Positions 1 through 64,000 are shown, counted from the stretch's first letter. The stretch is DNA of 64,000 nt from Rhodospirillaceae bacterium (GCA_902615805.1 CACMQH010000001.1:283222-347221), one strand, 5' to 3'. The notes: a model not told the origin generated them from the sequence alone. Program-made: numbers and translations.

Positions 1-1
1 T

Positions 2-217
2 TATAGGCAAGGCAAGTACGATCTAGCTGTCCTAGAATTAGAAAAGGCTGTAGGGTTAATACCTAATGATCCTGTTATTAATGATCATCTTGGGGATGCC
101 CTGTTTAGAGCTGGGTATTACAATGAAGCTAGATATCAATGGAATAGAGCCCTATTATATGAACCAGAGAAAGAACTTAAAGAAAATATAAAATTCAAGT
201 TAAAAAAAGGACTTTAA
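2..217 (+). CDS. C-terminal fragment of TPR-repeat protein (5' end outside window)
   Basis: Open frame from base 2: YRQGKYDLAVLELEKAVGLIPNDPVINDHLGDALFRAGYYNEARYQWNRALLYEP..., TPR-like, stop TAA at 215-217. Confidence 0.8.
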   Translation, partial: YRQGKYDLAVLELEKAVGLIPNDPVINDHLGDALFRAGYYNEARYQWNRALLYEPEKELKENIKFKLKKGL

Positions 218-225
218 TTTTTTCT

Positions 226-1089
226 ATGCATTCTGACTATATAGAAGAGTTCGCTTTAGCAAAGCTAAATTTAAGTTTTAAAGTTTTAAAAAAGTTACCA
301 AATAATTTTCATCAAATAGAAAGTTATATAACTTTTCTACCGAATATTTATGATCATTTAATTATTAAGAAAAGCTTACAAAATAAAATTGTTATAAATG
401 GTAAGTTTGCTAATCAATTAATATCAAATGGAGGTGATACATTAATTAAAAAATCTATAAAACTTTTATCTAATTTATTAAACCTAAAAGTATGCTTAGA
501 AGTTAATTTAAAAAAAAATATTCCTCTTAACTCAGGATTAGGTGGAGGGTCTGCAGATGCTGCAGCTATAGTAAGAGCTATTATAAAACTTTATAAAATT
601 AAAAATAATAAATTAATTATTAATAACTTATCAAAAATTGGTTCTGATGTTCCAGCATGTTTTTTGTCTAAAAATGTGAAAGTCAGTGGAACTGGAGAAA
701 TTTTACAGCCAATAAAATTATTAAATAAAAAACTATGGGCCTTATTAATAAAACCTAAAAGCAACTATTCAACAAAGAATATTTTTGAAAGTTTTAATAA
801 TTCTTTTGCTAAAACAACTAAATTTGAACTCACCTTAAATAACCTAATTAATGATATGAATAAATATAATAACTCATTAGAAAAAACAGTTTGTAGAATA
901 GAAAAAAATGTTAAGAACGTACTATCCTGTCTTTATAACTTTAACAGCTTAACAATACCTCGTATTACAGGAAGTGGGAGTACAGTCTTTGTATTATTTA
1001 AAACTAAAGAAGATTTAAAAATTTATAAGAAAAAACTAAGTTTTAGCGAAAAAGATTACTGGATTCAATACTCACACTTAATATTATAG
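226..1089 (+). CDS. ispE: 4-diphosphocytidyl-2-C-methyl-D-erythritol kinase
   Basis: GHMP kinase motif PLNSGLGGGSADAAA, SDVPACF, ITGSGSTVF. Confidence 0.93.
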   Translation: MHSDYIEEFALAKLNLSFKVLKKLPNNFHQIESYITFLPNIYDHLIIKKSLQNKIVINGKFANQLISNGGDTLIKKSIKLLSNLLNLKVCLEVNLKKNIPLNSGLGGGSADAAAIVRAIIKLYKIKNNKLIINNLSKIGSDVPACFLSKNVKVSGTGEILQPIKLLNKKLWALLIKPKSNYSTKNIFESFNNSFAKTTKFELTLNNLINDMNKYNNSLEKTVCRIEKNVKNVLSCLYNFNSLTIPRITGSGSTVFVLFKTKEDLKIYKKKLSFSEKDYWIQYSHLIL

Positions 1090-1092
1090 ATT

Positions 1093-1941
1093 TTAATTTT
1101 TTGTTAATAAAAAGGTATTTGATAGCAAACAGTGTATTGTCATGGGACCAACTCCCCCAGGTACCGGAGATATAAATGAAACTTTTTTTATTACATCTTC
1201 ATAATCTACATCACCAACAATTTTTCTTAATCCATTTTTATCCTCAATAACATTTATTCCTACATCTATTATAACTGCATTTTCCTTAACCCATTCTTTT
1301 TTTACAAAATTAGGCTTTCCTATAGCTGCAATAATAATATCAGAGCTTAAACACAAGTCTTTTAAATTTTTTGATTTTGAATGGGCAAGTGTTACTGTAG
1401 CATTTTTATTTGTTAATAAAAATGATAAAGGTTTTCCTACTATATTTGATCTTCCTAATATAATAACTTTTTTTCCTTCTAAGTCTAAAATACTTTCAAG
1501 CATTTTATAACAGCCTAAAGGCGTACAAGGTATAACTTTAGGTCTTCCTAAGGCTAATAAGCCTATATTTTTTGAATTAAAGCCATCAACATCTTTCTCT
1601 ATACTAATTCTGTCTATTACCTTATTGCTATTAATATGATTCGGTAAAGGTAATTGTACTAGGATACTGTCCACCGAAATATTGGCATTGGCCTCATCAA
1701 TAACCTTTAATAAATTATTTTCACTTACATCTTTACTTAATCTAATAATAGTAGATTTAATACCGACCTCTGCTGCTTTTTTTTCCTTATTTTTAACATA
1801 AACCTGACTGGCCGGGTTATCTCCAACTAAAATCACTAACAAGTGTGGTTTCCTTCCATATTCATTGTTATATGAAAGTATTTTTTTACTTAATTCATCA
1901 TTAAGACTTTTAGCTAATAATTTTCCATCTAATATTTTCAT
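1093..1941 (-). CDS. folD: Bifunctional methylenetetrahydrofolate dehydrogenase/cyclohydrolase
   Basis: VGDNPASQVYVKNKEKKAAEVGI, ILGRSNIVGKPLS, PVPGGVGPMT. Confidence 0.97.
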   Translation of the reverse strand: MKILDGKLLAKSLNDELSKKILSYNNEYGRKPHLLVILVGDNPASQVYVKNKEKKAAEVGIKSTIIRLSKDVSENNLLKVIDEANANISVDSILVQLPLPNHINSNKVIDRISIEKDVDGFNSKNIGLLALGRPKVIPCTPLGCYKMLESILDLEGKKVIILGRSNIVGKPLSFLLTNKNATVTLAHSKSKNLKDLCLSSDIIIAAIGKPNFVKKEWVKENAVIIDVGINVIEDKNGLRKIVGDVDYEDVIKKVSFISPVPGGVGPMTIHCLLSNTFLLTKN

Positions 1942-2008
1942 TTGCCGTATAAAAAAAATATTTTATAATGTTGCTCAATTCTTAAACAAATGCAATATTA
2001 ATAATTGT

Positions 2009-2083
2009 TGGGGGATAGTTTAATTGGTAGAACAGCGGGTTTTGATCCCGTCAGTCCAGGTTCGAGTCCCGGTCCCCCAGCCA
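2009..2083 (+). tRNA. tRNA-Gln(TTG), CCA encoded
   Basis: TGGGGGA/TCCCCCA acceptor, GCGGG-TTTTGAT-CCCGT anticodon arm, TTCGAGT T-loop, 3' CCA. Confidence 0.95.
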
Positions 2084-2095
2084 ATTGAAATGTAA

Positions 2096-2428
2096 ATGAT
2101 GTTTAAGTTTTTTTTAATATTTAATTTTTTAATCTTAATTACTAATACTCATGGGTCTGAGGAAAATGGTAAAAACTTTATTAAACAATTATTAAAATGG
2201 AATATTGATTTTTTGAAGTTAGATAACTTTAAAGCAGGAGCTGGATGTATGACTTCAAATAGCCAAGAATACAATGCTTTAGGATTGAGCTATAATCTAG
2301 CAGACATAGAATATGCTAAGAAAATTGCTTTACAAGGATGTGAACAAATGAAGAAAAAAAATAAGATCCTTACCGAGTGTAAATGCGAAATTATATATGT
2401 AAATAATAATCTTGTAATAAAGGAATAA
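2096..2428 (+). CDS. Small secreted Cys-containing protein of unknown function
   Basis: N-terminal signal peptide; four Cys in mature part; lies 12 nt after tRNA-Gln. Confidence 0.7.
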   Translation: MMFKFFLIFNFLILITNTHGSEENGKNFIKQLLKWNIDFLKLDNFKAGAGCMTSNSQEYNALGLSYNLADIEYAKKIALQGCEQMKKKNKILTECKCEIIYVNNNLVIKE

Positions 2429-2434
2429 TAATTT

Positions 2435-3739
2435 ATGAAAAAAGTTTATGATTTTGGTAATGACATATTAAATAATTATAAAAGTTTTAATATTGACGAT
2501 GTAGAAGTTATTACTTCTGAAAATACTAGTCTTTCAGTAAAATCTAGACAGCAAAAACTAGAAAATATTGAAAGATCAGAAAATTTCAATATAAGTATCA
2601 ACATTTATAAAGATAAAAAAAAAGCTACAATTTCATCTAATAATATAGATAGTACTGATGCTAAAGAATATTTAGAAAAGGGTAGCGCAATGGTAAAATC
2701 TATGCCAATAGATGAATACAGTGGTTTAGCTGATAAAAAGGATTATGCTAGTGAAATAGATGATTTAGAGCTAGAAGATACAACCCAACTAAGTGAAAAA
2801 CAGCTTTTGGATCAAGCATTGTTAGCTGAAGATGCTATGCTAAAAAATAAAAAGATAACTAACTCAGAAGGTGCAACGAGAAGTTTTTCTAAAAACACAT
2901 ATAATATAATAAACTCTAAAGGCTTTAATGCAAAATATAGTAAAACCTTTCATTCAATATCATCTATAGCTATTGCAGGATCAGATACTAATATGCAAAG
3001 GGACTATGAATATTCTGCTGCAACACATGCAAGTGATTTGTTGCTAGCAGAAGAAGTAGGTTTTCTGGCTGCCAAAAGAGCTGCTTCTAGGCTTAATTCT
3101 AAGAAAATAAAAAGCTGTACCTTAGATGTCATTTTTGAACCCAGAGTTGCTAAAAGCATTTTGTCATCATTCTGCTCTTGTGCTTCAGGAACATCTATTG
3201 CTAGAGGAACAAGTTTTTTAAATAATAAATTAAATACTTCAATATTTAAAAAAAATATCAATATAACCAATAACCCTAAACTAAAAAAAGGAATAGGTTC
3301 TTCTCCATATGATTCCAGTGGCATAAAAACAGAGAATATTTCTATAGTTCAAGATGGAATATTTAAAAATTATTTTCTTAATATTAGAAGTGCTAGACAA
3401 CTAAGAATGGCTATTAACGGTAACTCTTCTCCATCAAATTTGATATTAAATAAGGGTGATCAAGATATAAAGACTATTATTAAAAATATTAAAAATGGTT
3501 TTTTAGTTACTGAAATGTTAGGAATGAGTTTTAATCCAATAAATGGAGACTATAGTAGGGGTGCAACTGGATTTAAAATTGAAAATGGTGAAATTACTTA
3601 TCCTGTAAGTGAAGTTACTATCGCTGGAAATCTAGCAGAGATGCTAAAGAATTTAATTCCAGCCAACGACTTAAAAATTAATGATAATATAAATAGTCCT
3701 TCAATTCTAATAGAAGGTATGACACTCGCAGGTTTATAA
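2435..3739 (+). CDS. pmbA: PmbA/TldD family metalloprotease-like protein
   Basis: NGDYSRGATGFKIENGEITYPVSEVTIAGNLAEML C-terminal motif. Confidence 0.9.
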   Translation: MKKVYDFGNDILNNYKSFNIDDVEVITSENTSLSVKSRQQKLENIERSENFNISINIYKDKKKATISSNNIDSTDAKEYLEKGSAMVKSMPIDEYSGLADKKDYASEIDDLELEDTTQLSEKQLLDQALLAEDAMLKNKKITNSEGATRSFSKNTYNIINSKGFNAKYSKTFHSISSIAIAGSDTNMQRDYEYSAATHASDLLLAEEVGFLAAKRAASRLNSKKIKSCTLDVIFEPRVAKSILSSFCSCASGTSIARGTSFLNNKLNTSIFKKNINITNNPKLKKGIGSSPYDSSGIKTENISIVQDGIFKNYFLNIRSARQLRMAINGNSSPSNLILNKGDQDIKTIIKNIKNGFLVTEMLGMSFNPINGDYSRGATGFKIENGEITYPVSEVTIAGNLAEMLKNLIPANDLKINDNINSPSILIEGMTLAGL

Positions 3740-3742
3740 ATA

Positions 3743-4990
3743 ATGGGAATAAAAGCTTATAATGTTTTACTTTATCTATTCCTTCCCATTATAATATTTT
3801 TTTTTTTTTTAAGAGTACTATTAGGAAAAGAAGATAAGAATAGATTTTTAGAGAAGCTTTGCTTTATTACAAAAGCAAGACCTGTAGGTAGGTTAGTGTG
3901 GATACATGCCTGTAGTGTTGGAGAAGTTAGATCTTCTTATAATATTATAAAAAGTTTTATAAAAGATGGTTACAAAGTACTTGTGACTACTAACACTTAT
4001 TTATCGTCATTAGATGTAAAAAATAAATTTTCTGATAATGTTGTGCACCAATATCTTCCCCTAGATATAAAATTTTTCATTAAAAAATTTTTAAAATACT
4101 GGAGACCAACAAAATTAATCTTAGTTGAGTCAGAAATATGGCCTAATGTTATTTACCTTGCAAATAAATTAGAAATTCCTTTATTTTTAATTCAAGCGCG
4201 TTTTTCTGATAACAGCATTAAAAAATGGTCTATATTTGGAAACTTTTTTAAACATTTATTAGAAAAATTTTCACTAATAATCCCTCAGTCATTTTTAGAT
4301 AAAGAAAAATTGGAAAGTTATACTAATAATAAAATGCATATAGTAGCTAATCTAAAGTTTAGCTCGGATATCCTAAAGTTCTCTACCAAAGAAAAAAATA
4401 ATTTACAAAAGTCCCTTGCAAAGAGAACTATTATATCTGCTGTAAGCACACATAAAGGAGAAGAAGAAATTATCATTAAACAAATAGGAGGTTTGATATC
4501 TAAAAAGAATATTTTGCTTATAATTCAACCAAGACACCCTGATAGAAGTAATAAAATCATTTCACTGCTTAAAAAGCAAAATTTAATATTTAAACAAAGG
4601 TCTAAAAAAGAAGTTCCGAATCATACTACTAGAGTCTTTTTATTTGATACATTTGGAGAAACTGGATTATTGATGTCAATTTCAAATATAATTATACTTG
4701 GAGGAACTTTAGTATCAATAGGAGGACACAACCCGATAGAAGCCGCGCAATATGGAAAATGTATTGTTGTAGGACCATATGTTAATAAAATAGAGGAAAT
4801 AGTTAACGACTTTCTAAAGCATAGAGCAATAAAAAAAATTAAAAAAAGTGAACAATTAAATTATTTATTAGAAAAGTTAATATATGACAAAAAACAACTT
4901 AAAACGCTGAGCTTTAATGCAAAGGAACTAACAAAAAAATATTTAAATACCACATCATTTATTTATAAGAAAATTGAAAGTTTTAAATGA
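3743..4990 (+). CDS. waaA: 3-deoxy-D-manno-octulosonic acid transferase
   Basis: WIHACSVGEVRSS, ESEIWPNVI, GGHNPIEAAQYGKCIVVGP. Confidence 0.93.
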   Translation: MGIKAYNVLLYLFLPIIIFFFFLRVLLGKEDKNRFLEKLCFITKARPVGRLVWIHACSVGEVRSSYNIIKSFIKDGYKVLVTTNTYLSSLDVKNKFSDNVVHQYLPLDIKFFIKKFLKYWRPTKLILVESEIWPNVIYLANKLEIPLFLIQARFSDNSIKKWSIFGNFFKHLLEKFSLIIPQSFLDKEKLESYTNNKMHIVANLKFSSDILKFSTKEKNNLQKSLAKRTIISAVSTHKGEEEIIIKQIGGLISKKNILLIIQPRHPDRSNKIISLLKKQNLIFKQRSKKEVPNHTTRVFLFDTFGETGLLMSISNIIILGGTLVSIGGHNPIEAAQYGKCIVVGPYVNKIEEIVNDFLKHRAIKKIKKSEQLNYLLEKLIYDKKQLKTLSFNAKELTKKYLNTTSFIYKKIESFK

Positions 4991-5967
4991 AAACACCTTC
5001 ATATTGGTATAAGGAAAAATCTTTAATGTCTTCATTACTTCAGCCTTTGTCATATTTATGGATAACATTATCTTATTTAAGAAAAGCCTTCAAAAAAAAA
5101 TATTATTTTAATACTCCTATAATCTGTGTTGGAAATGTAATTGCCGGAGGAGGAGGAAAAACACCTTTAGTTATAGAAATTTGCAAATATTATAAAAAAA
5201 ATAAAACTAATATTCATATAATTTACAAAGCATATAAAACTAAAATTAAAGAAAAAGTAATTAATGTTAATAGTCTTCAAGATAATAAATATATAGATGA
5301 TGAAGCAATTTTAATTTCTAAATATGCTGAAACATGGGTTTGCAAAAAAAGAAAATATGGTATTCAAGCAGCAATAAAATCAGGTGCTGAATTAATAGTT
5401 CTAGATGATGGATTACAAGATACGAGTATAGTTAAAAATGTTAATATTCTTGTTTCTAATAAGAATCAGGGAAATGGAAATAATAAAATTATTCCTGCTG
5501 GCCCACTTAGAGAGACAATAAGTTCTGCCACTAGAAAGAGTAGTTGCATTTTTTTTTATGGAAAAAAAGATTCATTTATTAAGTATTTTAATGATTATAA
5601 AAAAAATATTTTTTTTGGTGAAATATTTATAGATTTGAAAGAAATGGTTAAAATTAGTAGAAAGAAAGTTATTGCCTTTGCTGGAATAGCACATCCTAAA
5701 AACTTTTTTAACCTATTATATAATCAGAATATAAATTTAATTGATACAATATCTTTTCCTGACCATTACAAGTATAAGGAAAATGATATTAAAAAAATAT
5801 TATTGTTATGCAGAAAGAAATCTGCTATTCCAGTTACAACCTACAAAGATTATGTTAAAATCCCTGCTGACTTAAAAAAAGACTTTTCAGTAATAGATAT
5901 ATATATAAAATTTGATAAAGAAAAATTTTTCAGTTATATAAATAAAAAAATAAAATTCAATGTTTAA
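4987..5967 (+). CDS. lpxK: Tetraacyldisaccharide 4'-kinase
   Basis: VGNVIAGGGGKTPLV P-loop, LIVLDDGLQD; overlaps waaA stop. Confidence 0.93.
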   Translation: MKTPSYWYKEKSLMSSLLQPLSYLWITLSYLRKAFKKKYYFNTPIICVGNVIAGGGGKTPLVIEICKYYKKNKTNIHIIYKAYKTKIKEKVINVNSLQDNKYIDDEAILISKYAETWVCKKRKYGIQAAIKSGAELIVLDDGLQDTSIVKNVNILVSNKNQGNGNNKIIPAGPLRETISSATRKSSCIFFYGKKDSFIKYFNDYKKNIFFGEIFIDLKEMVKISRKKVIAFAGIAHPKNFFNLLYNQNINLIDTISFPDHYKYKENDIKKILLLCRKKSAIPVTTYKDYVKIPADLKKDFSVIDIYIKFDKEKFFSYINKKIKFNV

Positions 5968-6856
5968 AATATTAATAGATTTTTTTGTAGGAACAGTCTT
6001 ATTTATTATTTTTTTAATATTAAAGGTACTTGGGAAAAGAATATCCTCTAATTTGTGTGCAACGATATTTTCTACCTTTGGCGCTTTAACAAAGTTTGAA
6101 CACATAGCAAAAAAAAATATTCTATTTGTATGGCCTGAAAAGAAAGACACTGAAATTAAAAAAATTACAAATAAAATGTGGAAAAATATTGGTAGAAATT
6201 TTGGAGAATTAATACATTTAAAAAACTACAACCCCCTAGGTTGCCCTCAAACAAAAATAATTGATTTAAAAAAAGTTGAACAATTGATCTCTTTAAATAA
6301 TAAAAAAAAACGAGGAATAGTTTTTTTTTCTGCTCACTATGGAAATTGGGAGTTAGGGCCTATTATAATTAAAAGTCTAGGCTTAGATCCACTATGTGTA
6401 TATAGAAAGTCAAATAATAAATTTGTTGAACTTTTAATACAAAATATTAGAGGAAAAAATGCAACATATGCTCCAAAAGGCGATATAGGAGCAAAAAAAT
6501 CTTATTTATGGTTAAGAAAGGGAAAAAGCCTAGCTTTATTAATGGACCAAAAATTAAATGAAGGTCTATCTATAGACTTTCTTGGAAAGCCTGCTAACAC
6601 TGCCAGTTTTATTGCAGACATTGCAATAAGAATGAATCTTGATATTGTTCCAATAAAATTTTCTAGAGATATAAATGATCATAACATCATAACCTTTTAT
6701 AAAAAAATTAATATGCCTAAAAATAATCTAAGCAAAAATAAAAAAATAAGCTTTATACTCAAGCAAGTTAATGATGTAATGAGTCAATGGATTAAAGATC
6801 AGCCAGAAAACTGGCTATGGATTCATAGAAGATGGCAAAAAGATTTATACGTATGA
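5960..6856 (+). CDS. Lipid A biosynthesis acyltransferase (LpxL/HtrB family)
   Basis: SAHYGNWELGP, LLMDQKLNEGLSIDFLGKPANTASF, WLWIHRRWQ. Confidence 0.88.
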   Translation: MFKILIDFFVGTVLFIIFLILKVLGKRISSNLCATIFSTFGALTKFEHIAKKNILFVWPEKKDTEIKKITNKMWKNIGRNFGELIHLKNYNPLGCPQTKIIDLKKVEQLISLNNKKKRGIVFFSAHYGNWELGPIIIKSLGLDPLCVYRKSNNKFVELLIQNIRGKNATYAPKGDIGAKKSYLWLRKGKSLALLMDQKLNEGLSIDFLGKPANTASFIADIAIRMNLDIVPIKFSRDINDHNIITFYKKINMPKNNLSKNKKISFILKQVNDVMSQWIKDQPENWLWIHRRWQKDLYV

Positions 6857-7672
6857 TTATTCTTTATTTTTTATCAAGAGCTGAGGGTCTATTCTAGTGC
6901 CATTTATTTCCATTCTCCAATCTAAATGAGGACCAGTAGATCTGCCAGTAGATCCTACTCTTCCAATTTCCTGTCCTAAATGTACTTTTTCACCAACCTT
7001 AACAAAAATTTCTGATAAATGTAAGAGTGAAGAAGTTAAGCCCAAACCGTGAGATATAATTATAGTACCACCAGAAAAATAGAGATCATCCTCAGTAAGA
7101 ACAACTACCCCGTCACTTGGTGATACCACTATTGTTCCTTTTTTATTGGCTATATCAATACCATAATGAGGCCTTTTTGGTACTCCATTAAGAATTCTTT
7201 GACTTCCATAAACTCCTGTTATAATACCTTTCACAGGCATAATAAAACCTGCTTTATAATATGAAAAATTATAAAATATTTTTTTTGATTTTTTAATTAA
7301 TGCTACTTCTCTTTTTATTCTATCATAGTAACTTTTTGGTGGAGTAACTTTATTTTTGTCTAAATTATCAATCTTTTGTATTTTATAGTTTCTTTCACTA
7401 ATATTAACTTTTTTAGTTAAAATTCTTCCTGAGTCATAAATAACTTTTACAATTGATTGATTTTTATGCTTTCTTTTGAATCCTAATAAAAAATTTCCAT
7501 AATCGTCTACAGGAATTATTTGATCATCAAAAAAAACTTTTCCATCTTGCTCTAGTTTTCCAAAAACTAAACCTCCTTGAATAAAGTTTCCTTCTAAGCC
7601 TAATGCGTTTACGCCCGAACATAATAAAAAAAATAAAAAAATAAAATTTTTATATAGGTTATTTTTCTTCAT
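6857..7672 (-). CDS. M23 family metallopeptidase
   Basis: RPHYGIDIANKKGTIVVSPSDGVV, HLDWRMEING; start moved to MKKNNLYKN signal peptide inside the ORF. Confidence 0.88.
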   Translation of the reverse strand: MKKNNLYKNFIFLFFLLCSGVNALGLEGNFIQGGLVFGKLEQDGKVFFDDQIIPVDDYGNFLLGFKRKHKNQSIVKVIYDSGRILTKKVNISERNYKIQKIDNLDKNKVTPPKSYYDRIKREVALIKKSKKIFYNFSYYKAGFIMPVKGIITGVYGSQRILNGVPKRPHYGIDIANKKGTIVVSPSDGVVVLTEDDLYFSGGTIIISHGLGLTSSLLHLSEIFVKVGEKVHLGQEIGRVGSTGRSTGPHLDWRMEINGTRIDPQLLIKNKE

Positions 7673-8978
7673 AGCTAGTAATTTTGGCTTTAGCTTTACC
7701 ATCTACAAACTTCAAGATCACATCTTTATAGTTTTTCAAAGTGTTTATATTTTTAATTAATTTATTATCCGTACTTTTTATTACAACAAAGCCTTTTTCC
7801 AACCACCTTTCATAAGAACATGAGCGTAATATACTAACTTTACTTTTCATTAAATCTGATTTTTTTTTTACTAATGCATTAAAACTTTGCTGAAAAAAAT
7901 TAAATTGTCTGAATAAATTGGAATTATAATCCTTTATTTTTCTATCTTGTTTTATTAAGTTCAAACCCTTAATTAAACTATCTATTCTTTTAATATAATT
8001 ATGAATAAAACTTCTTATTTTTTCATATTCAGAATTTAATTTTCCTTCTAAACCGGATAAAAATAAATATGGATCTACAATTTTTGCCTCATACGTATCT
8101 AATTTATACATTTTTAAATTAATAAGGCTTTCTATATAATTTTTTTTATTTTCTGATAGAAGGTCTAATCTTTCCATAAGTTCTTTTTTTTCTGGTACTA
8201 CTACATCAGCAGCAGCTGTAGGAGTTGAAGCTCTGTAGTCAGACACAAAGTCTGAAATAGAAAAGTCAGTTTCATGTCCAACAGCAGATATTATTGGAAT
8301 ATCTGAATTAAAAATTGCATGCGCAATCTTCTCACTATTAAAACTCATTAAATCCTCTAAGCTTCCTCCTCCCCTTGCTAAAATAATAACATCTGGTTTT
8401 TTTTTTAAACTATTTAAACCTAAAATAGCACTTTCAATTTCTTGTTCTGCATTATTTCCCTGAACAGCTACAGGCCACAATAAAATGTTACTAGGAAACC
8501 TTTCCTTAATTCTTTTTTTAATATCTTCAATCACAGCACCAGTAGGGGATGTGATAATTCCTATAATATTTGGAATATAAGGCAACTTTTTCTTATTTTT
8601 TTCATCAAAATAACCTAGCTTCTGCAATTTTTTTTTTCTTTGCTCTATTAACTGTAATAATGCACCTTCACCTGCGAAAGATATATTTTCTACTATAAAA
8701 TTATAGTTAGACCTAGGCATATAAGTACTTATTTTACCTAAAGCTACCACCTCTAAGCCTTCTTCAGGCATTATTTCTAAAAAACTTGCTCTTCCTCTCC
8801 ATATTATGGAGGCTAAATTAGCCTCTTCATCTTTAAGATTAAAATAAAAGTGTCCTGAGTTTGCTCTTGTTAAACCTGAAATCTCTCCTTTTATTTTCAC
8901 TCTATTAAACTGATTTTCTAAACTATGCTTAATGTTAGTGGAAATCTCTGAAACGCTATATTCTGGGATATTTGACAT
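7659..8978 (-). CDS. xseA: Exodeoxyribonuclease VII large subunit
   Basis: GEISGLTRANSGHFYFNLKD, GIITSPTGAVIEDI, ARGGGSLEDLMSFN, SAVGHETDF. Confidence 0.97.
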   Translation of the reverse strand: MSNIPEYSVSEISTNIKHSLENQFNRVKIKGEISGLTRANSGHFYFNLKDEEANLASIIWRGRASFLEIMPEEGLEVVALGKISTYMPRSNYNFIVENISFAGEGALLQLIEQRKKKLQKLGYFDEKNKKKLPYIPNIIGIITSPTGAVIEDIKKRIKERFPSNILLWPVAVQGNNAEQEIESAILGLNSLKKKPDVIILARGGGSLEDLMSFNSEKIAHAIFNSDIPIISAVGHETDFSISDFVSDYRASTPTAAADVVVPEKKELMERLDLLSENKKNYIESLINLKMYKLDTYEAKIVDPYLFLSGLEGKLNSEYEKIRSFIHNYIKRIDSLIKGLNLIKQDRKIKDYNSNLFRQFNFFQQSFNALVKKKSDLMKSKVSILRSCSYERWLEKGFVVIKSTDNKLIKNINTLKNYKDVILKFVDGKAKAKITSYEEK

Positions 8979-9032
8979 AATTGAACTTAACTGTAATTAT
9001 AAGTTTATCATAAATTGGAGAAATTAGAAAAT

Positions 9033-10283
9033 ATGAATGTACTCGTTTTAGGAAGTGGAGGAAGAGAGCATTCATTATGCTATAACCTGATAAAATCTAA
9101 AAAAATTTCAAATTTATGGTGTATGCCTGGGAATGCTGGAATTAATAGAATTGCTAAATTTTCAAAATTAAATACAGATGATAATCAGAGTATACTAGAC
9201 TTTTGTATAAAAAAAAAAATAAACTTAGTCATACCTGGATCAGAAGAATTTTTAGCAAAAGGAGTAGGCGACTATCTTAGGCTTAATGGCATAAAAGTTT
9301 TTGGTCCTTCAAAAAAAAGTGCTCTTTTAGAGTCATCAAAAATTTTTACAAAACAAATTTGCGAAATAGGAAATATCAAGACTGCTAAATGGGAAGTTTT
9401 TAAAAATTCAAAAATAGCTCTTAAAAAAATTAGACAATTAAAATTTCCTATTGTAATAAAGTTAGATAAGCTTGCTGCGGGCAAAGGAGTATTAGTTGCA
9501 AAAGACCTTGAAGATGCTAAACGTTTTTTAAAAAAAGTAGAACAAGGTAAAATAGGTGATAGTAATTCAAAGATTATTATAGAAAAAAAACTTACGGGTA
9601 AGGAAGCAAGCTTTTTTTATGTAGTTGATGGCAATTCCTCAAAATTCATAGGGAGTGCTCAAGATTATAAAAGAGTTGGTGAAAATAATACTGGTCTTAA
9701 TACTGGTGGTATGGGATGTATATCTCCCTCACCATATGAAAATGAAAAAAATATTAAATTAATTAACAAAAAATTTATTGAACCAACAATAAAAGCTATG
9801 AATTTTTTAGGCTATCCTTTCAAAGGTATATTGTATGCCGGTCTTATGTTTACTAAGTCTGATGTCTTTTTAATAGAATATAATATTAGGTTAGGTGATC
9901 CTGAATGTCAGGCGTTAATTGCTCGATTAGCTAGTAACTTTTTAGATATTTGTATTGCTACCGAAGAACAAAAGCTTAAAGATATACAAATTAAACTTAG
10001 TGCAAAAAAAAGTATCTGTATTGTGATGGCTAGTAAAGGATATCCTGAGAATTATAAATCAGGACATACTATTAAAGGTATAGATAAAGTTAATGGTAAT
10101 AATATAGTTTTTCATGCAGGTACTAAACTGAACAAAAATGAAGAGTTAGTTACTAATGGTGGTAGAGTTCTCAATATAATTTCAAAACATCAAACACTAG
10201 AAAAAGCCAAAGCACAAGCTTACAAACTGATTAAAAATATTAAATGTTCTAACCTTTTTTACAGAAAAGATATAGGAGATTGA
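9033..10283 (+). CDS. purD: Phosphoribosylamine-glycine ligase
   Basis: MNVLVLGSGGREHSL, KLDKLAAGKGVLVA, NTGGMGCISP; ORF track start at 9015 is a TTG. Confidence 0.95.
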   Translation: MNVLVLGSGGREHSLCYNLIKSKKISNLWCMPGNAGINRIAKFSKLNTDDNQSILDFCIKKKINLVIPGSEEFLAKGVGDYLRLNGIKVFGPSKKSALLESSKIFTKQICEIGNIKTAKWEVFKNSKIALKKIRQLKFPIVIKLDKLAAGKGVLVAKDLEDAKRFLKKVEQGKIGDSNSKIIIEKKLTGKEASFFYVVDGNSSKFIGSAQDYKRVGENNTGLNTGGMGCISPSPYENEKNIKLINKKFIEPTIKAMNFLGYPFKGILYAGLMFTKSDVFLIEYNIRLGDPECQALIARLASNFLDICIATEEQKLKDIQIKLSAKKSICIVMASKGYPENYKSGHTIKGIDKVNGNNIVFHAGTKLNKNEELVTNGGRVLNIISKHQTLEKAKAQAYKLIKNIKCSNLFYRKDIGD

Positions 10284-10285
10284 TT

Positions 10286-10735
10286 TTATTTTCTTAAATT
10301 TTTAAAAAACTTCTTAAATAGCCCTGAAAACATTTCTTCTCCTATACCTCCATAAATATCAGGCTTAAATCCTTTAAAGTTTTCGTGAAATATTTGAATT
10401 CCATTTTTTACTCCTAAATTATTATCATCATACAAGCCAAAATAAATTGAGCTAATTAGATATTTAGATATTGCATAACTACAAAAAATACAAGGCTCAA
10501 GGGAACTATATATTTTATAACCTTTTAAGTTATTGGTTTTTAATTTTTTTACTGCCTTTTTAATTGCTATATACTCAGCATGAGCTAAAGGATCATTATT
10601 TTTTATTACTAAATTATGTGCTTTTGAAATAATTTTCTTATCATTAAAGATTACTGCTCCAACTGGCACCTCATTTTTTTTTAGAGCTTTTTCTGACTCT
10701 TGGTATGCTACTTTTATTATTTGTGATAGTTTCAA
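10286..10735 (-). CDS. tadA: tRNA adenosine(34) deaminase
   Basis: DPLAHAEYIAIK and SLEPCIFCSYA zinc motifs; apparent TTG start. Confidence 0.88.
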   Translation of the reverse strand: MKLSQIIKVAYQESEKALKKNEVPVGAVIFNDKKIISKAHNLVIKNNDPLAHAEYIAIKKAVKKLKTNNLKGYKIYSSLEPCIFCSYAISKYLISSIYFGLYDDNNLGVKNGIQIFHENFKGFKPDIYGGIGEEMFSGLFKKFFKNLRK

Positions 10736-10764
10736 AATAATTAATTTTAATATTAAGATATTTT

Positions 10765-11493
10765 ATGAAAAAAAAACCATTAATAGGACTAACATTAGAT
10801 CTAGAAAATAATAAATCATATTCAAAGTTTCCTTGGTATGCTATACGCCAGAATTATTGTAGTGCTATATCTAATATGGGCGGCATACCAATACCATTAG
10901 TTTATGATATAAATTCTATAAATACAATGGTAGAAAAATTAGATGGATTTGTTATAACTGGCGGTGCCTTTGATATTAACCCCTCTTATTTTTCTGAAAA
11001 AAAAAAATTTAAAACTGTTGTTACTAAAGAAGATAGAACTGAATATGAAATTAGATTATGTAATAAAGTATTAAAAAAAAATCTTCCGCTACTGGGAATA
11101 TGTGGTGGGCAACAACTGATGAATGTAGTTTATGGCGGAAGTTTAATACAAGATATAAATAAGGAGGTTGATACCAATATAAAACACGAACAACCTAACC
11201 CAAGAAATCAGACCAGTCATACTGTTAATATTAAAAAAAATACATTCCTTAGTACAATAATTAAAAAAAGAAAAATAAATGTAAATAGCGCTCATCATCA
11301 AGCAGTGAAAAGAGTAGGTTCTGGGTTAAATGTTAATGCTGTAGCCTCAGATGGTATAATTGAAGGTATAGAAGATAAAAGACTAAATTTTTGTGTTGGT
11401 TTGCAATGGCATCCAGAGTTTTTAATAGAGGAAAGCGATAAACAAGTCTATAAAAAATTTTTAGAGGTGGCAAAGAATAATGTTAAAAGATAG
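10765..11493 (+). CDS. Class I glutamine amidotransferase-like (peptidase C26 / gamma-Glu-GABA hydrolase family)
   Basis: GFVITGGAFDINPSYF, LLGICGGQQLMNVVYGG, GLQWHPEF. Confidence 0.85.
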   Translation: MKKKPLIGLTLDLENNKSYSKFPWYAIRQNYCSAISNMGGIPIPLVYDINSINTMVEKLDGFVITGGAFDINPSYFSEKKKFKTVVTKEDRTEYEIRLCNKVLKKNLPLLGICGGQQLMNVVYGGSLIQDINKEVDTNIKHEQPNPRNQTSHTVNIKKNTFLSTIIKKRKINVNSAHHQAVKRVGSGLNVNAVASDGIIEGIEDKRLNFCVGLQWHPEFLIEESDKQVYKKFLEVAKNNVKR

Positions 11494-12034
11494 GATAATT
11501 TTGATAGCACTTAATAAACCAAAAGGATTTATTTGCACTCATAAAGATGAATTTAATAGGAAGAAAGCTATTGATCTTATACCAAAAAAAACCTTTCAAA
11601 CCATTAAGGGTAAAATTCATTCCGTAGGAAGATTAGATTATAATTCTCAAGGACTTCTTTTGCTTACCAATAATACTAAAATTAAGCATTATTTAGAGTC
11701 TCCAGCAAATAAAATTATTAGAATTTATAAAGTAAAGGTGCAAGGTATTATTGATTTACATATGATTAAAAAAATAGAAAAAGGATTGATTATTAATAAG
11801 CTTAAATACGGAGTTAAAAGCATTAAAATTATTAGTACTACTAGGTCTTATTCTTGGATATTAATAAAACTTGATGAAGGTAAGAACAATCATATTCGTA
11901 AAATTTTCAAAAGACTTGGGTTTAGTGTAAATAAATTGATAAGGATACAATATGGTCCCGTAAAATTATCATCATTAAAACCCGGTGATTTAAAATTAAT
12001 TAGTCCCTTTAAGTTAAATTTAATTAATCTATGA
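11480..12034 (+). CDS. Pseudouridine synthase (RsuA/RluE-like)
   Basis: LNKPKGFICTHKD, SVGRLDYNSQGLLLLTN, GKNNHIRKIFKRLG. Confidence 0.88.
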   Translation: MLKDRIILIALNKPKGFICTHKDEFNRKKAIDLIPKKTFQTIKGKIHSVGRLDYNSQGLLLLTNNTKIKHYLESPANKIIRIYKVKVQGIIDLHMIKKIEKGLIINKLKYGVKSIKIISTTRSYSWILIKLDEGKNNHIRKIFKRLGFSVNKLIRIQYGPVKLSSLKPGDLKLISPFKLNLINL

Positions 12035-12585
12035 TAATAACTACAGGCATATATAAATTTAAAAAGATACATACTTTAAAAAGTCATAAACTTAGACCAA
12101 CCTCTAATAAAATTAGAAATGCTATATTCAATATTTTAGTTAATAAATATATAATGAATACTTGGTCTGCAAAGGCGCACTTATTAGATGCTTTTTCTGG
12201 ATCAGGTATTGTTGCTATTGAAGGTCTTTCTAGAAATATTAACAAGGTTACTTTGATTGAAGCCGATAGTACAGTTTTTGAATATCTGAAAAAAAATATT
12301 GAGGCACTAGACCTTAAAAAAAAAGTAAATCTTATTAATGATAATTTTTTTAATACAAGACTCACTAAAAATGAATATTTTTTAGTTTATTTAGACCCTC
12401 CTTACTTTAAAAACTTTACAAATCTAGCTATAAAGAAAATATTAGATGAAAAAGCTTTAAAAAAAGGTGCAATAATCGTCAGTGAAACGGATAAAAACTA
12501 TAAATATGATAAATATTTAAATCAATATATATCAACACAAAAAAAATATGGGAACACTTTAATTACCTTCTTTAAATTTCTCTAA
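12031..12585 (+). CDS. rsmD: 16S rRNA (guanine(966)-N2)-methyltransferase
   Basis: LRPTSNKIRNAIFN, LLDAFSGSGIVAIEGLSR, YLDPPYF. Confidence 0.9.
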   Translation: MIITTGIYKFKKIHTLKSHKLRPTSNKIRNAIFNILVNKYIMNTWSAKAHLLDAFSGSGIVAIEGLSRNINKVTLIEADSTVFEYLKKNIEALDLKKKVNLINDNFFNTRLTKNEYFLVYLDPPYFKNFTNLAIKKILDEKALKKGAIIVSETDKNYKYDKYLNQYISTQKKYGNTLITFFKFL

Positions 12586-14327
12586 GTTCTACCAAATAAT
12601 GCTTCAACATCTTTTAATCTTAATTCTACAAATGTTGGCCTTCCATGATTACATTGGGAAGAATTAGGGGTCTTTTCCATTAACCTTAATATTGAATTCA
12701 TCTCTTCAATATTTAGTTTTTTTCCTGCCCTAACGCTATTATGACATGCAATACTAGATAAAATCCTTTCTATACCTGAGTCTTCTGGATTAATCTCACC
12801 TAAAACATTAATTTGTTCTTTTAAATCTTGAAATAAGCTATCTATGTTTATCTTACCTAAAATAGCTGGGATTTCTCTAACTATTATTGAATTTTCACCA
12901 TAATCATCAAATTCAAATCCTAATTCACTTATAGCTTTTTTATTTTTAAGTAATAATAATTTACCTTCATCTATATTAACTATTTCTGGGAGAAGCAAAA
13001 CTTGCTTTAAAATTTTTCTTTTTTTATAGTTTTTCTTTAAATTTTCTAAAACTATTCTTTCATGTGCGGCATGTTGATCTATAAGTATCAAACTATCATC
13101 AGTTTGAGATACTATAAACATATTATTAATTTGAGCTTTAGCATATCCTAGCTGGTTAGTATAAGTTTGTGTTTTATTAACTTTATTTTCAGCATTATCA
13201 TTATTTTTTTCTATCTTCTCATATTGAAATAAGTTCTCTTTTTTATTTATTAAGTTTTCATTAAAGTTTGCTTGTATGTTTGTTTTCATTTTACTTATTA
13301 AATATTTTTCTGCTTCTACAGAAAACTTTAATCCAGTCTCTTGTAACTTATGTCTAATTATTTTTATAATAGAAGAGTTAATAATATTCCTATTTAAAAT
13401 TCTAACTTCAGATTTTGTAGGATGTACATTAATATCTAGATTATTAAAGTCAATATTTAAATATAAAAGGACTACTGGGAACCTGTTGCCAGCTAATAAG
13501 CCTGAATAAGCGGCTTTAAAAACACCTAACAGTAGTTTATCTTTAATAATTCTGCCATTAATGATAATAGTTGTTAAATTCCAATTAGATTTATTAAAAG
13601 TAGGAATGCTAACAAACATTTTAATATAAAAATTTTCAAACTTTTTTTCTATATAAAGAGAACTTTTATAAAAATCTTTTCCATATATTTCGAGTACCCT
13701 TTTTTTAAATTTTTCATTATTTATTCTGCCTGTAAGCTCAAGTTTAGCTTTTTTATCTTCTACTAAGATAAATGAAATATGAGGATATGCTAAAGAAATT
13801 TTTTTAATAAAATTTCTTATTACAAGACTTTCAGAGTGTTCTGATTTTAAAAATTTTTTCCTTACTGGAAGGTTTCTAAATATATTTTCTACTTTAATTT
13901 GTGTCCCCACATTTCCTTTTGACGGCTTTATACTTAATGGTTTACCATAAATAACTTTTAACTCGTATGCCTCTGTAGAATCTTTAGTTCTACTAATCAT
14001 AGTAAACTCTGAGGCGTTACTAATAGAGTGCAAGGCTTCTCCTCTAAAGCCTAGGGTAATAATATTATTAAGAGTGCGCATATTCAATTTTGACGTTGTA
14101 TGTCTGCCTACAGATGTTTCTATATACTTTCGCTCAATCCCTATACCATTATCTGAAACAACAATTTTAGATATACCACCTTCCTCTATACTGATTGTTA
14201 TTTTGCTTGCCTTAGCATCAATAGAGTTTTCTATTAATTCCTTTACTACGGCAACTGGTCTCTCAATAACCTCTCCTGCAGCTATTTCATTTATAATCTC
14301 AGGTGGTAATAAATTTATTTCTTGCAT
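12582..14327 (-). CDS. mutL: DNA mismatch repair protein MutL
   Basis: LPPEIINEIAAGEVIERPVAVVKELIENSIDA, GFRGEAL; C-terminal DQHAAHERI. Confidence 0.97.
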   Translation of the reverse strand: MQEINLLPPEIINEIAAGEVIERPVAVVKELIENSIDAKASKITISIEEGGISKIVVSDNGIGIERKYIETSVGRHTTSKLNMRTLNNIITLGFRGEALHSISNASEFTMISRTKDSTEAYELKVIYGKPLSIKPSKGNVGTQIKVENIFRNLPVRKKFLKSEHSESLVIRNFIKKISLAYPHISFILVEDKKAKLELTGRINNEKFKKRVLEIYGKDFYKSSLYIEKKFENFYIKMFVSIPTFNKSNWNLTTIIINGRIIKDKLLLGVFKAAYSGLLAGNRFPVVLLYLNIDFNNLDINVHPTKSEVRILNRNIINSSIIKIIRHKLQETGLKFSVEAEKYLISKMKTNIQANFNENLINKKENLFQYEKIEKNNDNAENKVNKTQTYTNQLGYAKAQINNMFIVSQTDDSLILIDQHAAHERIVLENLKKNYKKRKILKQVLLLPEIVNIDEGKLLLLKNKKAISELGFEFDDYGENSIIVREIPAILGKINIDSLFQDLKEQINVLGEINPEDSGIERILSSIACHNSVRAGKKLNIEEMNSILRLMEKTPNSSQCNHGRPTFVELRLKDVEALFGRT

Positions 14328-15540
14328 TTTGCTTTAAATTTTTTTTAATTCTTAGTTTTACCTTTTCCACTGCAGGTTGATCAAATGGATTAATACCTAT
14401 TAACTTCCCTATTAAAGATACTTCTAAAATAAATGAAGTCATAAGTTTTATTACTGATTCTTCTTTATCATCTTCTATGTAAATTATTCTTACATATGCT
14501 CCTGCCTTCCTTAATTCAGCTGCAGTCGACTCTGCCATAATATTTAGCAAATCACCCATTCTTTTATTATTCAAATAAGCTGGTAAAATATTTTTATTAT
14601 TTTTTACTTTAAAGTCATAGGTTCTTTTTTTTGGAATAACTATAGTAAAAATTAAATTCTTTGGCCCATCTAACCACATTTGTAATTGACTATGTTGATC
14701 TACTGCTCCTAATGCTGAGATAAGGTATAAACCTAGCCCGTTTTTCCCCAGGGATTCGTTCCATAACTGTTTATACCAATTACCAACATTCATAAGACTA
14801 TCCGAATAAACTAAAAATATATGACCTGTAATTTTTTTTTTTTTTATTATTTGTGATACAGCAGTAATAAAAATATTGTTAACATTATTTTTATTTAATA
14901 AATCTTTTTTAAAGCTTTTATCTACTAACTCTTTTAATTTAATACTATTTATTCCTGCTAAATACATAGGGAGTAATCCCGTTAAGGAAAAACATGAAAA
15001 CCTTCCTCCTATAGTTTCATCATGGTCTAAAACATCTATACTATATTTATTAGCTATATTTCTTAGTGTTGATTTTTTTTTATCAGAAATTATTAAAGTA
15101 TTATTTTTTAAATCAAAGTTATTCTTAAAGCTATTCATAAGAATATCAAATAAGCATAATACTTCCAAAGTTTCCCCTGATTTGCTAATTATTAATAGCG
15201 CTAAATTATTTTTTTTATTGTTTTTAAAAAAATTTTTTAATGTTGATGGGTCAAGATTTTCAATAAAGTTAATTTTTTTTTGATTATATAAACTGATTAT
15301 AGCTTTAGCTCCTAGGCTAGATCCTCCCGTTCCAATTAACAAAAAGTTATCTATATTTTTGAATTTTTTTTTATATTTTTTTAGATAACTAAAAATTTCT
15401 TTATTATTATCTGACCTTAAAAAGCTAAACTCATTAGGACTTTTATTAATCCCTTTCTTTATTTTTATTAATTTATTATTTAAGTCACTTAAGGTTTTAT
15501 AATTTGTTAATTTTTTCCATCCTTTTAATCCAATTAACAT
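14299..15540 (-). CDS. pgi: Glucose-6-phosphate isomerase (short form)
   Basis: LLIGTGGSSLGAKAI, ISKSGETLEVL, NPFDQPAVEKVK. Confidence 0.9.
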   Translation of the reverse strand: MLIGLKGWKKLTNYKTLSDLNNKLIKIKKGINKSPNEFSFLRSDNNKEIFSYLKKYKKKFKNIDNFLLIGTGGSSLGAKAIISLYNQKKINFIENLDPSTLKNFFKNNKKNNLALLIISKSGETLEVLCLFDILMNSFKNNFDLKNNTLIISDKKKSTLRNIANKYSIDVLDHDETIGGRFSCFSLTGLLPMYLAGINSIKLKELVDKSFKKDLLNKNNVNNIFITAVSQIIKKKKITGHIFLVYSDSLMNVGNWYKQLWNESLGKNGLGLYLISALGAVDQHSQLQMWLDGPKNLIFTIVIPKKRTYDFKVKNNKNILPAYLNNKRMGDLLNIMAESTAAELRKAGAYVRIIYIEDDKEESVIKLMTSFILEVSLIGKLIGINPFDQPAVEKVKLRIKKNLKQNARNKFITT

Positions 15541-15556
15541 AATTCAGTGATACAAA

Positions 15557-15913
15557 CTACTTTAGCACAGTAGCTTTCTTATTTAATATTTTCTTTAAAA
15601 TTCTTTTTTCCTTTGATTTTGTTTTCGTTGAGTTATTATCTACTGTATCCTTCTTATTAACTTTATTATTTAGAATATCATCAACGCTAAGTTCCTCATC
15701 TTCTAAGCTTAAGTTGTTTTTTTTTGTTTCATTTTTTAATTTAGGTGGTCTCAAAAACATATCAGGTGGCATTTCCAAAGGAGCTTTTCTTGAAACAGAA
15801 AACTGATTATTTTTTTTTTTTGTAACTCCAATTTTTTGAAGACGTTCATTAGAACAAGAAATAAGCAACAAGGTTAAAATAGTAGATAAGAAAAAGTATA
15901 AAAAATTAAGTTT
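15557..15913 (-). CDS. Small lipoprotein, DUF3035/BamF-like
   Basis: Lipobox LLISCSN; SRKAPLEMPPDMFLRPP motif; start reassigned to MKLNFLYFF. Confidence 0.65.
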   Translation of the reverse strand, partial: KLNFLYFFLSTILTLLLISCSNERLQKIGVTKKKNNQFSVSRKAPLEMPPDMFLRPPKLKNETKKNNLSLEDEELSVDDILNNKVNKKDTVDNNSTKTKSKEKRILKKILNKKATVLK

Positions 15914-16400
15914 CATTTTTTTTATAAAAGGTATTATCAAATAATAAAAGAATTACACCCAAAGTAATAAAAATATCAGCAAAATTAAAAGCTGGCCAAT
16001 GTAAATTATATATAAAAAAATCAATAAAGTCTATTACTCCGCCAAAATAAACTCTATCTATAGCATTCCCTAAGGCTCCAGAAGATATTAAACCTAAACT
16101 AATTCTAAATACCTTTTTGTCAGAAAAAATTGCTAATAAAATTAGAAAACTTCCTACCACTATTGAAAATATTGAGAAAAAATATCTTCCTAAAATACCC
16201 CATTCACTGAACATACCAAAACTTACGCCTGTATTTCTTACAAAGACAATGTTTAAAAAAGGTAATAATTGCATATCTTCAAAGCTGTGCTCTAACATTA
16301 TTTTAGAAATAAAAATTTTCATACATTGATCCAATAAGACTAAAAAAGTAATTGCTAAAAGCGTTTCTATAACTCTTACTAAATTCAGTGACTTCCACAT
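15906..16400 (-). CDS. lspA: Signal peptidase II
   Basis: FVRNTGVSFGMF, GNAIDRVYFGGVIDFIDF, FNFADIFITLG. Confidence 0.93.
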   Translation of the reverse strand: MWKSLNLVRVIETLLAITFLVLLDQCMKIFISKIMLEHSFEDMQLLPFLNIVFVRNTGVSFGMFSEWGILGRYFFSIFSIVVGSFLILLAIFSDKKVFRISLGLISSGALGNAIDRVYFGGVIDFIDFFIYNLHWPAFNFADIFITLGVILLLFDNTFYKKNET

Positions 16401-16403
16401 ATT

Positions 16404-19214
16404 TTATCTACTATTATTTAATACGAGCAAACACCTTTCACATAAACCTTTGTTAATGCTTACTTCTTTTTTATATTGCCAACACCTCAAGCATTTCTCA
16501 AATTTTGTTTTGTAAACAAAAACTTCTACATTTTTCTCTTTATTAGAAAATGTAGAAATAAAATTATCATCTATTTTGTCTTTATTATCTAAAACAACAA
16601 ACGAAGAAACAATACATACATTATGCATTTCTATGTTCTTTATGGACTCTAAAATACTCTTCTCTTTCGTAATTAACACTACATTGGCTTCTAAACTTGA
16701 TCCTAATTTTTTTTCATTTCTGGCTATTTCTATAGCTGTATTAATTACTTTTCTTATTTTTTTAATATTTTCCCATTTTTCTAGCAGGTTAACATTATTC
16801 CAAATATTGTCAGGATTTTTAAAGACTTTTAAGTGTACACTTTCTATATTCTCTGTTTTAAATTTTTGCCAAACCTCTTCCATAGTATGACATAATACCG
16901 GAGCATACCATGTAGTTAACTTTTCTAAAATTTGAAATAGAACATTTATTTTATTTATTCTAATGTTATCTTCTATGCCGTTACAATACAAAGTATCTTT
17001 GCTAATATCAAAATAAAACGAGGATAAATCAACTGAGCAAAATTCAAATAATGCTTTGTAAAAGATATGAAATGCATACTCATTCAAAGATTTTTTTCTA
17101 ATAGTTTCAAGCTCATAAAGCCTAGCTAATATAAACTTATCAATCTCTTCTAAATCAGAATAATTAAAAGAAAAATCAATTTCTGCACTGCCTATATTAC
17201 CTAAAATGAACCTAAAAGTATTTCTTATTCTTCTATAGTTATCGTTTAAATTTGATAAAACTTCATCACCTATCTTCATATCATCTGAATAATCAGTTGT
17301 TGCCACCCATAACCTTAAAACATCCGCTCCTGATTTTTTTATTATGTCCTCTGGGTTTATAACATTACCTAAACTCTTAGACATTTTTCTACCTTTACCA
17401 TCTAGAACAAAGCCATGCGTTATAACACTTTTATAAGGGGCCCTACCTCTTGTTCCGCAGGCAGCTAGCAAAGAAGATTGAAAAAAACCTCTATGCTGAT
17501 CTGTTCCTTCTAAATATAAGTCTGCAGGCCAACTAAGATTATTATTTTCTAATACAAAGGCATAAGAGGTGCCTGAGTCAAACCATACATCTAGTATATC
17601 TTTAACAGCATAATAATCATCAGGGTTATAGTCTTTTTCTAAATATTTTAATGGGTTATCTGACAACCAAACATCAGACCCCTTTAGTTTTACATCTTCT
17701 ATTATTCTTTCCATTACCTTTTCATCTTTTAAAGGCTCTCCTGTATTTTTATTTATAAATATCGTCAATGGTACTCCCCATGACCTTTGTCTTGAAACAC
17801 ACCAATCTGGTCTATTCTCCACCATACTTTGTATCCTGTTTTTAGAGGACTTAGGAATCCATACAGTATCCTCAATACCTTGCATAGCTGTGTCTTTTAA
17901 ATTATTTGTTTTCATACTAATAAACCATTGTGGAGTGGTTCTATAAATAATAGGCTTTTTTGACCTCCATGAATGAGGGTAAGAGTGTCTGTATTCTCTT
18001 GATCCTAAAAGTTTATTTTGTTTTTCTAGCTCCTCTATAACACTTAAGTGTGCTTTAAAAACATGAATTCCTGCAAATACGGGAGTATTATCTCTATAAC
18101 AGCCATCATCTTTAACGATATCTTTAATTACGATATTATTATCTAAAGCTAAATAATAGTCGTCCTCACCATAACATGGAGCTATATGAACAAAGCCTGT
18201 ACCTTCACTATCTTCTACAAATTCCGCTTTTAGCAAAGGGACATCGTAATCAAATCCAATTTTTGAGAAAGGATGATGGCATATTGTGTTACCTAATTCT
18301 TCTCCTTTTATTTCCTTAATTAGCTCAAATTTACTTATATTACATCTATCACAAACTTCTTCTAATAAAGATTTTGCTACTAAATATTTATTATCCTTAA
18401 TAAGATTATTTTTACTTTCTTGAACTTTAAATATACAGTAATCAATAGAATCTCCGAATGCTATTGCCTTATTTCCTGGAATTGTCCATGGTGTAGTAGT
18501 CCATATAATTATAGAAGTATTTTCTAGTAGTTTATTCGGGCTATTTTTTACCTTAAAGGCTACATAAATAGAGGTTGAATCAATATCATGATACTCTATT
18601 TCTGCCTCTGCTAATGCAGTTTTTTCTATAGGTGACCACATTACTGGTTTTGAACCCTGATATAAAGAGCCATTTAGAAAAAATTTACTAAATTCTTTTA
18701 ATATAATTGCTTCTGACTCGTAAGCCATTGTTGTATATGGTTTATTCCAATCTGCTAAAACAAACAATCTTATAAAAGACTTTTTCTGTTCTTCAATCCA
18801 TTTTTGAGCAAACTCTCTACATTCATTCCTAAAATCTTTGATATCAATATCTTCTTTTTTTTTACCTTTTTTTCTATATTGTTTTTCTATTTGCCATTCT
18901 ATTGGTAAACCATGGCAATCCCAGCCTGGAACATATAAAGAATTATAGCCTTCAAATTGCATTGTTCTATTTATAATATCTTTTAATATTTTATTGGCAG
19001 CTGTACCTATATGAATTGGTCCATTTGCATAAGGAGGACCATCATGGAGAATAAACTTTTTTTTGTCTTTTGATTGTTCTTTAAGTTTTTTCCATAATTC
19101 TATATCATTCCAAAACGCCATCATTTTTACTTCTTCAGTTGGTAGCTTTCCTCTCATGCCAAAATCGGTTTTAGGAAGTAACATAGTTAAATTAAATTTG
19201 TTATTATCACTCAT
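16404..19214 (-). CDS. ileS: Isoleucine-tRNA ligase
   Basis: DGPPYANGPIHIGTA, KMSKSLGN, C-terminal CLRCW...CERC zinc motif. Confidence 0.98.
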   Translation of the reverse strand: MSDNNKFNLTMLLPKTDFGMRGKLPTEEVKMMAFWNDIELWKKLKEQSKDKKKFILHDGPPYANGPIHIGTAANKILKDIINRTMQFEGYNSLYVPGWDCHGLPIEWQIEKQYRKKGKKKEDIDIKDFRNECREFAQKWIEEQKKSFIRLFVLADWNKPYTTMAYESEAIILKEFSKFFLNGSLYQGSKPVMWSPIEKTALAEAEIEYHDIDSTSIYVAFKVKNSPNKLLENTSIIIWTTTPWTIPGNKAIAFGDSIDYCIFKVQESKNNLIKDNKYLVAKSLLEEVCDRCNISKFELIKEIKGEELGNTICHHPFSKIGFDYDVPLLKAEFVEDSEGTGFVHIAPCYGEDDYYLALDNNIVIKDIVKDDGCYRDNTPVFAGIHVFKAHLSVIEELEKQNKLLGSREYRHSYPHSWRSKKPIIYRTTPQWFISMKTNNLKDTAMQGIEDTVWIPKSSKNRIQSMVENRPDWCVSRQRSWGVPLTIFINKNTGEPLKDEKVMERIIEDVKLKGSDVWLSDNPLKYLEKDYNPDDYYAVKDILDVWFDSGTSYAFVLENNNLSWPADLYLEGTDQHRGFFQSSLLAACGTRGRAPYKSVITHGFVLDGKGRKMSKSLGNVINPEDIIKKSGADVLRLWVATTDYSDDMKIGDEVLSNLNDNYRRIRNTFRFILGNIGSAEIDFSFNYSDLEEIDKFILARLYELETIRKKSLNEYAFHIFYKALFEFCSVDLSSFYFDISKDTLYCNGIEDNIRINKINVLFQILEKLTTWYAPVLCHTMEEVWQKFKTENIESVHLKVFKNPDNIWNNVNLLEKWENIKKIRKVINTAIEIARNEKKLGSSLEANVVLITKEKSILESIKNIEMHNVCIVSSFVVLDNKDKIDDNFISTFSNKEKNVEVFVYKTKFEKCLRCWQYKKEVSINKGLCERCLLVLNNSR

Positions 19215-19222
19215 TTTTTTCT

Positions 19223-20173
19223 CTAATTATTATCTAAAACTGCTGTTTTTGTTAGTATTTCTTTTATATGCTCACAATCTTTTTTCATTCTAACTATTAA
19301 TTCCTGATCACTATTAAATTTTTCTTCATTTCTAATTTTTTCAACAAATGCTACTTTAATTCTCTTTTGATATAAATTACCAGTGTAATTAAAAATATAT
19401 ACTTCCAAAATTTCTTCTTTTCCATCATAGTGAGGTCTTATGCCACTCGATGCTGCACTCATTCTCCATTTTGTTTCTCCTTCTATCTGAGTCCAACATG
19501 CGTAAATACCTCTTTGTGGAGATATTTGATACATATATTTCAGATTAGCTGTAGGAAAGCCTAAAGTCCTTCCAAGAGCATTTCCTCTCACTACCCTACC
19601 TTGAACTTGCCAATTATGTCCTAAAAAGGTATTCGCCTTTATAATATTTCCATTTTTAACTAAATCTCTAATTAATGATGATGAGAATATATTATTGTTA
19701 TTATCTGATTTTTTTTTAATCGCTTCTACATTAAAAGCACCTTTTTCTTGGTATTTTTTTAATAGATTGACATTACCTTCTCTATTATAACCAAATCTAA
19801 AGTCTTCTCCTACTACTATATTGTTAACATTTAACATATTTATCAAATATTTTTCTATAAATTGTTCAGCTGATGTTTCACTAAACTTTTTAGAAAAACT
19901 TAATAAAAATAAAGCATCTAAACCTAATAACTTTAACTTTTCATATTTAGTTCTAAATCTAACTAGGTTTTTTTGCCATTTATTAGGTGCCATTATTTTA
20001 ACAGGATGAGGTGTAAAAGATAAAACTGCTGCCTTAGAATTATGAGTTTTTTTGTATTTTAAAAGTGCATCTAATAAATATTTATGTCCTTTATGTATGC
20101 CATCAAAATTACCCACAGCTATACTATAATTTTGTCTTTCAATATTCTTAAAATTATTTCTTTTTACAATCAT
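19223..20173 (-). CDS. ribF: Bifunctional riboflavin kinase/FAD synthetase
   Basis: AVGNFDGIHKGHKYLL, VVRGNALGRTLGFPTANL. Confidence 0.95.
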   Translation of the reverse strand: MIVKRNNFKNIERQNYSIAVGNFDGIHKGHKYLLDALLKYKKTHNSKAAVLSFTPHPVKIMAPNKWQKNLVRFRTKYEKLKLLGLDALFLLSFSKKFSETSAEQFIEKYLINMLNVNNIVVGEDFRFGYNREGNVNLLKKYQEKGAFNVEAIKKKSDNNNNIFSSSLIRDLVKNGNIIKANTFLGHNWQVQGRVVRGNALGRTLGFPTANLKYMYQISPQRGIYACWTQIEGETKWRMSAASSGIRPHYDGKEEILEVYIFNYTGNLYQKRIKVAFVEKIRNEEKFNSDQELIVRMKKDCEHIKEILTKTAVLDNN

Positions 20174-20189
20174 AATTAAAATTAATAAT

Positions 20190-21074
20190 TTAAATTACTT
20201 TCCATTTTACTTTTTTATTATCTTCATCAACAACTACTCCTTTATCCTTCAAACTTAATAAATTTGCCAGTATTGATTTTTCTGCGGCTGGCCAAAGTCT
20301 CTTATCTGTAGTTTTATAGAATTTACTGACCATTTCTTTTATAGTTAAATTATTTTTAGATAACTCATTAATAATTTGAGTTTGCCTCATTAGTCTATGT
20401 GCTATTAATGCATTTACAAATTGTCTTGGCTTAGTGATGGGCCCTCCATGAGTAGGATAAAATATTTTATATTTATAATTTAATACTTTCTTCAAGCTTT
20501 CGATATAAGAAGTCATATTTCCATCAGGAGGCACTATAACAGTTGTAGACCAACCCATAATGTGATCTCCTGTAAATAAAATTAATTGTTCTTCCAAACC
20601 ATAACACATATGGTTTGATGTGTGTCCTGGCGTATGTATAGCTCTAATAGTCCACCCATCGCCGTTTACTAATTCTCCATCATTTAAATAAATATCTGGT
20701 TTAAAGGTTAAATCATGCCCTTCTTCAAAGTTAGTATCAAATTTTTTTCTTTTGTATGGACCATATCCATATGACGTACAATCAATGTTTTCTTTAATAA
20801 CCTTGGCTGCAGGGGAATGATCTGCATGGGTATGTGTTATAAAAAGACTTACTTTTTTTGCACTCTTTAATAATTTTAACAAATTAAATATATGAGATTC
20901 TATTAAAGGCCCAGGATCAATAATCGCAAGATCATCATGGCCAATAATATATGTTCCTGTTCCATAAAATGTAAATGGACTAGGGTTTTTTGCTAATAAT
21001 CTTTTTACATTACTATCAATAATTTCAACAGTATTGTAATTAGCTTTAAAATTTTTATTATAATAGTTTTTCAC
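20190..21074 (-). CDS. MBL-fold metallohydrolase (LACTB2-like)
   Basis: THTHADHSPA, HTPGHTSNHMCY, FTGDHIMGW. Confidence 0.88.
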   Translation of the reverse strand: MKNYYNKNFKANYNTVEIIDSNVKRLLAKNPSPFTFYGTGTYIIGHDDLAIIDPGPLIESHIFNLLKLLKSAKKVSLFITHTHADHSPAAKVIKENIDCTSYGYGPYKRKKFDTNFEEGHDLTFKPDIYLNDGELVNGDGWTIRAIHTPGHTSNHMCYGLEEQLILFTGDHIMGWSTTVIVPPDGNMTSYIESLKKVLNYKYKIFYPTHGGPITKPRQFVNALIAHRLMRQTQIINELSKNNLTIKEMVSKFYKTTDKRLWPAAEKSILANLLSLKDKGVVVDEDNKKVKWKVI

Positions 21075-21150
21075 TTCTAAATAATTTATTATTAAAGAAA
21101 ATTTTTATATTTATTAATTACTTTAATTTAAATAATATTACTACAGTTTT

Positions 21151-21864
21151 ATGGAAAAAATTAATTATAAACCAACTAAACCAAAAGATGCTTCTACGTT
21201 AATTATAATTAGGAAAAATAAGAAAAAAACCTTTGTTTTAATGGGGCAAAGACCAATGCAGTCACGGTTTATGCCTGGAGTTTATGTTTTTCCTGGTGGA
21301 GTAACAGAAAAAGAGGATTTGCAAGCTTATAAATTTTTTAAATTAAAACCCAATAAACAAGTTAACAAAAAAGCAGTGAAATCTTACTCTAATTCTCATT
21401 GTCAATCATTATTACTAACGGCTATAAGAGAAACTGCGGAAGAAACAGGGCTGTATTTAGCTAAAGCAGACAAAAGCTCATCAAAACCATTTATCAATAG
21501 TGAAAGTTCGTGGAATGATTTTACTGATAAATCATATGTTCCGAGCATACATAAGTTGCTCTTTTTTGGTAGAGCCATTACTCCCTCAAAGTTAAAAATA
21601 AGGTTTCATGCTAGATTTTTTTTAGCTTTTTATGAAGACTTTGTTGGCAATATGAAAGCTAATAGAGAATTGGAAAATCTAGACTGGATAAGCCTCAATG
21701 AAGCTAAAAATAAAAAAATTGCAGACGTAACAGAATTTATGTTGAATGAAATAATCAAATTAAATAATAATTATTCTAACGTGTCTAATAAGAAAGTTTT
21801 TCCGATGTTTACTTGGAAAAATAATAAGCGCTGGATTAAGTGGGATAAGATAATTAAATCATAA
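21151..21864 (+). CDS. NUDIX hydrolase
   Basis: MPGVYVFPGGVTEKED, AIRETAEETGLYL NUDIX box. Confidence 0.87.
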   Translation: MEKINYKPTKPKDASTLIIIRKNKKKTFVLMGQRPMQSRFMPGVYVFPGGVTEKEDLQAYKFFKLKPNKQVNKKAVKSYSNSHCQSLLLTAIRETAEETGLYLAKADKSSSKPFINSESSWNDFTDKSYVPSIHKLLFFGRAITPSKLKIRFHARFFLAFYEDFVGNMKANRELENLDWISLNEAKNKKIADVTEFMLNEIIKLNNNYSNVSNKKVFPMFTWKNNKRWIKWDKIIKS

Positions 21865-21875
21865 AGGTAAGCAAT

Positions 21876-22700
21876 ATGAAAACTTTTAAAGAAAAATTAC
21901 ATATAGGATTAAATCAAGAGATTAAGATAAAAAATAGATTAATAAATAAAAAGTCTAATTTTCAAAAAATAGAAATTTTTGATACTTTAACTTATGGTCG
22001 AGTCCTAGCTCTAGATGGTGTTATTCAGGTAACAGAAAATGATGAATATGCTTATTCTGAAATGTTGGTACATCCAGCTATGCAGGCATTGGCCAAAAAA
22101 GCTAAGAAAATATTAATAATTGGAGGAGGGGATGGTGCTGTTGCAGAAGAAGTGCTTAAATATAATTATGTTAGAAAAATTGATTTAGTGGATATTGACA
22201 AGGAAGTTGTAGATTTAAGTAAAAAATACTTTAAAAAAATTAATAATAATTCACTGGTTAACAAAAAACTAAATTTATTTTATGAGGATGCTTTTAAGTT
22301 CATAGATAAAAATCAAAATTCTTATGATCTAATTATCGCAGATAGACCTGATCCCATAGGAGCTGGAAAAAGTTTGTATAAATCTAATTTTTATAAAAAA
22401 ATTAAGAATATAATGTCTGAAAGTAGTATAGCTATATTCCAAAGCGGAGTACCTTTTTTACAGAAAAAAGAGCTTAAGGAAGTCATTAGGGATATAAAAA
22501 AATATTTTAAATATTATGGTTTTTATTTCACTGTTGTTCCATCCTATATAGGAGGTTTTATGGCTTTAGTATGGGCGTCAAATAATTACGATTTATTTAA
22601 AAAAAGAAATTTTGTTATAAACAATAATATTAAAACAAAATATTTTAATAAAGAAATATTAAATGCCTCTTTCGCAGTTCCTAATTTTTTACAAAAATAA
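21876..22700 (+). CDS. speE: Spermidine synthase
   Basis: LALDGVIQVTENDEYAYSEMLVHPAM, ILIIGGGDGAVAEEVLKY. Confidence 0.95.
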   Translation: MKTFKEKLHIGLNQEIKIKNRLINKKSNFQKIEIFDTLTYGRVLALDGVIQVTENDEYAYSEMLVHPAMQALAKKAKKILIIGGGDGAVAEEVLKYNYVRKIDLVDIDKEVVDLSKKYFKKINNNSLVNKKLNLFYEDAFKFIDKNQNSYDLIIADRPDPIGAGKSLYKSNFYKKIKNIMSESSIAIFQSGVPFLQKKELKEVIRDIKKYFKYYGFYFTVVPSYIGGFMALVWASNNYDLFKKRNFVINNNIKTKYFNKEILNASFAVPNFLQK

Positions 22701-22706
22701 TTTAAT

Positions 22707-23834
22707 TTATTTCAAAAATATTTCTTTTATTTTTTTTATTCCATTAAATTCTGATTGATAGGAAATAATATATGAGCCTGCTGAAAATATTCTCAGCCTA
22801 TCTCCTGCCTTAATATTTTTAGGTAATGTATATAATTTTTTTTGATATAAAATATCATGACTATCACAAGATGGACCAGCAATTATATATTCAACTGTTT
22901 TCTCTTTATTTTTTCTAGAAAACTCTATTTTATATTTAATTGCCTCTCCTTCAGTTTCAGCTAGCCCACTGTATCTTCCTACGTCTAGATATAGCCACCT
23001 TTTACCTTCTTTTTCTTTAATTAAAATAACTTCACTCTCCAATACACCGGCACTTGCAACAAGGAACCTTCCTGGTTCTGCAATGATATTTGCTGGCATC
23101 ACTTGGTCATAATATTTAGTAATTTGATTGAGAATATTTTTAGCGTAATCCTTAAAATCTATTTTTTTATTATCATAGTTTTCTGGCATTCCACCACCTA
23201 TATTTAGAAAACTCAACTCAAAATATTTTTTTTTAAATTTTTTATATATTTGTGATGACGTTTTAATTGCTTTCTCCCAGGTTTGTTTTGATAGTTGTTG
23301 TGAACCTACATGAAAAGATAAACCTACAGGACTCAAGCCAATTTCTTTTGCCTTAATTAATAAATACTCTAATTCTTTTGAAGAACAACCAAATTTTTTA
23401 GAAAGCGGCCATTGTGCTCCACCATTATAAACCTCAAGCCTACAATACACATTGGATCTAGGTGCAAACTCTCTAATTTTTAATAACTCTTCTTCGCAGT
23501 CAAATGCAAATAGTTTTACTCCTAGCTTAAAAGCTTTTTTTATATCATCTGATTTTTTTACAGTGTTCCCAAAAGAAATTTTTTTAGCACTTATACCTAA
23601 ATCGGTGCAAACTTTTATTTCATTAATACTAGCACAGTCAAAGTTAGAGCCAAGTTTGTTTAGTAATGCTATTATTTTTACACTAGGATTAGCTTTTACT
23701 GCATAATAAGGTTTAATAACTCCAAATAGCTTTACGAATTGAGAAAAGTTTTCTTTAACTTTCTCCAAATCATAAACTAATCTAGGAGTCGTGTTTCTAT
23801 TGTTGTTTAGCCATTCAACACATTTTTTTGTCAA
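22707..23834 (-). CDS. Type III PLP-dependent ornithine/lysine decarboxylase
   Basis: YYAVKANPSVKII, SFHVGSQQ, LNIGGGMP, AGPSCDSHDIL. Confidence 0.9.
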   Translation of the reverse strand: MTKKCVEWLNNNRNTTPRLVYDLEKVKENFSQFVKLFGVIKPYYAVKANPSVKIIALLNKLGSNFDCASINEIKVCTDLGISAKKISFGNTVKKSDDIKKAFKLGVKLFAFDCEEELLKIREFAPRSNVYCRLEVYNGGAQWPLSKKFGCSSKELEYLLIKAKEIGLSPVGLSFHVGSQQLSKQTWEKAIKTSSQIYKKFKKKYFELSFLNIGGGMPENYDNKKIDFKDYAKNILNQITKYYDQVMPANIIAEPGRFLVASAGVLESEVILIKEKEGKRWLYLDVGRYSGLAETEGEAIKYKIEFSRKNKEKTVEYIIAGPSCDSHDILYQKKLYTLPKNIKAGDRLRIFSAGSYIISYQSEFNGIKKIKEIFLK

Positions 23835-24258
23835 TTTTAGTTATTCCTCTTTTTATAATTTCAATTTTTTTTCTTTTTGGTTTTAGTGTTTTAACCAAAA
23901 ATTCGCTAGCTAATTCAGGATAAGTTTTACCACACATAAATATATCAAATGCAATATAATTTCTTTCTGGCCAAGTATGCACGCTGATATGTGACTCAGC
24001 TAAGACAGCTACTCCTGATATACCTTGCTCTTTACCAAATCTGTGCATATGCATATGCAGTATTTTTGCTTTAGATAAATTAGCTGCTTCTTTAATGATT
24101 TTTTTAAGCGGTGCTATTTTATTAGAAAAACTACAATTCCATAAGTCTAAAATAATATGAGTTCCAGCGAAAATAATATTCTTTTCAATTATAAAATAGT
24201 CTTCAGAAACTTCTTTTTCGTAATATTTTAAACTTTGATTTCTTTTTACAAAACTCAT
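23815..24258 (-). CDS. speD: S-adenosylmethionine decarboxylase proenzyme
   Basis: AESHISVHTWPERNYIAFDIFMCG. Confidence 0.93.
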   Translation of the reverse strand: MSFVKRNQSLKYYEKEVSEDYFIIEKNIIFAGTHIILDLWNCSFSNKIAPLKKIIKEAANLSKAKILHMHMHRFGKEQGISGVAVLAESHISVHTWPERNYIAFDIFMCGKTYPELASEFLVKTLKPKRKKIEIIKRGITKIDKKMC

Positions 24259-24279
24259 TAGACCCTCTACTAATAATTG

Positions 24280-24362
24280 GTAGGGCTGGAGAGACTCGAA
24301 CTCTCAAGGATTTCTCCGGGGGATTTTGAATCCCCTGCGTCTACCAATTCCGCCACAGCCCC
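24280..24362 (-). tRNA. tRNA-Leu(CAA), CCA encoded
   Basis: Minus strand GGGGCTGTGGCGGAATTGGTAGACGC...GGGGATTCAAAATCCCC...GTTCGAGTCTCTCCAGCCCTACCA. Confidence 0.94.
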
Positions 24363-24401
24363 AAAAAATACAAATGATAATTTTTAAACTTTTTTTATAT
24401 A

Positions 24402-25358
24402 TTATTCAATATATTTTTTTCTATATAAGTCTAACTGCTTTTTTATTCCCTGTCTTAAGGTGATACTTTTCATTTTTAAATGATGAATTTCTTTTGGTAT
24501 AGGATATTGAAAAATTTCTGATATCATATCACCCTCAGAAACTGCCTTCTTTGCTGCATTATCTAGAAAATACAACCAATTTTTTGTATCATTTAGATCC
24601 AGCTTATTATTAATTATACTGCCGTGTCCAGGTATTAGATAATCCCATGACAAATCTAATTTATTGTTAATTACATTAATCCACATAGGAATATTTGCAT
24701 CAGAAAATGCTGCAGCTCTTCCTATAAAAATTACATCACCAGTAATGTAAGTGTTTGTATTAAAATCATATGCTATTAGATCTCCTTTAGTATGTGCTAT
24801 ACCTAGATTTTTTATTAATACTCTTCTATTGCCTAAATTAACTTCTATACTGTCAGCTAAAAAGCTTATTTTTTCCTCGGAAATATTATCAAAGTTTATA
24901 TTATCCTCATTAAAACCTAGATTTTTAATCAATAAGTTATTAATTAATGGACCTTCCTTTTTTAAATAAGAATATTCAGTTTTATCTATAAAAATAGTAA
25001 CTTTTTTTTTAATATATACCTCTATTCCGTATGCGTGATCAAAGTGTCTATGAGAAATTACTAAATACTTAATTGGTTTTTTTGAATATTTTCTTAATTC
25101 CTTTATAAATCTTTCTGCAAATTCTTTAGAAGGTCCTGCATCATAAACTAGAATTGATTTATTACCTATAATTGCTATCTTATTAGCTATCGCACCCTTA
25201 TTTATTTCGTTAGGTTCTTCATTTTCTCCATAATAAATTAAAATCCCTGGTAAAACTTCATTTAATAAAATTTGATTATTCTCAGCAATGTTATACTTTA
25301 AGAATGAAAAAAATAAAAAAAAAGAAATAATTATTAATTTTAGAAAATAATTTATCAT
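24402..25358 (-). CDS. Secreted MBL-fold hydrolase
   Basis: ISHRHFDHAYG, ITGDVIF, LIPGHGS; start reassigned to signal peptide MINYFLKLIIISFFLFFSF. Confidence 0.82.
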   Translation of the reverse strand: MINYFLKLIIISFFLFFSFLKYNIAENNQILLNEVLPGILIYYGENEEPNEINKGAIANKIAIIGNKSILVYDAGPSKEFAERFIKELRKYSKKPIKYLVISHRHFDHAYGIEVYIKKKVTIFIDKTEYSYLKKEGPLINNLLIKNLGFNEDNINFDNISEEKISFLADSIEVNLGNRRVLIKNLGIAHTKGDLIAYDFNTNTYITGDVIFIGRAAAFSDANIPMWINVINNKLDLSWDYLIPGHGSIINNKLDLNDTKNWLYFLDNAAKKAVSEGDMISEIFQYPIPKEIHHLKMKSITLRQGIKKQLDLYRKKYIE

Positions 25359-25953
25359 GAAAAAATTTAAAAAACTTATTTTTAATATAATAGATAATAC
25401 ATTAAAAGTATCAAAGAATAAAAACTCCGTAAAACTTTTAAGTTTATTTTCGTTTTTAGAGTCGATTATTTTTCCTATTCCACCAGATATTTTTTTAATT
25501 CCAATAGTTTTAGCAAAAAAAAATAGATGGCTTTTTATAAGTATAGTTTGCACACTATTTTCTGTTTTAGGAGGTGTCATAGGGTATATGATAGGATATT
25601 TTTTTTGGGATTTAGTAGGTAATAACATAATTAATTTTTATGGTGCTGAAAATCAATTAAATCAATTAAAAGAATATTTTTCTAAATATGGTCTGTTTAT
25701 AATTTTACTAGCAGGTTTTACTCCAATACCTTATAAGATATTCACAATTGGAAGTGGCTTGTTATCATTTAATTTTTTTATTTTTATAATTTGCTCAATA
25801 TTTGCTAGAGGTTTAAGGTTTGTTTCACTTTCCTATTTAGTATATAAATATGGAGAAAAAAGCTTATCTTTTGTAGATAAATATTTTTATAAATTAACGT
25901 TATTCTTTGTATTAATATTGGCTTTAGTTTTTATAATTTTCATATATGGATAA
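25357..25953 (+). CDS. YqaA/DedA (SNARE-associated) family membrane protein
   Basis: FLESIIFPIPPDIFLIPIVLA, GFTPIPYKIFTIGSGLL. Confidence 0.85.
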   Translation: MKKFKKLIFNIIDNTLKVSKNKNSVKLLSLFSFLESIIFPIPPDIFLIPIVLAKKNRWLFISIVCTLFSVLGGVIGYMIGYFFWDLVGNNIINFYGAENQLNQLKEYFSKYGLFIILLAGFTPIPYKIFTIGSGLLSFNFFIFIICSIFARGLRFVSLSYLVYKYGEKSLSFVDKYFYKLTLFFVLILALVFIIFIYG

Positions 25954-26434
25954 GTTTTTAAAAATAAATCTATTTAATAAAATTTTAGCAATTATAGTTT
26001 TTGCTTCAGTGCTTTTTTCATTTTTCCTAGAATTTTTTTTAAACCTAATACCTTGTAAACTATGTTTATATCAGCGATACCTATGGTTATTTCTTCTATT
26101 AGCTTGTATTATAAATTTAAAACAAAGCAGTAAAAGTAGATATATTGAAATGATTATAACTATCACTCTTTGTGCCATAATAACTTTAAGCTTTTATCAT
26201 AGTGGTATAGAGTTTGGATTTTTTAATAATATTATTTCATGTACTTCTGAAAATAATGAAACGGTTAATTCTATAGAAGAGTTAGATTTTTTGATCAGAA
26301 ATACAAAAAATATGGATTGTGCTTTCCCTAAATTTAAAGTTTTTAATTTATCTCTCTCAAATTTAAGTTTTTTATTTAGCACTAGTTTATTATTGTTTTG
26401 CTTGAAAAAATACAATAGAAATATATTTAAATAA
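25946..26434 (+). CDS. dsbB: Disulfide bond formation protein B
   Basis: IPCKLCLYQRYLW active site; second Cys pair; TM helices. Confidence 0.87.
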   Translation: MDKFLKINLFNKILAIIVFASVLFSFFLEFFLNLIPCKLCLYQRYLWLFLLLACIINLKQSSKSRYIEMIITITLCAIITLSFYHSGIEFGFFNNIISCTSENNETVNSIEELDFLIRNTKNMDCAFPKFKVFNLSLSNLSFLFSTSLLLFCLKKYNRNIFK

Positions 26435-26435
26435 T

Positions 26436-26948
26436 ATGTCAAAAAAAAAAATAAGAGAAATAATCAGAGTAAATCAAGCAGGAGAACTCGGAGCTATACA
26501 AATATATAAAGGCCAGTTAGCAGTGCTTAAAAATAAGCCCATCGCTAATGACCTAAAAGATATGTTGAGTAAAGAAAAAAAGCATTATGATAAATTCAAT
26601 GAATTATTAAACTCGTACGAAGTAAGACCAACAATTTTTAGTCCTATTTGGAAGACAGGAGCATTTGGACTAGGAGTACTCACTGCCATACTAGGAAAAA
26701 AAGCCACTCATGCATGTACTGAAGCAGTAGAGGAAGTAATTATCGATCATTACCAAAAACAAACTCAATACCTTAAGGGCAAAGATAATAATTTGGCTAA
26801 AATTACTAAAAAATTTTGTAAAGAAGAAAAGGAACATCTTGATTTTGCAAGTGAACATGATACGGGTTCTGACTTATTCCACAGTACTTTAAAAAAAGGA
26901 ATCAAGTTACTTTCCAAAAGCGCTATTAAAATTTCTGAAAAAGCCTAA
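26436..26948 (+). CDS. coq7: Demethoxyubiquinone hydroxylase
   Basis: IIRVNQAGELGAIQIYKGQ, ACTEAVEEVIIDHY, KEEKEHLDFA di-iron ligands. Confidence 0.95.
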   Translation: MSKKKIREIIRVNQAGELGAIQIYKGQLAVLKNKPIANDLKDMLSKEKKHYDKFNELLNSYEVRPTIFSPIWKTGAFGLGVLTAILGKKATHACTEAVEEVIIDHYQKQTQYLKGKDNNLAKITKKFCKEEKEHLDFASEHDTGSDLFHSTLKKGIKLLSKSAIKISEKA

Positions 26949-26950
26949 CT

Positions 26951-27286
26951 TTAAATACTAAAGGACTCACCGCAACCACAGCGAGCTGTTTCGTTTGGAT
27001 TTTCAAAAGAAAACCCTCTTTTAAACTTGTCTTCTTTCCAATCTATAGTCGACCCAATAATGAACAATATTGCACTAGGATCAATAACAAAAGTCACACC
27101 ATCTTTTTTTATAACCTCATCTTGCTCATTAAAACTTTTTGCATGTACTACATCGTATGTCATACCAGAGCAACCACCTTTTTTGACCTCTATTCTTAGT
27201 CCAATACTAGTACTATCTAGACTAACCAACTCCTTAGCCTTATCTACTGCCTGTTGGGTAATATTTACTGCTATTTCTTTTTTCAT
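26951..27286 (-). CDS. sufA: A-type iron-sulfur carrier
   Basis: EVKKGGCSGMTY, ETARCGCGESF. Confidence 0.92.
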   Translation of the reverse strand: MKKEIAVNITQQAVDKAKELVSLDSTSIGLRIEVKKGGCSGMTYDVVHAKSFNEQDEVIKKDGVTFVIDPSAILFIIGSTIDWKEDKFKRGFSFENPNETARCGCGESFSI

Positions 27287-27296
27287 ATAACCCTTT

Positions 27297-27608
27297 TTAC
27301 ATTAATCCTAATTCAAGCTTTGCCGCATCAGTCATATTATCCTGAGTCCATGGTGGATCCCAGGTAATTTCTACTTTAACCTCATTAACACCTTTTAATA
27401 AAGAAACTACATCTGCTACTTTTTCAGGTATAGTTTGGGCTTCTGGACAGTTTGGCGTAGTTAAAGTCATTGTAATATCAACATTATTATCTTCTTTTAT
27501 TTTTATATCATAAATAAGCCCTAATTCATATATGGAAACAGGTATCTCAGGATCGTATACGCCTTGCAAGGCTTCAATTATATCATCTTTTAATGTAGTT
27601 TTACTCAT
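27297..27608 (-). CDS. sufT: SUF system-associated DUF59/MIP18 protein
   Basis: DIIEALQGVYDPEIPVSIYELGLIYDIKI, TLTTPNCPEAQTIPE. Confidence 0.92.
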   Translation of the reverse strand: MSKTTLKDDIIEALQGVYDPEIPVSIYELGLIYDIKIKEDNNVDITMTLTTPNCPEAQTIPEKVADVVSLLKGVNEVKVEITWDPPWTQDNMTDAAKLELGLM

Positions 27609-27610
27609 TA

Positions 27611-28819
27611 TTACTGTAAATATTTTACTATATCCTTCAAATTAATTAAAAATTTATCTATATCTTCCTCATTGTTATAAACTCCAAAAGAAACCCTTAA
27701 CGTGGTGTCTACATTAAAATGTCGCATAGCAGGTTGAGCACAATGATGTCCAGCTCTTACAGATATGCCTCTATTATCTAATAATAATGCTACATCATGA
27801 GGATGACTTCCTTCAACTAAAAAAGACACTATTCCTAGTCTTCTTTCAGGTTCTCCAACTATTCTAATATAATTTAGGCTTTTTAACTTTTCATATAATA
27901 TTTTTGTAAGGTAATTACTATGTTCAGTAATTTTATTAATTCCAATTTCATTCATAAAATCTATTGCCGATGCTAAAGCTATTGCTCCTACTATATTAGG
28001 AGTACCTGCTTCAAACTTATTAGGAATATTTGCATACGTAGATTTCTGAATAGAAACGAAATCTATCATCTCACCACCTGTTTGGTATGGACTAAGTTTT
28101 TCAAGCCACTCCTTATTACCGTAAAGAGCACCTATACCAGAGGGACCATAAATCTTATGCCCAGAAATCACATAAAAATCTGGCTGTATTTCATTTATAT
28201 CAATTTCAACATGTGGTGCAGCTTGACAACCATCAACCAGAGTTATAATTCCTCTTTTTTTTGCCTCTAAACATATTTCTTTTATTGGCAAAATAGAACC
28301 AATAGAGTTAGTAATATGAGGCAAAGAAATAATTTTTGTTCTTTTTGTAATGCATTTTATTAATTCCTCTACGAATATATTTCCATTACTATCAGGTTTT
28401 AACTCTACTATTTTAGCGCCTGTTTTTTTTGCTGCAATTTGCCAGGGTACAATATTTGAATGATGTTCTAATGTGCTGATTATAACTTCATCATCTTGAC
28501 TAAGAAAACTATCCGCTAATGAACTTGCAATTAAATTAATCCCCTCTGTTGCTCCTCTAGTAAAAATAATTTCTTTAGAGCTTTTAACATTTAAAAATTT
28601 TGCAACCTTTTCTCTAGATGCTTCATATTTATCTGTAGCTATTTGACTTAATTTATATATTCCCCTATGAACATTTGCATAACTATTTTCATAAGTATGT
28701 TTTATATCGTTAATAACACTATAAGGTTTTTGTGAAGAAGCAGCAGAATCTAGATAAATTACTTTTTTGCCATCTATTTTTTTATTTAAAATTGGAAAGT
28801 TTTCTTTAATATTATTCAT
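27611..28819 (-). CDS. sufS: Cysteine desulfurase (SufS)
   Basis: YLDSAASSQKP, TLEHHSNIVPWQ, SGHKIYGPSGIGALYG, RAGHHCAQPAMRHF. Confidence 0.97.
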   Translation of the reverse strand: MNNIKENFPILNKKIDGKKVIYLDSAASSQKPYSVINDIKHTYENSYANVHRGIYKLSQIATDKYEASREKVAKFLNVKSSKEIIFTRGATEGINLIASSLADSFLSQDDEVIISTLEHHSNIVPWQIAAKKTGAKIVELKPDSNGNIFVEELIKCITKRTKIISLPHITNSIGSILPIKEICLEAKKRGIITLVDGCQAAPHVEIDINEIQPDFYVISGHKIYGPSGIGALYGNKEWLEKLSPYQTGGEMIDFVSIQKSTYANIPNKFEAGTPNIVGAIALASAIDFMNEIGINKITEHSNYLTKILYEKLKSLNYIRIVGEPERRLGIVSFLVEGSHPHDVALLLDNRGISVRAGHHCAQPAMRHFNVDTTLRVSFGVYNNEEDIDKFLINLKDIVKYLQ

Positions 28820-28827
28820 ATAAATAA

Positions 28828-30120
28828 TTATTTTTCATTTATTTGGTTGAAAAAGTCATCTATCAGATTTTTACTAAACTCACTACTGTCTTCAATGTCT
28901 AAACCTATTTCATTAATAAACGCGTGAATTAACAAAATTATGGCATCTTTTTTTTTTATACCTCTACTTTGCATATAAAAAATACTGTTATTATCTATCT
29001 CTCCAAAAGATGCTCCATGCTTACATTTTACATCATCTTCTAATATTTCTAATTCAGGCTTAGAAAAGGATGTTGCTTTTCTGTTAAGCAATAAGGACTT
29101 AGAATAAAAACTGGCATCACTACCTTTTGCATTTTTGTTAACACAGATTTTTCCATTTATTGCAGTTTTACTATTTTTAGCACTTATTAGTCTCCAATTT
29201 TGATCACTCTTTGAAGTCCTTCCTATGTGTGTTACTTTACAAAAAACATCAGATTCATCTCTATTATTAGATAAAATTATTCCTGAAATGTTGGCTGTAG
29301 AATTTTCTTTATTTAAAAAGACTCTAATATCTTCTTTAGATCTTTCTCTATTTAAAACTTTTAAATTTAGTTCTGCGTTCTCATCAATATGACAATTAAT
29401 TGATGAGGTTTTAATTCCTGTGGATATTCTTTCTTGTAAACTTGAAAAAGTTAACTTTGAGTCCTTCCTGATAAAAATCTCTTTCAAAGAGTTATTCCAT
29501 GATTCAATATTATGGGAAATCTCTTGAAAAGAAACCTTTGAACCTTCTTTACAAACAATAATAATGTAAGGGTTAATTACTATTTCTGGTTCTATATTAG
29601 AAAAACTATGAATTATATTTATAGTTTCATTAATATTTTTAGCTTTTTCAACTTCAATTACTATACCTGAGCTTAATAGGCTGTTAAGTGAAATAAAATA
29701 AGTTGGTTTTTTATCTTTTATGCCTGATAATCTACTTTCAGCATAATCAGATGGATTATTAAATAAAATACTTTTAAAGTCTGGGTTTTTATTAACATAA
29801 TCCGATAAAGAAGATATATTAATATCACTTTCTTTTTTCAGCGATGAAGCTTCTGGACTGTAATGTCCATCAATAAAAAATATACTATTAGGTAATTTGT
29901 GCTGTTCTTTTTTAAGATTATCTTGTTTAGTGGAATTCTCTAAAAGAACCTTCCAACTAGTTTCTTTTATTGAGTTAGTTTTAAAGTTTTTCCACTCTTC
30001 AGTTCTAGAGTCTGGAATTTCTTCAATTATAGTTTCTAGTATTGCATTTTGATCTAGCCACTTTTTTTCATCAATAGAGTGGCCAGTCTTTAATTTATTT
30101 ATATATTCCTTCAAGTACAA
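28828..30120 (-). CDS. sufD: Fe-S cluster assembly protein SufD
   Basis: DVKCKHGASFGEID motif; operon position. Confidence 0.94.
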   Translation of the reverse strand: MYLKEYINKLKTGHSIDEKKWLDQNAILETIIEEIPDSRTEEWKNFKTNSIKETSWKVLLENSTKQDNLKKEQHKLPNSIFFIDGHYSPEASSLKKESDINISSLSDYVNKNPDFKSILFNNPSDYAESRLSGIKDKKPTYFISLNSLLSSGIVIEVEKAKNINETINIIHSFSNIEPEIVINPYIIIVCKEGSKVSFQEISHNIESWNNSLKEIFIRKDSKLTFSSLQERISTGIKTSSINCHIDENAELNLKVLNRERSKEDIRVFLNKENSTANISGIILSNNRDESDVFCKVTHIGRTSKSDQNWRLISAKNSKTAINGKICVNKNAKGSDASFYSKSLLLNRKATSFSKPELEILEDDVKCKHGASFGEIDNNSIFYMQSRGIKKKDAIILLIHAFINEIGLDIEDSSEFSKNLIDDFFNQINEK

Positions 30121-30858
30121 TTAGACAAACTCCTGATAGCCTTTTTCTTCTAAAGTTTTAACTAAATTGTAATCTCCAGATTTAATTATTTTACCTTCAT
30201 TAAAAATATGTACTTCATCAGGCTTAATATAGTCTAACAACCTTTGATAATGAGTTATGATAAGCATACTATTATTTTCATTACTGTATTTAGATACTCC
30301 ATCAGATATAACCTTTAAGGCATCAATGTCTAAACCTGAATCTATTTCGTCTAATATACAAAGTTTAGGTTTCATCATTAACATATGAAAAATCTCATTT
30401 TTCTTCTTTTCTCCACCAGAAAAGCCAGTGTTTAAATCCCTAGATAAAAAGCTAGTATCAAGATTTAGTCTTTTACTCAAATCTTTACATTCTTCTAAAA
30501 ACTCCCTAGTATTTAGATCCTTCTCACCATTATACTTTCTAATTGAATTAAGGGCAGTTCTTAAAAAAGAACTATTAGCAATTCCTGGTATTTCTACAGG
30601 ATATTGAAATGCTAAATAAATACCCTTAGCAGCTCTTTCTTCTGGGTCTAGGTCAAGAATATTAATACCATTAAAAAAGATTTGCCCATCATTAATTTGA
30701 TATCCATGTTTTCCAGCAATAACATTTGATAATGTAGATTTACCAGATCCATTAGGCCCCATTATGGCAACTTTTTTACCTTTCTCTATTTCCAAGTTTA
30801 AGTTATTAATAATAATTTTATTCTTTACTGATACAGACAGATTTTTAATTTCTAACAC
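30121..30858 (-). CDS. sufC: Fe-S cluster assembly ATPase SufC
   Basis: GPNGSGKSTLSNVIAG, GFSGGEKKKNEIFHM. Confidence 0.97.
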   Translation of the reverse strand: MLEIKNLSVSVKNKIIINNLNLEIEKGKKVAIMGPNGSGKSTLSNVIAGKHGYQINDGQIFFNGINILDLDPEERAAKGIYLAFQYPVEIPGIANSSFLRTALNSIRKYNGEKDLNTREFLEECKDLSKRLNLDTSFLSRDLNTGFSGGEKKKNEIFHMLMMKPKLCILDEIDSGLDIDALKVISDGVSKYSNENNSMLIITHYQRLLDYIKPDEVHIFNEGKIIKSGDYNLVKTLEEKGYQEFV

Positions 30859-30860
30859 AA

Positions 30861-32333
30861 CTAACCTACTGCCCCCTCTAAGCTTAACTCTAATAATTTT
30901 TTTGCTTCCACTGCAAACTCCATTGGCAGATTTTTCAATACTTCCCTACAAAACCCGTTAACTATTAATGCTGTAGCATCTTCTTCATTTATTCCTCTTT
31001 GTCTACAATAATAAAGTTGCTCTTCACTAATTTTAGAAGTAGTTGCTTCATGAGCTACGTCAGAAAGTTCGTTTCTAACGTTAATGTAAGGTACAGTGTG
31101 TGCACCACAGTCATTTCCTATTAATAAAGAATCACATTGTGTGAAATTCCTAGCATTAATTGCATTTGGTAATACACTTACTAAACCTCTATAAGTTTGT
31201 TGGCCCCTACCAGCAGAAATTCCTTTTGAAACGATTCTTGAAGAAGTATTTTTTCCCAGATGGATCATCTTTGTGCCGGTATCAGCCTGTTGCATATTAT
31301 TAGATAACGCTACTGAATAAAATTCGCCTTTGGAATTATTTCCTTTTAAAATTACGCTTGGATATTTCCAGGTTACTGCTGATCCAGTTTCCACCTGCGT
31401 CCAAGAAATTTTAGAGTTATCACCTAAGCAAGTTCCTCTCTTTGTGACAAAATTATATATTCCTCCATTACCATTTTTATCTCCCGGATACCAATTTTGT
31501 ACCGTAGAATATTTAATTTCAGCATCTTCTAAGGCAACCAACTCTACTACGGCTGCATGAAGTTGGTTCTCATCCCTCATAGGAGCTGTACAGCCTTCAA
31601 GATAGGATACATAAGATCCTCTGTCAGCAATAATGAGTGTTCTTTCAAACTGACCAGTATTTGCAGCATTTATTCTGAAATAAGTGCTCAATTCCATTGG
31701 ACATTTCACATTAGGAGGTATATATACAAATGATCCATCACTAAATACTGCTGAATTTAAATTAGAAAAAAAATTGTCATTTGTAGGGACAACACTTCCC
31801 AAATATTTTTTTACTAACTCAGGATGGGTTTGTACAGCTTCTGAAAAAGAACAAAAAATTATTCCTAACTTATTTAATTCATCTTTAAAAGTTGTCGCCA
31901 CTGAAACACTATCAAATACAGCGTCAACTGCTACTTTGTGACTATTTTTAATGCCTGCTAAAAACTCTTGTTCTTTAAGTGGAATACCTAGTTTATTATA
32001 AGCTCTTAATAGTTCAGGATCTATTTCATCCAATGATTTTGGTTTTTCTTCATCTGATTTTGGGGCAGCAAAGTAATGTATATCTTGAAAATCAATGTTA
32101 TCATACTTGAGATTTGCCCACCCAGGCATATCATACTCTCTTTTTTTCCACATATCAAAAGCATTTAATCTCCAGTCTAGAAGCCATTGAGGTTCATCTT
32201 TTTTCTTTGATATAAACTTTACTATATCTTCATTTAGCCCTTTGGGAGCAAACTCTTGTTCGATATCTGTTGTGAAACCATATTTATATTCACTGGCTTC
32301 TTCAACTATTTTTGCTGTTTCACTTGTTGTCAT
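30861..32333 (-). CDS. sufB: Fe-S cluster assembly protein SufB
   Basis: [47 protein letters not shown]. Confidence 0.98.
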
Positions 32334-32359
32334 AATTTTCCCATAACAGTTTAAAATTA

Positions 32360-32776
32360 TTAATAATTAAATTTTTTACTCTTGATATCCTTAATTTTTA
32401 TATTTTCTAAAGTATTATTTATTTCTGTATTAACAAAGCTCCATATGTTTTTCGTATTACATACATCAAACAGATTACAGTCATTAGCATTTTTATTCAT
32501 ACAATCTGTAAGTAAGACTGGACCCTCTATTGCCTCTATTAGTTCTCTAATAGAAATATTATCAAGACCTTTCTTTAATCTATAACCTCCCTTAGTGCCC
32601 CGAAAAGGCTCTAAAAAGTTTTTTTTTACTAACTGAGCTAATAACTTATTAACAGTAGCTTTATGCAGTTTAGTTTTTTCTATAATATCTTGAGAAGATA
32701 GTATTTCTTTTTCAGAACCACTAAATGCATAAATAATCGAAACTGCATAATCAGCTAATCTAGTTACCTTTAACAT
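32360..32776 (-). CDS. iscR: Rrf2-family Fe-S-responsive regulator
   Basis: [12 protein letters not shown] w[27 protein letters not shown] cysteine triad; directly upstream of suf genes. Confidence 0.88.
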
Positions 32777-32782
32777 AATTAC

Positions 32783-32807
32783 AATATAGACTATTTTAGT
32801 AAACTAT
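32783..32807 (-). promoter_or_regulatory. Putative IscR-type operator/promoter of iscR-suf
   Basis: Minus strand ATAGTTTACTAAAATAGTCTATATT fits 20 of 25 positions of the type 1 IscR consensus as I recall it (ATASYYGACTRWWWYAGTCRRSTAT); sits in the TTGATA...TATATT promoter. Confidence 0.65.
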
Positions 32808-34207
32808 CAAGAGGACAAGTGATTATGAATAGCTGAAGCTGCTTCTCTTCCTTCTCTTATGGCCCATACTACTAATGACTGGCCTCTTCTTGCATCACCT
32901 GCTGCATAAATAGACCTCTCTGATGTCAGATAATTTTTAGTATCTGCTAATAAATTACCCTTTTCATCTTTTTTTAATTTAGACTGACTTAATAAACCAT
33001 CGTGTTTAGGGTGAACAAAGCCCATAGCTAAAAGCACCAAGTCAGCTTTAATAAAAAATTCTGAGTTTTTTATTGGTTTTAAAGAAGAATCTAATTTAAC
33101 ACATTTTAATCCCTTTACTTTACCATTTGCAGTTTCAAAAGATTTAGTCATAACTGACCAATCTCTTACTGCACCTTCTTCTTGAGACGAAGAGGTTCTT
33201 AATTTATGAGGCCAATATGGCCAAGTTACTAATTTATTTTCTTTTTTTGGAGGCATAGGCATAATCTCTAGCTGAGTAACTTTTTTTGCCCCTTGTCTAA
33301 AAGATGTTCCAATACAATCAGATCCTGTATCACCACCCCCAATAACTACCACATATTTATCTTTTGCATTAATTTCAATTTCATTATTTTTAATTTCTCC
33401 AGAAACTGCTTTATTTTGTAATGGTAAGAAATCCATAGCAGGATAAATTCCTTCAACATTTCTGCCAGGAATATTCAAATCTCTTGCTTCTTCAGAACCA
33501 ATAGTAATTAGAGTGGCATCAAATTTTTTCTTAATTTCTGTTAGGGTGATGTCCCTTCCTACCTCAATCGAAGTCTTAAAATTAACACCCTCTTTTCTCA
33601 TTTGATCAACTCTTCTATCAATTAAATGCTTTTCCATCTTAAAGTCAGGTATTCCATACCTAAGTAATCCTCCAACTTTTTTATTCTTTTCAAAAACTAT
33701 AACCTTATAACCTATGCGAGCTAATTGCTGTGCAGCTGCTAGACCTGCTGGACCTGAGCCAATAACAGCAATACTTTTATTAATTTTTTTTGGTGCAATT
33801 TCTGGTTTAATCCAACCATTACTCCATGCTTTATCAACTATTGAGCACTCTATAGTTTTAATTGTTACAGGAGTATCTTCAATATTTAAAGTACATGCTG
33901 CTTCACATGGTGCTGGACAAATACGTCCAGTAAACTCTGGAAAGTTATTTGTTGAATGAAGAGTCTCAATAGCTTTCCTAAAATCTCCTTCATAAACTAG
34001 ATTATTCCAATCTGGAATAATATTATTTACAGGACAACCAGAGTGACAGTATGGAATACCACAATCCATACACCTAGATGCTTGATTTTTTAGTTCATTT
34101 TTATTTAGAGGCTTAGTAAATTCTTTAAAATTTTTTAGTCTTTGCTTCACATCTATATATTGTCGATCTTTTCTATTATGCTCTATAAAACCTGTAGCTT
34201 TAGCCAT
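32807..34207 (-). CDS. gltD: Glutamate synthase small subunit
   Basis: CMDCGIPYCHSGCPVNNIIPDWN, GSGPAGLAAAQQLAR. Confidence 0.97.
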   Translation of the reverse strand: MAKATGFIEHNRKDRQYIDVKQRLKNFKEFTKPLNKNELKNQASRCMDCGIPYCHSGCPVNNIIPDWNNLVYEGDFRKAIETLHSTNNFPEFTGRICPAPCEAACTLNIEDTPVTIKTIECSIVDKAWSNGWIKPEIAPKKINKSIAVIGSGPAGLAAAQQLARIGYKVIVFEKNKKVGGLLRYGIPDFKMEKHLIDRRVDQMRKEGVNFKTSIEVGRDITLTEIKKKFDATLITIGSEEARDLNIPGRNVEGIYPAMDFLPLQNKAVSGEIKNNEIEINAKDKYVVVIGGGDTGSDCIGTSFRQGAKKVTQLEIMPMPPKKENKLVTWPYWPHKLRTSSSQEEGAVRDWSVMTKSFETANGKVKGLKCVKLDSSLKPIKNSEFFIKADLVLLAMGFVHPKHDGLLSQSKLKKDEKGNLLADTKNYLTSERSIYAAGDARRGQSLVVWAIREGREAASAIHNHLSS

Positions 34208-34215
34208 AGTTTCAG

Positions 34216-37200
34216 TTATCCTTTCTTTCTTGCATTTACTTTATATACCTGATCATTATTAGAAAGTGCTCGTTTATAATCAGTTGGTAGAACTAATTTA
34301 AAATTTTTAATAGCAACATCAAAATTACTTAGTAAGTTGAAGGCTTCTTTACTATTTGTATAACTAAAATGTCTTGTAAGTAAATAATATATTCTTTCAG
34401 CATGGTAATTGAGCATATGCGCATTTAAAAAATTACGGTTAAGTATTTTTTTATTTAGTTTCTTAGTATTCTTAACCTTTAATAACTCTATCAATGAAAA
34501 ATTACAATTATCACTAAAGTTGCTATCTTTATCCAAAACATAAGCTAATCCTCCTGACATTCCAGCTCCAAAGTTTTTGCCCGTTTTGCCCAAACAAAGA
34601 ACAACACCGCCTGTCATATATTCACAGCCATGATCTCCTAAACCTTCAACTACTGCCCAAGCACCAGAGTTTCTAACTGCAAACCTTTCTCCCGCTATAC
34701 CTCTAAAATAACACTCCCCTGCTATAGCCCCATATAGAACTGTGTTACCAACAATTATACTTTTTTCCGGAATAATTTTCGAGTCTGATGTTGGTTTGAT
34801 AACTATTTTTCCACCACACAAACCTTTACCTACATAATCATTACCTTCTCCCTCTAAATGCAAGGTAATACCATATGAAGTAAAAGCTCCAAAAGACTGT
34901 CCTGCTGTACCCTTTAAATTTATTTTTACTGTATCTTCTTTTAATCCTTCATGGCCGAATTTTTTAGCTAAATGACCAGAAAACATAGCTCCAAGCGACC
35001 TGTCTGTATTTTTAATTTTATCATCTATGACTATCTGCTTTCCTTTTTTATAAATACTGTTAAAAATTTTTATAAACTTTCTATCCTTTATATATTTTAA
35101 ATTATGTTCTTGCTTTTGAGTATTAAAAACATCTACTCCTTTAACTTTTTTTGGCGCATAAAAAAGTTTACTAAAATCTAATCCTTTAGTTTTCCAATTT
35201 GAGATAGCTTTATTGAATTGTAATTTATCTGTTCTTCCAATTATGTCATCTAACTTTTTAAAGCCCATTTCAGCTAAAATGTTCCTTACCTCTTCTGCTA
35301 TAAAAAAGAAAAATTTAATAACGTCCTCTGGCGTACCTTTAAATTTTTTTCTCAATTCGGGTCTTTGCGTAGCTATACCAACTGGACAAGTATTAAGATG
35401 GCATTTTCTCATCATAATACAGCCTATTGATATTAAAGGCGCTGTAGAAAAACCAAATTCATCGGCTCCTAACAAAGCTCCTATTATTACATCTTTTCCC
35501 GTTCTTAAACCACCATCAACCTGTAAAGAAATCCTACTTCTTAAATTATTAAGTACTAAAGTTTGTTGAGTTTCTGCTAGCCCTAATTCCCATGGTGATC
35601 CTGCATGTTTTATAGAGGTAAGTGGACTTGCTCCTGTACCTCCTTCGAACCCAGATATTGTTATATGATCTGCTTTGGCTTTTGCTACTCCAGCCGCTAC
35701 TGTTCCAACTCCTACTTCAGAAACTAGTTTTACTGAAATTCTAGCTTTTGGGTTTACATTTTTTAAATCAAAAATCAATTGCGCCAAGTCTTCAATAGAA
35801 TATATGTCATGATGTGGTGGTGGAGATATTAATCCAACACCAGGAGTAGAAAATCTTACATCTGCAATAACTTGGTCAACTTTATGACCTGGTAATTGTC
35901 CTCCTTCACCTGGCTTAGCTCCTTGAGCTATTTTAATTTGTATATCAGTACTGTTTACTAGATATTCAGTAGTCACTCCAAATCTACCTGAGGCTACTTG
36001 TTTTATGGCACTTTTTAAATTATCACCATTTTTTCTTAATTTATATCTATCCCTTTCTTCTCCGCCTTCACCTGTATTTGATCTCCCGCCAAGTGAATTC
36101 ATAGCTATTGCAAGTGTAGTATGTGCTTCTCTGCTTATTGATCCAAAAGACATAGCACCAGTAGAAAATCTTTTTACAATACTTTCAGCAGGTTCTACAT
36201 CTTTAAGGTTAATTTTCTTTTTTGCTTTTTTAATCGAAAACAAGCTTCTTGGATTTAGAATACCCTTTCTTTCACCATTAATATAGTTTGCGTATTCATT
36301 ATATTTATCTTGATTATTTGATTTAATAGAATGTTGTAATGTGCTTATTGAAAAAGGATCCCATACATGATCTTCGCCTTTAATTCTATAAGCATATTCT
36401 CCTCCAACATCTAATTCATTTTTTTTCAAGGCTTTAAGGTTTAAAGCAGCTTGATGTCTTTTTTTTGTTTCTATAATTATCTCTTCAAAGCCTGCTCCCT
36501 CAATAAGTGAGGAGGTACCTGTAAAATAATTATCAATAAATTTAGAATTAAGCCCTACAGCATCAAAAATTTGTGCACCGTTGTAAGATTGATAAGTTGA
36601 AATACCCATTTTAGACATTACTTTTAAAATTCCTTTTCCCACTGCTGTCACATAATTTTTTTCTATATCATTGAAATTATTCTTTGAAATTTGCTTATGA
36701 TCTTTTGCTAACCTCTTTACTGTCTCTAATGCTAAATAAGGGTAGACTGCTTCTGCTCCATAACCAGCTAATACACAAAAATGATGTACCTCTCTGGCTT
36801 CCCCTGTCTCAGCAATAATACTGCATTCAGTTCTAAGTCCTTTTTCTATGAGATGATGGTGCACTGCAGATACTGCAAGCAATGATGGAAAGGCCACTTC
36901 CTTAGAAGAAAAGTTTTTATCAGATAAAATTAAAATCTTTGTTTTATCCTGTCTTATTGACTTTTCTGCTAGCTTCTTTATATCGTTTAATTTTTTGAAT
37001 ATATTATTCAAACTATCGTTTTTGTTGAATAGTATATTTATTCTTTTATTCTTAAAATTTTTTTTATCTTTCTTACCCAAATTAGATATGTTGTACATAT
37101 CATTAGTATTAAGTATAGGTTGTTTGAGAAAAATTCTTTTTTTATCATCAAGTTCTAAGTTTAATAAGTTTGCTCTTGCTCCTAAGTAAGAATACAAACT

Positions 37201-38829
37201 CATTACTGTCTCTTCTCTAATAGGGTCAATTGCTGGATTTGTAACCTGAGCAAAATTTTGCTTAAAATAATTATAAAGAAGTTTTTGCTTATCTGATAAA
37301 ATAGCGAGCGGTGTATCAGTTCCCATTGAACCAGTTGCTTCAGCCTTATTAGCAAGCATTGGTTCTATTAAAAATTTTGTATCCTCTTCAGTATACCCAA
37401 ATGTATTTAAATAAAATTGGATATCCGATATTTCTTTATGTTTTAGTTTTTTACTAACTTTTAATGTGTCTAAAGGAATTAAATTCTTTTTAATTATTTT
37501 TTTATAATCATTTTTTCCAATAACCTGTTGTTTTAATTCTTCATCCTGTATAATTTTCCCTACTTCCAGATCTACTAAAAGCATTTTTCCTGGCCTTAAT
37601 CTAAATTTTTCGATTATTTTATTTTCAGGCACCCTAAGCACTCCCATTTCTGAAGATAATACTATCCTATCATCATCAGTAATAAAATATCTAGCAGGCC
37701 TTAGTCCATTCCTGTCTAAAGTAGCTCCAATTTGTTTTCCATCTGTAAAAGCTACAGCAGCAGGTCCGTCCCAAGGTTCTGAAAAAAGTGAATAATATTG
37801 GTAGAAGGCCCTCTTTTCTTTGCTCATTAGCTTAGAGTTTTGCCATGCCTCAGGTATTAGCAACATCATAGCTTGGGCTACACTATAACCACCCATCACA
37901 AGCAATTCTAATGCATTGTCAAAACAAGCTGAGTCAGATTGTCCGTATTCTATTAACGGCCATATTTTTTTTATATCGTTGCCAAGTCTTTTGCTTTTCA
38001 TTGCAAGTTTTCTTGCATTCATCCAGTTTACATTTCCTCTAACTGTATTAATTTCTCCATTATGACAAATCATCTTGAAAGGTTGAGCAAGATCCCAAGA
38101 AGGAAAAGTGTTTGTAGAAAATCTTTGATGAATTAGTGCAAAGTTACTTTTAAAACTTTCTTGATTTAAATCTATGAAGTATTTTCTTACTAAATCTGAT
38201 AATAGCATTCCTTTATAATTGATTGTATTATTAGAAATTGAACAAATATTAAATATTTGCAGTAGCTTATTTTTTTTACTCAACAAACTGATCTTGTTGC
38301 TTATAATTTTACCTGCTACAAATAATTTTAAATTTAATTTATCACCAATTAGTTTAGCACTTTTTCCTTTAATGAATATTTGCTCAATTGAAGGGGCACT
38401 GTTTTTCATAACTTTTGATAGTACTTTATTGTCTAGTGGAACCAACCTTCCGAAAAAAGCTTCCATATTGTAGTCATTTAAAACTTCTTTTATGATTTTT
38501 TTACACTTCAAATTTAAACTTTTTTCCTTAGGAAAAAACAGCATAGCAATGCCATAATTACCAAGAGGAGGCAACTTAATTTTAGATTTAAGTAATTCTT
38601 CTCTAAAATACTCATCAGGAATTTGAGTTAAAATACCTGCTCCATCTCCAACTGATTTATCTGAGCCCACTGCACCTCTATGTTCCAAGTTTTCAAGCAT
38701 TTCTAACCCATCATTAACTATTGAGTGCGACCCTACACCCTTTATATTTGCTACAAAACCTATTCCACAAGCATCATGCTCATTTTTAGGATCATAAAGT
38801 CCTATTTTTTGTTGTCTAATTTTGTCCAT
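34216..38829 (-). CDS. gltB: Glutamate synthase large subunit
   Basis: N-terminal DACGIGFVANIKG; KPGEGGQLPGHKV; 1537 aa. Confidence 0.98.
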   Translation of the reverse strand: MDKIRQQKIGLYDPKNEHDACGIGFVANIKGVGSHSIVNDGLEMLENLEHRGAVGSDKSVGDGAGILTQIPDEYFREELLKSKIKLPPLGNYGIAMLFFPKEKSLNLKCKKIIKEVLNDYNMEAFFGRLVPLDNKVLSKVMKNSAPSIEQIFIKGKSAKLIGDKLNLKLFVAGKIISNKISLLSKKNKLLQIFNICSISNNTINYKGMLLSDLVRKYFIDLNQESFKSNFALIHQRFSTNTFPSWDLAQPFKMICHNGEINTVRGNVNWMNARKLAMKSKRLGNDIKKIWPLIEYGQSDSACFDNALELLVMGGYSVAQAMMLLIPEAWQNSKLMSKEKRAFYQYYSLFSEPWDGPAAVAFTDGKQIGATLDRNGLRPARYFITDDDRIVLSSEMGVLRVPENKIIEKFRLRPGKMLLVDLEVGKIIQDEELKQQVIGKNDYKKIIKKNLIPLDTLKVSKKLKHKEISDIQFYLNTFGYTEEDTKFLIEPMLANKAEATGSMGTDTPLAILSDKQKLLYNYFKQNFAQVTNPAIDPIREETVMSLYSYLGARANLLNLELDDKKRIFLKQPILNTNDMYNISNLGKKDKKNFKNKRINILFNKNDSLNNIFKKLNDIKKLAEKSIRQDKTKILILSDKNFSSKEVAFPSLLAVSAVHHHLIEKGLRTECSIIAETGEAREVHHFCVLAGYGAEAVYPYLALETVKRLAKDHKQISKNNFNDIEKNYVTAVGKGILKVMSKMGISTYQSYNGAQIFDAVGLNSKFIDNYFTGTSSLIEGAGFEEIIIETKKRHQAALNLKALKKNELDVGGEYAYRIKGEDHVWDPFSISTLQHSIKSNNQDKYNEYANYINGERKGILNPRSLFSIKKAKKKINLKDVEPAESIVKRFSTGAMSFGSISREAHTTLAIAMNSLGGRSNTGEGGEERDRYKLRKNGDNLKSAIKQVASGRFGVTTEYLVNSTDIQIKIAQGAKPGEGGQLPGHKVDQVIADVRFSTPGVGLISPPPHHDIYSIEDLAQLIFDLKNVNPKARISVKLVSEVGVGTVAAGVAKAKADHITISGFEGGTGASPLTSIKHAGSPWELGLAETQQTLVLNNLRSRISLQVDGGLRTGKDVIIGALLGADEFGFSTAPLISIGCIMMRKCHLNTCPVGIATQRPELRKKFKGTPEDVIKFFFFIAEEVRNILAEMGFKKLDDIIGRTDKLQFNKAISNWKTKGLDFSKLFYAPKKVKGVDVFNTQKQEHNLKYIKDRKFIKIFNSIYKKGKQIVIDDKIKNTDRSLGAMFSGHLAKKFGHEGLKEDTVKINLKGTAGQSFGAFTSYGITLHLEGEGNDYVGKGLCGGKIVIKPTSDSKIIPEKSIIVGNTVLYGAIAGECYFRGIAGERFAVRNSGAWAVVEGLGDHGCEYMTGGVVLCLGKTGKNFGAGMSGGLAYVLDKDSNFSDNCNFSLIELLKVKNTKKLNKKILNRNFLNAHMLNYHAERIYYLLTRHFSYTNSKEAFNLLSNFDVAIKNFKLVLPTDYKRALSNNDQVYKVNARKKG

Positions 38830-38914
38830 TTATCTTTTATTAAGTGTTATTATTAGTCTCATATTAATTAACTAGGAAATAATTATCTAATTACTAGTAT
38901 TAACACGAACTAAG

Positions 38915-38942
38915 ATTATAGTTACAGTTAGAAAAAAATCAA
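38915..38942 (-). promoter_or_regulatory. Predicted sigma70-type promoter for gltBD
   Basis: Minus strand TTGATT-N16-TATAAT, about 80 nt upstream of the gltB ATG. Confidence 0.5.
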
Positions 38943-39001
38943 ATTTAATAAGTAATCACTGTGCTTAAAAATTAGGCAAATATTAAACATATTTATTAAT
39001 T

Positions 39002-39421
39002 CTATTGGCAGGGCCATTTCTGACTTATAAAATCTGCTAAGTAACTACTAGCCGAATAAGACCTTAATTTATTATCTTGAGAGGCATATTTTAAAAAACT
39101 CTGTATTAAATCAATAGTTTTTATGCCATTTAGATTGGCGGTTAACTTATTGTTTATATTAACATTTCTTTTTTTTTCCAAGCATAAAGTAGTCATAGTT
39201 CTTCCCAAAGTTTCCATAATACCTTGACATTTTCCCATATTAAATAATGTCTTACTATCTACGGGAATATCGTAATTTTTATTAACCCAATGATAATAAT
39301 CTTTGCAAATACTATAAATTTCTTTAGCGTTTGTATCTTTTGCATAAACTGAGTGAGTATTAATTTGAATAAAGAAAATTGCAAAAAATATTAATTGTAA
39401 AATTTTATTACTTAAAAACAT
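39002..39421 (-). CDS. Secreted Rap1a/Tai-like domain protein
   Basis: Signal peptide; KCQGIMETL ... LIQSFLKYA...SASSYLADFISQKWPC pattern. Confidence 0.55.
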   Translation of the reverse strand: MFLSNKILQLIFFAIFFIQINTHSVYAKDTNAKEIYSICKDYYHWVNKNYDIPVDSKTLFNMGKCQGIMETLGRTMTTLCLEKKRNVNINNKLTANLNGIKTIDLIQSFLKYASQDNKLRSYSASSYLADFISQKWPCQ

Positions 39422-39516
39422 CTCTTATACCTCCAAAAACTAAGAACCAGTATAGTCTAAGCTTATTTAAAAAACCTCTTTTCTTTTTAAGCTGATTATA
39501 TTTCTTTATTCCACAA

Positions 39517-39753
39517 CTAGTTTTTATTTTTAACATTGCTTTTAGGAAGTAAATCTATTCCACTCCCTCCCCAAGGATTGCATCTAAGAAGTCTGATTAT
39601 AATTATTTTTATTGCATAAAAAGTAGAATATCTTTTTAAAGCCTGCAGAGCATAATTTGAACAGGTAGGATAAAATCTACAATGATTGCCCAGTAAAGGC
39701 GATAAAAAAAGCCTATAAAATTTTATACTTAATATTAAAATATATTTAATCAT
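39517..39753 (-). CDS. yidD: Membrane protein insertion efficiency factor YidD
   Basis: LFLSPLLGNHCRFYPTCSNYALQAL, RLLRCNPWGGSGIDLLP. Confidence 0.95.
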   Translation of the reverse strand: MIKYILILSIKFYRLFLSPLLGNHCRFYPTCSNYALQALKRYSTFYAIKIIIIRLLRCNPWGGSGIDLLPKSNVKNKN

Positions 39754-41678
39754 GGTTGCTCTATTTGATTTTTAGTAATTTTAATAAAATCTTCTAATAT
39801 GAAAGTCTCAACGTTTTTACTACCTAACTTTCTTATTGCAACAGCGTTGCTACTTTTTTCTTTTTCTCCAATTATTATTATAATAGGTATTTTGCTATGG
39901 CTGTGTTCTCTAACCTTATACCCTATTTTTTCATTTCTTAAATCTATTTCAGTTTTGATGTTATTATTATTTAGCAAATCATATACATTTTTTGCATAAT
40001 CATTACATTTCTCAGTTACAGTAGCAATTACAGCTTTTACAGGACACAACCAAAGCGGTAGATTTCCAGAGTAATGTTCAATTAATATTCCTATAAATCT
40101 CTCTAATGAACCAAATAATGCCCTATGTATCATCACTGGTCTTTCTTTATTACCTTCACTATTTATAAAATTACAATCCAACCTTTCAGGCAAATTAAGA
40201 TCAATCTGAACGGTACCACATTGCCAGTCTCTTCCAATAGCATCTCTTAAAACAAACTCAAGTTTTGGACCGTAAAATGCTCCTTCTCCAGAATTAATTT
40301 CATAAGGGACATTTAATGATTTTATAGTATTTAAAAGTGCCTCTTCTGATTTATCCCAAACAGTATCACTACCAACTCTTTTTTCAGGTCTGTCAGAATA
40401 CTTTATTACGATTTGATCAAAGCCAAAATCCTTGTAGATATTAGTAATCAAGTTACATAATTTTATACATTCTTCTTCAATTTGCTGCTCTGTACAAAAG
40501 ATGTGGGCATCATCTTGAGTAAAAGCCCTAACACGCATTAATCCATGAAGGGCACCTGAAGGCTCATATCTATGAACTTTACCAAACTCTGCTATTTTAT
40601 AAGGTAACTCTCTATAACTCCTCAACCCTTTTCTAAATACCTGAATACCTCCTGGACAGTTCATTGGTTTTATAGCGTACTCTTTTTTATCTTCAGTAAT
40701 AGTAGTAAACATATTATCACCAAATTTATCAAGGTGTCCTGACCTCTGCCATAAACTTTTATCTAAAATTTCTGGTGTATTTATTTCTAAATAACCTGCT
40801 TCGTCTTGTTTTTTTCTCATATAATTAATTAAATTTTGAAAGATAGTCCAACCTTTTGGATGCCAAAAAACAGCACCAGGAGCCTCTTCTTGGAAATGAA
40901 ATAGATCTAATTGTTTTCCTAAAGCTCTATGATCTCTTTTTTCAGCCTCTTCAAGTATATTTAAATATTTTTTCAAATCGTCTTGGTTTTTCCACGCTGT
41001 TCCATAAATTCTTTGTAACATTTTATTTTTTGAATCACCTTTCCAATAAGCTCCAGCTACCTTAGTAAGCTTAAATGGACCAATATGTTTTAAACTAGGT
41101 AAATGAGGACCATAGCACAAATCAACGAAATCAGTATTTTTTTGATAATAAGTAGAAAAGTTACTTTGTTGTTCTGATCTTTCAATAATGTCTACTTTAT
41201 ATGTTTCCTCTTTATTCCTAAATAAATCAGCTACTTTTTCTTTAGAAAGATATTTTTTTTCTATCTCATTACCACTTGATATAATTTTCTTCATCTCTTT
41301 TTCTATCATAGGTAAATCTTGAATAGTTATAGATTTATCTAAATCAAAATCATAATAAAAACCATTTTCAATTACAGGACCAATTGCAAGTTTTACATTT
41401 GGATATAAATTTTTTAAAGCCTTAGCTAATACTTGAGCAGTTAATGTATGCCGCATTATACTTAAGCCTTTATTATCATTCAGTGTCAAAATGGAAATAT
41501 TCGCATCACTACTTATATTTTCACAAAGGTCCTGCTCTGAACCATCAATTTCAATTGCAATAGCTTTCTTTAATAATGATGGGGATATGCTTTTTGCTAT
41601 ATCATATCCCGTTGTTCCATACTTAAAATCTTGCTTCCTACCATCTGGAAAAGTAATTTTTATATATTCTTTATTCAT
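39750..41678 (-). CDS. thrS: Threonine-tRNA ligase
   Basis: RHTLTAQVLAKALKNLYP, NCPGGIQVFRK, MIHRALFGSLERFIGILIEH; start set to MNKEYIKITFPDG. Confidence 0.97.
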   Translation of the reverse strand: MNKEYIKITFPDGRKQDFKYGTTGYDIAKSISPSLLKKAIAIEIDGSEQDLCENISSDANISILTLNDNKGLSIMRHTLTAQVLAKALKNLYPNVKLAIGPVIENGFYYDFDLDKSITIQDLPMIEKEMKKIISSGNEIEKKYLSKEKVADLFRNKEETYKVDIIERSEQQSNFSTYYQKNTDFVDLCYGPHLPSLKHIGPFKLTKVAGAYWKGDSKNKMLQRIYGTAWKNQDDLKKYLNILEEAEKRDHRALGKQLDLFHFQEEAPGAVFWHPKGWTIFQNLINYMRKKQDEAGYLEINTPEILDKSLWQRSGHLDKFGDNMFTTITEDKKEYAIKPMNCPGGIQVFRKGLRSYRELPYKIAEFGKVHRYEPSGALHGLMRVRAFTQDDAHIFCTEQQIEEECIKLCNLITNIYKDFGFDQIVIKYSDRPEKRVGSDTVWDKSEEALLNTIKSLNVPYEINSGEGAFYGPKLEFVLRDAIGRDWQCGTVQIDLNLPERLDCNFINSEGNKERPVMIHRALFGSLERFIGILIEHYSGNLPLWLCPVKAVIATVTEKCNDYAKNVYDLLNNNNIKTEIDLRNEKIGYKVREHSHSKIPIIIIIGEKEKSSNAVAIRKLGSKNVETFILEDFIKITKNQIEQP

Positions 41679-41686
41679 ATTTAAAT

Positions 41687-43081
41687 TTAAACTTTCTTCC
41701 AAATAGTTTCATTAGATTGATCTTTAATCTCTATACCCATTTCTATTAATTCTTTCCTAATATTATCTGCTAAATCAAAATCTTTATTTTTTCTAGCCTC
41801 ATTTCTTTTTTTTATCAAGAGATTGATCTCTTCTTCATTAAATAGTTTTTCTTCATTTTTTAAAGTAGCAGTTATTCCATTAGAAAAAACACCTATAATT
41901 TTTCCTAAATATTTTATAGCTTGGATAATATTTTTTTTTTCTGTTTCATCTTTTTTATGCATATCTTTCACATTAGCATCTAAGACACTTAAGGACTTAG
42001 AAATATTAATATCATCTAATAATGCCTCTTCTATCTGATGTACTATAAGATTTCCTTTAACATCATCTATCATTGATAAGTTTTTATGTTCTTCTAAAAT
42101 TTTTTTGTACTTAGTAATTCTATTTTTTGATTGAGATAAAACTTGCTCACTCCAATTTAAAGGACTTCTATAATGAGCACTCAAAAGTGCAAGTCGCAGT
42201 ACTTCCCCATCATATAATTTTAAAAAATCTTTTACCAAACTAATATTACCTAATGACTTTGACATCTTTTCCGAGTCTACAGTAACAAAACCGTTATGCA
42301 TCCAATATTTAGCATAACTATTTTTTTTATCAAGGTTTCCACTATAACAACAACTTTGCGCTAATTCATTCTCATGGTGTGGAAATTTTAAATCTAGACC
42401 TCCACCATGAATATCAAAAGGAGTACTTAATATTTCCGTAGCCATTACAAAACATTCTGTATGCCAGCCCGGGCGTCCAGGACCCCATGGTGAGTCCCAT
42501 GCAGGTTCACCATCTTTAGAAGGTTTCCACAGCACAAAATCCTCAGGATTTTTTTTAAAGCTTGCTACTTTTACTCTTCTCCCTGCAATCTGTTCTTCTC
42601 TTTTTCTACTTGATAAAGAGCCATAAATATTAAATTTCGATACGTCAAACATAATGTTTCCTTCTGCTTGATAAGCAAATTTTTTTTCTTCTAATTTAGA
42701 TATTGCTGATATCATTTTTTCAACGAATTCAGTTGCTTTTGGCTGGTAGTCAGGTTTCATTACATTTAACATTTCCATATCATCATTATAAATTTTGAAA
42801 AATTTATTAGTTATAGAAAGTACTGATTCTTTTTCTTTCTTACTTCTCTCAATGATCTTGTCATCAATATCAGTTATATTAGATACATAAGTAACTTTTC
42901 CATATAGCTCTCTAAGTAGTCTTACCAAAGTATCAAATACTACTGCCATTCTAGCATTTCCAATATGGGCATAGTCATAAACAGTAGGACCACATGCATA
43001 TACTCTTATGTTTTTAGGATCTATTGGCTCAAATAAAACCTTTTTACACTGCATAGAATCATATATTTTTAATTTAGACAT
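41687..43081 (-). CDS. cysS: Cysteine-tRNA ligase
   Basis: ACGPTVYDYAHIGNARM, GRPGWHTECF, KMSKSLGN. Confidence 0.97.
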   Translation of the reverse strand: MSKLKIYDSMQCKKVLFEPIDPKNIRVYACGPTVYDYAHIGNARMAVVFDTLVRLLRELYGKVTYVSNITDIDDKIIERSKKEKESVLSITNKFFKIYNDDMEMLNVMKPDYQPKATEFVEKMISAISKLEEKKFAYQAEGNIMFDVSKFNIYGSLSSRKREEQIAGRRVKVASFKKNPEDFVLWKPSKDGEPAWDSPWGPGRPGWHTECFVMATEILSTPFDIHGGGLDLKFPHHENELAQSCCYSGNLDKKNSYAKYWMHNGFVTVDSEKMSKSLGNISLVKDFLKLYDGEVLRLALLSAHYRSPLNWSEQVLSQSKNRITKYKKILEEHKNLSMIDDVKGNLIVHQIEEALLDDINISKSLSVLDANVKDMHKKDETEKKNIIQAIKYLGKIIGVFSNGITATLKNEEKLFNEEEINLLIKKRNEARKNKDFDLADNIRKELIEMGIEIKDQSNETIWKKV

Positions 43082-43694
43082 AAGTAATAATTTTTTTTTT
43101 AAATAAAATTTTTATTAAAGGCAAAATTGGCAACCCTAATATAGTTGAAGTATTTCCTACTACATCAGAAAAAAGATACTTTCCATTTGCTTCAAACCTA
43201 TAAGAGCCACAAGAACTTATGGGAAGATCAATTTCAACATAATCTATAATAGATTTTTTTGATAGCTTCCTCATCTTCAGTTTTACTTCCTCCACATAAC
43301 TATAAACTACCTGATTGTCATAGCATATGCTAAAAGCACTAATTAATTTATGGGCTTTTCCGTTAAGTTCTGATAGCTGTTCAATTGCTTTTTTTTTATT
43401 TTTAGGCTTAGAAAATATTTTTCCTTTGCTTATACATATTTGATCTGCTCCAATAACATAAGACTTTCTATTTTCACGACTAATAAACAATGCTTTTGCT
43501 TCAGCTAACTTTGTAGCTATAAAGTTAGCATTTTTTTTTTTATATTTTTCTTTAACAAGGCTTTCATCTATGTTTGATGTTAATTGTATAAAATTTATGC
43601 CTGTTTCCTGCAAAATTTTTAATCTAGACTCAGAGTTTGATGCTAAAATAATAGGAAAATTTGATTTTAATATAGATTTGGTTTTATTAATCAA
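43074..43694 (-). CDS. maf: Maf-family nucleotide pyrophosphatase
   Basis: ILASNSESRLKILQETG, VIGADQICISKGKIFSKP, GNTSTILGLP. Confidence 0.9.
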   Translation of the reverse strand: MINKTKSILKSNFPIILASNSESRLKILQETGINFIQLTSNIDESLVKEKYKKKNANFIATKLAEAKALFISRENRKSYVIGADQICISKGKIFSKPKNKKKAIEQLSELNGKAHKLISAFSICYDNQVVYSYVEEVKLKMRKLSKKSIIDYVEIDLPISSCGSYRFEANGKYLFSDVVGNTSTILGLPILPLIKILFKKKIITYV

Positions 43695-43705
43695 TTAAAT
43701 CAGTC

Positions 43706-44317
43706 TTAGTTTTTACCTATAAAATTCATAAATTCCATTCTTGTTCTGGCATCCGTTCTGAATAAACCTAACATCCTGCTTGTTACAGTACTTGTAGTGG
43801 ACTTGTGTACACCTCTCGTAGTCATGCATTGGTGTGCGGCATCTACAACTACTGCAACTCCTTTTGGTAATAAAACTCTTTGAATACATCCTGCAATTTG
43901 GGCAGTCATTGTCTCTTGTGTTTGTAATCTTTTTGCATAACAATCAACGACCCTTGCTAATTTGCTTATTCCTACTACTCTTTTATCTGGTATATAAGCT
44001 ACGTGAGCTTTACCTAAAATAGGAACCATATGATGTTCACAGTGAGACTCTAATCTTATGTCTCTAATTACAACCATCTCATCATACCCAGCTACTTCTT
44101 CAAAAGTCTTTGATAGTATTTTGTCTGGTTCTGTTGTGTATCCTTCAAAAAATTCTTTATAAGCATTAATTACTCTTTTAGGCGTCTCTATTAAACCTTC
44201 TCTATCAGGGTTATCTCCAGCCCAGGCTATAAGTGTTTTGACGGCCTCTTTTGCTTCTTCTTCTGAGGGATGTGTTTTACTAATAATGTTTTTTTTCAAT
44301 GTGTTATTATTTTTCAT
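43706..44317 (-). CDS. folE: GTP cyclohydrolase I
   Basis: [35 protein letters not shown]. Confidence 0.97.
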
Positions 44318-44400
44318 ATTAATTTATGTTTTTTTTTAAAATTTCATATATTATTATCATTTTTAATAAATAATTACAAATAGCCATTAATGTTAGACAA

Positions 44401-44898
44401 ATGAAAATTAATAAAAAAAATATTATTTTTAATAATAGAGTATCAATAGAACAAATTGAAGAAGGAACAGAACTTTGCCCAAAATTTAATAAGGAAGGTT
44501 TAATTCCTTGTATAACTATTGAATATGAAACCAAAGAAGTTTTGATGTTTTCTTTTCTTAATGAGGAAGCTCTTAGAAAAAGTATAGAAACAGACAAAGC
44601 ACATTATTATTCAAGAAGTAGAAAAAATATCTGGCTTAAAGGTGAAGTGTCTGGAATGTATCATCAAATTCAAGACATATTAATTGATGATGATCAAGAT
44701 TCAATTATTTTTACAGTTAAATTGAATGAACCAACAAAGGGGGGCGAAAAAGCTTCTTGCCACGTAGGATATAAAAGTTGTTTTTACAGAAAAGTTAAAG
44801 TTTCAAATGGCAAATTAGAATTAAAATATACAGAGGATAAGAAATCTTTTGATCCTCAAATAGTATATGAAGGTATTGAAAACCCTACAAAACTATAA
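44401..44898 (+). CDS. hisI: Phosphoribosyl-AMP cyclohydrolase
   Basis: MFSFLNEEALRKSIETDKAHYYSRSRKNIWLKGEVSG, CHVGYKSCFYR. Confidence 0.93.
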   Translation: MKINKKNIIFNNRVSIEQIEEGTELCPKFNKEGLIPCITIEYETKEVLMFSFLNEEALRKSIETDKAHYYSRSRKNIWLKGEVSGMYHQIQDILIDDDQDSIIFTVKLNEPTKGGEKASCHVGYKSCFYRKVKVSNGKLELKYTEDKKSFDPQIVYEGIENPTKL

Positions 44899-44928
44899 TA
44901 TTCAAAAAAAAATAATTAATATAAGTTA

Positions 44929-44958
44929 TTGACACATTATAGGAAATTCCTATATACA
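44929..44958 (+). promoter_or_regulatory. Putative promoter with an operator-like palindrome upstream of the TonB-dependent receptor
   Basis: TTGACA at 44929-44934 and TATATA/TATACA at 44951-44958, with perfect inverted repeat TATAGGAA-A-TTCCTATA at 44938-44954 between/overlapping them. Confidence 0.65.
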
Positions 44959-44998
44959 TTATTATGTTTTATAATAATATTAATTTTAAGGTGTTCCG

Positions 44999-47476
44999 TT
45001 GAAGTTTATTTTAGTATTTATTGCATTTTTTTATTTTAGCAAACTTAATGCTCAAGAAGATTTAGGCACAGTAGATGTTATCGGTACATCTCCTCTGCCT
45101 GGTATTTTAATTGATCGCAAAGATGTGCCTCATACTTCTCAAAAAATTACTGAAACTCAAATTCAAGAGAATCTGACAAAAACTATAACAGACCTAATGA
45201 ATGAAAACTTTTCTGGCATATCTGTAAAAGATTTACAAAATGGAGCATTTCAAAAAAATGTTGATTATAGAGGATTTACAGCCTCTCCTCTATTAGGCGA
45301 GTCTCAGGGCATATCGGTATATCTAGACGGAGTTAGAATAAATGAAAGTTTTGGAGATACTGTTCAATGGGAACTTGTTCCTGAAAATGCAATAAAGCAA
45401 ATAGACTTAATGAGTTCAAATCCTGCCTTTGGTCTTAATGCATTAGGAGGATCGCTGGCATTGAGTACAAAAAAAGGTCTAGATTATAAAAATAAAGAAT
45501 TTGTAGATACTATAAATAAATACGGTTCTTTTAATTATACCTCTGAATTAATGGAGTATGGTTATGGCACAGATACCTTTGGAACATATACTTCCATTGA
45601 ACTAGAAAGAGACGGAGGATGGAGAGATCATAGTGATGGAGAAATTTCTAGATTTTATACAAATTATGGCTTTGAAAAAAATAGCTATGATATAAATTTT
45701 TCATTTTTAGGAGGTAATACTGATTTAAATGGTAATGGTGTAACACCTATAGAACTTTTACAAAAAAATAGAGAGGCAATATTTACATGGCCTGACAAAA
45801 CCTCTAATAAAATGAGTTTGTTTTATGGTAACTCTAACATTTATACTGCAAATGATGGAATTATCTCTACAAATTTTTATCACAAAAGACTTTACAGAAC
45901 TACCTACAACGCAGATGAAATTGATGCTGAAGAGTGTGCAGAAGATAGCGCTGCTGATGCAACAGAACTAAAAGCTGATTATAGTTTTGATGATGCTCCT
46001 TTATGTGGAGAAGATAATTCAGCAGGTGATTATGGAATTATCTTAGACCAATTTGGTAATGCAATAGAATCTAATGATAATATTAGAAAGTACGGACTAC
46101 TAAATAAAACATTTACAACTACCACAACTATGGGTGGCGCTATGCAGTATGATAACTTCTTTAATATTTACGACAAAACACATAAGCTGACCTTTGGAAC
46201 ATCCTATGATCAGGCAAAAACATTTTTTAGATCACAAGGATTTTTAGGAACACTGACAAATGAAAGAACTGTAACTCCCTTATTCAATAGTGACGGTGTA
46301 CCTATAGAACTAGTAGCTGAACAAGAACATGCTGGAAACGGAAATGACCCCGGTGACAAAGAACGAGGTGATGTAGGGCCAGCTGAAGTTACAGGAAAAT
46401 TAAATGTTTATGGTGTTTATGTCAGCGATAACTTTCAATACAATGACAAGCTAATCCTAAATAATGGGCTCAGAGCAAACTTAGCTTTTGTTGAGTTAAT
46501 TGATAACTTTATAACTCCAACCTACACAAGAACAGCTTTTATAAATGGAGATCATAGATATTTTAGAGTCAATCCTAGCTTAGGTTTTGTATATAATTAC
46601 ACTAATGAAATTGCTGTTTTAGCAAACTACAGAGAGGCTAATAGAGCACCTTCTCCAGTAGAATTAAGCTGTGCAGATCCAGGTGCTCCTTGTAGATTAC
46701 CCAATGCATTTGTAGCTGATCCTCCTCTAGAGCAGGTAGTAACTAGAGGAGCTGAACTTGGAATTAGAAATAACTATAATACAGAAAATTATAATATTAA
46801 TATAAATGCAATAGGACATTTTTCTCAAAATTCTGAAGATATATTGTTTGTTAGTTCAGGGACCGGCCTTTCTTCAGGCTACTTTAAAAACTTTGGTAAA
46901 ACTAATAGGCTAGGGTTTGATCTATCTCTAAGAGCTGAAAAAAATAAACAAAAAAAGGGCTTTCAAACTTCTACGATAAATTATTCTTTTCTAAAAGCAA
47001 CATTTCAATCAGCTCACACATTACCAGCTGCAAACCATCCTAATGGATCTAACGATGTAGAAGCAGGTGATATAATTCCAGGAATGCCTTTACATAAAAT
47101 TAATGCTAAAACCACTTATGGTTTTAATAATAAGTTTCATATTTCACTAGGGGCTTTGGGTGCAACTGGGGTGTATCTTAGAGGAGATGAGTCTAATCAA
47201 TTAAAAAAGACGAGTCCTTATTTAGTATTTAATTTAGAATCTAAGTATGAATCTACAAAAAACATAAATATATTTGCAAGGGTTGATAATATATTAAATA
47301 GCAAATATGAAACTATGGGAGTTTTAGGAGAAGCGAGTTCTAGTGAAGTAAATGTACCTATCAAAGAGCTAGGTGATACAGGATCAGGTGATACAGCTGT
47401 GGGTGCTTTAGATCCTAACTTTTTATCACCAGGTCAGCCTATATCATTCTTTATAGGCGCTAATATAAAGTGGTAG
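44999..47476 (+). CDS. TonB-dependent receptor (ligand unknown)
   Basis: Plug domain VDYRGFTASPLLGESQGISVYLDGVRINESFGDTVQW; C-terminal beta strand ISFFIGANIKW; TTG start after AAGGTG. Confidence 0.9.
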   Translation: MKFILVFIAFFYFSKLNAQEDLGTVDVIGTSPLPGILIDRKDVPHTSQKITETQIQENLTKTITDLMNENFSGISVKDLQNGAFQKNVDYRGFTASPLLGESQGISVYLDGVRINESFGDTVQWELVPENAIKQIDLMSSNPAFGLNALGGSLALSTKKGLDYKNKEFVDTINKYGSFNYTSELMEYGYGTDTFGTYTSIELERDGGWRDHSDGEISRFYTNYGFEKNSYDINFSFLGGNTDLNGNGVTPIELLQKNREAIFTWPDKTSNKMSLFYGNSNIYTANDGIISTNFYHKRLYRTTYNADEIDAEECAEDSAADATELKADYSFDDAPLCGEDNSAGDYGIILDQFGNAIESNDNIRKYGLLNKTFTTTTTMGGAMQYDNFFNIYDKTHKLTFGTSYDQAKTFFRSQGFLGTLTNERTVTPLFNSDGVPIELVAEQEHAGNGNDPGDKERGDVGPAEVTGKLNVYGVYVSDNFQYNDKLILNNGLRANLAFVELIDNFITPTYTRTAFINGDHRYFRVNPSLGFVYNYTNEIAVLANYREANRAPSPVELSCADPGAPCRLPNAFVADPPLEQVVTRGAELGIRNNYNTENYNININAIGHFSQNSEDILFVSSGTGLSSGYFKNFGKTNRLGFDLSLRAEKNKQKKGFQTSTINYSFLKATFQSAHTLPAANHPNGSNDVEAGDIIPGMPLHKINAKTTYGFNNKFHISLGALGATGVYLRGDESNQLKKTSPYLVFNLESKYESTKNINIFARVDNILNSKYETMGVLGEASSSEVNVPIKELGDTGSGDTAVGALDPNFLSPGQPISFFIGANIKW

Positions 47477-47509
47477 CTTTAGAATAATGTTTAGATTTAT
47501 AATCTTTTT

Positions 47510-48256
47510 ATGATTATAAATCTAAATTATTCTTTATCAATCATACTGCATTTTTTAGTAGTATGTTGCCTGATTTTTATATTTAAAATAGAAAAACGTA
47601 CAAATATACATAATGATGTAATAAATATTAATTTAAAAACTCTAGAGACTTTTAAAACAAAAGACATTGCTAAAGAAAAAAACTTTATAGATATAAAAAA
47701 AGATAAAGAAAGAAAAAAGGAAGTAAATAAAAATACAGAAACCATTACTGAAATTAAAACACCTAAAAAAGAAATTAAAAAAATTGATATAAATAAAAAT
47801 ATTTATAAATTTGAAGAACAAAAAGAGGAAAAAAAAAAGACCGAAAATAAAGATAATGTAAAAAAAAATCTAGAAAATACTGTGCCTGAAATTATTTCTC
47901 AGCAGCAAAACACTAAAAAAAAAAATAATGCTACTACTGCAAAAATTACAAATGAAGACAGAGAAATTTTTAACAACTATACTAATGAGCTTAAAGCTTT
48001 AATTCAAAAAAAAGCTACTGAAAATTATCCACGAATATCATTAAGAAAAAGAGAAGAAGGGATAGTGGAATTAAAATTTTCTATAGATATGAATGGAAAT
48101 ATAGTAAATGTCAATACAGGAAAAAAAACAAACGCTCCTGAGAGATTAATAAATGCTTCAATAAATACATTAGAGCTCATATCACCTTATAAAAAAAACT
48201 CTATTTTAAAAAAAAATAATACTTTTTCTATTATTATCGTATATAAGTTAGAATAA
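47510..48256 (+). CDS. TonB-like energy transducer
   Basis: N-terminal TM, K/E-rich linker, C-terminal YPRISLRKREEGIVELKFSIDMNGNIVNV... Confidence 0.82.
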   Translation: MIINLNYSLSIILHFLVVCCLIFIFKIEKRTNIHNDVININLKTLETFKTKDIAKEKNFIDIKKDKERKKEVNKNTETITEIKTPKKEIKKIDINKNIYKFEEQKEEKKKTENKDNVKKNLENTVPEIISQQQNTKKKNNATTAKITNEDREIFNNYTNELKALIQKKATENYPRISLRKREEGIVELKFSIDMNGNIVNVNTGKKTNAPERLINASINTLELISPYKKNSILKKNNTFSIIIVYKLE

Positions 48257-48260
48257 AAAT

Positions 48261-48671
48261 ATGATAAATGTATTAAAAAAACACGCTGACAATTTAAAAA
48301 CTATTCTTGAATTAGAAGGTGAAGAGGGACAATTCGAATATCTTATTGATATAGGAAAAAAAAAAGGATCATTAGAACCAAAAGAGAAGATTGATAAAAA
48401 TAAAATGTCAGGATGCTTAGCACAGGTCTGGATAAAGTTTGATATCAAAAATGGCAAAAACTATTTTGATGGTGACAGTGACGCACTTATTGTTAAAGGG
48501 TTAGTTAAGATAATTACAGAAGCTTTATCGGGATTGACTAATAATGAAATAAAAGAATTAAAACATGATATTGTAAATAAATTAGGTTTAGGTCCTAGTT
48601 TATCTGCTAGAAGGCAAGTTGGTATGATGTCTATGGTAGATCATATAAAGATCATAACGGGAGCCAAATAA
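48261..48671 (+). CDS. sufE: Cysteine desulfuration protein SufE
   Basis: KMSGCLAQVWIKF, GDSDALIVKGLVKIITEALSG, GLGPSLSARRQVGMMSMVDHI. Confidence 0.95.
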   Translation: MINVLKKHADNLKTILELEGEEGQFEYLIDIGKKKGSLEPKEKIDKNKMSGCLAQVWIKFDIKNGKNYFDGDSDALIVKGLVKIITEALSGLTNNEIKELKHDIVNKLGLGPSLSARRQVGMMSMVDHIKIITGAK

Positions 48672-48977
48672 ATCTTAATTAAAAAACTTCATAATATTTT
48701 CAAAACTAATAGCCTCAAGCAGCTAATAATTGTTTTTATAGTTTTTGGCATAAGTGGTACTGTATCAGTTTTTATATCTAACCCTATATTAAATTATTTG
48801 AACTATGATGAATATATTAAAAGTTCTTTTGTAAAGTTTGTATTAAACATCTTAATAATCTTCCCAGTCTATCAGATTATTTTGATTTTTGTTGGTACCT
48901 TATTTGGTCAATTTAATTACTTTTGGGCCTTTCAAAAAAAATTTTTTTCTAAATTTTTTAAGAAAAAAGTTGAGTAA
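48672..48977 (+). CDS. DUF6787-like small membrane protein with no canonical start codon (not in ORF track)
   Basis: Open frame directly after the sufE stop, same frame: ...NSLKQLIIVFIVFGISGTVSVFISNPILNYLNYDEYIKSSFVKFVLNILIIFPVYQIILIFVGTLFGQFNYFWAFQKKFFSKFFKKKVE*; GTLFGQF.YFW.F.KK motif. Confidence 0.65.
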   Translation: MLIKKLHNIFKTNSLKQLIIVFIVFGISGTVSVFISNPILNYLNYDEYIKSSFVKFVLNILIIFPVYQIILIFVGTLFGQFNYFWAFQKKFFSKFFKKKVE

Positions 48978-49005
48978 TTTTAAGGTTTGTTCTAATTTAA
49001 AATAG

Positions 49006-49200
49006 TATTTGGTGTTTTGTTAATTCAAAAGTAAAAGGGAATTAGGTTAAAATCCTAAGCTGTCTCCGCAACTGTACAAGTTTAGTTAACTATTAGGCCA
49101 CTGCTTTGTCGGGAAGGAAAGTTAACGTAAATACTTTAAGCCAGGAAACCTGCCAAGTATAGTCTGTAGCTTAACGTCGGAGGGTGCGTTTAAAGCGCGA
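49006..49200 (+). promoter_or_regulatory. Cobalamin riboswitch
   Basis: GGGAATTAGGTTAAAATCCTAAGCTGTCTCCGCAACTGTA, GCCACTG, GGGAAGG, AGCCAGGAAACCTGCC; P1 TATTTGG(49006-49012)/CCAAGTA(49153-49159). Confidence 0.95.
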
Positions 49201-49247
49201 TTATTTCGTACATGGACATTTTTTTAAATTAACCGAAAGGATGTGCT

Positions 49248-51074
49248 ATGCATTTTTATTTTTTAATTTTATTTTGTTTTCTTCAATATCAGCTTTCAAT
49301 TTCGGCTGATGATCTGGGACAAGTTGTTATTTCACCGAACAAATCTTTATATCAACTCGATAAATCGGGAGCATCAGTCTTGTTAATAGAAAAAAAAGAA
49401 ATTGAAGGATCGACAGCTACTACAATTAGTGGCCTACTTCAAGAATATGGAGGTTTTTCAACAGCAACAAAGGGCAGTAAAGGAACAGATAGCAGTTATT
49501 TTAATAGAGGTTTGGCAAGAAAATATTTAAAAGTATTGGTAGATGGAATGGATTTATCTGATATAACATCCACACAAGAAGAGCCAACATATATAGATAA
49601 CATTAGTAGAAATAATATTGAAAATATTGAAATATTAAATGGATCACAAGGAACAATGTATGGAGGAGATGCTATTGGTGGAGTAATATCTATGAACTCT
49701 TCTAAAGCTACAAAGATAGGGCTAACCCAAGAAAACGTTTTAGAAGGTGGTTCTTATGGAACTATTAATAACTCACATTCATTAAAATTTCTAAATAATA
49801 GAGTTAACCTTTCATTAAATATTGATTCTGAGAGATCAACAGGATATAGCTCATTTATCGATAATGGACTAAGTCATTTTGAAAAAGATGGATATTACAT
49901 ATATGGAGGTAGCCTATTGTCCAGTTTCAAAGTAAATGAAAATTTAAAACTAAATGTTAATGCAAGATCTTATTATCAACATAATGAATACGACGATAGT
50001 TTTTCATATCCTGGAGATAGTATATACCATTATAGATATGATAAAGCCAAAGCATTGTTAGTGAGTATTATATATTCAGAAGCTAATTTTAATCACAAAT
50101 TAACGTTCCAACCTACTTATACAAATAGAATAAATGTAAGTAACTATGGAAGGTACGAGTATGACGGAAGAAAAAATAAATTAGAATATTTATTGTCAAC
50201 TAACTTATGGGGGCTTAATACTTTATTTGGAATAGACTACCTTAAAAAAAGCGCTGATATGACTGGCAAACTCGCTGATCAAGAAATACATTCATTTTTT
50301 TCTGAACTACAATTAAAACCTACCCCTAATACAAATTTAGATATTTCTGGTAGAAGAGAATATGACAACAACTATGGAGAATTTGACACTGGTAGACTTC
50401 AAATAAACCATAATTTAAATTATTCAATTATATTAAGAGCGAGTGTAGGAACTGGATACAGAACCCCTACACCTTATGAATTGTACAGTTCATATGGAAA
50501 TACTAATTTAAAACCAGAGACCTCTCTGACTTATGACTTAGGAGGTGAATTAAATTTTTTTAAAAATTCATCAAATTTATACCTGAGCGTTTTTGAAACT
50601 AAGGTAGAAGATATTATTACCTATGCTTCATCAAAATATAGACAGACTTCGTCAAATTTAAAATCTAATGGTTTAGAGTTAAGATTGAAAAGTAAAATAT
50701 CTAATAAGGTTTCTACTGGACTGAAATTTACTAAAACTAATGCAAAAGAAAATGATGGTGACAATATTGTATTGGTTCCTAAAGATAAAGTTTTATTCTT
50801 TTTAAATTTAACCCCCCTAAAGAAAATAAGTGTTAACACTTCTTTTCAGTACCAAAATAAATCTAAAGATACTAAATATAATGAATTACCTACTTACAAA
50901 TCTTTAAACTTATATTCAAGTTATAAATTTGAAAATAATGCTAAAGCATTTTTTAAAATTGAAAATCTACTAGATAGAAAAAATATAGTAAATAGAGGTG
51001 GAGGAACATCTGAAAACCTAGGCTACAAAAGTCCGGATATGTCAATTTATTTGGGTATAAAATTTACAAATTAA
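49248..51074 (+). CDS. btuB: TonB-dependent vitamin B12 receptor (BtuB-like)
   Basis: TonB-dependent receptor directly downstream of cobalamin riboswitch; plug and C-terminal barrel strand YLGIKFTN. Confidence 0.88.
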   Translation: MHFYFLILFCFLQYQLSISADDLGQVVISPNKSLYQLDKSGASVLLIEKKEIEGSTATTISGLLQEYGGFSTATKGSKGTDSSYFNRGLARKYLKVLVDGMDLSDITSTQEEPTYIDNISRNNIENIEILNGSQGTMYGGDAIGGVISMNSSKATKIGLTQENVLEGGSYGTINNSHSLKFLNNRVNLSLNIDSERSTGYSSFIDNGLSHFEKDGYYIYGGSLLSSFKVNENLKLNVNARSYYQHNEYDDSFSYPGDSIYHYRYDKAKALLVSIIYSEANFNHKLTFQPTYTNRINVSNYGRYEYDGRKNKLEYLLSTNLWGLNTLFGIDYLKKSADMTGKLADQEIHSFFSELQLKPTPNTNLDISGRREYDNNYGEFDTGRLQINHNLNYSIILRASVGTGYRTPTPYELYSSYGNTNLKPETSLTYDLGGELNFFKNSSNLYLSVFETKVEDIITYASSKYRQTSSNLKSNGLELRLKSKISNKVSTGLKFTKTNAKENDGDNIVLVPKDKVLFFLNLTPLKKISVNTSFQYQNKSKDTKYNELPTYKSLNLYSSYKFENNAKAFFKIENLLDRKNIVNRGGGTSENLGYKSPDMSIYLGIKFTN

Positions 51075-51110
51075 CGTGAAATTAAATTAGATATACTGTA
51101 TAATAAATAA

Positions 51111-51620
51111 ATGAACAATATTTCATTAAAAAAATTCATCTTAATTAGTTTCCTTTCAATCATTATTAGCAGACTACTGCCTCATCCACCTAATTTTACT
51201 TCCACAATTACTGTCGCTTTTTATCTACCTGCTCTTTTTGGCACTAAATTTATAATAGTTGCACTTAGTGCATTTATTGTAAGCGACTTAATTATAGGTA
51301 TACATAGTTTAGTTTTCTTTACATGGGGTAGTTTATTTTTAATAGCATATTTTGCAAAATACTTTCAAAAATTCTATTTTAGAATATTGGGGGTTTCATT
51401 AAGTTGCATTATTTTTTTTCTAGTTTCAAACTTTGGTGTTTGGACTTTAAGCGATCTGTATGTAAAAAACTTAGAAGGGCTAATCTTATGTTACACTATG
51501 GCTATTCCATTTTTACAAAGTAGTTTAATAGGTACTATAATTTTCTCTGTTCTTATAGAATCTTTATTATGTTTAAATAATACAAAAAGTTTTATAAGAA
51601 AAATTAATACTATTAATTAG
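51111..51620 (+). CDS. DUF6580-like integral membrane protein, putative B12-related transporter component
   Basis: RLLPHPPNFT, SDLIIGIHSLVFFTW, SNFGVWTLSDLY...GLILCYTMAIPF; 36 nt after btuB stop. Confidence 0.75.
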   Translation: MNNISLKKFILISFLSIIISRLLPHPPNFTSTITVAFYLPALFGTKFIIVALSAFIVSDLIIGIHSLVFFTWGSLFLIAYFAKYFQKFYFRILGVSLSCIIFFLVSNFGVWTLSDLYVKNLEGLILCYTMAIPFLQSSLIGTIIFSVLIESLLCLNNTKSFIRKINTIN

Positions 51621-53091
51621 TTTTTCCACTTGAAGCCCAATCAGGTATGCTTGTTATTTGCAATCCAAATAAAAGATTTAATATAATAATGCTTAATATT
51701 GAGACCACTAGAGCAGATATAATATTTAAACCTATACCTGCCTTTATCATATCTTTAATATCTAATTGACCACTTCCAAAAATTACAGCATTTGGAGGAG
51801 TTGCTATAGGTAACATAAATGCACAGCTTGCTGCTATAGTAGTTGGAATGACAAAAAATAATGGATTTATTTTTAAGCCTATAGCAAAAATTATTAATAT
51901 AGGAGTAAAAGTTGCTACTGTAGCAGTATTTGAGTTAAGTTCAGTTAAAAAAATTATTAATAAAACCGCGATGAGTATCAAAACATAAATATCAATATGG
52001 TACAAATAACTTGAAAATGAACCTATCCAATTTGCTAACCCTGAAGACTTAAAAGCATTAGATAAGGCTATGCCTCCTCCTACCAAAAATAATACACCCC
52101 AAGGAATCTTTCTAGCTGATTCCCAATTGCATGCTCTCTTATTTTTTCCAGTAGGTATTATAAAAAGCATTATTGCTCCAAAAATACTAATAGAAGTATC
52201 ATTAAGGTTTAAATCAAATAAATTATTCAATGCTTTTCTAAATATCCATAAACTAGCTGTAAGAAAAAATATAATTGCTACTACCTTCTCAGTAGTACTT
52301 GCTCTTCCAATTTTTTCATTAAGATCAGTTAATACTTTCTCAAGTGCAGATGATTTTTTAGAAGAGACTTTAAATATTATTTTATTCAAAAAATACCAAA
52401 CTATAGGTAATAACACTAAAACTATTGGAAAACCTATGATAAACCAATCTATAAAACCTATACTATAATTGTAAGTATCACTTAATATACTCGCCAACAT
52501 TATATTTGTGGGAGTACCTATAAGAGTTGCTGTTCCACCAATTGAAGCAGAGTAGGCAATTGCCAACAACAATGGTATCGCAAATTCATTTTTATTTATA
52601 ATATTATTTTTTGAAAAAATGGTAATCACAGACATTGCTATAGGTAACATCATAACAGTAGAGGCTGTATTACTTACCCACATACTTAACATAGCCGTTG
52701 TAAACATAAATCCCGCAATAATTTTACTTGGGCTTGTACCAGACAGTCCTAAAATTTTTAAGGCTATTCTTTTATGTAATCCACTGCTCTCCATAGCAGA
52801 GGCTATGATAAAACCTCCCAAAAATAATAAAACTAATGGGTGAGCATAAGACACTGAAACTGTTTTGATACTAAATGTTTTTAAAAGTGGAAATAAAACT
52901 AATGGCACTAATCCAGTAATATAGATGGGAACAGCTTCTGCAACCCACCAAATAGTCATTAATACAGCAACTCCAGCAGTTAACCAAGCAGTTCTATTTA
53001 ATCCTTCTGGTGGTTCTGTAAAAATAAAGCTTAATAATATTAAAAAACCAGTAATGATGCCATATAAAGATATTTTATTTTTTTCTAACAA
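51613..53091 (-). CDS. DASS (SLC13/divalent anion:Na+ symporter) family permease
   Basis: MWVSNTASTVMMLPIA, GGTATLIGTPTNIM, TELNSNTATVATFTPIL, ASCAFMLPIATPPNAVIFGSG. Confidence 0.92.
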   Translation of the reverse strand: MLEKNKISLYGIITGFLILLSFIFTEPPEGLNRTAWLTAGVAVLMTIWWVAEAVPIYITGLVPLVLFPLLKTFSIKTVSVSYAHPLVLLFLGGFIIASAMESSGLHKRIALKILGLSGTSPSKIIAGFMFTTAMLSMWVSNTASTVMMLPIAMSVITIFSKNNIINKNEFAIPLLLAIAYSASIGGTATLIGTPTNIMLASILSDTYNYSIGFIDWFIIGFPIVLVLLPIVWYFLNKIIFKVSSKKSSALEKVLTDLNEKIGRASTTEKVVAIIFFLTASLWIFRKALNNLFDLNLNDTSISIFGAIMLFIIPTGKNKRACNWESARKIPWGVLFLVGGGIALSNAFKSSGLANWIGSFSSYLYHIDIYVLILIAVLLIIFLTELNSNTATVATFTPILIIFAIGLKINPLFFVIPTTIAASCAFMLPIATPPNAVIFGSGQLDIKDMIKAGIGLNIISALVVSILSIIILNLLFGLQITSIPDWASSGKTN

Positions 53092-53110
53092 TTAATGTTC
53101 AAAAAAAAAA

Positions 53111-54190
53111 TTACTTGAGGTAACCCAAAGTCTTCCATGTTTCTATATTTTTCCTAAATGTGCTTAATGACTCCCAAGATCTTTTAAAATCTTCATCTCT
53201 GGCACTTTCTTCTTCTACCACTTCTAGCCAAGCTTGTTCTAAAGTAGCCAGAATTTCTTGACTCCATTGATGAATTTTAACTCCTTTGCTCTCTAAAGTT
53301 TTAAGTGCCTCTACTTGAATAGCTTCTCCTTCAGCTATACCATTTCTAATGTTATCACCACATGCTGACTCGATCTGCGCTTTTTGTGTATCAGATAATT
53401 TGTTCCACTTATCCATATTTACCATTAGTTCAAATAATGTCGATTGTTGATGCCAACCAGGAAAATAATAATGCTTTGCAACCTGATAAAATCCTAAATC
53501 TAAATCTACAGCTGGCATAGAAAATTCAGTAGCATCAATAGTACCTAATTCTAAAGCAGGAAAAATATCTCCTCCAGCTATTAATTGAGTAGAGACTCCT
53601 ATTTTTTCCATAACTTTAGCACCTAAACCAAAAAATCTCATTTTCATTCCCTTTAGATCTTCAACAGACTTTATTTCTTTGCGAAACCATCCAGAAGCTT
53701 CTGGAGGAACAACACCACAGATTATACCTTTGATATTGTGTTTAGCATAAATTTCTTCAAATAATTCTTTACCTCCTCCATAATAAATCCAAGATATATA
53801 TTCTTGCGCAGAAGGACCGAATGGAACAGCCGCAAAAAGAGGTAATGCTGGAACTTTTCCTGCCCAGTATCCAGGCGTAGACCAACCGGCATCAATAGAA
53901 CCCGAAGATACAGCATCGAAAATCTCTAATGCTGGAACTAATGCACCTGGATCAAAAAATTTTACCTTAATGTTTCCTCCTGATATTACTTCTATTTGCT
54001 CTGAAAACCTAACTCCTGATGATCCTAATTGTGTTAAATTTCCTGCAAAAGTACTTGCCATTTTCCATCTAACTTTTTTTCCATTGTTATCTTCACCTGA
54101 AGGTTTAGAAGAACTTTCATTATTGGAACATGAAGTTAGAATTAAACTTAAAATAGAAACAATTACTATAAAATTTCTTGAAATTAACAT
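53111..54190 (-). CDS. TRAP-type solute-binding lipoprotein (DctP family)
   Basis: Lipobox [53 protein letters not shown]-like DctP core (sequence reads [18 protein letters not shown]...). Confidence 0.9.
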   Translation of the reverse strand: [359 protein letters not shown]

Positions 54191-54233
54191 TATAAACTCC
54201 CTTAAAAATATATATCAATATATATATATTATC

Positions 54234-54698
54234 TCATAAGTTGATGCTACTAAATTTTAATTGTCTCCAAACCTCATAGACAACAATAGCAACAGAGTTA
54301 CTAAGATTTAAACTGCGGCTATCATTAATCATAGGAATTCTGATTGAGCGATTCTGTAATTTACTTAATATTACCTTAGGTAAACCGGTAATCTCTGATC
54401 CAAAAAGTAAAAAAATATCTTTATCATATTTTATTTCTGAGTAAATTCTCGTGCCAAATTTAGTTACTGCATATATTTTTTTCTCATCTGTAGTATCTAT
54501 AAAACTTTTATAATCTTTATATATAACTGGATTTATATCAGAAAAATAATCCATTTTTGCCCTTTTTAAAGACTTATCATCTAAAGGAAAACCTACAGGT
54601 TCAATTATATGTAGGTTAAATCCTGTATTAGAGCATAAACGCATAATATTTCCCGTGTTCGGAGGTATCTGAGGATTATACAAAACTATGTTAATCAT
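54234..54698 (-). CDS. trmL: tRNA (cytidine(34)-2'-O)-methyltransferase
   Basis: NIVLYNPQIPPNTGNIMRLCSNTGFNLHIIEPVGF, LFGSEITGLP. Confidence 0.93.
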   Translation of the reverse strand: MINIVLYNPQIPPNTGNIMRLCSNTGFNLHIIEPVGFPLDDKSLKRAKMDYFSDINPVIYKDYKSFIDTTDEKKIYAVTKFGTRIYSEIKYDKDIFLLFGSEITGLPKVILSKLQNRSIRIPMINDSRSLNLSNSVAIVVYEVWRQLKFSSINL

Positions 54699-54742
54699 AA
54701 AAAAATTCTTTAAATATAAAATAAAATAACTACAATAGAATC

Positions 54743-55891
54743 ATGTCAGAATCTAATAAAAATATATATGTTCTAGATAAAGAAAAAAAAGATACAGCCG
54801 GCGCAATTAGAAAAATGGCAGCAATTTTTGCAGCTGATGTAGTAGGCTACAGCAAATTAATGGCCTCAAATGAGAAACTTACTCTTTTTAGGTTAAAAGA
54901 AACTAGAAAAGTTACTGATAAAATTATACAGGAATTGAATGGTAGAATTTTTTCTACTGCAGGAGATTCAATTATGGCTGAATTTGCTAGTCCTGTAGAT
55001 GCTATGGAAGCAGCTATTTCGATACAAAAAGAAGTATCAACAAAAGCTAAAGAAATTCAGGATAATATTACTATAGAGTTTAGAATTGGTATAAACCTAG
55101 GTGATATTATGACTCAAGATAATAATTTATATGGTGATAATGTTAATATAGCTGCAAGACTAGAAGCCATAGCTCCTGTAGGCGAAATAACAGTTTCTGA
55201 AAAAGTCTACTTAGAAGTAGAAGATAAAGTAGATATTACTTTTAAATACCAAGGTGAAAAAAAATTAAAAAATATATCTAAAAAAATAAAAGTTTATACC
55301 AGTCAAATTACCACAGATAAAAAGAAGTCTGTAAAATTTCAAAAAAAACCATACATCATCACGGCAGTCATTGCATTATTTATGGTATTAGGGGGTGTTT
55401 TTTATTTTTTAAATAATAAATCGTCTAATGATATAGAATATACTGATAATTCGAAAAGTGTTTTAGAAAGTTTCAGAACTGATCAAGAGAGTCTACCAAA
55501 CAACAATAATGTAGCTAGTAATACTGTTTTTGTTGCATTAATGGAATTTCAAAATCAATCTAAAATTTTAACAGGTCAAGAAATTGAAAATATCTCTAAA
55601 TTATTTAGCGAACAATTATTCGAAGAAGAAAAAATTTCGATAGTTAAAACACCTCAAGGATCAGAAAACTTAAACCCCCCTGAAGTAATGTTGATTGCTA
55701 CAGAGTCTAATGCTTCATTCGTAGTTAACGGCATAATTTCCGATGAAAATAACTCTAGCTTTTTAAACCTTAAAATCTATGAGGCGAAAAGAGGTTCTTT
55801 AATAATTAACCAGAAAATATCTATTACTGAAAATAATGGTAATCTTATTGATTTCACTTCAAACTTTAAGAAAGATATACTAAAAAAATAA
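54743..55891 (+). CDS. Membrane class III adenylate/guanylate cyclase with C-terminal extracytoplasmic domain
   Basis: AAIFAADVVGYSKLM, FSTAGDSIMAEFASPVDAMEAA, FRIGINLGDIM, YGDNVNIAARLEAIA; TM TAVIALFMVLGGVFYFL; TolB/FlgT-like C-terminus. Confidence 0.88.
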   Translation: MSESNKNIYVLDKEKKDTAGAIRKMAAIFAADVVGYSKLMASNEKLTLFRLKETRKVTDKIIQELNGRIFSTAGDSIMAEFASPVDAMEAAISIQKEVSTKAKEIQDNITIEFRIGINLGDIMTQDNNLYGDNVNIAARLEAIAPVGEITVSEKVYLEVEDKVDITFKYQGEKKLKNISKKIKVYTSQITTDKKKSVKFQKKPYIITAVIALFMVLGGVFYFLNNKSSNDIEYTDNSKSVLESFRTDQESLPNNNNVASNTVFVALMEFQNQSKILTGQEIENISKLFSEQLFEEEKISIVKTPQGSENLNPPEVMLIATESNASFVVNGIISDENNSSFLNLKIYEAKRGSLIINQKISITENNGNLIDFTSNFKKDILKK

Positions 55892-55909
55892 GTAATTAAA
55901 TTTCAAACT

Positions 55910-56350
55910 TTAATTCTCTATTTTGCACTTTGCCCTAAACCAAGCATATTGTTTTTTATAATTTACTCCATAAGGACATTCATAACCTATAAAATTTTTA
56001 TATTTTCCTGTACCATTTATAATAGTCATTTTTCCTATTCCTCCACCTTTATCTGATTTTCTAATTCTAGAATTCCAAAATTTTTCATTATTTTGGTTAA
56101 CAGTTTCACAAAAAATTTCTAATTCTACTTTTTTGTTTTGTTGTTTAAGATAACCAGAACATTTTTCATTTCCATAATCCCCATTACTATCATCCCACAT
56201 CCCTTCAGATGTATAAGCAGAAAATTTAAAGTCGTCAGATATCTCTATAGTGCTAAGTTCACTAACACCATATCCTTCAAAAATATAATCTTTAGCATTT
56301 ACATTATTCATTAAAAATAAACTCATTAATATTATTGAAATGTATTTCAT
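55910..56350 (-). CDS. Small secreted 4-Cys protein, paralog P1
   Basis: Start at MKYISIILMSLFL after GGAGGA; GMWDDSNGDYGNEKCSGY...FCE...GGGIGK...GTGKYKNFIGYECPYGVNY...KC. Confidence 0.8.
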   Translation of the reverse strand: MKYISIILMSLFLMNNVNAKDYIFEGYGVSELSTIEISDDFKFSAYTSEGMWDDSNGDYGNEKCSGYLKQQNKKVELEIFCETVNQNNEKFWNSRIRKSDKGGGIGKMTIINGTGKYKNFIGYECPYGVNYKKQYAWFRAKCKIEN

Positions 56351-56494
56351 ATATCCTCCATTAATATCAAGAGTATAGCTCATCTTAATATCTAGCAAAA
56401 GTGTATAGAAATATGTAACTTTGGTTGGTCTATTTTTTTATTTCTTAATTTTTATAATAATTTATAGAAAGGAAAGAAAAATGTTAAAAACTTT

Positions 56495-56537
56495 AGACTA
56501 GGTAAATTTATATTATAATATTTTACCTAGTCTTTTT
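56495..56537. terminator. Intrinsic-terminator-like hairpin, possibly bidirectional
   Basis: AGACTAGGTAAA (56495-56506) / TTTACCTAGTCT (56522-56533), perfect 12-bp stem followed by TTTT. Confidence 0.7.
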
Positions 56538-56675
56538 ATTTGTAAAAATATAAAAAATATTTACCAATGAAACTAAGAACCAAAGCATAGCTGATAGCCA
56601 TAACATTAAACTTTGTGGTATACCGTTTCCTACAAAATATCCTACACATAAGTATATAAGAAGTATATTCAACAC
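56523..56675 (-). CDS. Possible 50-aa membrane protein (GTG start; not in ORF track)
   Basis: VLNILLIYLCVGYFVGNGIPQSLMLWLSAMLWFLVSLVNIFYIFTNKKTR*, two hydrophobic segments; stop lies in the hairpin stem. Confidence 0.4.
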   Translation of the reverse strand: MLNILLIYLCVGYFVGNGIPQSLMLWLSAMLWFLVSLVNIFYIFTNKKTR

Positions 56676-56707
56676 TATTGCTAATATTTTTTATTTTGGT
56701 TTATAAC

Positions 56708-57145
56708 TTATTTGCATTTTAATTCTACTAAAAAATTAACCTCATGAAAAAAAGATACTGCGTATTTACAATCTTTCTCTAAGAGAAATTTATATTTATC
56801 AGAAGCCTTCAAAAATTGCTGTTTCCCTAAACCAGATTCTAAATTTGAGGAAACTCTTTGTACTTTTGACCAAAACTTATTTTCATTACTGTCAGTAAGT
56901 TCACAAAAATTATTAAGGGTAATATTATCATTATCATTTAAAATACTACCATAACAAAAACCTGTTCCATAATTAGCAAGAGAGTCTATCCAAGTAAAAC
57001 TATTTTCTACTATAGTGAATTTTTCATTATTAATTATCATACTTTTAAAGTTATTCTTTCCTATGCTTTTCATAGAGTACTCTTCAGCTATAACATTCTC
57101 ATAAGATAGAAGTAATACTAAAATTATAAGTATAAGTTTTTTCAT
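56708..57145 (-). CDS. Small secreted 4-Cys protein, paralog P2
   Basis: Signal peptide; FTWIDSLANYGTGFCYG...NFCEL...SGLGK...KDCKYAVSF...KCK. Confidence 0.75.
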   Translation of the reverse strand: MKKLILIILVLLLSYENVIAEEYSMKSIGKNNFKSMIINNEKFTIVENSFTWIDSLANYGTGFCYGSILNDNDNITLNNFCELTDSNENKFWSKVQRVSSNLESGLGKQQFLKASDKYKFLLEKDCKYAVSFFHEVNFLVELKCK

Positions 57146-57179
57146 ACCATCTTTCCTTTCTTAGTTACGTATAAATAAT

Positions 57180-57449
57180 ATGCAGTATTTAATTAAGTAT
57201 AAACTATTCTTCCATACCTTTAATAAAGAAATAGAAGATACTATCAAAGTAAACAATGGCTTGTCTTACTTTAATGGAGAAAAAAACTGTAGTGTTTATA
57301 ATGAAGCTGATGCAGTAGATTATGTTAAATCTATACATAAACTAGGAGAAATAGATAAGCTTTTTAAAGTTCCACAGGAAATATATGATAGTGAGTATGG
57401 AGAGGTAGGTGCTACTTCTTTAAAAATATTAAGATGTTGGTTAGGTTAA
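57180..57449 (+). CDS. Small protein of unknown function
   Basis: 89-aa ORF between paralogs, divergent from P2. Confidence 0.55.
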   Translation: MQYLIKYKLFFHTFNKEIEDTIKVNNGLSYFNGEKNCSVYNEADAVDYVKSIHKLGEIDKLFKVPQEIYDSEYGEVGATSLKILRCWLG

Positions 57450-57452
57450 AAT

Positions 57453-57623
57453 ATGTCTGAACTAATATTATTTGCATGTATATTTTCTATTACTTGTGGC
57501 TACATGAATATAGGTAATATCATACAAAATAAGAAACTCATAAATTATGGCTTATTGACACTTTTTATATGGTTCTCAATTTTTATCTGGGTGCCATTTG
57601 CCATAAAATTTTTGCACAGCTAA
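57453..57623 (+). CDS. 56-aa predicted membrane protein (not in ORF track)
   Basis: MSELILFACIFSITCGYMNIGNIIQNKKLINYGLLTLFIWFSIFIWVPFAIKFLHS*; starts 3 nt after previous stop. Confidence 0.55.
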   Translation: MSELILFACIFSITCGYMNIGNIIQNKKLINYGLLTLFIWFSIFIWVPFAIKFLHS

Positions 57624-57646
57624 TAAATAATAAAAAATAATATATC

Positions 57647-58081
57647 TTAAAGGAAACATTTATGTCTATAAAAGTTAGTACTGTCATCCATATATTTTAC
57701 AGCATAATTACACTTTAACCCTTTAAACCTTTTATATTTTCCCGTACCATTTAAATAAGTTGCCACACCAACGCCTGCTGATGCATCTGAGTTGGCTCTC
57801 TGCAATAAAGTCCAAAATTTATCATTATCTGAATCAAAATATTCACAATATACTTGAAAAGATACGTCATCGTTCTCTTTTTTAGATGTACCTAAACACC
57901 TGCCTTTGCCATATTCTCCAAGTGAATCTGTCCATCGAATTTCTATATTATGGCTTTTTACTAAAAGATTATCCGATATGAACATATCTTCAGAATTTAA
58001 ATTAGCTGAGCTTTCAAAAATATAATCCTCTGCTTTAAGGCATGATGAAATTAATAGGAATATTAGTATTATTGTTTTCAT
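57647..58081 (-). CDS. Small secreted 4-Cys protein, paralog P3
   Basis: Signal peptide with possible lipobox LISSC; IRWTDSLGEYGKGRCLG...YCEY...AGVGVATYLNGTGKYKRFKGLKCNYAVKY...KC. Confidence 0.8.
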   Translation of the reverse strand: MKTIILIFLLISSCLKAEDYIFESSANLNSEDMFISDNLLVKSHNIEIRWTDSLGEYGKGRCLGTSKKENDDVSFQVYCEYFDSDNDKFWTLLQRANSDASAGVGVATYLNGTGKYKRFKGLKCNYAVKYMDDSTNFYRHKCFL

Positions 58082-58111
58082 TATATTTTGTTTCCTTATT
58101 ATGTTTTTTTA

Positions 58112-58597
58112 TTAATTTATTTTTTGTAAAAGCATTAAATTTTTTTCAGGAATATTACAAATCCATTTAGTAAAAAAATTATTTTTAAAAAACTTAATTC
58201 CATAATTACATTCTACATTATCAAGAATATCTAATGGTTTTTCTCCTGCAAACAATATAGCTTTTCCAACACCTGCTTCATCAATTCCTTTTTTTCTGAC
58301 ACCTTGAGCAAAAATAACTTTATTGTTTTGATATGTTAACTTTGAACTCCATTGCAAATTTATAACTTTTCCTTCTTTATATTCAGCAACTACAGTTCCA
58401 TCACTAGAACCATAATTACCTAAATTATCTTCAAAAGTTCCTCTGATAGTATAATTTTTGAAACTATGTTTTTTTGAATAGTTGTGTTCCACTATTGTAT
58501 CAACATTACCATTTGAATCTATTGTATACCTATTTAAACTTTCTTCTGAAAAGGAATAAGTAGAAAAATGTAATAGCAAGGTGAGTAAGTATTTCAT
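58112..58597 (-). CDS. Small secreted protein, paralog P4 (first Cys pair absent)
   Basis: GTFEDNLGNYGSSDGTVV...LQWSS...AGVGKAILF...VECNYGIKF...WICN. Confidence 0.75.
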   Translation of the reverse strand: MKYLLTLLLHFSTYSFSEESLNRYTIDSNGNVDTIVEHNYSKKHSFKNYTIRGTFEDNLGNYGSSDGTVVAEYKEGKVINLQWSSKLTYQNNKVIFAQGVRKKGIDEAGVGKAILFAGEKPLDILDNVECNYGIKFFKNNFFTKWICNIPEKNLMLLQKIN

Positions 58598-58616
58598 TTA
58601 ATCTATCCCTAGTATT

Positions 58617-58928
58617 TTATTTCTCATCTTCTTTCTCTCTAATGTAATGTGCAGCAACGTTTCCTTCATGCCACTCAACTATTCCATCAAACGACTTTAT
58701 AAAGTCTATCCACATTTTTTTAAATTCCTGAGAAGTTTTGAGAAAATCTTCTTTTGATTTATAAATACCCCATCCTACTATTTTCCCTTCACCTGTTTTT
58801 ACCATAATTTGTTCCTGACTTAGGGTTTCTTTATCTAATTTATCAAACCAAACTGTTTTCATCATAGCTATAAAAGCATCTGCTTTATCATCAGAAGGGA
58901 ATTTTACTGTAGCTATTCTAATGTACAT
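58617..58928 (-). CDS. Small ABM-like (dimeric alpha/beta barrel) protein
   Basis: MYIRIATVKFPSDDKADAFIAMMK...GKIVGWGIYKSKEDFLKTSQEF; 103 aa. Confidence 0.55.
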   Translation of the reverse strand: MYIRIATVKFPSDDKADAFIAMMKTVWFDKLDKETLSQEQIMVKTGEGKIVGWGIYKSKEDFLKTSQEFKKMWIDFIKSFDGIVEWHEGNVAAHYIREKEDEK

Positions 58929-58931
58929 ATG

Positions 58932-58970
58932 AGAAATATAACTGAATTAACTAATCCTATCAATTATCTG
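58932..58970 (-). promoter_or_regulatory. Promoter-like repeat copy A (upstream of ABM-P4-P3)
   Basis: Minus strand CAGATAATTGATAGGATTAGTTAATTCAGTTATATT: TTGATA-N17-TATATT-N6-ATG. Confidence 0.6.
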
Positions 58971-59031
58971 TTCATAGAATCTGACTAGTAAAAGAGGAAG
59001 CTTATGTATAGCAACCTAAACATTGAAGATT

Positions 59032-59475
59032 TTATCTAAACTTGCACTTCTGCATAGCAAAATAGTCTGAAGATTTTAAATAGGTAACTGCATGAGAACA
59101 TTCAGCCCCTAGTATATAACTATAGTTTTTTGATGTTTCAACTATTTCAGCTCTACCTGCACCAGACTCTTGATATTCTGAGTCTCTATAAATTTTCATT
59201 ATAAAATAGTCATTGTTTTGAGATATATTTTTGCAGTAAACATTAAACCCATTCTTTCCATTTTTATCAGTAGTAACAGTTCCTAAGCATGTATGCAATC
59301 CAAAGTCTCCAGTAGAACTTTTCCAATGACCATTAGACTTATAAAGTTTGTACGAACTATTATCATTAAACGTGTACCCATTGATATCTGCTTTACCAGT
59401 ACCCTCAAAAGTTATTTCATTAGTATTTCCATAAGATGCAAATATTAATGCAAATATTAGTATTATTTTTTTCAT
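59032..59475 (-). CDS. Small secreted 4-Cys protein, paralog P5
   Basis: Signal peptide; [17 protein letters not shown]...VYCKN...SGAGRAEI...AECSHAVTY...KCKF. Confidence 0.78.
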
Positions 59476-59481
59476 AAAATT

Positions 59482-59517
59482 ATCATAACTGATTTAACTA
59501 ATCCTATCAATTATCTG
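59482..59517 (-). promoter_or_regulatory. Promoter-like repeat copy B (upstream of P5)
   Basis: Minus strand CAGATAATTGATAGGATTAGTTAAATCAGTTATGAT: TTGATA-N17-TATGAT-N6-ATG; 32/33 identical to copy A over 58938-58970 / 59485-59517. Confidence 0.6.
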
Positions 59518-59519
59518 AA

Positions 59520-59609
59520 TGGCGGAGAGAGAGGGATTCGAACCCTCGATACGATTTCTCGCATACACGCGTTCCAGGCGTGCGCCTTCGACCGCTCGGC
59601 CACCTCTCC
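59520..59609 (-). tRNA. tRNA-Ser(GGA), CCA encoded
   Basis: Minus strand GGAGAGGTGGCCGAGCGGTCGAAGGCGCACGCCTGGAACGCGTG...GGTTCGAATCCCTCTCTCTCCGCCA. Confidence 0.95.
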
Positions 59610-59651
59610 TTTTTAATATAAATTTTTCTATTATTTATATAGAATAAAAAT

Positions 59652-59945
59652 ATGATTGTAAAAAAAATAATTTTAATAAGTTTTTTCTTATTTGGTAATT
59701 TGCAAATTCTGTTAAGTTTTTTTTATAAAAAATTTTCTATTGGTTTTTTGTGGTACTCAATAAACTCTAATAGTCTTGTTGGCTTTCAAAGTTTACTCGA
59801 AAGATACTCTTACTATTTTGATAACTATAAAATTGATATAAATAAATACTTATTTTTTTTTTTAGATATTAATTTATTTTTTTTAATGGGGGTTTTATTT
59901 TTATTATTTCCTTGTTTTTTATCAGTTAAATTATCTAGTTCTTAA
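59652..59945 (+). CDS. Small hydrophobic protein of unknown function
   Basis: 97 aa with N- and C-terminal hydrophobic segments; 3' end overlaps pheT 3' end. Confidence 0.4.
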   Translation: MIVKKIILISFFLFGNLQILLSFFYKKFSIGFLWYSINSNSLVGFQSLLERYSYYFDNYKIDINKYLFFFLDINLFFLMGVLFLLFPCFLSVKLSSS

Positions 59946-62315
59946 TTTTGCCCCAACCTTTTTCTCTACAGTTTTTATAATATCATCCATTAACAAGCCA
60001 ATCTCTTTTGTATTTAAAACCTTATACTGTTGTACAATTTCTACTTCTATCGCCAAAGATAATTCTGATTTTTCCTCATTTTTATAAACATCAAAAACTG
60101 TTATTTCTCCTATTTTAGGATCCACTTTTTTAATTTCTTGTATTAATTTCTCAGCACTAATATTACTTTTAATTATAAAAGCGAAATCTTTTTTTAATGG
60201 CAATAGAGGTGACATATTTAATATTTTTTCTTCTTTTACTTGACTTAATACTTCACAAATATTGTCTATACTTCCTTCACATATTATGGTTGATTGTTTT
60301 ATTTTAAATTTGTTCTTAAGACTAGGGTGCAGTTCACCAAAACTTAGAATTTTCTTTTCTTTATATGTAACCTCCGCTGAAACGCCAGGATGAAACCATT
60401 CATTGGTAGTCCTTACTAGATCAAATTTTGAAATTTCTAATTCATCAAAAAGATCTAATAGTAATGATTTCATATCATAAAAATCAAAGTCTCTTTTAGG
60501 GTAATGCCAATTCTTCTTAAATGCGTTACCACTGATCAATACTGCAAAATTAGACCTCTGATCTTCTGTGCCTAGCCCTTCATAAACGAAACCTACTTCA
60601 AAAATGTTAGTGGTTTCTATCCCTCTGGAAAAATTTCTTGAAGCTATATCTAAAAGATTAGGTAATAAGGAGTTTCTCATAATACCTAATTCTCTAGAAA
60701 TAGGATTTTCTAATTTTAGACTAGAATTAAGTTCTCCTATAGGGATTATTTTATTTTCAGAGATAAAAGTAAATGTAATTACCTCAAGTAATCCAATTTT
60801 TGCAAGTGACTCTCTAATATTAATTTGGATATTTTTGCTTAAAGAAAATAATTTATTTTTCTTACTACTATCATTAATTATCTCTTTATCTGGTATATTG
60901 TCATAACCTTCAAATCTCAAAATTTCTTCTACTATATCATTACTGATACTAATGTCATGTCTCCAAGAAGGAGGGTTCAAATAAATAACATCTTTTTCTT
61001 CCTTGACTACGCTAAAATTAAGTTTATCCAAAATATCTTTTTGTCTATTTTTATTAACTGGAAAACCAATTAGCTTCTCAAAACTATTAAAGTCATATTT
61101 AATTTCTTTTATTAAATTAATAGAATTTCCAGCCTCAACATAATCACTAAATGAGCCGCCACATATGCTATTAATTAAGGCAGTGCTATACTCTAAACCT
61201 TCTATTAAACCCTTTGGATCAATCCCTCGTTCAAACCTATAACGTGCATCTGATGTAATACCAAGCCTTCTGCCAGTCTGTGCTATTCTATGCGCATTAA
61301 AATAAGCTACCTCTAAAAAAACATGTTTTGTATTTTCATCAACGCAGCTATTAAGTCCCCCCATAATACCTGCAATACTAACTGTTTTTTCATTATCTTT
61401 TATAACTATATCACCCTTGCTAAGTATATATTCTTTTTTATCTAACCCTATAAACTTCTCTTCGTTATTTAGACATATGACTTTTAAATCTCCATTAATT
61501 TTACTTGCGTCAAAAACATGTAATGGTCGGCCAATGTCATATAAGATATAATTTGTAATATCTACTAAACTTGAAATAGGTTTTAAACCGACACTCTCTA
61601 ATCTTTTTTGTAACCAACTAGGACTTGGCAAATTGTTGTTAATTTTAAAATATCTTCCATATATTAAAGGACAATCATTGATATTATTCAAAGATCCTAG
61701 GTCCCATTTAAGATTACTTTTAAAAGTACCTGGCTTACTATTAATGTTTCTTTTAATTAGGCTTAAGTTTAAACTTGCTGCTAAATCTCTAGCTATTCCT
61801 CTCACTGAAGCGCAGTCACCTCTGTTAGGAGTGAGACCTATATTAAATAAAAAATCGTTTTGAACATAGTTATTTAAGGTTTTACCAACATCATAATTAT
61901 TATCTAACTCTATAATGCCATCTATTTTTTCTGGAAAACCTAATTCTTTTTCAGAACAAAGCATTCCATCACCTTCAACTCCCCTAATACTTTTTTTCTC
62001 AAGTTTAAAATTAGTTCCTGGAATATACGTACCATTAGGTGCAAAAATTGTTTTTAGACCTTCTGTCGCATTTGAAGCACCACAAACTACTTTAAAATTT
62101 TCTTTACCATAATTAATTTCACAAACTTTCAATCGATCAGCATTAGGATGTTTTTCTGTTTTTACTATTTTACAGACTAAAAAATTTTTAAAATTTTCAT
62201 TTGTGCTATCTAGACTTTCAACTTCCAATCCTAAATTAGTTAATAGTTCTGAAATCTGTATTTCAGACTTATTTAATTTTATATGTTCATTCAACCAAGA
62301 AAGAGTAAACTTCAT
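59931..62315 (-). CDS. pheT: Phenylalanine-tRNA ligase beta subunit
   Basis: KFTLSWLNEHI, tRNA-binding domain, GIMGG, RFERGIDP. Confidence 0.97.
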   Translation of the reverse strand: MKFTLSWLNEHIKLNKSEIQISELLTNLGLEVESLDSTNENFKNFLVCKIVKTEKHPNADRLKVCEINYGKENFKVVCGASNATEGLKTIFAPNGTYIPGTNFKLEKKSIRGVEGDGMLCSEKELGFPEKIDGIIELDNNYDVGKTLNNYVQNDFLFNIGLTPNRGDCASVRGIARDLAASLNLSLIKRNINSKPGTFKSNLKWDLGSLNNINDCPLIYGRYFKINNNLPSPSWLQKRLESVGLKPISSLVDITNYILYDIGRPLHVFDASKINGDLKVICLNNEEKFIGLDKKEYILSKGDIVIKDNEKTVSIAGIMGGLNSCVDENTKHVFLEVAYFNAHRIAQTGRRLGITSDARYRFERGIDPKGLIEGLEYSTALINSICGGSFSDYVEAGNSINLIKEIKYDFNSFEKLIGFPVNKNRQKDILDKLNFSVVKEEKDVIYLNPPSWRHDISISNDIVEEILRFEGYDNIPDKEIINDSSKKNKLFSLSKNIQINIRESLAKIGLLEVITFTFISENKIIPIGELNSSLKLENPISRELGIMRNSLLPNLLDIASRNFSRGIETTNIFEVGFVYEGLGTEDQRSNFAVLISGNAFKKNWHYPKRDFDFYDMKSLLLDLFDELEISKFDLVRTTNEWFHPGVSAEVTYKEKKILSFGELHPSLKNKFKIKQSTIICEGSIDNICEVLSQVKEEKILNMSPLLPLKKDFAFIIKSNISAEKLIQEIKKVDPKIGEITVFDVYKNEEKSELSLAIEVEIVQQYKVLNTKEIGLLMDDIIKTVEKKVGAKLRTR

Positions 62316-63403
62316 TATTTACCCTTTAAAGTATTTGGAAAACCTGTAGGCCTAAAACTATAATGCTTTAACCATCTATGATCATTCTCATAAAACATTC
62401 TTAAATCAGTTATCCCGTATTTTAGCATAGCAAATCTCTCTACTCCTAAGCCAAAAGCAAAACCACTATAAATATTGGTGTCTATTTCGCAGTTTTTAAA
62501 AACCTTCGGATTTACCATACCGCAACCTAAAACCTCTAACCATTTTTTTCCTTTTCCTAAAACTAATTTTCCATCTTCTACTTCACAACCTATATCAACT
62601 TCCGCAGAGGGCTCAGTAAAAGGAAAATATGAAGGTCTGAACCTCATAGGAAGATCTTTTACATTGAAAAAAGATGCTATCAACTCTTTTATTGTCCATT
62701 TTAAGTTCGCCATAGAAATATTTTTATCTACTACCAATCCCTCTATTTGGTGAAACATAGGAGAGTGCGTAGCATCGTCATCACATCTATATGTGTTTCC
62801 AGGAGCGATAATTTTTATAGGAGGTTTTTTCTCTTTCATAACTCGAATTTGTATTGGTGACGTGTGAGTACGTAATAATTTTTTTTTATTACTACCTTGC
62901 ATATAAAATGTATCATGCTCTTGTCTTGCTGGATGATCTTCAGGTATATTTAAAGCTGTGAAATTAAAATAATCATCCTCAATATGAGGCCCCTCTTCCA
63001 CGTTAAAACCTAATACACCTAAAATACTAATTATTTCATCCATTGTTTTAGAAATTGGATGAATACCCCCTCTTAAAATTGGTCTACCGGGTAGAGTTAT
63101 ATCAATCTTTTCTTTTTCTAAACTTTCATTTAATATTTTACTTTCTATTAAACTTTTATGAGATGTTATAATTTTTTCTATATCCTTTTTGATTATATTT
63201 ATGGTTTTTCCTGCTATTGCCCTATCATCATTGTTTAACTCAGCCAAAGACTTTAGTAATAAAGTAAACAAACCTTTTTTTCCCATATACTTTATTTTAA
63301 TAAGATCAATTTCTTTTAGATCTTTTATGTGATTGATTTCTTGTTTTAAGTTAAGACTAAGTTCTTTAGCTTTTTTGATTATATCAGTTATATTTTTCTC
63401 CAA
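62315..63403 (-). CDS. pheS: Phenylalanine-tRNA ligase alpha subunit
   Basis: HPARQEHDTFY, RTHTSPIQIRVM, FRPSYFPFTEPSAEVDI, GLGVERFAMLKYGI. Confidence 0.98.
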   Translation of the reverse strand: MEKNITDIIKKAKELSLNLKQEINHIKDLKEIDLIKIKYMGKKGLFTLLLKSLAELNNDDRAIAGKTINIIKKDIEKIITSHKSLIESKILNESLEKEKIDITLPGRPILRGGIHPISKTMDEIISILGVLGFNVEEGPHIEDDYFNFTALNIPEDHPARQEHDTFYMQGSNKKKLLRTHTSPIQIRVMKEKKPPIKIIAPGNTYRCDDDATHSPMFHQIEGLVVDKNISMANLKWTIKELIASFFNVKDLPMRFRPSYFPFTEPSAEVDIGCEVEDGKLVLGKGKKWLEVLGCGMVNPKVFKNCEIDTNIYSGFAFGLGVERFAMLKYGITDLRMFYENDHRWLKHYSFRPTGFPNTLKGK

Positions 63404-63413
63404 GTATAGACAA

Positions 63414-63761
63414 TTATTTTCTTACTTGATCAACTATAGACTTAAACGTTGTGGGCTCATGAAAAGCAATATGCGCTAATAACTTTCTATCCATTTCAAT
63501 ATTATTCTTTTGAAGTAAATGCATAAACTCTGAATATTTGATATTATGATTTCTACAAGAAGCATTAATTCTTAAAATCCAAAGTTTTCTAAAGTCCCTT
63601 TTTTTATTTCTCCTGTCTCTGTAAGCATATTGTCTATTCTTTTCTACTCTTTGAATAGCTGCTCTAAAAGTGTTTTTTTGTCTGCCTCTTGCCCCTTTAG
63701 CAGCAGAAAGAATTTTCTTGTGTCTAGCATGTTTAGTGACACCTCTTTTAACCCTAGCCAT
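63414..63761 (-). CDS. rplT: 50S ribosomal protein L20
   Basis: [35 protein letters not shown]. Confidence 0.98.
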
Positions 63762-63774
63762 TTTATTACCCTAA

Positions 63775-63972
63775 TTAACTTCTTAAAAAATTTCTTTTAA
63801 TAATTTTTTCATCAGCTTTTGCCAGTATTGCAGTACCTCTTGCATTTCTGATGAATTTATTTGTTCTTTTTATCATGCCATGCCTTTTACCAGCTTGATT
63901 CATTTTCACCTTACCTGTTCCAGTAAAGGAAAACCTTTTTTTTGCTCCACTTTTATTTTTAATTTTTGGCAT
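63775..63972 (-). CDS. rpmI: 50S ribosomal protein L35
   Basis: [23 protein letters not shown]. Confidence 0.97.
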
Positions 63973-64000
63973 ATAAACTCTCGTAGATGATCAATATATT

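Follow-up and report, generated by a model that had tools for sequence, protein, structure and literature searches.

Within the window, by which we mean the whole 64,000-nt stretch of DNA from a Rhodospirillaceae bacterium analysed here, five ORFs on the minus strand, P1 (55910..56350), P2 (56708..57145), P3 (57647..58081), P4 (58112..58597) and P5 (59032..59475), lie between a class III nucleotide cyclase gene (54743..55891, plus strand; Pfam Guanylate_cyc) and a tRNA-Ser(GGA) gene (59520..59609, minus strand), with the core gene for PheT beyond (59931..62315, minus strand). An earlier note, made from the sequence alone, had called these five ORFs as a cluster of small secreted paralogs, and all were recovered at the same positions. 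P1 encodes 146 aa; an upstream TTG is readable too, and the ATG at 56350 is the start that gives a signal peptide. The earlier note had also remarked on the neighbouring cyclase and tRNA-Ser. The tRNA-Ser is real, with anticodon GGA, and its position is meaningful because tRNA-Ser is an integration hotspot; here it forms the island boundary. The cyclase was correctly named and is merely the core gene of the other flank.

Two further ORFs are interspersed with the five. An 89-aa ORF lacking a signal peptide (57180..57449, plus strand) diverges from P2 across a 34-bp gap and is conserved island cargo, with 84–87% identity in another genus (g6); eight of its nine good copies lie ≤1 kb from a family gene, and the ninth is in a tRNA-Tyr island with an integrase. 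A 103-aa ORF (58617..58928, minus strand), antibiotic-monooxygenase-like by eye and with no Pfam match, lies upstream of P4 at a distance of 19 bp; ten copies were found across six genomes, none of them more than about 1.2 kb away from a family gene. Conserved promoter-like elements on the minus strand precede the 103-aa ORF (58930..58976) and P5 (59472..59517; TTGATA-N17-TATGAT), the latter abutting the tRNA-Ser 3′ end. This ∼45-nt element has only four matches in the source genome, before P5, the 103-aa ORF and two family genes of contig C14, and in other genomes the majority of its matches fall within family islands. Most family genes are without it, so it does not characterise the family as a whole. 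A second promoter-like class, AAATATAAGGACA-N-TATATAAT, was seen before other family genes (L149, L157 and L158; G003 C8, G010 C12 and G004 C10).

Used as a lone query against its own genome, P1 retrieved P3 (1.2e-27), P5 (2.2e-17), P2 (9.8e-17) and P4 (1.4e-6); P3 and P5 are assigned as members by ORF, homology and profile match. By sequence comparison, homology among P1–P5 is far above chance and beyond doubt. The motifs described earlier are real, with G60, R97, G104, G106, C125 and C142 almost invariant. Scans of the family against Pfam and NCBIfam returned chance-level matches only and assigned no family, in agreement, together with the homology, with the claim of a single, unnamed paralogous family. 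Since none of the 24 members in the source genome passes the Pfam cut-off for Dirigent (PF03018), AOC_like (PF18678) or DUF3237, the family is not placed in any of these. A PHROGs scan likewise yielded chance-level matches only, no phage record matched the family, and a sequence search of the PDB found nothing. The description ‘4-Cys’ fits four of P1–P5 but not P4, because the latter has the second Cys pair only.

A hydrophobic N-terminus is present in 137 of 139 full-length members, which upholds the claim of secretion. Among the same 139, C64 and C81 occur together in 108, are both missing in 27 and occur one alone in four (co-occurrence by Fisher test, without correction for relatedness), while C125 is kept together with C142 in 134; R97 is conserved in 88% and D54 in 73%. 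In the P1 model, each Cys pair (C64–C81 and C125–C142) occupies mirror positions of one hairpin, with the sums 64 + 81 = 145 and 125 + 142 = 267 matching twice the turn centres. Cys covariation and hairpin register together support two predicted cross-strand disulfides, and with them an oxidising compartment for the protein.

AlphaFold models, resting on 11 sequences, predict the same eight-stranded antiparallel barrel for P1 (pLDDT 88.1) and P4 (pLDDT 87.5), with a helix between strands 6 and 7. The idea of one family, which was to fall if the five failed to align or had different folds, survived this comparison because the P1 and P4 models have one shared fold. Foldseek matched the models to DUF3237, dirigent, PloI4, AbyU, allene oxide cyclase (AOC), RPA1785 and the pyocyanin demethylase PodA (5k21), with best E-values of 2.7e-5 (P4) and 1.9e-3 (P1), a probability of 1.0 and TM scores of ≤0.69 by query and ≤0.76 by target. 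The similarity of the predicted barrels to solved AOC/dirigent-type barrels is thus one of fold and not of family; the AOC-type fold is assigned by predicted structure only, because no sequence profile is common to this family and those. Against a viral fold library the models gave only weak matches, with TM scores under 0.5. Variability of the presumed inner residues of the barrel was not significantly different from that of the outer ones.

A profile of P1–P5 finds 24 copies in the source genome (1.18 Mb, 75% complete), on nine contigs (C1, C2, C6, C12, C13, C14, C15, C18 and C21); the 24th copy scores 40 bits and the next ORF 7 bits. The judgement that five copies are unusual for a small genome is upheld, the window holding only part of this total. 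PheS served as the marker with which genome collections were searched for relatives, and the closest named records are the single-cell genomes AG-919-A04, AG-896-G13 and AG-390-K05, labelled Rhodospirillaceae. In a survey of 60 relatives, three genera were expanded, with 5–57 copies in the source genus, 23 in g3 and 7–28 in g6; the maximum of 57 comes from a relative that is 55% complete, and 28 copies were found in a 97%-complete g6 genome. Within the same taxonomic family, which also contains genomes of 2.5–3.8 Mb, g2, g4 and several g5 genomes carry a single copy, and no copy was found in g7 or g8. The densest array, on G003 C8 (L149), packs 18 family genes into 15.6 kb in mixed orientations. 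Such G003 arrays prompted us to consider an integron-like cassette array, which we set aside on the strength of gene orientation and repeat type: orientations are mixed and the repeats found are promoter-like or coding.

Beyond these relatives the family is rare. When 385 alphaproteobacterial genomes were drawn, the source genome included, only four of the 384 others had any match, and three of these were weak, partial matches to secreted GGTGKY proteins. The fourth, in a genome of another taxonomic family (G283; L215), is a 26% GC contig carrying a family gene, the promoter element and tRNA-Tyr. Because this contig shares neighbours (a methyltransferase-like gene and the tRNA-Tyr) with a G003 island, its sequence content suggests that binning contamination is likely, transfer being the alternative.

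The earlier note had proposed comparing the locus across related genomes, and its contents there vary. The tRNA-Ser(GGA) directly adjoins the cyclase in MED606, G001, G007 and G010, which are empty sites. In the close relative AG-896-G13 (PheS 94%, cyclase 96%), the family members in the interval are counterparts of P2 and P1 only, alongside the 89-aa ORF and two more ORFs for small secreted proteins, while AG-390-K05 has a tyrosine integrase and four family genes there. In G003 the cyclase side is occupied by a dozen family genes, in a stretch that showed no tRNA-Ser(GGA). Neither an integrase nor a second tRNA repeat turned up in the window island, whose insertion is for this reason inferred from the relatives.

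Many other family islands are located at tRNA-Ser or tRNA-Tyr. The minimal case, a 2.3-kb element on G004 C10, consists of tRNA-Ser(TGA), a 334-aa integrase, one family gene and a repeat in which the 3′ part of the tRNA recurs together with about 60 nt. The gene that follows this element directly follows the single tRNA-Ser(TGA) in the source genome (C12), so that direct tRNA-end repeats and a matching empty site are both seen for this pair. A tyrosine recombinase lies beside a tRNA gene in AG-390-K05, G004, the source C14, and G001 C41 and C21; it adjoins tRNA-Ser(GCT) in the source C14 and G001 C41 and is near tRNA-Tyr in G001 C21, and an integrase is also found on the tRNA-Tyr contig of G003 (C3). 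No recognised tRNA was found near the source clusters on C6, C18, C21, C15 and C2. Taken together, the sequence comparisons make a well-supported case that the family is mobile and travels horizontally as island cargo. The five window genes are therefore only part of the story, the family being larger and more mobile than the earlier note saw.

Several island features were seen in passing. Degraded extra copies of tRNA-Ser(TGA) lie amid family genes in G001 C5 (L151:15055-15134 and L152:584-670) and were probably left behind by earlier insertions. On the source C14, a cluster of six family genes is bounded by ∼97-bp direct repeats (82–91%; L032:48-144 and 4702-4800), found nowhere else in the source genome. 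Further small secreted proteins are encoded in family islands (L036:18462-18962, L071:10356-10859, and L070:9765-10220 and 10330-10776); two of them have weak dirigent or AOC_like matches, and they are perhaps sister families.

How the cluster came to hold five members bears directly on its interpretation. The view taken earlier, that local tandem duplication was followed by diversifying selection, is suggested by five same-strand tandem copies with low mutual identity, but an AU test on a quick tree under a simple model rejects P1–P5 as a clade (p about 1e-109), and the ‘old duplication’ of a local cluster must be given up. Most of them are closer to genes of other genomes, up to 93%, than to one another: P2 is 93% identical to its AG-896-G13 copy and 90% to a G003 copy, and P4 78% to a G004 copy. 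Pairs above 55% identity are almost absent within a genome, and members from different genera reach 97% (G010/G004) and 92% (source C14/AG-390-K05), as compared with 56–58% for the flanking cyclase and 63% for PheS. On the family tree, a quick tree under a simple model, genome labels require 95 changes against 83–93 when shuffled, and are thus no more clustered than chance. Nor is there gene-wide diversifying selection, because dN/dS is 0.06–0.31 in 20 pairs (flanking core genes, about 0.08–0.11), values that are whole-gene averages by a simple counting method and that a few selected sites could escape. Local duplication followed by diversification is hardly credible on these data. At P1, dS against the positional counterpart in AG-896-G13 is 1.13, compared with 0.19–0.24 in the flanks; this difference in sequence divergence points to replacement of the gene rather than to mutation alone.

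Island residence and replacement also fit the main rival reading, that the proteins are anti-phage or anti-toxin factors, acting as periplasmic blockers, decoys or immunity proteins of defence islands. Family genes are cargo of islands at tRNA genes; the source C14 carries, besides its family cluster, tRNA-Ser(GCT) and integrase, two type II methyltransferases and an MkoA-like helicase-nuclease; the tRNA-Ser(GCT) island of G001 C41 (L184) combines an integrase with MzaB/C/D-like genes; and non-redundant repertoires with allele replacement at the P1 locus are what an arms race would leave. Nevertheless, no family gene lies in the stretch read of the G001 Mza island, and the C14 cluster is several kb away from the defence genes, so that the link is not tight. 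Neither a toxin partner nor a homologue among phage records and PHROGs came to light, the viral fold library gave nothing useful and dN/dS is low; we regard a defence role as rather unlikely. A distinctly unlikely reading is that these are secreted enzymes of one chemistry, cyclases or redox tautomerases comparable with PloI4, AbyU, AOC and PodA. The structural neighbours of the models are mostly enzymes, PodA included, R97 and D54 are conserved, and every copy of the monooxygenase-like 103-aa ORF is linked to the family; yet the conserved polar residues are few, the remaining barrel is widely variable, median identity among family members is only 25%, and there is no sequence relation to the enzyme families.

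We favour, at a probability of roughly 55%, a joint reading in which P1–P5 are traded island cargo and belong to a repertoire of secreted, disulfide-bonded ligand barrels. The five genes would be the cargo of a genomic island with tRNA-Ser(GGA) on one side and the core cyclase gene on the other. Elements with a tyrosine recombinase would carry one or few copies into tRNA genes, inserting at their 3′ ends, and comparison of genomes supports the view that copies build up in this way to a non-redundant set of variants. The mature protein would most probably work at the surface or in the periplasm, its barrel holding a small hydrophobic or aromatic molecule and either sequestering or converting it, different variants perhaps serving different ligands, for example toxins or signals of competitors or algae. 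Computation and comparison support the secretion signal, the barrel fold of the models, island residence, horizontal exchange and purifying selection. The ligand-handling role we infer from the predicted fold, the secretion signal, the variability of barrel residues and the linkage to islands, and on that footing the family probably comprises barrels that bind or neutralise ligands in the periplasm. Among small barrels of the AOC type, PodA, dirigent proteins and spirotetronate cyclases are precedents for action on aromatic or redox-active molecules. Counting against the favoured reading are the source clusters with no recognised tRNA nearby, the window island's lack of an integrase and of a second tRNA repeat, the unremarkable variability of the presumed inner residues, and the versatility of the AOC-type fold, which is found in many sorts of enzyme and scaffold.

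An unlikely extension of the favoured reading is that small-genome bacteria of the ocean pool tens to hundreds of barrel variants on integrase-plus-one-gene elements, as a mobile, cassette-like repertoire of chemical immunity; if true, the set of ligand neutralisers would be non-redundant and would differ from cell to cell. Streamlining in marine genomes is generally taken to involve the loss of paralogs. Here one unnamed secreted family accounts for some 2–5% of genes (24 of ∼1,250 and 57 of ∼1,150, totals estimated from genome size). It is exchanged across genera, gives a name to a cargo class of tRNA-targeted islands in ocean bacteria, and poses a directly testable question, namely what the barrels bind.

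The family is new by sequence, whereas its predicted fold and its vehicle are of kinds already known. Like members of the AOC/dirigent-type superfamily (AOC, PF03018, PF18678, DUF3237, DUF3224, PloI4, AbyU and PodA), it is predicted to form an eight-stranded barrel in which a short helix precedes strand 7, and it has the GTGKY-type loop; unlike them, it has a second predicted disulfide, between strands 7 and 8, and no family profile of the superfamily matches it by sequence. Bacterial dirigent-like proteins have Cys on strands 3 and 4, as does the window family, but their genes occur one each in 49 bacterial genomes (PMC9344732), as against tens of copies here. Single-copy GGTGKY secreted proteins of other alphaproteobacteria (L051-L055 and L216-L218) share secretion, the GGTGKY loop and the C-terminal Cys pair; they differ in occurring one per genome, at about 32–52 bits, with no island in the short stretches read. 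The vehicle resembles the tRNA-targeted islands and tycheposons of small-genome aquatic bacteria (PMC10872708) in its tyrosine recombinase beside a tRNA gene, its 3′-end repeats, its variable cargo and its use of the same sites across genera, a likeness drawn from tRNA-island features alone. It differs from them in that one protein family dominates the cargo, the minimal element being an integrase and one family gene.
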